Below, in pieces: positions 1-37,877 of a DNA stretch of 37,877 bases. Made by a program: the position numbers and the translations under genes. Below the pieces are notes generated by a model. That model worked only from the letters and a program-made list of their open reading frames with translations, was not told the DNA's origin and made no database searches. Within the stretch, counting starts at the first letter, position 1; each line of letters begins with the position of its first letter. The DNA comes from Fidelibacterota bacterium (GTDB lineage Bacteria > Fidelibacterota > Fidelibacteria > Fidelibacterales > Fidelibacteraceae): assembly GCA_018400915.1 (NCBI GenBank), contig JAGYLW010000006.1, positions 1-37,877 on the forward strand. Reading direction: 5' to 3'.

Positions 1-522
1 TGGGTGGATCCCTCTCCCAATATGCGCAATGTCAACGAGGCGCTGGTCTATCCGGGAATGTGCCTTTTCGAAGGCACCAATTTCAACGAAGGCCGCGGGA
101 CGGAACATCCTTTCGAATGGGTGGGCGCGGCGTACATCGACGGTGAGACCCTGCTGGAGGAACTCCGCAAGCGCGATATCCCGGGGGTGGACCTTGAAAC
201 CGTCACCTTTGTTCCCGTGGATATGCCCGGCTATGCCATGAACCCGAAATTCGAGGGAGAAACCTGCGAAGGGATCGCCATGACCGTAACCGACCCCGCT
301 TCCTTCAAAGCGGTGGAGCTCGGCGTACATATGCTTGACCTCCTCCGCACGCTCTATCCGGAGGAATTCGAGATCCGGGAACGGCGTTTCAACATTACCT
401 GGGGAAATGACGTTGCCTACACCATGCTCATGGACGGACGGGATGCGGAAGCGATCATCGGCAGCTATCAGCAGGAATTGTCACGCTTTCTCAAAATGCG
501 CGAAAAATATCTACTGTATTAG
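1..522 (+). CDS. namZ: C-terminal part of a DUF1343/NamZ-like exo-muramidase
   Basis: The reading frame is open from the first base, so this is the last ~173 codons of a gene that begins outside the window; the ORF-track start at base 4 is only an internal GTG. The conserved family blocks are visible: PSPNM near the edge, YPGMCLFEGTN, then EGRGTEHPFEWVGA. DUF1343 proteins include NamZ, which releases N-acetylmuramic acid from the non-reducing end of muropeptides during peptidoglycan recycling; that biochemical role is family knowledge, not visible here. The catalytic N-terminal half and any signal peptide are missing from view. The stop codon overlaps the AGGAG ribosome site of der, so the two genes are probably co-transcribed. 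The family call is good; the exact substrate is inferred. Confidence 0.85.
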   Translation, partial: WVDPSPNMRNVNEALVYPGMCLFEGTNFNEGRGTEHPFEWVGAAYIDGETLLEELRKRDIPGVDLETVTFVPVDMPGYAMNPKFEGETCEGIAMTVTDPASFKAVELGVHMLDLLRTLYPEEFEIRERRFNITWGNDVAYTMLMDGRDAEAIIGSYQQELSRFLKMREKYLLY

Positions 523-528
523 GAGCCT

Positions 529-1833
529 ATGAACACTGTTGCCATCGTCGGCCGGCCCAATGTCGGGAAATCCACACTCTATAACCGCTTCCTGCAGGAG
601 CGGCGGGCCATCGTGCACGAAAGCGAAGGCGTCACCCGCGACCGGACGTATGCCGAGGTCGAATGGAGCGGCCGCTATTTCAATATTATCGATACCGGCG
701 GCATCACCATCGATCCCCGCGATACCATTGAAGCCGCCATGCGCGAACAGGCGCTTATTGCCGCGGAAGAGGCGGACCTTCTCCTGCTTGTCGTCGACGT
801 GACCGCCGGGGTCACGCAGATCGACGATTATATCGCCCGCCTGCTGCACCGCAGCGGCAAACCCGTGATCGTGGTCGTCAACAAGGTGGACGATGAGCGT
901 TCCGAACCCGAGGTGCATGTGTTCAACTCCCTGGGATTCGGGCCTCCGGCGGAAGTCAGCGCCATGACCGGCCGTTCAAGCGGCGACCTGCTGGATACCA
1001 TCATTGCGAAACTGCCGCCGGACAGCGGCAGAAAGGGCAAGGAATTCGATATCCGCATCGCCATCCTCGGTATGCCGAATGCCGGGAAATCCACGATCGC
1101 CAATACCTTCCTGGGAAAGAACCGCCACATTGTCACGGAAATCCCGGGCACCACGCGCGACAGCATCCACAGCGAAATGAAATACCGCGGAAGATCGGTG
1201 CAGCTCGTTGACACCGCCGGCCTGCGGAAGAAAAAACGGATCCACGACGATATTGAATTCTACAGCTGGGTACGCACCCGCAACGCCATCCGAAACAGCG
1301 ATGTCTGTATCCTGGTCGCGGACACGGAGAAGGGTTTCGGCAACCAGGACGGACGCATTGTCCAGGAGATCTACGAGCAGCGGAAAGGGCTGGTCCTGGC
1401 GATGAACAAATGGGACCTGATGGAAAAGGAGACCAATACCGCCAGGGATCATACCCGTGAACTGATCTATGCATTTCCCGTCCTTGCGAATACGCCCGTC
1501 ATCTACGTCTCCGCGCTGAAAAAACAGCGCTTGCTCAGGCTGCTTGATGAAGCGATCGCGGTCAATGAAAGGATGCAGCAGCGGATCCCCACTTCCGAGC
1601 TGAATCATTTCTTTCTGGATATCATCCGTCACAATCCTCCGCCTGCCGTGAAAGGCAAGTATATCAGGATCAAATATGTGACCCAGATCCTGGAGAACCC
1701 CCCGCTGATCGGATTCTTCTGCAACGAGCCGAAGCTTGTCATGGACAATTACAGGAAATTCCTCGAGGCCGCTTTCCGCAAACATTACGACTTCCGGGGC
1801 GTACCCCTCCATTTTGTTTTCAAAGCCAAATAA
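529..1833 (+). CDS. der: Ribosome assembly GTPase Der (EngA)
   Basis: Der is an essential tandem GTPase that binds the 50S subunit during ribosome maturation. Both GTPase domains are complete. The first has GRPNVGKST at residues 8-16, a DTGG switch II and NKVD. The second begins near residue 180 with GMPNAGKST, followed by DTAGLRKK and NKWD. A KH-like domain closes the protein (HFFLDIIRHNPPP, then FRGVPL). The 434-residue length is normal for the family. The start ATG lies 4 nt after an AGGAG sequence that overlaps the stop codon of the upstream muramidase gene, which suggests co-transcription. Nothing is unusual in the protein. Confidence 0.98.
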   Translation: MNTVAIVGRPNVGKSTLYNRFLQERRAIVHESEGVTRDRTYAEVEWSGRYFNIIDTGGITIDPRDTIEAAMREQALIAAEEADLLLLVVDVTAGVTQIDDYIARLLHRSGKPVIVVVNKVDDERSEPEVHVFNSLGFGPPAEVSAMTGRSSGDLLDTIIAKLPPDSGRKGKEFDIRIAILGMPNAGKSTIANTFLGKNRHIVTEIPGTTRDSIHSEMKYRGRSVQLVDTAGLRKKKRIHDDIEFYSWVRTRNAIRNSDVCILVADTEKGFGNQDGRIVQEIYEQRKGLVLAMNKWDLMEKETNTARDHTRELIYAFPVLANTPVIYVSALKKQRLLRLLDEAIAVNERMQQRIPTSELNHFFLDIIRHNPPPAVKGKYIRIKYVTQILENPPLIGFFCNEPKLVMDNYRKFLEAAFRKHYDFRGVPLHFVFKAK

Positions 1834-1952
1834 AGATACATGAGTGCCTGATCTGTGGTTCTCTGAACGCTCACAGGATCGGACCCGACGATTCTCACGG
1901 CATTTGTAGATGATCCGGCCGGAACGGGTTCCCGGGGTATTCCGGAATTTCC

Positions 1953-1985
1953 TTTGATATCCCTGTTTATTGATATATATTTTTG
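1953..1985 (+). promoter_or_regulatory. Promoter for the TPR sensor kinase
   Basis: TTGATA (1954-1959) and TATATT (1976-1981) are separated by 16 bp, a good sigma-70 arrangement about 25 bp before the start of the kinase gene. The same stretch also reads as TTTG (1953-1956), 21 bp, TATTTTTG (1978-1985), which fits the Bacteroidetes consensus TTTG-N19-21-TAnnTTTG. The sequence alone does not say which reading is used. The rest of the gap after der (1834-1950) shows no gene and no clear terminator. Confidence 0.5.
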
Positions 1986-2006
1986 GAATAGAGAGAGATT
2001 TTTAAA

Positions 2007-4166
2007 ATGAGAAAATATTTTATTGCCGTAAGCATATTACTGCTTCTGTGTAATTTCGTTTCGGGGCTGAATACAAGGGACAGCCTGGAATCCGTTGTGC
2101 AGAACAGCACGGGGAAAGTGAAGACCGAGGCCTTGCTGGAGCTGGCGTTCATGACTCGTGTCAATGATTTTCCCCGGTCTCACCGCTATGCTTCCGAGGC
2201 GCTGCTGGAAAGCCGGAGGACCGGCAACCGGGAGCAGGAGGCGAGTGCACTGTATTACCTGGGCATGGCGTATTATTACAACTCACAGATCGATACCGCC
2301 ATGACCTTTTTCAGGCGATCCTGCGTGATGGCCGAAGCCCAGAACAACCACAAGCTGCTGGGAAATATTTATCTTTTGATGGGATCGGCCAATAATATCT
2401 ACTACGGGGATCTGGAAAAAACCTTCGACTATTATAATCAGAGCATCCATCATTTCCTGCTGGCAGAGAATTACCGGGGGCTCGGAGCCGCGTACTCTTC
2501 TCTCTCCAATATCTTCCGCGTCAACGGATCCTATGAAAAATCGCTGGAATTCATTCACCGGGCAAGCAGCAATTACCGCAAAGCGGACTACCGGGAAGGA
2601 GAGGCATGGATCTACTATCTGACGGGCCTCTTGTACAATTCCGTGGGGCTCTATGACGAGTCGGAGGATGCCCTTCAGCGGTCCCTGGACCTCTATCGTG
2701 AGATCTCAGCAGAAAACGGAAATATGACCGGGGTGGCCATCTGCCTGGACCAGCTTGCAACGGTCAGTAAAAAGAAAGGCGAACTGTCAAAGGCAAGACA
2801 GTACAATCACCGGGCGCTTGAACTGCACCGGCAGGGTGACTCCCGGTTCGGGATCTCCACTTCCCTGAAATACCGGGCGGATATTGAATACCGCGACAGG
2901 AATTATCAGTACGCGCTTTTCTGCCTGGACAGTTCCCTGAGCATTAAGAAAAGCACCAATGACCTTATGGGATATGCCAGCGTTTACGAGCTGTACGGCC
3001 TGATCTTTGCGGAAGACGGGCAGTACCGGCGCGCGATCGACAGCCTTGAGCTGGGAATGGAACATGCCCGCAGGAACGATCAGCTCCGGCACATTATGGA
3101 TATCAACGGACATCTTTCCGATATTTATCAGAAACTGGATGATTTTGACAAGGCCTATCATTTTCTGAATGAGCAGAGGAAGACCGCCGATTCCCTTTAC
3201 AGTACCAAGGTCACCCGCAACATGATTCAGCTGGAAACGCTCTACGAAACGGAAAAACGGAAAGAAAGGATCCACAAGCTTGAACAGGAAAAGCGCATCA
3301 CGGAACTGTCCCTGGCCCGTGAAAAGCAATTCCGTTATTTCCTGATCGGGATCCTGGCGCTGTCGCTGATCATCATGGTCCTTTTTGTTTTCTTTTACCG
3401 TGCAAAAAACCGTGCCCATCAGGCCCTGGCCAGAAGCAAGGAGATCTCCGACGAGGCAAATGCGGCAAAGGATAAGTTCTTTTCCATCATCGCACACGAC
3501 CTGCGCAGTCCCTTCAACGGCATACTGGGCATGACCGGAATCCTGAAGGACCGCTATGACGACCTTGATAAAAAGGAAAAGCAAAAAATGCTCGCCGCAC
3601 TTCATGATTCCCTGCATAAATACTATGAACTGCTGAATAACCTCCTGGAGTGGTCCCGTTCCCAGAGCGGCAGGATCGATTTTTCACCGGAAAACCTCCG
3701 GTTTGACAGTGCTCTTCAGGATGTGCTGAAACTTTTGTCCAACAGTGCCGCGCAAAAAAATATGAAGATCATCAATGTTGCCGGATCCCCGACCATACAT
3801 GCGGACAGGAACATGCTCCACGCCATCCTGCGGAATCTGATCTCGAACGCCGTCAAATATTCATATCCCGGCGGCAATATCCGCATCGGCTCGGAAAAGC
3901 AGGAGGACAAGATCATCATATCGGTCTCCGACTCCGGCATCGGCATCCCCGCATCCCGGAAAGACCGTCTTTTTCATATCACAAGCACCTACAGGATCAA
4001 CGGGACTTCCGGGGAAAGCGGAAGCGGCCTGGGGCTGATCATTTGTAAGGAATTCGTGGAAAAACACGGGGGCAGCATCGGGGTGGAGAGCGAACCCGGG
4101 AAGGGATCGACCTTTTATTTCAGCCTTCCCGCCGGAAACAATGCGCTGGGAAAAGACCAGCAGTAA
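2007..4166 (+). CDS. TPR-repeat sensor histidine kinase
   Basis: This is a 719-residue membrane histidine kinase of a type common in Bacteroidetes-related bacteria. An N-terminal signal sequence (about residues 1-20) is followed by roughly eight TPR-like helical repeats (about 40-390) that would lie in the periplasm. Next come a charged coiled coil (about 400-440) and one transmembrane helix (about 442-463, [20 protein letters not shown]). In the cytoplasm, a HisKA domain carries the phospho-accepting histidine in [11 protein letters not shown] (near residue 497). The ATPase domain shows [10 protein letters not shown] (N box), DSGIGIP (G1) and GSGLGL (G2). There is no receiver domain and no adjacent response regulator, so it is an orphan kinase and its signal is unknown. 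The preceding gene, der, is unrelated in function. Confidence 0.93.
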
Positions 4167-4222
4167 AAAAACCCGGCGATCCTTCCGCACATTCCCCTGC
4201 AGGAGGGCATGACCCCGTATGC

Positions 4223-5041
4223 TTATTTCACTTTGTAATATTTCATGATAATGCTGTCAAAACAGCGTCCCGGCAATATTTTTTTGAGAAAAACGGAGAG
4301 CTTCTGGTCAAAGGCCCCGATGCTGTAACGCAGACGCGGATGTTTCTTCCTGATGATCCTTTCAATGAGCATGGCGACCTTTTTTGGCGGGCGTCCGCCC
4401 TGCTCATCCTTCTCGATCACGGTCCTCGAAGCCTCCAGGGGGTCATTGCCGGACATCGCTTTCACGATCTGACGGCTGGCGGTGAAGCCCGTCCTGAAGT
4501 CACCGGGCTCGATCATGACCACACGGATGTTCCGCGGCGACAATTCCTTGTACAGGGCCTCCGTGAGACCTTCAAGGGCAAATTTCGAGGCACTGTAGAT
4601 GCCCTGGTAAGGAAGACCGATCACCCCGCCGATGGAGCTCATATTGATGATCAGGCCCCTGCCCTGCCTCAGCATCTGCGGCAACACATAATGCAATACG
4701 TTGTAGGCGCCGAAAAAATTGGTGTCGAACTGTGCTTTCACCGTTTCCGGACCGGTGTTTTCAATGGCACCGCCGACACCGTAGCCGGCATTGTTGATCA
4801 GAACGTCGATCCGCCCTTCTTTTTCGATGATCTCTTCAACGGCCATTTTCACGGACAGTTCATCCCTGACATCCGCCTTGAGCATAATGAAATTTTCAGG
4901 CTCCGGGTAGGACTCCGGCCGGCGTGAAGTCCCGTACACAATATGCCCGCAGCGGGCCAGGTGTTCCGCCGTACACTTTCCGATCCCGGAGGAGGTTCCC
5001 GTGATAACAACAACGTTTTTATTCGAATCTTCCATCAGCAT
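4223..5041 (-). CDS. SDR-family oxidoreductase, candidate 3-ketosphinganine-type reductase
   Basis: This is a classical short-chain dehydrogenase/reductase of 272 residues. The NAD(P)-binding glycine motif TGTSSGIG lies at residues 14-21, NNAG at 83-86, a catalytic Ser near 135 and the YxxxK pair at Tyr149/Lys153. The C-terminal tail is basic and hydrophobic (KLSVFLKKILPGRCF). The alternative start at Met3 is equally plausible; a purine-rich AAAGAAAG precedes the first ATG. It lies 81 bp downstream of the serine-palmitoyltransferase-like gene on the same strand. That position would suit reduction of a 3-keto sphingoid base, but this is inferred from context: the SDR family covers thousands of substrates. 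No terminator is visible in the 56-bp convergent gap with the kinase gene. Confidence 0.88.
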   Translation of the reverse strand: MLMEDSNKNVVVITGTSSGIGKCTAEHLARCGHIVYGTSRRPESYPEPENFIMLKADVRDELSVKMAVEEIIEKEGRIDVLINNAGYGVGGAIENTGPETVKAQFDTNFFGAYNVLHYVLPQMLRQGRGLIINMSSIGGVIGLPYQGIYSASKFALEGLTEALYKELSPRNIRVVMIEPGDFRTGFTASRQIVKAMSGNDPLEASRTVIEKDEQGGRPPKKVAMLIERIIRKKHPRLRYSIGAFDQKLSVFLKKILPGRCFDSIIMKYYKVK

Positions 5042-5122
5042 CTTTCTTTGTCTTTATTGAAAGATTAAGACTTTGAGAAATGAGGTATCGCCGCCTGCTT
5101 CCCTCAACAACTCAACGTCCTC

Positions 5123-6376
5123 TTAAATGACTTTCGCCTTCTTTCCCACCTTCTCAAAGGTCTCGAGGCAGAACTCCAGCTGCTCCCGGGTATGTGTGGC
5201 CATATAGCTGGTCCGCAGAAGCCCGCGGCCCGGCGGGGTTGCCGGAGCAATGACCGGATTGGTATAGACGCCGGCATCCATCAGGCTTTTCCAGACCTGG
5301 AAGGTTTTCGTGTCTTTCCCGATGATGATGGGAATAATGGGCGTGACGCTTTCACCGATATTGTAACCGAGGGACCGGAGACCTTCGCGGATGAATTCCG
5401 TGTTTTCCCGGAGCCGCTCCCTGCGTTCCGGTTCGGACCGGATAATCTCCAAAGCCGCCATTACCGAAGCCACATTAGAAGGAGGCAGCGCTGCCGTAAA
5501 GATCATTGCCCGGGTGTGATGCTTGAAATATTCGATCACCATTTTTTCACCCGCAATAAAGCCGCCTACGCATCCCAGGGACTTGCTGAATGTTCCCATG
5601 ATCAGGTCCACGTCCTTCGTGACATCGAAATGCGCGGACGTCCCTTCCCCGTTCGGGCCAAGGACCCCGATGGAATGGGCGTCATCCACCATAAGCCGTG
5701 AAGGGTATTTTCTGGAAAGCGCGACGATCTTATCCAGCTTTGCAATATCGCCCTCCATGCTGAACACGCCGTCGGTGACAATAAAACGCGGCACTTTCGG
5801 ATCGGAAGCCGCAAGCTTTGCTTCAAGGTCCTGCATGTCGTTATGCCGGTATCTCTGCTTCGCGGCTCCGGAAAAACGCACGCCGTCCACGATCGAGGCA
5901 TGATTGTACTGATCGCTGAAGATCATGTCGCCGGGGCCGCATACCGTGCTGATGCTCCCGAGATTGACCCCGAATCCGGTCGAGAATACCAGCGCACTCT
6001 CCATGTGAACGAAATCCGCGAGCCGCGCTTCAAGTTCGTCATGCAGGAGAATATTCCCGTTCAGCAGGCGGCTGCCGGTCAGTCCGGACCCGTATGTTTT
6101 CAGTGCTTTGATACCGGCTTCGATCACCCTGGGGTGGTTGCTGAGACCCAGGTAATTGTTGGAACCCAGCATGATCTTCTGTTCACCGTCAATGGTCACT
6201 TCCGTGGCGTCGGACTTTTCGATCTTCGGATAATAAGGATAGTACCCCATTGCCCGCGCCGTTCCGCTGCGTGTAAAGGCATACATTTTGGTGAAAACAT
6301 CCGGATATTTTCCGAAGTATTCCTTGCGTTTTGCGCGCAGTTTCTGTCTGGCGACATCTTTGAATGCTGTTAACAT
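5123..6376 (-). CDS. Alpha-oxoamine synthase, serine palmitoyltransferase-like
   Basis: This is a PLP enzyme of the alpha-oxoamine synthase family, which condenses an amino acid with an acyl-CoA and loses CO2. The start chosen is the ATG at 6376, which has AAAGGA 6 nt upstream; the GTG at 6403 used by the ORF track has no ribosome site. The product is then 417 residues. The cofactor-binding histidine sits in NHASIVDG (His159), DDAHSIG is at 231-237, and the PLP lysine is Lys265 in GTFSKSLG. The blocks TFSKS-G-VGGF, IFTAALPPS and APATPPGRG resemble bacterial serine palmitoyltransferase more than the BioF or Kbl patterns. The ~50-residue N-terminal extension (YPYYP) also fits that branch. An SDR gene follows it. 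Glycine acetyltransferase or a BioF-like activity remains possible. Confidence 0.85.
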   Translation of the reverse strand: MLTAFKDVARQKLRAKRKEYFGKYPDVFTKMYAFTRSGTARAMGYYPYYPKIEKSDATEVTIDGEQKIMLGSNNYLGLSNHPRVIEAGIKALKTYGSGLTGSRLLNGNILLHDELEARLADFVHMESALVFSTGFGVNLGSISTVCGPGDMIFSDQYNHASIVDGVRFSGAAKQRYRHNDMQDLEAKLAASDPKVPRFIVTDGVFSMEGDIAKLDKIVALSRKYPSRLMVDDAHSIGVLGPNGEGTSAHFDVTKDVDLIMGTFSKSLGCVGGFIAGEKMVIEYFKHHTRAMIFTAALPPSNVASVMAALEIIRSEPERRERLRENTEFIREGLRSLGYNIGESVTPIIPIIIGKDTKTFQVWKSLMDAGVYTNPVIAPATPPGRGLLRTSYMATHTREQLEFCLETFEKVGKKAKVI

Positions 6377-6687
6377 ATTGTTCCTTTTGTCATCGTTCAC
6401 CACGCAAGATCAGAGGTATCCCGCACGGAGCGGTTCTCCGGGACAATACCGTGCTCCCTTTCACCATCCGCACTGAAAACATACCTTCTTCTGACTGCAT
6501 GTAAAGATCCCATCCTGTGTTTTCGCACCCTTAATAGCTCCGGCCCGGCGGGACGGCAAAATAATAATGATCTTTTCAAATATACACAACGCTTTTTTTC
6601 AGCGGAAGGGGAAATCCCTGTTGCGCTTCAACGGAGGGATATTGACGATACCCTCCGCCGGTGATCAGCGAAGCGTTTCACACCGGC
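6377..6687. other. 311-bp gap with a possible -10 element for the oxoamine synthase gene
   Basis: No credible gene is present; the short ORFs lack ribosome sites and have implausible composition. On the minus strand a TATATTTG (6577-6584) could be a -10 element about 200 bp ahead of the synthase start, but no convincing -35 lies 16-18 bp beyond it. The gap implies that the synthase-SDR pair may be transcribed separately from the PAS gene. Confidence 0.35.
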
Positions 6688-7374
6688 TCACGCTTGCCGC
6701 TCGCCAGGTTTCAATTTACCTGGACTTCCCGCCGCCTGAGAATTGCGGTCCACGGCCTTAAGCACCTCCCCGGCAATGTCGGGATATAGCTTTTTCATGC
6801 AGTCGGAACAAATACCGTGGGAGATCCTTTCGCCGATCAGTTCCGAAAGGCCTTCGGGAAGATATATCCACTGGTCATCCTCTTTTTTTATTCTGTGACA
6901 CAGACTGCAGACCGTGATAAAGGAATACTTTCCCGCCGCACGGGTTCCCGAACGGTAGATCACCGAAAGCAGTGCATCAATATCCGTACCCCGCTCCGAC
7001 TCTTTCCCGAGATCGATCACGATCCCCCGGATCTTGAGGGGTTTGCCGTTTCCGTCATCCTGCATGATAATACCGCGGTCCATGAACCATAAATAATTTC
7101 CCCGGATGGTCCTGATGCGGTAATCCACCTGATACAGTTTCGTCTCTCCCCGCAGAACGGCCCGCATGGCTTCCATGGTCTTCTCATAGTCTTCAGGATG
7201 CACCCGTTCCGTAAAGGCCCGGAACCCTCTGCCGCGGAAATGATCGGGATGATATCCCAGCAGCACCGCCTTCAGGTCATTGAATTTTACGGTATTCCTG
7301 ACAATGTCCCACTCCCACCAGGCGAACTCCGATTCCCGGAGGACCTTTTCCCAGGCCTCTTTGTACTTATCCAT
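6688..7374 (-). CDS. PAS-domain protein with a C-terminal four-cysteine module
   Basis: The true start is the ATG at 7374, preceded by a strong AAAGGAGG; the ORF-track start 16 codons upstream would place this ribosome site inside the gene. The 228-residue soluble protein has a PAS fold of the PAS_3 type (residues ~10-125: WWEWDIVRNTVKF, then VHPEDYEKTMEAM, and a GNYLWFMDRG core). The second module (about 150-200) contains Cys156-x2-Cys159 and HGICSDC (Cys189, Cys192), ending in KKLYPD. That CxxC...W...SHGxCxxC pattern recurs in bacterial signalling proteins and probably binds a metal or senses redox state; this is inference. There is no kinase, cyclase or DNA-binding domain, so the output is unknown. 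It sits between two lipid-synthesis genes on the same strand. Confidence 0.85.
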   Translation of the reverse strand: MDKYKEAWEKVLRESEFAWWEWDIVRNTVKFNDLKAVLLGYHPDHFRGRGFRAFTERVHPEDYEKTMEAMRAVLRGETKLYQVDYRIRTIRGNYLWFMDRGIIMQDDGNGKPLKIRGIVIDLGKESERGTDIDALLSVIYRSGTRAAGKYSFITVCSLCHRIKKEDDQWIYLPEGLSELIGERISHGICSDCMKKLYPDIAGEVLKAVDRNSQAAGSPGKLKPGERQA

Positions 7375-7448
7375 GCCGCCGCCTCCTTTATGTATTTCCG
7401 TCAGGGAATTTGTACCGTGCACACCCTTTACCGCCGGACTTTTCTCGC

Positions 7449-8132
7449 TTACGTATTTTTATCTTCCCTTTCCTCCCGCTTGATCCTTTTTCCGTCGACA
7501 ATGAGGGAGATCACAAAAAAAACAAAAAGCACCACGGTCAGGAAGATCGCGGCGATATCGAGTATTGTAAAGGTAAAACCTTTGAAAGTATATTGTCCGG
7601 CGCCCAGAAAAAAGATCAGTGTATTGACCAGGATGATAAAAACCCTGATCTCCGTCGGGCCGAACCCGTAAAATGCGATCCTGAACACCCCCCTGACGGC
7701 CGTGTTGATATACACCAGGGTGGACATCAGCAGATATCCTGTCAGGGCAAGCAGGACAAGGTCCAGGCGTGCATAGGGGGAAAGCCCGGCGCCGAGCGTG
7801 ATCAGGACCATGGAGATCGAATCGATCGTATGATCGATAAAAAAGCCGTATTTCGGTTTTTCAATATTCCGGTAACGCGCGAGGGAACCGTCCAGACTGT
7901 CGCCGAACCAGTTGACGAGAAGCCCGAAACTTGACAGCCACAGGTATGCGGCGTTGAAATTTGAAAGATAATAGGCGAGCCCGCTCAGCAAAGCGCCCAG
8001 CAGTCCGACCATCGTAAGCATATCCGGAGTCACGCATTCAGGCAGTATTGTGACCAGCCGGCGAATCAGGGGCTTTTCCATAAAGCTCAGTGAGGTTTTC
8101 GTTTCCCGCGTACTGTTTTTTATGTCGAACAT
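7449..8132 (-). CDS. CDP-alcohol phosphatidyltransferase family membrane enzyme
   Basis: Family members transfer a phospho-alcohol from a CDP-activated donor (CDP-diacylglycerol or a CDP-alcohol) to an acceptor alcohol in the membrane. The diagnostic active site is intact: D-x2-D-G-x2-A-R-x9-G-x3-D-x3-D, seen as DSLDGSLARY then GFFIDHTID. About six hydrophobic segments follow the family topology. The ORF track extends the frame to 8621, but that part is antisense to the ABC ATPase gene. I start at ATG 8132, with GGGAG 4 nt upstream, giving 227 residues. Whether it makes a glycerophospholipid (PI, PS, PG or PE type) or adds a headgroup to another lipid cannot be read from the motif. The SPT-like gene on the same strand makes the second possibility worth testing. 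Confidence 0.9.
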   Translation of the reverse strand: MFDIKNSTRETKTSLSFMEKPLIRRLVTILPECVTPDMLTMVGLLGALLSGLAYYLSNFNAAYLWLSSFGLLVNWFGDSLDGSLARYRNIEKPKYGFFIDHTIDSISMVLITLGAGLSPYARLDLVLLALTGYLLMSTLVYINTAVRGVFRIAFYGFGPTEIRVFIILVNTLIFFLGAGQYTFKGFTFTILDIAAIFLTVVLFVFFVISLIVDGKRIKREEREDKNT

Positions 8133-8203
8133 GGCACTCCCGTTTTTCCTTTCCTGACACATAATTTGGGACATATTCTTCTCATTATCAAGCCGTTTAT
8201 TGC

Positions 8204-8224
8204 CGGGGCACAAAAAAAGCCCCG
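8204..8224. other. GC hairpin with A-rich loop in the divergent promoter region
   Basis: CGGGGC (8204-8209) and GCCCCG (8219-8224) form a 6-bp stem around ACAAAAAAA. It lies between the divergent CDP-alcohol transferase and ABC transporter genes. The run of A (T on the other strand) is inside the loop rather than after the stem, so it is not a standard intrinsic terminator. Confidence 0.4.
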
Positions 8225-8315
8225 TACATCCCTGTGACCGATCATGATCATCCTGCTTGTGTTTTGCCGACCTTTTTCGTAAACTTGCATTATAAAAATA
8301 TTCAGAGGTGGAAGT

Positions 8316-9206
8316 ATGATCGAAGTACAGCAGCTGACACATATCTATAAAAGCGGGAAAGGCGTCTTTGACCTTGATTTTTCCATCCGGGAAGGCGAGG
8401 TCTTCGGTTATCTCGGTCCCAACGGCGCCGGGAAGACCACCACGATACGGAATATCATGGGGTTTACAAATCCGTACAGCGGCCGTGTGACCATACGCGG
8501 GCTCGATTGCCGCAAACATGCGGCTGAACTGCAGAAGATCATCGGTTACCTGCCGGGGGAGATCGCCTTTTTCGACAATATGAAGGGGCTGGAATTCCTG
8601 AAATTCGTCGGGGACATGCACAATATGAAGGATACGCGGCGGCGGGACCGCCTGATCGAACAGTTCGATCTCGATGTTTCAGGCAGCATACGCAAAATGT
8701 CGAAGGGCATGAAACAGAAGCTCGGGATCATCGCAGCCTTCATGCATGATCCGGAAGTGTATATCCTTGATGAGCCGACCGGCGGCCTGGACCCCTTTAT
8801 GCAAAACGTCTTCATGGATCTGATCAACAAAGAAAAGTCCCGGGGAAAGACCGTGATGATGTCCTCCCATCTTATTGAAGAAGTGCAGCGAAGCTGCGAC
8901 CGCGCAGGGATCATCCGCGAAGGCCGCCTGGCGGCGATCGAGGATATCAACTCGCTGAATGCGATGAAAACCCGTGAATTCATTGTCGCCCTTAAAAGCA
9001 AGGAGGATGCAAAGAAACTCCTGGACTCCCCTCTCGAGACGAAGAAGCTCAATGAAAAAAAGGTCATGGTGCGCGTCGGAAAGCATTTCAATGATTTTAT
9101 CCGGACCCTTTCGGCCCTGGATGTAACGAACCTGGACCTGCGTCAGCGCCTGCTTGAGGATATTTTCATGAACTATTACGGTAAAAAAGGGGATCACAAT
9201 GAATAA
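8316..9206 (+). CDS. ABC transporter ATP-binding protein
   Basis: This is a 296-residue cytoplasmic ATPase of an ABC-2 type exporter. Walker A is GPNGAGKTT (residues 34-42), the signature is RKMSKGMKQKLGI, Walker B is VYILDEPTGGLDP, and the switch histidine is in SSHLIEEV. About 75 extra residues after the nucleotide-binding domain form a small regulatory tail. A good ribosome site (AGAGGTGG) precedes the ATG. The stop codon lies inside the first codons of the permease gene (8-nt overlap), so the two are translationally coupled. The sequence pattern (YLPGEIAF, KMSKGMKQKLGIIAAFMHDP) recalls pairs annotated in Firmicutes as beta-exotoxin-type exporters; that resemblance is from memory. The cargo is unknown; drug or peptide efflux are options. 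Confidence 0.93.
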   Translation: MIEVQQLTHIYKSGKGVFDLDFSIREGEVFGYLGPNGAGKTTTIRNIMGFTNPYSGRVTIRGLDCRKHAAELQKIIGYLPGEIAFFDNMKGLEFLKFVGDMHNMKDTRRRDRLIEQFDLDVSGSIRKMSKGMKQKLGIIAAFMHDPEVYILDEPTGGLDPFMQNVFMDLINKEKSRGKTVMMSSHLIEEVQRSCDRAGIIREGRLAAIEDINSLNAMKTREFIVALKSKEDAKKLLDSPLETKKLNEKKVMVRVGKHFNDFIRTLSALDVTNLDLRQRLLEDIFMNYYGKKGDHNE

Positions 9207-9999
9207 GACACTTTTTATGGCTTCGCTGAAAGCAAACTGGAAACTGCTGACGGGGACCTTCCTGATCCTGCTGATGTACCAGAGCGTGATCCTCGGCATG
9301 TATGACCCCGAAAATGTTGAAGCCATGCGGTCCATGGTGGAGGCGCTGCCCGAGTCCCTGAGCGCCGCCTTCGGATATGATGTTCTGGCAGTTGATCTTA
9401 CAAGTCACATCGGGGCATATTTATACGGATTTATTTTTCTTATTTTTCCCCTGGTCTATATGGTTCCCGCCGCCAATAACCTGATCGCAAAGCATGTGGA
9501 CAAGGGATCGATCGTGTATATGCTCGCCACCCCGAACACCCGGAAGACCCTTGCCATCACCCAGGCCGCCTTCATGGCGGGCTCCACCCTGATTCTGTTT
9601 TTATCCGTGATCCTCACAGGTATCGTCATGAGCGAATCCATGTTCCCGGGCGAACTGATATATCGCGATTACATGCTCCTGAACCTGGTGACCGTCGCTG
9701 TGCATCTTGTCCTTGGCGGGATCGCTTTCCTTGCATCGAGCATCTTCAGCGAATCCCGTCACTCGGTCGCTGTCGGACTGGGATTTCCCCTGGCTTTTCT
9801 TTTATTCAAAATGCTCTCCGATACCGGTGACAAACTGGAACCTCTGAAATACGCCTCGCTCTTTTCCCTTATCGATGTGTACAGGATCTTTGACGACACC
9901 TCCTACGCCCTCACTTCCTCCGCCCTCCTGATCCTTGCCGCCTTTTTCTGCTTTGCCGCCGCCGTTTACATTTTTGACAAACGCAGCCTGAATGTCTGA
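9199..9999 (+). CDS. ABC-2 type transporter permease
   Basis: This 266-residue integral membrane protein is the partner of the preceding ATPase. About six hydrophobic helices can be seen: near residues 14-34, 74-97, 113-137, 154-178, 194-210 and 238-260. A hydrophilic loop after the first helix contains MYDPENVEAMRSMVEALPESL, a pattern seen in permeases paired with Firmicutes-type ATPases of this kind. GGGGATCAC precedes the ATG, and the start overlaps the ATPase stop by 8 nt. With one ATPase and one permease, the functional exporter would be a homodimer of each. No substrate-binding protein is present, in keeping with export. Confidence 0.85.
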   Translation: MNKTLFMASLKANWKLLTGTFLILLMYQSVILGMYDPENVEAMRSMVEALPESLSAAFGYDVLAVDLTSHIGAYLYGFIFLIFPLVYMVPAANNLIAKHVDKGSIVYMLATPNTRKTLAITQAAFMAGSTLILFLSVILTGIVMSESMFPGELIYRDYMLLNLVTVAVHLVLGGIAFLASSIFSESRHSVAVGLGFPLAFLLFKMLSDTGDKLEPLKYASLFSLIDVYRIFDDTSYALTSSALLILAAFFCFAAAVYIFDKRSLNV

Positions 10000-10070
10000 G
10001 CCGGGGATCAGCGCAGACACGCCGGGCAGAACGTCTGGTTGATAAATACCGGTGCCGCATTCCCCCTTTC

Positions 10071-10119
10071 CGCTCCCTGCTTTTCGCTCCCTGCTTTTCG
10101 CTTCCTGCTTTTCGCTTCC
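10071..10119. repeat. 14-bp tandem minisatellite, about 3.5 copies
   Basis: Three consecutive 14-bp units begin at 10071, 10085 and 10099, the first two identical (CGCTCCCTGCTTTT) and the third differing by one base. A partial CGCTTCC follows at 10113-10119. The period is not a multiple of three and no gene covers it, so it is intergenic. It lies between the exporter permease and the pfkA promoter. Confidence 0.9.
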
Positions 10120-10160
10120 GGATCCCTGTGCCCGGCTTCCTCCTCCGGAGGACTTCGTCA

Positions 10161-10189
10161 TTGTGCAAGAGAAATATTATGCTTAATAT
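10161..10189 (+). promoter_or_regulatory. pfkA promoter
   Basis: TTGTGC (10161-10166), a 17-bp spacer and TAATAT (10184-10189) give a convincing sigma-70-type promoter. Transcription would start near 10196, about 78 nt before the pfkA ATG. Confidence 0.6.
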
Positions 10190-10205
10190 CCGGGCAGCGG
10201 AGCGT

Positions 10206-10222
10206 GTCACCTGTTTTGTGAC
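10206..10222. promoter_or_regulatory. Inverted repeat in the pfkA leader
   Basis: GTCAC-N7-GTGAC is a perfect 5-bp inverted repeat about 10 bp downstream of the predicted transcription start. It could be a repressor operator or a small RNA hairpin; it is short enough to occur by chance. Confidence 0.3.
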
Positions 10223-10273
10223 GGACCGCATACGGCATACTGAAAAACGGAACACCCTCAACGGGAGAAAAAA

Positions 10274-11254
10274 ATGAATACGATAAAACATATCGGGATA
10301 TTGAGTTCGGGAGGCGATGCGCCGGGCATGAACGCCGCCATCCGCGCCGTGGTACGTACGGCGATATATCACGGCCTGCAGGTATCCGGCATCTATCGGG
10401 GCTACCAGGGCCTGGTTGACAACAGTATCAACACGATGCATTCCTCCTCCGTGAGCAATATCATCCAGTCGGGCGGGACCCTTCTGAAGACCGCCCGCTG
10501 CCGTGATTTTCTGAACAAAGCAGGCCGGGAAAAGGCCCGTCAAAACCTTCAGGAGCACGGCATTGACGCCCTCGTGGTCATCGGAGGGGACGGGACTTTC
10601 CGGGGAGCAAAGGTCTTCGGTGACGAATTCGGTTTTCCCGTCATTGGGATCCCGGGCACCATTGATAACGACCTTTACGGCACGGACAACACCATCGGCT
10701 ATGATACCGCCTTAAATACCATCGTGAATGCCGTGGACAAGATCCGCGACACGGCAACCGCCCACAACCGCCTCTTCTTTATCGAGGTAATGGGCCGGGA
10801 GGCCGGATTTCTCGCCCTTTCCGGAGGGATCGCCTCCGGAGCGGAGGTGGTCCTGGTCCCGGAAATTGAAGACGATTACAAACAGCTTCATGACTTCCTG
10901 AAAAGCGGATACAAAAAAGGGAAAAACAGCAGCATCGTCCTGGTCTCGGAAGGCGACGAGATCGGCGGCGCGCTCAGGATCGCCGAAAACGTGGAAAACA
11001 CCTATCCGGAATACGATGTGCGCGTTACGATCCTCGGACACCTGCAGCGCGGCGGCGCTCCCTCGGCATACGACCGCGTGTCCGCCAGCCGCATGGGAGT
11101 CTCGGCGGTGAACGCCCTGCTTGACGGAAAGGCCGGCATCATGGTGGGGCTGGTGAACCACTGCATTGCGCATACCTCCTTCGGGGATGCCCTGAAACAT
11201 AAAAAGCCCCTCAACGCCCATTTACTTGAGATCATGAAGATCCTTTCCATCTGA
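10274..11254 (+). CDS. pfkA: ATP-dependent 6-phosphofructokinase
   Basis: The enzyme phosphorylates fructose 6-phosphate to fructose 1,6-bisphosphate in glycolysis. The 326-residue length is typical of bacterial PfkA. The ATP-binding motif ILSSGGDAPGMNAAIRA is at the N terminus, and GGDGTFRGA follows near residue 104. The substrate block GIPGTIDNDLYGTDNTIGYDTA contains the catalytic aspartate. The fructose-phosphate and effector region HLQRGGAPSAYDR lies in the second half. Glycine in GGDGT and in PGTIDND indicates ATP as phosphoryl donor; pyrophosphate-dependent forms carry Asp and Lys there. GGGAG precedes the ATG. Its product is the substrate of the FbaB aldolase encoded at 28032-29081. 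Confidence 0.97.
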   Translation: MNTIKHIGILSSGGDAPGMNAAIRAVVRTAIYHGLQVSGIYRGYQGLVDNSINTMHSSSVSNIIQSGGTLLKTARCRDFLNKAGREKARQNLQEHGIDALVVIGGDGTFRGAKVFGDEFGFPVIGIPGTIDNDLYGTDNTIGYDTALNTIVNAVDKIRDTATAHNRLFFIEVMGREAGFLALSGGIASGAEVVLVPEIEDDYKQLHDFLKSGYKKGKNSSIVLVSEGDEIGGALRIAENVENTYPEYDVRVTILGHLQRGGAPSAYDRVSASRMGVSAVNALLDGKAGIMVGLVNHCIAHTSFGDALKHKKPLNAHLLEIMKILSI

Positions 11255-11710
11255 CTTTCCGGTACATCCGTCCGGCACTTAAAGGTATTTTTAATATTTT
11301 GTTAAAATTTTGTTTGCTTTTATTAACATTCCGCATAAATTCATAGTAACAATTTATTAAGGACATCATATGTGGCTCATCGATCCGCATATTTTCCCTG
11401 TTCGCGTATCGTCTGATATATGCATCCCGGAGCAGGGCTTTTTATATTCCCGGAATTTTTTTATCCACGTTCATAATCTACCAATATCCATCAATATAAT
11501 ACAGAAATTCCTGAACGTTTTCTATTGCAGGTTTATGCTGTTTGACGACAGCTGAGACCGCTTCGCCGATACTGACAATTTCTTTTGTTAAGAAAATTGA
11601 AGACGGCGACGTGATAATTTCGTCAGGCTGGAGGTGTAAGATCGAAGTTAAGCCTGCGGGTTTTCATGTGAAGATCTGAGATAAAAAACATAAAAAAACT
11701 GAGGTAAACA
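11255..11710 (+). promoter_or_regulatory. 456-bp leader region of the secreted protease gene
   Basis: No convincing protein gene fills this gap. An AT-rich block contains TTGCTT (11314-11319), 16 bp, TAAATT (11336-11341), a plausible promoter that would give an untranslated leader of about 360 nt. Inside the leader are an imperfect inverted repeat (11576-11599, CAATTTCTT / AAGAAAATTG) and a longer-range pair CAGGCT (11624-11629) / AGCCTG (11651-11656). A 61-codon ORF at 11370-11555 has AAGGA 6-7 nt before its ATG but an unpersuasive composition. I could not match the leader to a known riboswitch class. Confidence 0.45.
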
Positions 11711-14700
11711 ATGGAAAAAGCAAGATCGTATGCAACAAGGGCACTCATGCTCATGTGCGTGTTCTGCCTGACATTTGCTTCGGCCGATGTCACACGGGAA
11801 TTCCGTGCAATGACAGAAAGCGAATTCAACCGGCTCGTTGAGCGTGAAGGCGTTTATCAGCCGGATGTCAACTATAATGTGATCGTGAACGGATTCGGTA
11901 CCGGGCTGCGTCCTCCCCGGGAAACAGAGTGGCGTGAACTCAGCCAGCGATCTGTCATTCTCGATCTCCCGGCAACCATGAGCTCCACCGTGCCAACGTC
12001 TCACGATAACTCGGCAACGGTCTGGTTCCCGCCCGTGGGCAATCAGGGCGCGGAAGGCTCCTGTGTTTCGTGGGCGACGGCATACTATACCAAGACCTTT
12101 CAGGAAGCCTTCGAGCACAACCGGGATCTGTCCGGCGCGCTCTGGGAAGGCAGTGCAACGGGGTATCCGAGCCCTGCGTATCAGGACCTGATCTTCAGTC
12201 CCGATTTCATCTATCATCAGGTCTGTGACGGTGAGGATAACGGTTCCTATTATTCGGATAATCTGAACCTCATGAATTACATCGGATGCTGTTCCTGGGA
12301 AAAAATGCCCTACGACCCCACGCAGCAGACGGTGTGGCCGTCCGAACCCGCCTGGCGGCAGGCACCCCTGTACCGTTCGGACACGGGCTACGGCTGGATA
12401 TGGACCGATACGGATACCGGCCTTGACGACCTGAAATGGTGGCTTTCCGAGAATAATCTGGCGATCATCAGTGTTGACGCCTACAAATACGAATATCTGA
12501 CTGCCGAAGATCTCTGGACCACGGACCAGTACTCCAGTCCTTCGCGAAATCACGCGAATACGGTCGTCGGCTACGACGATAGTTACGGGCCCTATTCTGA
12601 GGGCGGAGAACAGCGTTACGGCGCTTTCAAGGTCGTGAATTCCTGGGGTACGGAAGAATGGGACAATAATAACGACGGTTTTTACTATATCTCCTACGAA
12701 TGTATGAAACAGTGGATCGAATACGTCTTTGCCTATGTGGACCTGATCGGATATCAGCCACAGTTGCTGGCCGTTTTCAGCATTCAGCATGATCAGCGGG
12801 GAAGATGCGAACTAGCATTCGGCATTGAGGAATCTCCGGGAACTTATTTTACTAAGAATATGAGCCGGGATTTTACCCTTCACGGCGGAGATCACCCTTT
12901 CCCCGAAAATAATATGGTGATTGATATCAGCGAATTCCTCCCTTACGGGAGCGGTGCGGGTGATAATCTGTATCTCTCGGTATGCGATTCAGGCAGTACG
13001 ACGGGCTGGATCAATGCGTTTTCCGTTGAATTTTATGACGATTACCTGTCGGGGTCTCCCGTTCAGACATGGCATTCCTCCGACATACCGCTGCAAACCG
13101 CGGCACTGACCCCGGTCTATGCAACAATTTACACGGACTCGGGCGCGGTCCCGGATATTGCGGTCTCGCCGGCCGGCCTGTATCACAATGTCCACACCGA
13201 CACCCTCATTACGGATGAGATCCTGATACGCAACGACGGCAGCGGGGAACTGACCTTTGATGTCGAGATCGCCTTTACCTCCGCTTCCCCCGTCCATTCG
13301 CTCAAAATTCTGAAAGCCGGCAGCGGACCGAATGACGGTCCGAACGATTATACGGAATATCTTCTGGCCACAGCTGAAGAAAAAGGAAGCACTGCCGGCT
13401 GGCTCAACGTGACACCGCTTTCCGGAAGCCTGGCGGCCTCCGAAAGCATGACGCTTGAGGTCGTTTTCAATTCGGAACTTGTCAGCGAGGCGGTGCACAC
13501 CGCCAGTATCCTCATTCATTCCAACGACCCCGAGGATCCGGTCATTACGGTAGGAGCGACCCTGAACAAGACCTACCGTAACCTGACCACGAACGACAAT
13601 GAAAACAACGCTTATGAGGGTATCCCCGATTACGATATGGATACCTATTTGTTCAATACCTCATCCATTACACCGATCGAATTCAATATCTTTATCGGGG
13701 AGAGCACGATTGCCGATGCGCAGCTGAGCATTTATGCCTGGGATATCGACGAAACCTCCGGTGAGATCGACCAGGTCTATCTGAACGGTCATTATATCGG
13801 CGACCTGACCGGTGCCGACAACCAGTGGAGCACCTCGGTATTCAATGTCGATCCCGCATACCTGAATCCCGGGCCCTCGGGAAAAAATACGGTCATGATC
13901 GATATCGACATACATAATTCCGGATACTGGGCGACAACGGTTGACTGGGGACAGCTGGTCATCAACGGCGGCACTTCTGTAAGCTCCGCATGGATACGTA
14001 CCGTAAATCTGGATAATTCCCAGTATCATGCCGATGAAAATATTGCCGTGACCGTGGAGGTCGATACGGATACCAGCAGTATGGAAGTCGTGCTGGAAAC
14101 CAATCTTTTGGATCCGGACGCTGTGAACATTGCGGGCATTTCGAATACGGTAACGATATCCGGTACGGAAGATGACCCGGTCACCGAACTGCTGTACATT
14201 CCCTACGGAAGCGCTCCGGGCACCTACACGGTGCAGGTCCTGGTCTATGATGCAGAAACCTATATCCAGCAGGATATGGAACTTATCGAGGTGAATGTGG
14301 TGGACCTGACGGCCGGCATCACTGTCACGCCCGCCTCCCTGTCCGAAGAACTGCAGACGGGTACCATGTCCACCCGGATCCTCAGCATCTCCAACACCGG
14401 GGGCTCTGACCTCAGCTGGGAAACGGTTCCCCTCACTTCCCTTTATCTGAGCGAATACCACCCGTTTACCGGAACTTCTGTAACGACCATAGATAATCTT
14501 CCGACAACCCCGGCACCGGAAACCGGGACAGCCTGCCGGCCGCTGTTCAGCAAACGCATTTACGATACTCGCGATGCATCTCTCAGCGAACTGAACACCC
14601 TTCTCCTTGAAGAGCACAACGGTATCTATCATTATGACAATGCTTTGAACGCGCTGGGGATGGGGCGGACGCTGGTAACGACCTGGGATCATTTTTATAC

Positions 14701-17005
14701 CGAACTGACCAACGGTACCCCCTGGGACCTGGTGATCGTCAACAGCTACAGCAATCCCCCGGGAAGCGTCACCCTGGATCAACTCAGCAGCTATGTGAGC
14801 GGCGGCGGACTCCTCATTTTCACCGACTGGTATCTTTCCTCCTACGCAACACACAGTCTTGTTGCGGAGATGAACATTTCCTGGGAGAGCGATCTTTATT
14901 CCCCGCTCGGATTTTATCCCACCGTCCCCTCACATCCCGTTTTCAATTTCCCGAATCAGACCCCGGATTTCGCCGTCACGGATGATCAGTACAACATTGA
15001 CGGTCAGCGGGTCGGCGTGAGCGGCGGCGGCAACGCGCTGGCCGCATATACGGGCTATCCCTCCAACCCGGCGATCGTCCTGAACGCTTCCGGGAACTGC
15101 TTTTTCAACGCTTTCCAGGCGGTCAATTTCAATGCGGATAACGACACCGACGGTAAAGCCGACATCCAGGAATTGATCGAAAACCAGATCATGTACCTGA
15201 CGGAAACGACCTATATACCCGAATGGCTGAGCACAGGTCCGCCCTCCTCGGGGATCATTCCCCCCGGCGCCTCGCAGGACGTACCGGTTAATTTCGACGC
15301 CACCTGCCTTTCGCCCGGAGAGTACACGGCCAGCATTGATGTCGTCAGCAACGATCCGGACCACGGATTGATCAGCATTCCGGTGCTGTGCAATGTGATT
15401 GATCTTCTGGATGCCGACATCACGCTCAGCATCGCCGGGACGGAAGGCGTGCTCGGAAACATCGTCAGTATTCCGGTCATTGCGGATTCCGGCTTCACGA
15501 ACGTCGGCATGCTGGAACTGCAGGTCGCTTTCGACACCACCTTGCTGGGCTATGAGAATATGTACAGCGAATATCTTTCAGCCGGCGATGTCAACGCGGC
15601 GGGTGAAAATATCAATATCGTATGGGTTTATTCCGGTACGCCGATGATGATACCGGACGGAGACACGCTGATCGTGTTCCACTTCCGGGTCAGCGAACTT
15701 GCGGCGGGAGGCGATCACTGCGTCCTCGGATTCACTGAAAACTGCAATATCGCCGACCCGGACGAAAACACCTTTGCCCTTGCCCTGAACCCCGGTACGT
15801 TCACGGTCATCCAAAGCTACGGCATTTCGGGCTCACTCAGCTACTGTGATAACGGCAGCCCCCTTATTGCCGATACCCTGTACCTTTGCGGGGATGTCAA
15901 TGCGACCGCCGTCACGGACGGAGACGGACGATTTATCTTCTCCGCCGCCTTCGGATCCCTGGCGCTGTTCCCCCTGAAGGAGGATGAGATCAGCAGCATT
16001 GACGGATTTGACCTTCTCCGCCTGAAAAACAGCCTTCTTGAGGTTTCTGATCTAACAGCGAATGAAATGCTTGCCGCGGACTGCGACGGGAACGGAACGC
16101 CGGACGGCCTGGATCTTCTGCGGCTCAAGAACCATCTCCTGATGATCCCCGTGGACCCGCCGGCACTTACCTGGGCTTTTACCCCGGAAGCTTACTTCTA
16201 TGATTCGCTTGCATCCGATATGGACGACCAGGACTTCACGGCATTCCTGTACGGGGATGTCAACCTGAGCTGGGGAACTTCCGCCGCCACCCCGGCAGGA
16301 TCGGAAGAAAACGCAATGGCGCAGGTGTCCTTCGGGGAATTTTCCGTCGATGAACAGGGATTTTTGCATCTTCCCGTCTATACCGACCGTGACCTTCGGA
16401 TCGCCATGCTCGACTGGAATATCCGCTTCGATACCACCGAACTCCGTTTTACCGGGCTGGAAAGCGAACTGATCGGCGATTACCATTGCTCTGGCAATAC
16501 GCTCAACTGTATCTGGCTCTATGACGGTGAAGAAAAGGAAATTGCCGCAAACAGCATCATTGCAGAGCTGATATTCAGGCCCGAAGCTTCACAGGCCGCC
16601 TCTGTGATCGCATTCAGCGGGGCGAATCACCTGGCCGCAGCGGATGAAAGTCCCGTTGAGGCCATATACGGCAGCGTGACCGTCAACACGGCCCTCCTGA
16701 GTCTTCTGGAGGGCGCACAGCTTCCGACAGAAACAACCCTCTACCGGAACTACCCGAATCCCTTCAACCCCAGCACTGTGATCTCCTATTATCTGAAGGA
16801 TGCATCCGACGTGACGGTAAAGATCTACAATCTCCGCGGCGAATCCCTTCAGACCTGGCACAACGGCTATCAGGACCCGGGCTTCTATCAGCTTACCTGG
16901 AACGGCCGCGATGCGCAGGGCCGTTCGGTCCCCACGGGGATCTACTTTTACCAGCTGCTCCATGGCGAAGGAACGGATGTCAGGCGCATGGTCTACATGA
17001 AATAA
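11711..17005 (+). CDS. Giant secreted papain-family protease with cohesin-like, dockerin-like and type IX sorting domains
   Basis: This 1764-residue protein has a signal peptide (residues ~1-25). The protease domain follows: Gln112 (oxyanion), Cys118 in NQGAEGSCVSWAT, His281 in HANTVVGY and Asn310 in VVNSWGT, the full catalytic set of peptidase family C1. Then come beta-sandwich domains of the ASPM/choice-of-anchor kind (from ~478, and again near 860), a galactose-binding-like region (~625-760), and a glutamine-amidotransferase-like fold (~950-1180: DLVIVNSYS, SGGGLLIFTDW). A cohesin-like domain spans ~1235-1369. A carboxypeptidase-regulatory module is fused to a dockerin-like pair (~1373-1490: DGFDLLRLKNSL, DCDGNGTPDGLDLLRLKNHL). 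A second cohesin-like domain (~1536-1664) precedes the C-terminal sorting domain from NYPNPFNPST (~1678). It is predicted to be surface-attached or secreted through type IX secretion. Substrate unknown. Confidence 0.9.
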   Translation: MEKARSYATRALMLMCVFCLTFASADVTREFRAMTESEFNRLVEREGVYQPDVNYNVIVNGFGTGLRPPRETEWRELSQRSVILDLPATMSSTVPTSHDNSATVWFPPVGNQGAEGSCVSWATAYYTKTFQEAFEHNRDLSGALWEGSATGYPSPAYQDLIFSPDFIYHQVCDGEDNGSYYSDNLNLMNYIGCCSWEKMPYDPTQQTVWPSEPAWRQAPLYRSDTGYGWIWTDTDTGLDDLKWWLSENNLAIISVDAYKYEYLTAEDLWTTDQYSSPSRNHANTVVGYDDSYGPYSEGGEQRYGAFKVVNSWGTEEWDNNNDGFYYISYECMKQWIEYVFAYVDLIGYQPQLLAVFSIQHDQRGRCELAFGIEESPGTYFTKNMSRDFTLHGGDHPFPENNMVIDISEFLPYGSGAGDNLYLSVCDSGSTTGWINAFSVEFYDDYLSGSPVQTWHSSDIPLQTAALTPVYATIYTDSGAVPDIAVSPAGLYHNVHTDTLITDEILIRNDGSGELTFDVEIAFTSASPVHSLKILKAGSGPNDGPNDYTEYLLATAEEKGSTAGWLNVTPLSGSLAASESMTLEVVFNSELVSEAVHTASILIHSNDPEDPVITVGATLNKTYRNLTTNDNENNAYEGIPDYDMDTYLFNTSSITPIEFNIFIGESTIADAQLSIYAWDIDETSGEIDQVYLNGHYIGDLTGADNQWSTSVFNVDPAYLNPGPSGKNTVMIDIDIHNSGYWATTVDWGQLVINGGTSVSSAWIRTVNLDNSQYHADENIAVTVEVDTDTSSMEVVLETNLLDPDAVNIAGISNTVTISGTEDDPVTELLYIPYGSAPGTYTVQVLVYDAETYIQQDMELIEVNVVDLTAGITVTPASLSEELQTGTMSTRILSISNTGGSDLSWETVPLTSLYLSEYHPFTGTSVTTIDNLPTTPAPETGTACRPLFSKRIYDTRDASLSELNTLLLEEHNGIYHYDNALNALGMGRTLVTTWDHFYTELTNGTPWDLVIVNSYSNPPGSVTLDQLSSYVSGGGLLIFTDWYLSSYATHSLVAEMNISWESDLYSPLGFYPTVPSHPVFNFPNQTPDFAVTDDQYNIDGQRVGVSGGGNALAAYTGYPSNPAIVLNASGNCFFNAFQAVNFNADNDTDGKADIQELIENQIMYLTETTYIPEWLSTGPPSSGIIPPGASQDVPVNFDATCLSPGEYTASIDVVSNDPDHGLISIPVLCNVIDLLDADITLSIAGTEGVLGNIVSIPVIADSGFTNVGMLELQVAFDTTLLGYENMYSEYLSAGDVNAAGENINIVWVYSGTPMMIPDGDTLIVFHFRVSELAAGGDHCVLGFTENCNIADPDENTFALALNPGTFTVIQSYGISGSLSYCDNGSPLIADTLYLCGDVNATAVTDGDGRFIFSAAFGSLALFPLKEDEISSIDGFDLLRLKNSLLEVSDLTANEMLAADCDGNGTPDGLDLLRLKNHLLMIPVDPPALTWAFTPEAYFYDSLASDMDDQDFTAFLYGDVNLSWGTSAATPAGSEENAMAQVSFGEFSVDEQGFLHLPVYTDRDLRIAMLDWNIRFDTTELRFTGLESELIGDYHCSGNTLNCIWLYDGEEKEIAANSIIAELIFRPEASQAASVIAFSGANHLAAADESPVEAIYGSVTVNTALLSLLEGAQLPTETTLYRNYPNPFNPSTVISYYLKDASDVTVKIYNLRGESLQTWHNGYQDPGFYQLTWNGRDAQGRSVPTGIYFYQLLHGEGTDVRRMVYMK

Positions 17006-17030
17006 GGATTACGATGAAATAAGGATTACG
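16997..17030. repeat. Perfect 17-bp tandem duplication across the stop codon
   Basis: ATGAAATAAGGATTACG occurs twice head to tail, at 16997-17013 and 17014-17030. The first copy contains the last two codons and stop of the protease gene; the second repeats them as a non-coding Met-Lys-stop. It looks like a recent slippage duplication. Confidence 0.9.
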
Positions 17031-17055
17031 GACAACCAATAGAAAGGAAAAGCAT

Positions 17056-20000
17056 ATGAAATTTACAAACACTGCAGTCAACAGGAAAAGCGGAGGGACC
17101 GTCTTTACCGCCCTCTTGATCCTTTTCCTGCTCACGACCCTGAACGCATGGGGTCAGGAAAACGGAAGGAGACCCTACCCCGCCGGTTACCGGCCGGATG
17201 CGATCCCTTCGCTGAGATCCTCACAAGTACAGACCCTCCGGGACGGCATTCCCGTCTCCCTGCCCTATTCGGAAGATTTTGAAAGCGGGGCGCTGGGATG
17301 GATCAGCGACGGATTCTATCACCTGAAAGAGAACCCACAGCATATCAGGGTCCTGAATCCGCTTATCAACCCGAACATGGTCCGCCTCCCGGATGCGGGA
17401 TATCTCCCTGCGGCCCACAGCGGCAGCGGGGTCATGTGGTTTGGTGAAGACACCACGGGAACGTTTATCGGAAGTGACTTTGATCCCGACCAGGAGCCCC
17501 TGAGCGGAGGCACTTCCGTTTCCGCCTTTACGGGAAATCTGATCTCTCCGGAGATCGATCTGACGGGTGTCCTGAATGCACAGCTGGAATTCTTCACCTG
17601 GTGGGAGATCGAAGGTGTGGATGCCAACGCCTATGACATGATGTATGTCGACGTTTCAACGGACGGCGGCGTCACCTTCATAATCCTGGGGACGCTGAAT
17701 CCCCTGAACGACCTGGACGGAGAGCCTTACGTATCCTTTACGAATTCCGGCCTTGGCGAACCCGCTCACTGGGGAAAAAAGATCTTTGACCTTTCCGCAT
17801 TTGCCGGGGATCACATCCTGATCCGCTTCCGTTTTGAAACGGTGGATGAATTGTACAACGGCTTCAGAGGCTGGCTTATTGATGACGTGGCGGTCACGGA
17901 AGGAATACTGGCCGCCCCGCAGATCGCAGGTGTTGAACCTGACAGGGGCATTGTGGAAAGCATGTTCATGATACAGGGAGATGATTTCGCCAACAGCGCA
18001 ACCGTGTTCCTGGGCGATACACCGATACCTTCCTCGGTGCTGAACACGCAAAGCATTCAATGTCAGGTCCCCTATCTGCCCACAGGTGTCTATGATGTGG
18101 CCGTTGAAAATCCCAACGGTCTGGCGGACACGCTTTACGGTGCTTTTTCCGTCACCGAGGACCTTCCGCCGCTGATCGTTTCGGTGGACCCTTCGGAAAC
18201 CTACATCGGCGAACCTGTCACTATTTCCATCAGCGGTGAAAATTTCCATCCCTCCGCGGTACCCTATGTCGGAGGAGAAGGATCTCCCGACCACAGCTGG
18301 GTGGATTCGACGCTCATCCGCTGCCTGACACCGGCCGGTCTCGGTATCGGCACGCACAACGTGAAAGTGGTCAACCCGGACGAGCAGTATGATCTTCTGG
18401 TGGACGCATTCACGGTAAGTCCGCACGGCACAGCCCTCTCAGGTTACGTGACCGACGCCTTCAACGCACAACCGGTCGAAGGGGCGGTCGTCACCCTGGC
18501 AACGGTTTCCGACACTACCGACAGCGAGGGATACTATCTTCTGTCAGATGTTCCCGCCGGGGAACTGACGGCGGAATTTATGGCGACGCCCACTGCCGGA
18601 GAGGTTCCGCTAACCGTCAATTTCATGGACCTTTCCACTTCCAACACCCAGACCGTTACGGCCGCCGCCGAAGGTTATATGGATTACTTTAATACGCAGG
18701 TACCGGTATTTGCCGGCGAGGAGAACATCCTGAACATTTCCCTGTCTCCGGAGATCGGCGAAGGGGAGATGCGATTCGTGCTTACCTGGGATGACGATCC
18801 CGCAGACCTGGATTCTCATCTGAAAACCCCGCCGATCGACGGAACAAGCTATCATGTCTATTATGCTGCGAAAGGCGATTCGCTGAATCCTCCCTTTGCC
18901 CGGCTGGATGTGGATGACGTCACCGGTTACGGCCCGGAAACCATTACCCTGTATGAGACCTTTGACGGCACCTACTATTACTATATTTACAAATATTCCG
19001 GATATGAAGAGATCACGCAGTCCAATGCGGTCGTCAATATCTATGACAATACGGGGCTTGTGCAGACCCTTCAGGTCCCGACGACCGGAATCGGACGATT
19101 CTGGAATATTGGTACGATCGACGGTGCCAGTAAACACATCACCCTTGTGAACCGGATACAGGAAACGGAGCCCGGGATTCCCTCCCTCGCCGCCGCTTTC
19201 CCGAAAAGCCCGGAATATCTGGCAACACGGTCCGGTACCGGCGTCAGCGTCGGTATCAGCACCTGGGAATGGGATTTCGGCGACGGAGAAGGCAGCACAG
19301 TGGCCAATCCCGAACATATCTATACGGAGCCCGGAAGCTATACGGTAAGCCTGACGGTCAGTGACGGTGTGAATCAGCGGACCCGGGTCCGGGAAAACCA
19401 CATCAACGCTTTCACCGGCAACGATATCTCCCTTACCGTTGCTTCCGCAGAGGGATATGCCGGTATTACCGTTGATATCCCGGTCATCGTCAATTCCGGC
19501 TTCAGTAATGTCGGGATGCTGGACCTTCAGCTTCAGTATGACACCACCATGCTTCATCTTGTGGACATCGGAAGTGAATACCTGTCTCCCGGTGATATGA
19601 ATGCCGCGGAAGACCGGATCAACGCGGTCTGGGTCTATCCTGGAACAGCCCTGGAGATCCCGGACGGTGATACGCTGATGCTGCTGCATTTCGGCGTGAA
19701 CGGATCCGTCATGGAGGGTGATCACAGCCTGATCTCCTTCTCCGGGAACAACCTCATTGCCGCCCCCGATGAGAGCCTCTTTGACCTTGAGCTCAGCAAC
19801 GGGGTTTTCAGCGGTCTTATGACACCCTATCTTGAACTCCATCTTCCCGACGAAACAAGCTTGCGGGAAGACTACCTCATTGAGATCGGCATCGATTACA
19901 ATGCTTTCCCGGATACGGAAATACCCCTGGAGATCAATGCGGCACCGGAATACCTTGCGCTGAATGCGGACAGTTCCGCACTTACGGGCATACCGGGCAA

Positions 20001-21615
20001 CCGGGATGTAGGTCTCAATACCCTATCGGTAACGGCATATGACATCGTCTACGGCGGCCAGTTCACGGAAACGATCACTTATACCGTTGAAAATGCCCCC
20101 TGTGAGATCCGTTCACTGCCGCCGATCGCCATCCTCACCGGCATGGAGTATGTATATGACGTCAATGCCGACGATGAGAATGAAGGAGCCGTATACAGCT
20201 ACCTCCAGGGACCCGCATTCCTCTCCATCGATGACAGTACCGGCGTCCTTTCCGGTATTTCCGATGCTTCGTATGTGGGATCCCACTATATGCGTGTCAT
20301 GGTCGATGACGGGAACGGCAGCACCGACATCCAGGAATGGATGCTTTCCATCCTGCCTGCGAACGATGAAGAAGAAGCGCCGCCGGTGCTCGGCGAATTT
20401 CCGCCCTTCATTTTTAACGAGGACGACACTTCCTCGCTTATCCTGCTTGACGATTATGTGGAGGATGCAGACACGCCGGACGAGGAGCTGGAATGGCTCT
20501 TTATCGTCAACGGGAACGAACACACCGATCTCTATGCCCTGCTCTATGATGACGATGGTACTTCCCCACGGACAAAAAGCAGTGTGCTCGGCCTTAATGT
20601 CCTCTATCACCCCGAGACCCGCGAACTGGCCTTCTACGGCGAGCCGGACTGGTACGGTGAGACCATGGTTACCGTGGTTGTTACCGACGGCGACCGCCTG
20701 GCCGTAGGCTATATCCCCGTCACGGTGCTGAACGTGAACGACGCACCGCATATGATTCCCTTTACAAATGTGGTCTTCCTTGAAGATGCACAGTCCGCGG
20801 TGTATGACCTTTCCGCTTATATTCAGGATATTGACAATACCTTCAGCGAACTGGACATTGAAGTCACGGGGAATACCGATATCAGCTTTACACTACTGAA
20901 CGGAAGTTTACAGTTCAGTGCAGCGGAAGACTGGAACGGACAAGAAATGCTGACCCTCAGTGCCAGCGACGCGGAATATACCGCCTCCTGTGAATTTCTG
21001 GTCGTCGTTGTCCCGGTGAACGATCCCCCGCAGAGCTTCGCGCTCAGCTCCCCGTCCGAAGGGGAAGTGATCGATACTTCCTTTATTCGTTTCAACTGGG
21101 AAACGGCGGTTGACGTGGATGAAAACGATATTGTGACCTATTCCCTGACGGTCACGGATGCCGATCTGAACGTGATCCTGGAGACGGAGACCGAAGCGAC
21201 GGACTTTTCCTGGGATTCGCCCCTTAACGGCAATTACGAATGGAAAGTGGAGGCCCGGGATATCGCGGAGGCGGTCACCGAAAGCGAAACCCGCGGATTC
21301 ACCGTCGATGTTCTGAGCATGATCAGGGCCGTTCCGGCGGAATTCGCGCTCCTGCAGAACTATCCCAATCCCTTTAATCCGCTCACCTGCATTCAGTACG
21401 GACTTCCCCACCCATGTGATGTCCGCCTCAGCATTTTCGATATCAGCGGACGCCGTGTCCGGGAATGGCATGACGGAACCCGGCAGGCCGGCTGGCATGA
21501 AGTGGTCTGGGACGGCAGGAACCATTCCGGCCGGCAGGTTTCCACCGGCATCTACATTTACATGCTACAGGCCGGGAACTTTACGGAAACCCGTAAAATG
21601 CTCTTCATGAAATAA
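17056..21615 (+). CDS. Multi-domain secreted adhesin-like protein with type IX sorting domain
   Basis: This 1519-residue protein starts with a signal peptide (~1-34, ending NAWGQ) after AAAGGA. The order I read is: a MAM/immune-inhibitor-A-like jelly roll (~70-285, LPYSEDFESG); two IPT/TIG domains (~289-457); and a carboxypeptidase-regulatory domain (~458-560) interrupted by a PKD-like fragment. A YfaP/DUF2135-like domain follows (~570-700, LTWDDDPADLDSHL, GYGPETITL), then a PKD domain with an atypical first strand (~709-785, WEWDFGDGEG). Next are a cohesin-like domain (~790-925), two Ig-like/putative-Ig domains (~930-1105), two cadherin-like repeats starting FNEDDTSS and FLEDAQSA, and an FN3-like domain (~1325-1415). 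The sorting domain begins with NYPNPFNPLT (~1434). No catalytic domain is visible; binding or adhesion is inferred. It lies 50 bp downstream of the protease gene and is probably co-transcribed. Confidence 0.88.
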   Translation: MKFTNTAVNRKSGGTVFTALLILFLLTTLNAWGQENGRRPYPAGYRPDAIPSLRSSQVQTLRDGIPVSLPYSEDFESGALGWISDGFYHLKENPQHIRVLNPLINPNMVRLPDAGYLPAAHSGSGVMWFGEDTTGTFIGSDFDPDQEPLSGGTSVSAFTGNLISPEIDLTGVLNAQLEFFTWWEIEGVDANAYDMMYVDVSTDGGVTFIILGTLNPLNDLDGEPYVSFTNSGLGEPAHWGKKIFDLSAFAGDHILIRFRFETVDELYNGFRGWLIDDVAVTEGILAAPQIAGVEPDRGIVESMFMIQGDDFANSATVFLGDTPIPSSVLNTQSIQCQVPYLPTGVYDVAVENPNGLADTLYGAFSVTEDLPPLIVSVDPSETYIGEPVTISISGENFHPSAVPYVGGEGSPDHSWVDSTLIRCLTPAGLGIGTHNVKVVNPDEQYDLLVDAFTVSPHGTALSGYVTDAFNAQPVEGAVVTLATVSDTTDSEGYYLLSDVPAGELTAEFMATPTAGEVPLTVNFMDLSTSNTQTVTAAAEGYMDYFNTQVPVFAGEENILNISLSPEIGEGEMRFVLTWDDDPADLDSHLKTPPIDGTSYHVYYAAKGDSLNPPFARLDVDDVTGYGPETITLYETFDGTYYYYIYKYSGYEEITQSNAVVNIYDNTGLVQTLQVPTTGIGRFWNIGTIDGASKHITLVNRIQETEPGIPSLAAAFPKSPEYLATRSGTGVSVGISTWEWDFGDGEGSTVANPEHIYTEPGSYTVSLTVSDGVNQRTRVRENHINAFTGNDISLTVASAEGYAGITVDIPVIVNSGFSNVGMLDLQLQYDTTMLHLVDIGSEYLSPGDMNAAEDRINAVWVYPGTALEIPDGDTLMLLHFGVNGSVMEGDHSLISFSGNNLIAAPDESLFDLELSNGVFSGLMTPYLELHLPDETSLREDYLIEIGIDYNAFPDTEIPLEINAAPEYLALNADSSALTGIPGNRDVGLNTLSVTAYDIVYGGQFTETITYTVENAPCEIRSLPPIAILTGMEYVYDVNADDENEGAVYSYLQGPAFLSIDDSTGVLSGISDASYVGSHYMRVMVDDGNGSTDIQEWMLSILPANDEEEAPPVLGEFPPFIFNEDDTSSLILLDDYVEDADTPDEELEWLFIVNGNEHTDLYALLYDDDGTSPRTKSSVLGLNVLYHPETRELAFYGEPDWYGETMVTVVVTDGDRLAVGYIPVTVLNVNDAPHMIPFTNVVFLEDAQSAVYDLSAYIQDIDNTFSELDIEVTGNTDISFTLLNGSLQFSAAEDWNGQEMLTLSASDAEYTASCEFLVVVVPVNDPPQSFALSSPSEGEVIDTSFIRFNWETAVDVDENDIVTYSLTVTDADLNVILETETEATDFSWDSPLNGNYEWKVEARDIAEAVTESETRGFTVDVLSMIRAVPAEFALLQNYPNPFNPLTCIQYGLPHPCDVRLSIFDISGRRVREWHDGTRQAGWHEVVWDGRNHSGRQVSTGIYIYMLQAGNFTETRKMLFMK

Positions 21616-21631
21616 CGGATCCTGATCCCTG

Positions 21632-21662
21632 AAAAAAAGCCGTCCCCATCGGACGGCTTTTT
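21632..21662. terminator. Strong bidirectional intrinsic terminator
   Basis: A run of A, then GCCGTCC (21639-21645), loop CCATC, GGACGGC (21651-21657) and a T run. The flanking A and T tracts let it work in both directions. It ends the secreted-protein operon and could also stop the convergent membrane-protein gene at 21730. Confidence 0.9.
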
Positions 21663-21729
21663 CATTTTCCCCTGCGCTTTTCCCGGGAGGATACTGCTTT
21701 GCAATTCAGATTCCGAAGCGCACTTCGCG

Positions 21730-22368
21730 CTAACGGAGCTGCTTGCTCAGCAGGATCTTGCTGATCTCCACCCTGGCTTGTGACTGCAGTTCTTTCTCAG
21801 AATCCGGGATGGATTCAATGATCTGGATGGCCATCCCGACCTGATTGATCCGTTCCAGCACGTTCATGCTCTCCGTGGCCTGGTTGATGGTCGAGCGATA
21901 GACCACCATAAAGGTGGCTCCGATAAATTCGGTGACGATCCCGGCAACGGAGGTCAGGTAGGTCAGGGTCAGCACCTCCGGCTGACCGACCGAGATCAGG
22001 ACCCCCCAGATGATAAAGGCGAACCCGCTCAGCATCACGGCGATACTGATCCAGAAAATGCATTTCGATTGTGAGAGGTTCCGGTCGAAATACGATTCCA
22101 GCTTGATGCGGGCGATGTCCCAGGAATATTTCGTTTTTTCGGGATTCGCTTCCCGTTTTTCCTCGATCTCCTGCAGTTTATCTTCCAGCCGCTGCCGGGT
22201 CAGGTTTCGCTGCCGCGTGTACATCACCAGGTAATAGGTCAGATAGATCAGAATGACGGGGATGGCGATCGTAAAGAACAGCGGATAACGGATGATTCCG
22301 GTCAGGACCAGAACGAACAGGACGATCAGCACGCCGATATAGGATAGCGATATGATTCTCTCTTTCAT
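21730..22368 (-). CDS. Membrane protein resembling the TRADD-N-associated 2-TM family
   Basis: I start at ATG 22368 (212 residues), because the 26 residues added by the ORF-track start at 22446 look non-coding; neither start has a strong ribosome site, so this is uncertain. Two N-terminal hydrophobic helices (~8-27 and 29-47) lead into a charged coiled coil (~50-80). A second membrane module contains RIKLESYFDRNLSQSKCIFWISIAVM, then a second helix with IVTEFIGATFMVVYRST, and a conserved tail MNVLERINQVGMAIQIIESI. That second module matches my recollection of the 'CyanoTRADDas_TM' domain linked to TRADD-N proteins in bacterial conflict systems. Here no TRADD-N or effector domain is attached, and the neighbours are not defence genes. 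Function unknown. Confidence 0.7.
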   Translation of the reverse strand: MKERIISLSYIGVLIVLFVLVLTGIIRYPLFFTIAIPVILIYLTYYLVMYTRQRNLTRQRLEDKLQEIEEKREANPEKTKYSWDIARIKLESYFDRNLSQSKCIFWISIAVMLSGFAFIIWGVLISVGQPEVLTLTYLTSVAGIVTEFIGATFMVVYRSTINQATESMNVLERINQVGMAIQIIESIPDSEKELQSQARVEISKILLSKQLR

Positions 22369-22487
22369 GTTCAGCCCCGGATTTTCCTTGCAATTGCAAG
22401 CGGTAATTCCACGAATAATGGACGCCGCTTCCGGTGCAGCGTTCATTTCGGAAGCTTACCGCATTCCTTATTATCAACAATAAGTGT

Positions 22488-22516
22488 ATTATAATAAATC
22501 AACAACTAGATATCAA
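22488..22516 (-). promoter_or_regulatory. Near-consensus sigma-70 promoter for the membrane-protein gene
   Basis: Read on the minus strand: TTGATA (22511-22516), 17 bp, TATAAT (22488-22493). The predicted start, near 22481, falls next to a small inverted repeat CTTATT/AATAAG (22467-22484). The untranslated leader would be ~113 nt to ATG 22368, or ~35 nt to the alternative ATG at 22446. Confidence 0.7.
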
Positions 22517-22620
22517 GCATTTTAACAAAACTGCCGCAGCATGGGGACAAAAGACAGAAAACGACACCACACCCCCGAAGTACATGCGGGGGAACAGGGG
22601 CTCCGGATATCTCCCGGTGT

Positions 22621-23043
22621 TTACCGCAATTTCGCTTCCATCACGATCTCCGTATCCAGAAGCCTTGAGACCGGACATCCGTTCTTTGCATTTTTTGCGG
22701 CTTTTTCAAAGGCGGCGGGATCCGCCCCGGGAACCTCCGCGCTCACATCCAGCCGGATCCGTGTCACCGTAAAGCCCGCCTCTGTTTTTTCAAACAGCAG
22801 GGTCGCTTCGGTGTCGATACGCTCCGCTTTCATGCCTGCTTCTTCAAGTTGTCCGCTGAGCGCCATGGAAAAACAGCCCGCGTGCGCGGCGGCGATCAGT
22901 TCCTCGGGGTTCGTGCCCTTTCCTTCCTCAAAGCGTGTACTGAAGGAAAACTGCGTTTTGTCAAGCACGCCGCTTTCGGTTGATACATTGCCTCTGCCGT
23001 CTTTCAATCCGCCTTCCCAGGCGGCTGATCCTTTTCTTTTCAT
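22621..23043 (-). CDS. osmC: OsmC-family peroxiredoxin
   Basis: OsmC proteins reduce organic hydroperoxides with two reactive cysteines. Both are present: Cys57 in AAHAGCFSMAL and Cys123 in KNGCPVSRLL. The N-terminal MKRKGSAAWEGGLKDGRG and GTNPEELIAAAHAGC blocks are typical of the OsmC subfamily rather than Ohr. The ORF-track frame begins 67 codons earlier, but the ATG at 23043 is preceded by AAGGAG and gives 140 residues, the normal family size. It is divergent from the glycosyltransferase gene. No regulator such as OhrR is nearby. Confidence 0.93.
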   Translation of the reverse strand: MKRKGSAAWEGGLKDGRGNVSTESGVLDKTQFSFSTRFEEGKGTNPEELIAAAHAGCFSMALSGQLEEAGMKAERIDTEATLLFEKTEAGFTVTRIRLDVSAEVPGADPAAFEKAAKNAKNGCPVSRLLDTEIVMEAKLR

Positions 23044-23140
23044 CGGAGACTCCTTTTTTTTCCTTTTAACGTCCGGGACGGAATAAGTTCCTCTTACACG
23101 TAATCCTCTTTTGCAAAGGCCGCGGCGGCAATAAGAATAT

Positions 23141-23168
23141 TTGTTTTTTACGTATCCTTTACTAAATT
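23141..23168 (+). promoter_or_regulatory. Candidate promoter for the glycosyltransferase gene
   Basis: TTGTTT (23141-23146), 16 bp, TAAATT (23163-23168). The predicted leader is about 55 nt. The motif is similar to the one proposed ahead of the secreted protease gene. Confidence 0.4.
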
Positions 23169-23230
23169 CATTCTGAAGATCAGAAACGGGTACGCGAAGT
23201 ATCCGGAAAAGAGAAGATCCGCGGAAATAT

Positions 23231-24352
23231 ATGAAAGCGATCATACTGACATCTCAGACAGGGCAGGGACATGTCTCGGCCGCCAACGCGATCCGGGAAG
23301 TGCTGCAGCGACGGAAAATTCACTGTGAGATCACTGACACCCTTTCCTTCGTTGGAAAGCAGGCGGCCGAACGGATCGCCGGCGCCTTCGTGAACGTCGC
23401 AGTCAAAGCCCCCAACGTATTCGGTATGATGTATCAGGCCGCCGATGCGGTAAGCTCGGAAAAACGGAAATCCCCGGTCTATTATGCCAACTCCCTCTAT
23501 GCGGACAAGCTGTATGACCACCTTTGCAAACATCGGTTCGACGCCGTTATCTGCCCGCACCTTTTCCCCGCCGAGGCGTTCAGCTATCTGAAACGCGAAC
23601 GCAAGCTCCGCATGCCGGGATATTTTGTCTCCACGGATTATGCCCCTATCCCCTTTCTCGAAGAGCTGAACATGGACGGGATCTTTATCCCGCATGAAGA
23701 TCTGAAAAAAACCTTTATCGATCAGGGAATACCGGAAAACCGCCTGATCTGTACGGGGATCCCCGTATCCGCAAAATTCCGGACCAGGCTTTCGAAACGC
23801 GAGGCCAGAAAACGGACCGGGATCCCGGAGGATGCTGTAATGTTTCTGGTCATGACCGGCGGGGACGGCGGCGGGAATGCGGTCGCGCTTACGAAAGAAC
23901 TGCTTGAAAATACCGGGAGCCGGGCCCGCGTGGTGGTGCTGACCGGGAGGAATGAAAATCTGAAAGATTCCCTGGAAGAACGTTTTGCGACGGACGAACG
24001 CGTGATGCCCGTGGCGTTCACCGAAACGGTGGAAGTCTACATGGATGCCTGCGATGTCCTCCTGAGCAAGCCGGGGGGCATTACCAGCACCGAAGCGGCG
24101 GTCAAGAACGTTCCCCTGATCCACAGCACTCCCATTCCCGGGGTGGAAACAAAGAACGCCCGCTTTTTCTCCCGCCACGGCATGTCGGTCCTGGCGGCCG
24201 GTAAGGACGATGCGGCCGAAAACGCCGTCCGGCTTTCCCGCGACCCGGAAGCTATGAAACGCATCTGCGAAGCCCAGCGGCAATATGTCAATGTCCGGGC
24301 GGCGGAAGACATCTGCGAACACATTTTCCCGGGAAAGGCCGGGGATCAATGA
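23231..24352 (+). CDS. GT28-type glycosyltransferase, MGDG/UgtP-like glycolipid synthase
   Basis: This 373-residue GT-B enzyme has the N-terminal domain of monogalactosyl-/glucosyl-diacylglycerol synthases (TSQTGQGHVSAANAI at residues ~8-21, replacing the usual GEGHNSAA). Its C-terminal GT28 half carries the nucleotide-sugar site SKPGGITSTEAAVKNVPLI (~280-298). Relatives transfer glucose or galactose from a UDP-sugar to diacylglycerol at the inner face of the membrane; MurG belongs to the same fold group but has a different N-terminal motif. No transmembrane helix is present, as expected for a peripheral enzyme. The ribosome site is weak (GCGGAAATAT before ATG). The sugar and lipid acceptor cannot be read from sequence; ceramide is conceivable if this organism makes sphingolipids. 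Confidence 0.85.
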   Translation: MKAIILTSQTGQGHVSAANAIREVLQRRKIHCEITDTLSFVGKQAAERIAGAFVNVAVKAPNVFGMMYQAADAVSSEKRKSPVYYANSLYADKLYDHLCKHRFDAVICPHLFPAEAFSYLKRERKLRMPGYFVSTDYAPIPFLEELNMDGIFIPHEDLKKTFIDQGIPENRLICTGIPVSAKFRTRLSKREARKRTGIPEDAVMFLVMTGGDGGGNAVALTKELLENTGSRARVVVLTGRNENLKDSLEERFATDERVMPVAFTETVEVYMDACDVLLSKPGGITSTEAAVKNVPLIHSTPIPGVETKNARFFSRHGMSVLAAGKDDAAENAVRLSRDPEAMKRICEAQRQYVNVRAAEDICEHIFPGKAGDQ

Positions 24353-24408
24353 CCATGGCGACACTGCCGGCCGAAAACATGTCTGACAAGCGGCTTACGG
24401 TCCGTGGC

Positions 24409-25578
24409 CTATAATTTGCGGTCCACGGCATCCTTCAGCTGCTTCATCGCTTTTTTCAGCGTACGCCGGCAAGTGCCGATATTCATGCGCATAAACCCTT
24501 TTCCGCATTCACCGAAGCTGGCCCCGTCGTTCAGCCCGAGCCCGGCTTCTTCAATAAAGAAGGTGTTCAGGGCCTTCTGATCCATTCCCCACGCACGGCA
24601 ATCGAGCCAGAGCAGGAAGGTGCTTTCGGGGGCGGTGATATGCAGGGAGGGGATGTGTTCCCTTGCATAGGAAATGACGAAGTCGATATTTCCCTGCAGA
24701 AATTTCAGTGTGCGTTTCAGCCAGGGTTTCCCGTGCTTGTAGGAAGCGATCAGCGCCGTATCCCCCAGAATATTCCCGTTGCAGATATGCAGGGTTTCCG
24801 TGATATACCGGAATTTATTGCGGATCGCCTCGTTTTCAATAATGATCTCGGAGGTGGCGAAACCCGCGATATTGAAGGTCTTGCTCGGCGCCATACAGCT
24901 TATGGTCTGATCGGAAAATTCCTTTGAAATACTTGCCAGGGGCGTGTGCCGGTGGGGCGGATAGACGATATCGCCGTGTATCTCGTCGGAGATGATGATA
25001 ATATTGTTCTCCAGACAGATCTCCGCAAGCCCGCTCAGTTCTTCCCGGGTAAAGACGCGGCCTACGGGATTGTGCGGATTACAGAGGATCAGCAGCTTTG
25101 TCCTGCCACTGATCTTTTGTTTCAGGTCCGCGAGGTCCATGGTGTAATGCCCGTGCTCCTCTTTCAGGGGGTTGGTCACAAGCGTACGGCCATGGTCGGT
25201 CACCGCCTTGAAGAACGGGGGATACACCGGCGGCTGGATAACGACCTCGTCACCGGGCTGTGTAAGGCTCATTACGGCAATATTCAGGGCGGGCACGATC
25301 CCGGGCGTGCAGGTGATCCACTCCTTTTCAATATGATAATCAAATTGTTCCGCCATCCATTTTTTTATGGACCGGAAAAAGCATTCATTATGGATGGAAT
25401 ACCCGTAAACGGGGTGCAGGATGCGCTTCATCAGCGCAAGCCTGACGGGAAGCGGCGCGGGAATATCCATGTCGGCCACCCACAAAGGAATGACATCTGC
25501 TGTACCGAAGACTTTTTCCGCCGCATCATATTTCAGGCAATCGGTATGATGCCGGTCAATTTTTCTCCTGAGGATCAT
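24409..25578 (-). CDS. patB: PatB/MalY-type PLP aminotransferase, probable cystathionine beta-lyase
   Basis: This is a fold-type I PLP enzyme of 389 residues. The subgroup is recognised by the N-terminal LWVADMDIPAPLPV, the central CNPHNPVGRVFTREEL, ISDEIHGDIVY, and the cofactor lysine in MAPSKTFNIAGFATS (~Lys232). MalY/PatB proteins cleave C-S bonds of cystathionine or cysteine to give pyruvate, ammonia and a thiol; in E. coli MalY also has a regulatory role, which nothing here supports. An excellent AAGGAG lies 5 nt before the ATG. The gene is convergent with the glycosyltransferase gene and divergent from the heptose kinase gene, so it is probably transcribed alone. Confidence 0.92.
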   Translation of the reverse strand: MILRRKIDRHHTDCLKYDAAEKVFGTADVIPLWVADMDIPAPLPVRLALMKRILHPVYGYSIHNECFFRSIKKWMAEQFDYHIEKEWITCTPGIVPALNIAVMSLTQPGDEVVIQPPVYPPFFKAVTDHGRTLVTNPLKEEHGHYTMDLADLKQKISGRTKLLILCNPHNPVGRVFTREELSGLAEICLENNIIIISDEIHGDIVYPPHRHTPLASISKEFSDQTISCMAPSKTFNIAGFATSEIIIENEAIRNKFRYITETLHICNGNILGDTALIASYKHGKPWLKRTLKFLQGNIDFVISYAREHIPSLHITAPESTFLLWLDCRAWGMDQKALNTFFIEEAGLGLNDGASFGECGKGFMRMNIGTCRRTLKKAMKQLKDAVDRKL

Positions 25579-25693
25579 ATAACTCCTTATTGATTTAATG
25601 AACCTGAAATGTAATCATTATTCCCCGGTTTTTAAATCATTTTCGCCCCCTTTTCGCTTTTTTTTGCCTGCGGCATGTTATAAATTGTCCCTG

Positions 25694-26650
25694 ATGAACA
25701 AAGCATCTCCCAAAAAGTCCGGAAATATTCAGATCTGTGTGATCGGTGATGTCATGCTCGATGTCTTCGCGTACGGAACCGTGAACCGCATATCGCCGGA
25801 AGCTCCGGTCCCGGTGCTGGATATTGAAACGGAGACTTTCCATCCCGGCGGCGCATTGAACGTATGCAATAATCTTATCGCCCTCGGGGTGAACACCGGG
25901 ATCATTTCCGCATACGGCGACGATTTCGAGGGTTTCCGGCTCGAGGAGCTTTGCGAAAGGGCCGGCATTGACAACAAGGGACTGATCCGGGACGCAGACC
26001 GCGTAACGACCTGCAAAACACGCTTTTTTGATAAAGATGAGGCGCTCATCCGGACGGACCGTGAACAGCGGGTGGCCGTCAGCCCGGAGACGGAGCAAAA
26101 ACTGGAATCCGCAATGCGGCGCGCCCTGCCGTCGGCAGACGCCTGCATACTTCAGGATTACAACAAAGGCGTTTTGACACCGGAACTGATAAAAGCGACA
26201 CTTTCCGAAGCAAAAAAACGGAATATTCCCGTTTTTGTCGATCCGAAATTTGAGAACCTGGAGCAGTATACGGGGACCTTCGTCATCAAACCCAATCTCC
26301 ATGAGGCCGAATACATACTGAAACGCAGGATCAGGGGAATGGAAGCGGCGAAAAATGCCGCAGAAACACTTTTCAGCACCTTGTCCCCCCGGCACATCCT
26401 GCTGACAATGGGGGCGGACGGCATGATCCTGAAAGACGCCGGACGGCTCCTGCATATCCCCGCGAGGCGCATCGAAAAAGCGGACATCACGGGGGCCGGG
26501 GATACGGTCATTGCCACTCTCGCTGCGTATTACTGCAGCGGCATGGACATGGAGGAAAGTGCGGAAAAGGCCAACCTGGCGGCAGCGGAGGTTTGCGCAC
26601 ACCCCGGGGTCAGCACGGTGACAGTGAAAACGTTGCACAAAGACCGCTAA
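25694..26650 (+). CDS. rfaE1: D-glycero-beta-D-manno-heptose-7-phosphate kinase (RfaE domain I)
   Basis: This PfkB/ribokinase-family enzyme phosphorylates heptose 7-phosphate at C1 in the ADP-heptose pathway for LPS inner core. The diagnostic N-terminal block is GDVMLDVFAYGTVNRISPEAPVPVL and the catalytic anion-hole motif is DITGAGDTVIA near the C terminus. The protein is 318 residues and lacks the C-terminal nucleotidyltransferase of fused HldE, so a separate RfaE2 is expected elsewhere. I start at ATG 25694 because the 32 residues upstream in the ORF-track frame are unlike the family. There is no ribosome site before it, and a TATAAA sits only 10 bp upstream (25679-25684), so a near-leaderless message is possible. 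It indicates an LPS-bearing outer membrane. Confidence 0.93.
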   Translation: MNKASPKKSGNIQICVIGDVMLDVFAYGTVNRISPEAPVPVLDIETETFHPGGALNVCNNLIALGVNTGIISAYGDDFEGFRLEELCERAGIDNKGLIRDADRVTTCKTRFFDKDEALIRTDREQRVAVSPETEQKLESAMRRALPSADACILQDYNKGVLTPELIKATLSEAKKRNIPVFVDPKFENLEQYTGTFVIKPNLHEAEYILKRRIRGMEAAKNAAETLFSTLSPRHILLTMGADGMILKDAGRLLHIPARRIEKADITGAGDTVIATLAAYYCSGMDMEESAEKANLAAAEVCAHPGVSTVTVKTLHKDR

Positions 26651-26682
26651 AGGGCACCGCACGCTTCCCGGCAAAAAAACTA

Positions 26683-26712
26683 TTGCAGTTTGAATCTGCT
26701 TTTCACTATATT
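26683..26712 (+). promoter_or_regulatory. tRNA operon promoter
   Basis: TTGCAG (26683-26688), 18 bp, TATATT (26707-26712). It begins 33 bp after the heptose kinase stop codon and would start transcription about 10 bp before tRNA-His. Confidence 0.6.
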
Positions 26713-26727
26713 AACGGGCTTTATATG

Positions 26728-26800
26728 GTGGATGTAGCTCAGTTGGTAGAGCGCTTGGTTGTGGCCCAAGTGGTCGTGGGTTCAAGTCCCATCATTCACC
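26728..26800 (+). tRNA. tRNA-His (anticodon GTG)
   Basis: The acceptor stem GTGGATG pairs with CATTCAC (one G-T pair). The anticodon loop is TTGTGGC between CTTGG and CCAAG, and the T arm is GTGGG-TTCAAGT-CCCAT. A G precedes the stem (26727) and the discriminator is C, giving the G-1:C73 identity pair of tRNA-His. CCA is not encoded. Confidence 0.95.
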
Positions 26801-26847
26801 CTTCCGGGGCCTTGCGCCCCGATTTCACCAGACAGCAAAATGTCCGG

Positions 26848-26922
26848 CGGGGCGTGGCGCAGCCCGGTTAGCGCGCCTGCTTTGGGAGCAGGAAGTCGGA
26901 AGTTCAAATCTTCTCGCCCCGA
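26848..26922 (+). tRNA. tRNA-Pro (anticodon TGG)
   Basis: The acceptor stem is CGGGGCG/CGCCCCG, the D arm GCGC-AGCCCGGTTA-GCGC, the anticodon arm CCTGC-TTTGGGA-GCAGG with TGG, the T arm GGAAG-TTCAAAT-CTTCT (G-T pair), and the discriminator A. It lies 47 bp after tRNA-His. CCA is not encoded. Confidence 0.95.
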
Positions 26923-26927
26923 CATGA

Positions 26928-27001
26928 GCCCCGATAGCTCAATTGGATAGAGCAACGGTCTTCTAAACCGTAGGCTACAGGTTCGATTCCTGTTCGGGGT
27001 A
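26928..27001 (+). tRNA. tRNA-Arg (anticodon TCT)
   Basis: The acceptor stem GCCCCGA pairs with TCGGGGT (terminal G-T). The anticodon arm is ACGGT-CTTCTAA-ACCGT with TCT, the T arm ACAGG-TTCGATT-CCTGT, and the discriminator A. Only 5 bp separate it from tRNA-Pro, so the three form one transcript. CCA is not encoded. Confidence 0.95.
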
Positions 27002-27090
27002 CTTTTCCAAAGAAGACGGGCGGATCTCCGCGCATTCCATGGACCTGAAAATCACATATACCTCATTCACGGTCACCGGTACTGATAAAT

Positions 27091-27116
27091 AAAAAGCCCG
27101 CTGTGCTCAGCGGGCT
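27091..27116 (-). terminator. Intrinsic terminator of the ferritin-like gene
   Basis: AGCCCGCTG (27095-27103), loop TGCT, CAGCGGGCT (27108-27116) form a 9-bp perfect stem. The A-run at 27091-27095 becomes the U-tract only on the minus strand. It therefore terminates the gene at 27148-27660; on the plus strand the tRNA transcript would get the hairpin without a U-tract. Confidence 0.85.
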
Positions 27117-27147
27117 CTGTGTATTTCCATTCATAAAACGGGATCAT

Positions 27148-27660
27148 TTACATCCGGATCTTCTTGATATCTTCTCTCAGGATATCAATGTCTCCGAGCC
27201 AGTCTTCAATTTCCTGTTCATGTTCCAGTTCGTCGTTCAGGATATTGATGGCCATCTGATAGGTGCTGTGGTCTTTCCCTTTGGTATAGTTGGCAATTTC
27301 CTGATACCGCCTGATGGCGCAGCGTTCACCGTTCAGGTTCTGTTTGAGGATCGCTTCCACATAGGGATCGGAAGGGGTCTCATATTCGCAGCTGCTCCAT
27401 TTGGGCCAGTCCATGGGCGACAACACCGGCGTGCCTCCAAGCTGATCGATACGGTCCACCACCATCACGGCATGATTGAGTTCTTCATCGGCGTGCACCA
27501 GAAGTTCCGGTTCCACCTCGGTGCGCATCGGGCCTTCGAGTACGCGTGCGCCGATCCAGTACTGGTAATATGCCAGCCATTCTTCGCTCAGCGCTGCGTT
27601 CAGCATTTCAATTAACTTCTCAACGTCCAGATCAAGAATGTCAACTCCTTGTTTTCCCAT
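27148..27660 (-). CDS. Dps-like (DPSL/thioferritin-type) ferritin
   Basis: This 170-residue four-helix-bundle protein belongs to the Dps-like branch between Dps and bacterioferritin, whose 12-mers oxidise and store iron using peroxide. Likely metal ligands of a bacterioferritin-like centre are Glu27 (SEEWLAYYQYW), Glu60 and His63 (DEELNHA), Glu112 (NGERCAIRRY), and Glu144 with His147 (DELEHEQEI). Cys91 and Cys114 form the cysteine pair characteristic of DPSL proteins. GAGGTG precedes the ATG. It has its own promoter and terminator, so it is monocistronic. A role in oxidative stress is family knowledge; no OxyR- or PerR-like site was recognised. Confidence 0.88.
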   Translation of the reverse strand: MGKQGVDILDLDVEKLIEMLNAALSEEWLAYYQYWIGARVLEGPMRTEVEPELLVHADEELNHAVMVVDRIDQLGGTPVLSPMDWPKWSSCEYETPSDPYVEAILKQNLNGERCAIRRYQEIANYTKGKDHSTYQMAINILNDELEHEQEIEDWLGDIDILREDIKKIRM

Positions 27661-28031
27661 TTTTTCACCTCATGGTTTTGTTTCATCGATCATGCACCCG
27701 GAAAGCTTCGTATCCCGGAAAATTTCCTTATTGTGCATTATTCTGTCATTATAGAAAATATTAATAAAAATTCATGCGATAATCAAATGGTATTTTATGC
27801 ACCGTACACACGGCGATCCGGCCCCGGGGAGACTCACAATTCCATTTTCTTGATGATGACAATATGCGCTTCCTTCGTCTTCCGGCATCAGCAACCGGAT
27901 CATCTGTTTTTTTGATGGCACTTCCCCATGTTTTCTGTTCAACACGATCCCGGTAATGGCATGAATAAACATGACCGGTTTTCGATAACCTTTTGGCAAT
28001 GTCGCTGCCGGCTATTTTCCATTTTCCGGGA
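27661..28031. other. 371-bp gap with the promoter region of the ferritin-like gene
   Basis: The ORFs here (95 and 75 codons, minus strand) lack ribosome sites and family features, so I do not call genes. The only clear content is the minus-strand promoter at 27748-27786. No clear terminator follows fbaB. Confidence 0.5.
27748..27786 (-). promoter_or_regulatory. Promoter of the ferritin-like gene
   Basis: Read on the minus strand: TTGATT (27781-27786), 17 bp, TAATAT (27758-27763). A second perfect -10, TATAAT (27748-27753), overlaps the start region without a matching -35. The leader would be ~90 nt. Confidence 0.6.
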
Positions 28032-29081
28032 TTAGGCGATCGTGACATCCTTTGAAAGATACACGTCCTGGATCGTATTCAGGAGCTTGACACCGTCTTT
28101 CATGGGACGCTGAAATGCCTTTCTTCCCGAGATAAGCCCCATCCCGCCGGCACGCTTGTTGATCACGGCGGTACGCGTCACCTCCGCAAAATCATTCTCC
28201 CCGGAAGCGCCGCCGGAATTGATGAGCCCGGCACGGCCCATGTAACCGTTGGCGACCTGATAGCGCGTCAGATCGATGGGATGTTCCGAGGTCAGCTTGT
28301 CATAGACATCATCATCGGTCTTGGCAAATTTCAGGGCTTTGAACCCGCCGTTGTTCTGCGGCTGCTTCTGCTTGACGATATCTGCCTCCAGGGTAACGCC
28401 CAGGTGGTTCGCCTGACCGGTCATGTCGGCGGCGACATGATAGTCCTTGTCCGCCTTGAATGCCGGATTCCTCAGGTAACACCAGAGCACCGTGACCATT
28501 CCGAGTTCGTGCGCCCGCTGAAATGCCGCCCCGATCTCCTGTATCTGACGCCGCGATTCCTCCGAACCGAAATAGATCGTGGCGCCGACCGCCACGGCAC
28601 CCATGTCGAAAGCCTGTTCGACGCTGGCAAACAGGGTCTGGTCATAGATATTGGGATAGGTCAGCAGTTCATTGTGGTTGATCTTGACGATAAAGGGGAT
28701 GCGGTGCGCAAATTTCCGGGCGACCGCCCCGAGCACTCCCAGGGTTGACGCGACGGCGTTACATCCCCCCTCCACCGCCAGTTTCACGATATTTTCCGGA
28801 TCAAAATAGGCCGGATTGGGGGCGAAGGATGCGCCTGCCGTATGTTCAATGCCCTGGTCCACGGGCAAAACGGAGAGATATCCGCTTCCCGCCAGGCGGC
28901 CGGTGTTAAAGATCTGCTGCATGTTCCGCAGCACCGCCGGAGACCGGTCCGTCTGGGCGACCACGCGCTCGACGAAATCGGGTCCGGGCAAATGAAGTGT
29001 TTCCTTCTTAATGCCCTTGCATTGATGACTGAGAAGCGTCTCGGCTTCCCGGCCAAGGTATTCTCTGATCTTTGCTGTCAT
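28032..29081 (-). CDS. fbaB: Class I fructose-bisphosphate aldolase (FbaB type)
   Basis: The enzyme splits fructose 1,6-bisphosphate to dihydroxyacetone phosphate and glyceraldehyde 3-phosphate, through a lysine Schiff base, or runs in reverse in gluconeogenesis. The 349-residue product matches the DeoC/LacD-type FbaB family: [61 protein letters not shown], and the phosphate-binding [12 protein letters not shown] strong AAGGAGG is 7 nt before the ATG. The small four-cysteine gene lies 73 bp upstream on the same strand and may share the transcript. With pfkA at 10274, the window supplies two consecutive glycolytic steps, although the genes are far apart. Confidence 0.95.
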
Positions 29082-29154
29082 GTCGTTACCTCCTTGATGA
29101 GTTTATGTCAACCGGCCGGATCACGGAAAAAGTGCGTCAACGGACTGCCCTGCT

Positions 29155-29361
29155 TCACAGGTCGTCCCTTTTTGTACCGTCCGGCAGCATATTGTCCGGG
29201 TGATATTCACCGTTTTCCTGCATGCGAAAGCGAACGCAGTGCTTATTTCCCCGCATGCAATAATGTTCCACCCAGTAAGGTTCCAACTTCCCCTGCCCGG
29301 TAAAAGTCCGGATGGGGCATGTCGTGTACCATTTACAGACTTCTTGTGCTATTTTTTCCAT
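29155..29361 (-). CDS. Small conserved four-cysteine protein
   Basis: The 68-residue product starts at ATG 29361; the upstream extension in the ORF track looks non-coding. It contains four cysteines, Cys9, Cys15, Cys35 and Cys42 (C-x5-CP and C-x6-C), followed by GEYHPDNMLPDG. The spacing suggests a metal or Fe-S site. I recall similar small proteins (CKWYTxCP..., HPDxMLPDG) from archaea and diverse bacteria, but I know no assigned function. It has no signal peptide and no membrane helix. It precedes fbaB by 73 bp on the same strand, so co-transcription is possible. The ribosome site is weak. Confidence 0.7.
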   Translation of the reverse strand: MEKIAQEVCKWYTTCPIRTFTGQGKLEPYWVEHYCMRGNKHCVRFRMQENGEYHPDNMLPDGTKRDDL

Positions 29362-29635
29362 TCCGCAGATCCGGGATAAGCGATCGTGTAACACGTTTCT
29401 ACTGAAATAAAGTATCAATATGGCGCCGGAATCACAAGAGAATTGTTTCACTGCCATTATTCCGGGGACCCGTCATCTCTTTATTCCCCGCATCCTGCCC
29501 GGTGTTGTTCACACCCTCCCCCGTTCACTTTCCGCCTGCATCACTTCGGCAATATATCCGTTGTGCCGTGAACGGACGGATCGACGCACTGCCGGATGTT
29601 CCGATCGTCAAATTCACTTTATTCATAAATATTTC

Positions 29636-29664
29636 TTGCATATTGGTGGGTCAATGTGTAGATT
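29636..29664 (+). promoter_or_regulatory. dcw operon promoter
   Basis: TTGCAT (29636-29641), a 17-bp spacer and TAGATT (29659-29664) lie 55 bp before the mraZ start. The -10 also reads TAGATTTG, fitting the Bacteroidetes TAnnTTTG form. The MraZ boxes overlap the spacer and the start region. Bases 29362-29635 upstream contain no gene. Confidence 0.65.
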
Positions 29665-29681
29665 TGTGGGAGATTGTGGGT
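29647..29681 (+). promoter_or_regulatory. MraZ operator: TGGGN boxes at 10-bp spacing
   Basis: Boxes occur at 29647 (TGGGT), 29657 (TGTAG, degenerate), 29667 (TGGGA) and 29677 (TGGGT), each separated by exactly 5 bp. MraZ is known to bind TGGGN direct repeats with 5-bp linkers ahead of its own operon. The boxes overlap the promoter and the start site, so repression by MraZ is expected. Confidence 0.85.
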
Positions 29682-29718
29682 AATTTTACCCCTTTCGAAG
29701 GAAAAAGGAATAGGTAGA

Positions 29719-30186
29719 GTGGGTTATTCAGACTTTACAGGCCAATTCAAGTACTCGGTGGATTCAAAGAATCGTGTCAATATTCCGTCACGGTACCGGA
29801 AGATCATGTCCGAGGAAGATGTGCGTGAAGTCGTTATTTCCAAAGGCATTGATTCACATCACATCGACGTGTATCCTCTTCCCAAGTGGATCGCGCTGCG
29901 TGATAAGATCACGGCCTCGATGCAGCTTGTCAACCGTGTGCATCGGAACTTTCTGCGTCAGTTCACCCAGAACGCCGCACATTGTACGCTGGACAGCCAG
30001 GGCCGCATTATGCTTACGCCCCCGCTGATGGAGAAAGCCGGCATTAAGGGCAACGGAAATGTGGTGATCATCGGCATGATCGATTTCATGGAGATCTGGG
30101 ACCCTGATGAACTGAAAAAACACGAAGACAATACCCCACTTACAGACAGTGATTTTGAGAAGCTGGAGCAATTACCGTTAATCTAG
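29719..30186 (+). CDS. mraZ: Transcriptional regulator MraZ
   Basis: MraZ is a ring-forming, AbrB-like DNA-binding protein that controls the dcw cluster. Two DxxxR motifs are present, in DSKNRVNIPSRYR and DSQGRIMLTPPL, the hallmark of its tandem swapped-hairpin repeats. I choose the GTG at 29719 as start (155 residues, beginning GYSDFTGQFKYSVDSKNR), because the family normally begins just before FTGxxxxxxD. The ORF-track start 15 codons earlier lies close to the operator. AAGGA is 11 nt and AGGT 4 nt upstream. The predicted operator lies immediately 5' of the gene. rsmH begins 7 bp downstream. Confidence 0.95.
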   Translation: MGYSDFTGQFKYSVDSKNRVNIPSRYRKIMSEEDVREVVISKGIDSHHIDVYPLPKWIALRDKITASMQLVNRVHRNFLRQFTQNAAHCTLDSQGRIMLTPPLMEKAGIKGNGNVVIIGMIDFMEIWDPDELKKHEDNTPLTDSDFEKLEQLPLI

Positions 30187-30193
30187 GGTAATC

Positions 30194-31111
30194 ATGACAA
30201 CTCTCTACCAGCACACGCCGGTATTGCGCGACGAGGCTGTGCGGCAGCTCGTTGTATCACCCGCAGGCGTATATGTGGATGCAACCTGCGGACTGGGCGG
30301 TCATTCCGAAAAGATCTGTGAACAGCTGGGGCCGCAGGGCCGGCTGTTCTGTTTCGACCTTGATCCCCGTGCCCTGGAGATCGCAAATGCACGATTGATA
30401 CGTTTTACGAACGTGCATTTTATCCAGAATAATTTTGACAAGATGAAAGTGGAACTGCATGCGGCAGGTGTAAGGCACATTGACGGCGTGCTCTACGATC
30501 TCGGGGTTTCCTCGATGGAGATCGATGCGCCGGAACGCGGATTTTCCTTCATGCAGGACGGCCCCCTCGACATGCGGATGCAGCACGACGGAACAACGGC
30601 AGCGGACCTGGTCAATACGTCTTCACGCGAGTCCCTCGAAGCGATCATCCGGGAATACGGGGAAGAACGCTTTTCGGGACGGATCGCACGCAGTATCGTT
30701 GAAACGCGCCCTCACACCCGTACGGGGAGCCTGGCGGATGCGGTCCGCCGCGTTGTACACGGGCCCCATGTCAACAAGAGCCTGGCCAGAGTCTTCCAGG
30801 CATTGCGCATCGCCGTGAATCATGAGCTGGAAAGCCTGAAAACAAGCCTGGACACTGCGATCACCCTGCTGAACCCCGGAGGCCGTCTGGTGGTCATTGC
30901 CTATCATTCCCTGGAAGACCGCATTGTCAAACACCGCATCCGGGAAGCCGCCAGCGATTGTATCTGTCCCCCCGAAGCCCCGGTATGTGTCTGCGGGCAC
31001 AGGGCCGAAATGAAGATCATCAATAAAAAACCTCTCACCCCGTCTGATGAGGAGATCGCAAAAAATCCCCGAAGCCGGAGTGCCAGATGCCGGGTGGCCG
31101 AAAAGTTATGA
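30194..31111 (+). CDS. rsmH: 16S rRNA (cytosine-1402 N4) methyltransferase RsmH (MraW)
   Basis: This SAM-dependent enzyme methylates N4 of C1402 in the decoding centre of 16S rRNA. The 305-residue protein begins HTPVLRDEAV and has the SAM motif VDATCGLGGHSEKI, then LYDLGVSSMEIDAPERGFSF, the helical insert with MRMQHDGTTAADLVN, and the C-terminal VIAYHSLEDRIVKHRI with CPPEAPVCVCG. All are family landmarks and the length is normal. It follows mraZ by 7 bp and its stop overlaps the ftsL start (ATGA). The position second in the dcw cluster is the ancestral one. Confidence 0.98.
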   Translation: MTTLYQHTPVLRDEAVRQLVVSPAGVYVDATCGLGGHSEKICEQLGPQGRLFCFDLDPRALEIANARLIRFTNVHFIQNNFDKMKVELHAAGVRHIDGVLYDLGVSSMEIDAPERGFSFMQDGPLDMRMQHDGTTAADLVNTSSRESLEAIIREYGEERFSGRIARSIVETRPHTRTGSLADAVRRVVHGPHVNKSLARVFQALRIAVNHELESLKTSLDTAITLLNPGGRLVVIAYHSLEDRIVKHRIREAASDCICPPEAPVCVCGHRAEMKIINKKPLTPSDEEIAKNPRSRSARCRVAEKL

Positions 31112-31437
31112 GTGCAGTGAAGATACATAAGCACCGGGAAACCGGATTCCTCCGATGGATACAGAACCGCATCTTTTTCTTTCTGATGGTCCTGATGATC
31201 CTGGTCCTGACCCTTATTGGCTATATGTATATCCGCAACGCACTTAATGAGACCAGCGCGCGGAATCTGGCCCTTGACAATACATGTTCCCGCCTGGAGC
31301 AGGAGATCATTTATCTTGAAAGCGAGATCAATGAGCTTCGCCGGCCCGGCTACATCAAACGAATCGCCGGGGAGGAGCTGGGAATGATCGATGCCCGGCC
31401 GCAGGGGGATGTCATCATCATAAAGAAACGGAAATGA
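31108..31437 (+). CDS. ftsL: FtsL-like division protein
   Basis: The 109-residue product has a short basic cytoplasmic segment, one transmembrane helix (about residues 22-45, IFFFLMVLMILVLTLIGYMYI) and a coiled coil (LALDNTCSRLEQEIIYLESEINELRRP). It ends YIKRIAGEELGMI, as in FtsL/DivIC proteins. FtsL joins FtsB and FtsQ in the divisome and activates FtsWI. The start ATG overlaps the rsmH stop by 4 nt, and the ORF-track start 7 codons earlier would overlap further without need. The stop overlaps the ftsI start (ATGA). Sequence conservation in FtsL is low, so the call rests on topology and position. Confidence 0.88.
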   Translation: MSAVKIHKHRETGFLRWIQNRIFFFLMVLMILVLTLIGYMYIRNALNETSARNLALDNTCSRLEQEIIYLESEINELRRPGYIKRIAGEELGMIDARPQGDVIIIKKRK

Positions 31438-33479
31438 TCGAGACACTGGACAAAAAACGGGATCCTTATTCATTTCGCGCGGGCGTGGTCAGCACGGTGA
31501 TCCTTGTATTTGTATTCATCGTGGTGGCAAAGCTCGCCGCCATCCAGCTCCTTGATTCCGAAAATCTGCGCGGGTACGCGGACAGTCAGGGAATGCGCTC
31601 GGAAGATATCCTTCCGGAGCGGGGACTGATCCTGGACCGCAACAACAAGGTCCTTGCCAACAATATCATTGAATACACGATCGGTGCACGCTATGTGGAC
31701 CTTCTTGAGCCTGAAAATGCTTTCCGGTCACTGGCAAAAGCCTTTGACAAGACCACGGCATACTACCGTGATCAATTCAAGAAAGAGACCAATTTTTATA
31801 TCCTGGAAACCGGTGTGCGCCCCGAGATCGCCGAAAAACTGCAGTCGGACAAGGCATGTCACGGCCTGAAATACGATAAGAAAATGAGCCGTTTTTATCC
31901 CTATAAGGATGCCGCCGGGCAGATACTGGGGTTTCTCTGGGAGGACGGCTCCGGCCAGGCGGGAATTGAAAAGTACTATGAAAGCGTGTTGCGGGGCGAA
32001 AAAGGGTTTAAGGTGATCCAGCGGGACAAACGGGGTTCGGTGGTATCTGCTTACGGGGATATCAAGGCCCGGCCGGCCGTTCCCGGAGGCAACGTCCAGT
32101 TAACGATCAATATCGACTATCAGATCATCCTGGAAGAGGAAATTGCGAAAACGGTGAAAAAGCACAAAGGCAAAAGCGGGATGGGAGTGATCATGGACCC
32201 CCGCACCGGCGAGGTCCTGGCAATGGCCAATTATCCATCCTTCGATCCGAATCAGGTCCGGAATTCTTCCCCCGACATCCGCCGCAACCGTGTGATCGCC
32301 GACCAGTTCGAGCCCGGTTCGGTCTTCAAGTTCATTCCGGCTTCGGCGGCACTGGAAAACAAGGTCTTTACTCCGTCAAGCCGCATTTTTTGCGAGAACG
32401 GCGACTGGAAGGTCAGGGATCGTATTATTCATGATACAAAGCCGCATGAGTGGCTGACACTGGAAGAGATCATTATTTATTCCTCCAATATCGGTGCGGG
32501 CAAGATCGCACAGCAGGTAGGCGACCAGGCGATCTATGAGATGGCAAGAAAGTTCGGTTTCGGTGAAGCAACGGCCGTGGGGCTCTGGGGGGAAAGCGAC
32601 GGTCTCCTGAAAACACCGGACAAATGGAGCAGTGTGGGATTTTCACAGCTGGCCATGGGGCACGGAGTGACCTCCACGCTCATGCAGCTGGTCAATGCGT
32701 ATGCGGCGATATCAAACGGCGGGACCCTGCTGAAACCCTATATCGTTTCCACCGCATTTAATGAAAAAGGTAAGGTGATCCGGGAGTCCGACGTCTATCC
32801 GGTCCGCAGGGTCATCAGCGGGAACACTTCGGAGATCCTGCGATACATCCTTGAAAAGGTCGTGGAAGAGGGGACCGGGACCCGTGCCCGTATCGAGAAG
32901 TATCACGTTGCCGGGAAAACCGGGACCGCACAGAAGGTCGTTGACGGCAAATATTCAAATTCCAAATACTATGCCAGCTTTATCGGTTTTTTCCCGGCGA
33001 ACGACCCCGTCATGGTCTGCGGCATTGTGATCGACGAACCTGCCTACGGCCTGCATCACGGCGGGACTGCCGCAGCCCCCGCAGTGAAGGAGACCTTTAC
33101 CCGTATCATCAATATGCGTGATTTCAATACTATTTACCGGTCTCTGCCGAAACCCGATACGGAGCCGGTCGCGAAGAATGATGCTGCTTCTCCGGGACTT
33201 CTGCTGTCCATGCTGCACCGTTCGCAGAGGTCTCCGGATTTCCCGGAGGAACGCACGGAAAGCCCGGATGAGAACACAACGGACCTCCGGGAAGAACTTT
33301 ACGATATCATCATGCCCGACGTTGTGGGAATGCATATCCTGAATGCCGAGAAAAACCTGAAAGCGACCGGCCTCAGCGTCGAGCGCAATGCTTCGCGGGG
33401 AAAGGTCGGCTATCAATATCCTCCGCCCGGAACCTATCTGAAGGAAAATGCGTCTTGCCGCCTGGAGGTGCATTCATGA
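31434..33479 (+). CDS. ftsI: Division transpeptidase FtsI (PBP3-type) with C-terminal PASTA domain
   Basis: This class B penicillin-binding protein (681 residues) cross-links septal peptidoglycan with FtsW. It has an N-terminal membrane anchor (~17-38) and a dimerisation domain with PERGLILDRNNKVLA. The transpeptidase domain carries Ser296-x-x-Lys299 (EPGSVFKF), the SSN motif at 349-351 and Lys494-Thr-Gly-Thr (AGKTGTAQK). After a linker (~590-625) comes one PASTA domain (~626-681, MPDVVGMHILNAEKNLKATGL). The E. coli enzyme lacks PASTA, but such domains occur in FCB and Gram-positive division PBPs. Its ATG overlaps the ftsL stop and its own stop overlaps the murE start. Confidence 0.97.
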   Translation: MIETLDKKRDPYSFRAGVVSTVILVFVFIVVAKLAAIQLLDSENLRGYADSQGMRSEDILPERGLILDRNNKVLANNIIEYTIGARYVDLLEPENAFRSLAKAFDKTTAYYRDQFKKETNFYILETGVRPEIAEKLQSDKACHGLKYDKKMSRFYPYKDAAGQILGFLWEDGSGQAGIEKYYESVLRGEKGFKVIQRDKRGSVVSAYGDIKARPAVPGGNVQLTINIDYQIILEEEIAKTVKKHKGKSGMGVIMDPRTGEVLAMANYPSFDPNQVRNSSPDIRRNRVIADQFEPGSVFKFIPASAALENKVFTPSSRIFCENGDWKVRDRIIHDTKPHEWLTLEEIIIYSSNIGAGKIAQQVGDQAIYEMARKFGFGEATAVGLWGESDGLLKTPDKWSSVGFSQLAMGHGVTSTLMQLVNAYAAISNGGTLLKPYIVSTAFNEKGKVIRESDVYPVRRVISGNTSEILRYILEKVVEEGTGTRARIEKYHVAGKTGTAQKVVDGKYSNSKYYASFIGFFPANDPVMVCGIVIDEPAYGLHHGGTAAAPAVKETFTRIINMRDFNTIYRSLPKPDTEPVAKNDAASPGLLLSMLHRSQRSPDFPEERTESPDENTTDLREELYDIIMPDVVGMHILNAEKNLKATGLSVERNASRGKVGYQYPPPGTYLKENASCRLEVHS

Positions 33480-34924
33480 AATATCTCAGCGAACTGCTGA
33501 AACACCTTCAGCAGCCTTACTACTACGAGGGTCCCGATCCCCGGATCCGGGATGTTGTCTACGACTCCCGTATGGCGGGAAAAGATGCGCTTTTTGTGGC
33601 CGTCAGGGGATACCGGACGGATGGGCATACCTACATTTTCAGCGCTTATCAGAACGGAGCGACCGCCTGCGTTGTCGAGAAACCGGTTGACTGCCCCGTT
33701 CCCCAGATCGTGGTGAACGACAGCAGAAGCGCCCTTGCGGACCTGAGCCACGCACTTTACCACTCGCAGCCTCTCCCCTTCCCCCTGCTCGGCATCACCG
33801 GCACGAACGGAAAGACCACGATGACCCATCTTCTGTACCAGCTTGCGGAAAGCAGCGGATCCAGCCCGGCCCTCATCGGCACACTCGGAGCCCGGAGTGC
33901 AGGCCGTTACAGGGATGAAGCCCGCACCACTCCTGAAAGCCGCGATCTCGCACTGCTCTTCCGCCGCTTTGAACGGGAATACACCACCGCGGTATTTATG
34001 GAAGTCTCCTCACACGCCATTGCGCTTCAGCGGATCCACGGACTGCTTTTCGATTCCGCCGTTTTTACGAACCTCAGCCGGGATCATCTTGATTTTCATA
34101 CCGATATGGAGGCGTATTTCCAGACAAAAGCGCGGTTGTTCCGTCAGCTCCGCCCGGGAGGCGTCAGCATCGTCAATACCGGCGATGCCTACGGAAAACG
34201 TCTGTACGACCTGATAAGCACGGAGAAAATATCTTACGCAGTGCATGATGCAAATGCGGACTTCCATTTCTCGGAACTGTCCGTGAACATTCACGGCGTG
34301 CGCGGTGTACTGAACACCCCGGCCGGTGCCTTTCGCGTGGATTCGCCCCTGCTGGGTACCTTTAACGCTGAAAACATCTGCGGGAGCATCGCCGCATGGC
34401 TACAGCTTTTCCCCGGAAAAAACGCCATCGTTGATAATTTTCCCTTCCGTCCGGTGGACGGCCGGATGGAAATGATCAAAAGCTCCCGGGGCACCGCCGT
34501 GATCGATTATGCACACACGCCGGATGCCATGGAAAAAGCGCTGAACGCCGCCTCCCGCCTGAGCGGACGCAAGCGTATCATTACGGTCTTCGGCTGCGGT
34601 GGCGACCGTGACCGTGAAAAAAGGCCCATGATGGGCAGGATCGCGGAAGCCGGTTCGGATATCATCATTCTCACAAACGATAATCCGCGCAGAGAGGACC
34701 CGCGGCAGATCGCGGAAAATATTCTATCCGGGATCGCAAACAGGGAAAAAACGGAGATCTGCCTCGACCGTAAGGAAGCCCTGAAGAAAGCTTACGGATA
34801 CTCTGAGAAGGGGGATATTATCATGATCCTGGGGAAGGGAGCGGAAAAGTATATGGAGATCAGGGGGGAAATGATCCCCTTTAATGATAAATCGGTCATA
34901 AACGAAATGGAGAGACACAAGTAA
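33476..34924 (+). CDS. murE: UDP-MurNAc-L-Ala-D-Glu:meso-diaminopimelate ligase MurE
   Basis: This ATP-dependent cytoplasmic ligase adds the third peptide residue of the peptidoglycan precursor. The start is the ATG at 33476 overlapping the ftsI stop, with GGAGGTG upstream, giving 482 residues; the ORF-track start is 7 codons earlier inside ftsI. Landmarks are the ATP loop GITGTNGKTT (~106-115), ARTTPES, MEVSSHAIALQRI with the carbamylated-lysine region following, and DYAHTPDAMEKAL. The amino-acid-selecting DNPR (~402) indicates meso-diaminopimelate rather than lysine. It is followed by an unusual intergenic hairpin. Confidence 0.97.
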   Translation: MKYLSELLKHLQQPYYYEGPDPRIRDVVYDSRMAGKDALFVAVRGYRTDGHTYIFSAYQNGATACVVEKPVDCPVPQIVVNDSRSALADLSHALYHSQPLPFPLLGITGTNGKTTMTHLLYQLAESSGSSPALIGTLGARSAGRYRDEARTTPESRDLALLFRRFEREYTTAVFMEVSSHAIALQRIHGLLFDSAVFTNLSRDHLDFHTDMEAYFQTKARLFRQLRPGGVSIVNTGDAYGKRLYDLISTEKISYAVHDANADFHFSELSVNIHGVRGVLNTPAGAFRVDSPLLGTFNAENICGSIAAWLQLFPGKNAIVDNFPFRPVDGRMEMIKSSRGTAVIDYAHTPDAMEKALNAASRLSGRKRIITVFGCGGDRDREKRPMMGRIAEAGSDIIILTNDNPRREDPRQIAENILSGIANREKTEICLDRKEALKKAYGYSEKGDIIMILGKGAEKYMEIRGEMIPFNDKSVINEMERHK

Positions 34925-34933
34925 CCCTCTACC

Positions 34934-34967
34934 ACCCCGGTGCGGAGAGCCCTCTCCGTACCGGGGT
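34934..34967 (+). other. 15-bp stem-loop between murE and murF
   Basis: ACCCCGGTGCGGAGA (34934-34948), loop GCCC, TCTCCGTACCGGGGT (34953-34967) form a near-perfect RNA stem, with one G-U pair. It fills the 51-bp gap almost completely and ends 8 nt before the murF ATG. There is no T-tract after it, so it is not a standard terminator; RNA processing, stability or control of murF translation are possible. Confidence 0.85.
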
Positions 34968-34975
34968 TCCTAAAA

Positions 34976-36325
34976 ATGATGAAAACGCAACAGTTACATC
35001 ACGGTCCCTTTACGCTGCGCAATATCCGCTTCGCTTTTTTCCGCGGTGTCAGTATTGATTCCCGCAATATTCCCGAAACCCACATTTTCTGCGCACTGAA
35101 GGGGGAACACACGGACGGCCACCGTTTTGTCAGGGATGCGCTGGACAATGGTGCGCTGGCGGCCGTGGTGGACCGTGATTATGCTGAAAAAGCGGATCCG
35201 CGGGATCCGCTGATCATTGTGGACGACACCTATCAGGGCCTGAAGGATATGGCGGCCGTGTATGCACACAGTCTGAACGTACCGGTCTTTGCGATCACCG
35301 GAAGTGCCGGAAAGACCTCAAGCCGCCGGCTGCTTGCGGAGGTCCTGCGTTCGGAAATGATCATTGCCGAAAGCCCGAGGAATTTTAACAACCACATCGG
35401 CCTTCCGCTGGCCGTCCTGCAGATCAGGGGCGATGAGGATATTGCCATTCTGGAGATGGGAATGTCCGCCCTGGGTGAGATCCGTGAACTCTGCGGCATT
35501 ATTCCGCCGGACTACGGACTGATCACGGTCATTGCACACGCCCATATCGGCGGACTCGGGTCCATCGGGAACGTCCAGAAAGCAAAATTCGAGCTTTTTG
35601 ATTCGGTGAAGGATGACGGCATTCTCTTTCTCAATCTCGATGACCCCCGCATCGCCGCTTATCCGGAGGACAGGCGCAGGCGGATAAGCTTCTCCCTGGA
35701 GAAGCCGGGGGATTTCACCCTGCGCATATGCTCCGTTGATGAGAACGGCTGTTATACCCTGAATGCGGAGGGCGCACGGTTGCGTCTCAACGCTCCCGGC
35801 AGGGGTGCCGCAAGCAATGCCGCCGCCGTGTACGCCGCGGCGCGAAGCCTGGGGATGGACCGCGACAGCATTGTCAGACAGATCGAGCATTCCTCTCCTT
35901 CCGCCGGCCGCGGCCGCATCGACAGCTGGCGTGGGGTCAGCATCATCGATGATACCTACAATGCCAATCCTCTGTCGGTCAAAAACGCCGTTGACGCCCT
36001 GCAGGCAATGCAGGTATCCGGGAAAAAGATCATGGTCTTCGGCGACATGCTGGAAATGGGTGCCGAATCCCGCTCCAGTCACGAGACCGTCGCCGGACAG
36101 CTTGCGGTTGCGGGGGTCCGCTGCCTCCTCTGCTACGGCGAAGCAAGCCGCCACACGGCGGAAAAGGCCCGGAAGCTGGGACTGGACGACGTAAAACATT
36201 TCAGCAGTAAACAAAAACTGGCGGAGGAACTGGCCGGTATCGTTAAAGCCGGAGATGCGGTGTTGTTCAAGGGGTCACGCGGCATGGCGATGGAAGACGT
36301 TATCTCCATAATGAAGGGAATGTAA
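34976..36325 (+). CDS. murF: UDP-MurNAc-tripeptide:D-alanyl-D-alanine ligase MurF
   Basis: This ligase adds D-Ala-D-Ala to finish the UDP-MurNAc pentapeptide. I start at ATG 34976 (449 residues), because the GTG at 34940 in the ORF track lies inside the hairpin; ATG 34979 is equally possible. Family features are FRGVSIDSRNI, LKGEHTDGHRFV, the ATP loop GSAGKTSSRRLL (~109), FNNHIGLPLAVL, EMGMSALGEI, and the MurF-specific IIDDTYNANPLSV (~325). The ribosome site is poor and follows the stem-loop directly, so translation may depend on RNA structure or coupling. mraY begins 1 nt after its stop. Confidence 0.96.
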   Translation: MMKTQQLHHGPFTLRNIRFAFFRGVSIDSRNIPETHIFCALKGEHTDGHRFVRDALDNGALAAVVDRDYAEKADPRDPLIIVDDTYQGLKDMAAVYAHSLNVPVFAITGSAGKTSSRRLLAEVLRSEMIIAESPRNFNNHIGLPLAVLQIRGDEDIAILEMGMSALGEIRELCGIIPPDYGLITVIAHAHIGGLGSIGNVQKAKFELFDSVKDDGILFLNLDDPRIAAYPEDRRRRISFSLEKPGDFTLRICSVDENGCYTLNAEGARLRLNAPGRGAASNAAAVYAAARSLGMDRDSIVRQIEHSSPSAGRGRIDSWRGVSIIDDTYNANPLSVKNAVDALQAMQVSGKKIMVFGDMLEMGAESRSSHETVAGQLAVAGVRCLLCYGEASRHTAEKARKLGLDDVKHFSSKQKLAEELAGIVKAGDAVLFKGSRGMAMEDVISIMKGM

Positions 36326-36326
36326 T

Positions 36327-37430
36327 ATGCTATATGAACTTTTATATCCGTTGCGCGAATATATTTCGGGGTTCAATATCGCCGGCTATATTTCGTTCCG
36401 CAGCGCCGCCGCCGCCATTACGGCGCTGCTGATCACCTTTTTCCTGGGTCCGCCCATTATCCGTTCGCTTCGCCGGCATCATATCGGCGAAACCATACGT
36501 ATCGAAGGGCCTGAAAGCCACAAGGTCAAGGCGGGTACGCCCACCATGGGCGGCCTTATCATTCATCTGGCTGTATTTGTCCCCACGATACTGTGGGCGG
36601 ATCTCAGCAACCGCTACATCCTGCTCATGATGTTCGTGGTGCTGTGGATGGGGGTGATCGGTTTTATCGACGATTATCTGAAAGTGGTGAAAAAATTAGA
36701 AAAGGGACTGGTCGCACGCTACAAACTGATGGGACAGGTTATTCTCGGCCTTATCGTAGCGGCTTTCATGTACCTGTATCCCGGGAATCCGGAGCTGGTC
36801 ACCGTAACCTCCCTGCCCTTCCTGAAAAACGTGATGATCAACTTCGGTATTTTCTACATCCCCTTCGTAATTCTGTATATCACCGGTTTTTCCAATGCCG
36901 TCAATCTGACGGACGGACTGGACGGGCTGGCGTCCGGCCTGATGGCGCTGGCGGCATTTTCCATGCTGGCCATTGCCTATCTCTCCGGCCGCGTGGATTT
37001 CAGTCAGTATCTCGGCATCCTTTACCTTCCCACGATCGGCGAGCTGACCGTCTTTCTCTCCGCCATGGTGGGGGGACTGGTGGGATTCCTCTGGTTCAAT
37101 TCACGGCCGGCGGAAGTCTTTATGGGAGATACGGGCTCCCTTGCCTACGGGGCGGCGCTGGGAACCATCGCCATTCTCTTAAAGAAAGAGATCGTGTTCC
37201 TGCTGATCGGCATGGTCTTCGTGATCGAAGCGGCGAGTGTTGTCATACAGATCGGATGGTTCCGGCACACCAAAAAACGTTTCGGTGAAGGACGGAGGGT
37301 GTTCCGCATGGCGCCGCTCCATCATCATTTTGAAGAACTCGGCTGGCCGGAAAGCAAGGTAGTGGTCCGCTTCTGGATCATGGGGATCTTTTGTGCACTG
37401 ATGTCACTGGCAACGTTCAAGATACGCTAG
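36327..37430 (+). CDS. mraY: Phospho-MurNAc-pentapeptide transferase MraY
   Basis: MraY moves phospho-MurNAc-pentapeptide from UDP to undecaprenyl phosphate, making lipid I at the inner membrane. The 367-residue protein has about ten transmembrane helices. Hallmarks are KAGTPTMGGL, the magnesium-binding IDDYLKVVKK, NAVNLTDGLDGLASG, FMGDTGSLAYGAALG and the histidine-rich APLHHHFEELGW. AAGGGA within the end of murF serves as ribosome site. It ends 10 bp before murD. Length and motif order are standard. Confidence 0.98.
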   Translation: MLYELLYPLREYISGFNIAGYISFRSAAAAITALLITFFLGPPIIRSLRRHHIGETIRIEGPESHKVKAGTPTMGGLIIHLAVFVPTILWADLSNRYILLMMFVVLWMGVIGFIDDYLKVVKKLEKGLVARYKLMGQVILGLIVAAFMYLYPGNPELVTVTSLPFLKNVMINFGIFYIPFVILYITGFSNAVNLTDGLDGLASGLMALAAFSMLAIAYLSGRVDFSQYLGILYLPTIGELTVFLSAMVGGLVGFLWFNSRPAEVFMGDTGSLAYGAALGTIAILLKKEIVFLLIGMVFVIEAASVVIQIGWFRHTKKRFGEGRRVFRMAPLHHHFEELGWPESKVVVRFWIMGIFCALMSLATFKIR

Positions 37431-37440
37431 AAGGAACGAT

Positions 37441-37877
37441 ATGCGCGTAAGCGATAAGAACATTACGGTTCTGGGCGCCGGCCGAAGCGGCGTCTCCGCG
37501 GCCATCCTGCTGGCAAGGCATGATGCCCGCGTGTGCGTCAGCGAACAAAACAAAAAACTCAAAACCCCGGGGCTGCTGAAGATTTTTGACGAACATCATA
37601 TTGAATACGAATTCGGAGCTCACAGTGAAAAGATATTCCGGTCTGAGCTGGTCGTGCTCAGCCCGGGATTTCCGGCATCCTCGGGGGTAGTCCGGGAGCT
37701 GCGTGAACGGGATATCCCGGTCTATTCCGAGATCGAGGCTGCCAGCTGGTTCACGGAAAGCCCCGTTATTGCGGTGACGGGCTCGAACGGCAAGACCACC
37801 ACCACCTCCCTGATCGCGAACATGCTGGAGCGTTCCGGCATTTCCGCCGTGGCCTGCGGCAATATCGGCCATTCCTT
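37441..37877 (+). CDS. murD: UDP-MurNAc-L-alanine:D-glutamate ligase MurD, N-terminal part
   Basis: The gene is cut by the right edge of the window after about 145 codons and is absent from the ORF track for that reason. It starts with AAGGA 5 nt before the ATG and reads MRVSDKNITVLGAGRSGVSAA, the Rossmann-like N-terminal domain of MurD. LVVLSPGFP follows, then the ATP loop VTGSNGKTTTTSL (~113-125) and CGNIG. MurD adds D-glutamate to UDP-MurNAc-L-Ala. It continues the dcw order found in most bacteria (mraY then murD), with ftsW expected next. Confidence 0.96.
   Translation, partial: MRVSDKNITVLGAGRSGVSAAILLARHDARVCVSEQNKKLKTPGLLKIFDEHHIEYEFGAHSEKIFRSELVVLSPGFPASSGVVRELRERDIPVYSEIEAASWFTESPVIAVTGSNGKTTTTSLIANMLERSGISAVACGNIGHS

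Follow-up and report, generated by a model that had tools for sequence, protein, structure and literature searches.

Stable mRNA structures lying just 3' of a stop codon, known as ribosome termination structures (RTSs), have been described as a generic class found at 18-65% of genes, without a common motif and depleted within operons (Chemla et al. 2020, PMC7518266). Their computational definition combines a gap of at least 25 nt with an unbroken run of five or more 40-nt windows of negative dLFE, starting between -10 and +20, one of which must have a dG no higher than -6 kcal/mol; in a synthetic E. coli operon, the class lowers reinitiation (PMC7518266). Strong hairpins without a U-tract also occur between operon genes in cip-cel of C. 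cellulolyticum (PMC4423207) and between malE and malF of E. coli (PMC5927463), where they could set unequal expression, the protection at malE-malF being limited to the upstream gene (PMC5927463). A candidate cis-acting RNA with a dcw-linked name, the mraW RNA motif (Rfam RF01746), is confined to Actinomycetales (PMC2864571).

Here we analyse a hairpin between the cell-wall genes murE and murF in a window of 37,877 nt (contig JAGYLW010000006.1), taken from the 1.72-Mb draft assembly of a Fidelibacterota bacterium. Like the RTSs, it is a stable structure that closely follows a stop codon and occupies a gap longer than 25 nt, but it lies inside an operon and its sequence and flanks are frozen. 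It has the anatomy of the cip-cel and malE-malF hairpins and could likewise set unequal expression; it differs in belonging to a cell-wall operon, in being single-copy with near-invariant sequence and flanks, and in showing no processing site in its sequence. With the mraW motif it shares candidate status, a dcw link and restriction to one lineage, but lineage and gene are different and RF01746 gives no match. Intrinsic terminators have a similar GC-rich stem and small loop, whereas this hairpin has no U-tract and is directly followed by murF on the same strand. The kind of element is known, while the murE-murF instance, like its unusual sequence constraint, appears to be new to the literature searched, where we found no paper treating a hairpin between murE and murF, nor any evident one about regulatory RNA in Marinimicrobia.

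The murE-murF junction and its hairpin

The dcw operon is one of the most rigidly packed in bacteria. In the window its order is mraZ, rsmH, ftsL, ftsI, murE, murF, mraY, murD, with the identities of murE, murF, mraY and rsmH confirmed by NCBIfam. The murE gene (UDP-MurNAc-tripeptide synthetase; 33476-34924, + strand; NF001126/TIGR01085 above cut-off) ends in TAA at 34922-34924, 51 nt before the first possible murF start, an ATG at 34976. Homology (ATGAARAC) makes the second ATG, at 34979, more likely to be the true start, in which case murF spans 34979-36325 (+ strand; TIGR01143 above cut-off, and alignment) and the gap is 54 nt. The remaining junctions measure -25 to +7 nt from mraZ through murE and at murF-mraY, and +10 nt from mraY to murD. 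A sequence-only reading of this DNA had singled out the murE-murF gap of 51 bp among junctions that overlap or leave at most 10 bp, and the measurements agree: it is the sole long gap of the operon in the window. The arrangement holds across the eight genomes of the genus with enough flanking sequence for comparison, where the murE-murF gap is 51-63 nt and the other measured junctions range from -25 to +8 nt. A GTG at 34940, in frame inside the stem, would add 13 codons to murF relative to the ATG at 34979; it occurs in this genome only and is probably unused. We rejected a coding spacer, with murF extended from this GTG, as gap lengths in relatives do not keep a common frame and the GTG itself lacks conservation.

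Folding of 34900-35000 reproduces the earlier reading to the nucleotide: at 34934-34967 it predicts a stem of 15 bp, free of mismatches, and a 4-nt loop. The arms lie at 34934-34948 and 34953-34967 on the + strand, and the loop (34949-34952) varies in sequence, reaching 6 nt in G005. The fold energy of the region is -38.5 kcal/mol (z = -6.9), equalled by none of 200 dinucleotide shuffles; the full hairpin, at about -31 kcal/mol, is favoured in every fold prediction made. No longer bulge-free stem exists on either strand of the whole window. Because stems of at least 15 bp were found in 3 of 30 Markov windows, or about one random window in ten, length alone proves little, and the case for the hairpin rests on conservation, which excludes chance.

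The stem is directly followed by TTCCTAAAAATG, which bears out the earlier remark that no U-tract is present. We rejected an intrinsic terminator on this ground, and the hairpin is not among the terminator-like sites detected in the window. Hairpins with T-rich tails, resembling ordinary intrinsic terminators, the usual form in the window, were seen at 21633-21663, where both strands have such a tail, and at 27093-27118; three consecutive tRNA genes occupy 26728-27001 on the + strand.

The two genes differ in their ribosome sites. That of murE, within the upstream ftsI (33455-33475), is a strong TGGAGGT kept in all eight genus genomes compared, with anti-SD energies of -10.5 to -12.9 kcal/mol. 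For murF the energies are only about -4 to -6.4 kcal/mol, in line with the poor site noted earlier, and the weak SD match, in G000 and most relatives, is a GGGG at the base of the stem. In every genome 10 nt or more separate the murE stop from the stem, which can therefore form during ribosome termination; it lies 12-14 nt upstream of the homologous murF AUG (34979 here).

Conservation, distribution and origin

The genus consists of uncultured bacteria, and the sample comprised ten of its genomes, all drafts and apparently metagenome-derived. The sequence-only reading had named a stem not conserved in relatives, together with uniform RNA coverage, as a refutation. The stem is conserved: the hairpin is present, in one copy, at the murE-murF junction of all nine genomes that contain this junction, and the tenth assembly has neither murE nor murF. 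With a covariance model trained on these nine, the other 236 of the 245 genomes searched in the phylum were without a match at E<=0.05, though its filters may lose weak matches, and a search of the family (19 genomes) found no element outside the genus. At E<=1 the model hit only the murE-murF site in genus genomes. Extra copies sought across the genus with a half-site pattern, the covariance model and the core palindrome yielded mostly coding matches or unrelated intergenic hairpins, and no regulon. We thus rejected a REP/BIME or MITE repeat, there being one copy per genome rather than many, and a regulon-wide protein-binding hairpin, no further copies lying upstream of other genes in the genus genomes. 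A collection-wide scan returned 8 Neomarinimicrobiota records and 11 from unrelated taxa, the latter close to the 9 that we estimate would be expected by chance. Scanned viral contigs held no element, and Rfam gave no match at the element at gathering score, nor at E<=5 over related loci. One intergenic hairpin, GCGGAGAGGGCTCTCCG, near position 1001 of locus L128 (G006:C64:480-2500), carries the core of the murE-murF hairpin on the opposite strand with no common flanks, probably by coincidence.

In the sister genera, murF begins 11 nt inside murE (4 genomes, 2 genera), and in other members of the phylum the two genes mostly overlap or abut; the spacer of 51-63 nt is therefore derived in this genus. 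A gap of at least 136 nt with different hairpins, including CCCCGAAACTTTGGGG, separates murE and murF at about 1284-1500 of locus L024, from a different family of the phylum (G060), and is possibly an independent insulated junction. The murE-murF hairpin itself is a candidate cis-acting intercistronic element, absent from Rfam and confined to one genus among the collections searched.

Its conservation is of an unusual kind. Over 37 positions covering the 5' flank and both arms, mean pairwise identity in eight genomes is 92%, against 35%, close to saturation, at fourfold-degenerate positions in the two flanking genes, murE and murF. Of the 37 columns, 28 do not vary at all, a count that no 37-nt window of either coding alignment reaches. 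The element, as judged from these alignments, is conserved far beyond the needs of a plain stem. The 5' flank AACCCTCTAC (34923-34932) is invariant, and is retained in G001 and G007 despite a stop codon shifted upstream; the 3' flank TCCTAAAAA (34968-34976), the landing zone of murF, is kept in seven genomes and replaced by TCCTTGGAA in G001 and G007. The conserved element probably also includes a TGGAG in the last murE codons (34908-34912, + strand), which is identical in all nine genomes in an extended alignment analysed with RNAalifold and contains the sole all-GAG column among the 19 all-Glu columns of murE and murF. This motif could pair with CTCTA (34927-34931) in a 5-bp helix around the stop codon; neither side varies, hence the helix has no covariation support.

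Compensatory changes, which the sequence-only reading expected of a conserved stem, proved nearly absent. One of 14 pairs changes from G-C to A-U, in G003 and G005; the covariation score, although higher than that of slid structures, was matched by 66 of 500 shuffles, and the signal is weak because the primary sequence hardly changes. Of the seven changes confined to one side of the stem, five result in a G.U pair when read as + strand RNA, a bias that is not significant and leans towards RNA on that strand, while an A-C mismatch slightly weakens the stem in G006 and G008. Since the primary sequence itself is near-invariant, frozen letters with so little compensation point to a partner that reads the sequence more than to a bare helix.

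Candidate functions of the hairpin

The sequence-only reading offered three roles for the helix, namely RNA processing or stability, binding of a regulatory protein, and translational control of murF, and it is borne out in part. The reading we tentatively prefer, at somewhat less than even confidence, is that the hairpin acts as an intercistronic RNA insulator uncoupling murF from murE translation, its sequence being held by a putative partner. Ancestrally, the two genes overlapped and were presumably coupled through termination-reinitiation. In the genus this overlap gave way to a spacer with a very stable hairpin just past the footprint of a ribosome at the murE stop. The hairpin would block post-termination ribosomes from murF, whose start, poor in SD sequence, would then depend on initiation of its own; murF, and perhaps later genes too, could thereby be expressed at a level differing from that of mraZ-murE. 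A partner with sequence specificity, for instance an RNA-binding protein, might tune this step, as the frozen stem and flanks imply.

Several observations are consistent with insulation, beginning with the single-copy hairpin at the same place in nine of nine scorable genomes. The spacer exceeds the 25-nt gap of the RTS definition in the eight genomes compared, 13-16 of the 16 windows sampled have negative dLFE in each of them (sampling every 2 nt, mononucleotide permutations), and the minimum dG is -26.3 to -31.1 kcal/mol against a threshold of -6. Furthermore, in E. coli and H. volcanii (Haloferax), coupling all but disappears once some 20 nt lie between two genes (PMC10666635). Against insulation, murF is presumably essential, yet has a barrier ahead of it and a weak ribosome site. 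Nor can insulation alone explain the frozen sequence, because RTSs have no general sequence motif (PMC7518266); it is this excess that calls for an additional sequence-specific partner.

Processing or stabilization of the mRNA is a rather unlikely alternative, yet one with precedents. The transcript would be cut near the hairpin, which would then guard mraZ-murE at its 3' end, or murF-mraY at its 5' end, against exonucleases and so set unequal transcript levels. A similar element is reportedly known from puf. The feature looked for in selective RNA processing and stabilization, an upstream operon gene whose 3' end carries a stable stem-loop, is present here and is also the anatomy of the Clostridium cellulolyticum operon (PMC4423207); the malE-malF case is comparable (PMC5927463), and the lack of a U-tract and a stem energy of about -30 kcal/mol fit. 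However, exonuclease protection requires stability, not near-invariant sequence and flanks, and no processing site is visible in the sequence.

The same invariance could be that of a DNA operator, in which a dyad of 30-34 bp would bind a dimeric protein at an internal murF promoter or serve a nucleoid or chromosome function. Sequence conservation of both arms, near-perfect symmetry, little covariation and a single site per genome all agree with such a site, which we nevertheless consider unlikely. The junction has no promoter-like match, the dyad stands only 12-14 nt from the AUG, and the genus-wide searches gave no second site that would make a regulon. The conserved flanks, asymmetric and outside the dyad, also count against a simple DNA dyad. 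There is no GC-skew switch of the dif or terminus type, on which ground we rejected a replication terminus or dif-type site.

A more specific proposal, and a distinctly improbable one, gives the hairpin a dedicated regulator, possibly a protein sensing peptidoglycan-precursor supply, that would recognise it and toggle murF translation within the dcw mRNA. Still less probable is attenuation or an RNA switch, in which CUCUACC, located past the stop, would compete for the 5' arm or pair with TGGAG. Translation of the murE end would then govern both hairpin formation and the stopping of RNA polymerase or Rho ahead of murF. The invariant UGGAG, CUCUA and GGAGA are indeed able to pair in mutually exclusive ways, the leader is C-rich, and in the predicted fold of partial nascent RNA CUCUACC pairs weakly with the 5' arm, at -5.6 kcal/mol. 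The full hairpin, at -31 kcal/mol, is far more stable and tops every prediction, the U-tract is absent, and the 5-bp helix, being invariant, brings no covariation in favour of a switch.

Perfect palindromes can persist through template-switch correction and REP elements are frequent among intercistronic palindromes, yet a functionless spacer or the relic of a mobile palindrome (REP, MITE) is hardly credible for a single-copy hairpin at an orthologous position, frozen in sequence while synonymous sites are saturated.

Significance for the genus

The comparative evidence suggests that the hairpin is a control element separating murE and murF expression in this genus. The simplest reading is that a presumably coupled overlap was replaced with an insulated junction, since the spacer has the dimensions and predicted structure of an RTS, some 20 nt nearly abolishes coupling elsewhere, and the SD of murF is weak next to the GGAGGT of murE. 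The frozen sequence needs something beyond insulation, most likely a sequence-specific partner. If the precursor-sensing regulator were real, it would give this genus, unlike its relatives, a means of control at the step from tripeptide to pentapeptide. The genus broke an overlapping gene pair, then held the new spacer near-constant through saturating divergence. The junction thereby offers a clean natural test of how an insulated junction replaces termination-reinitiation, and bears on the question whether such hairpins require a sequence-specific partner.
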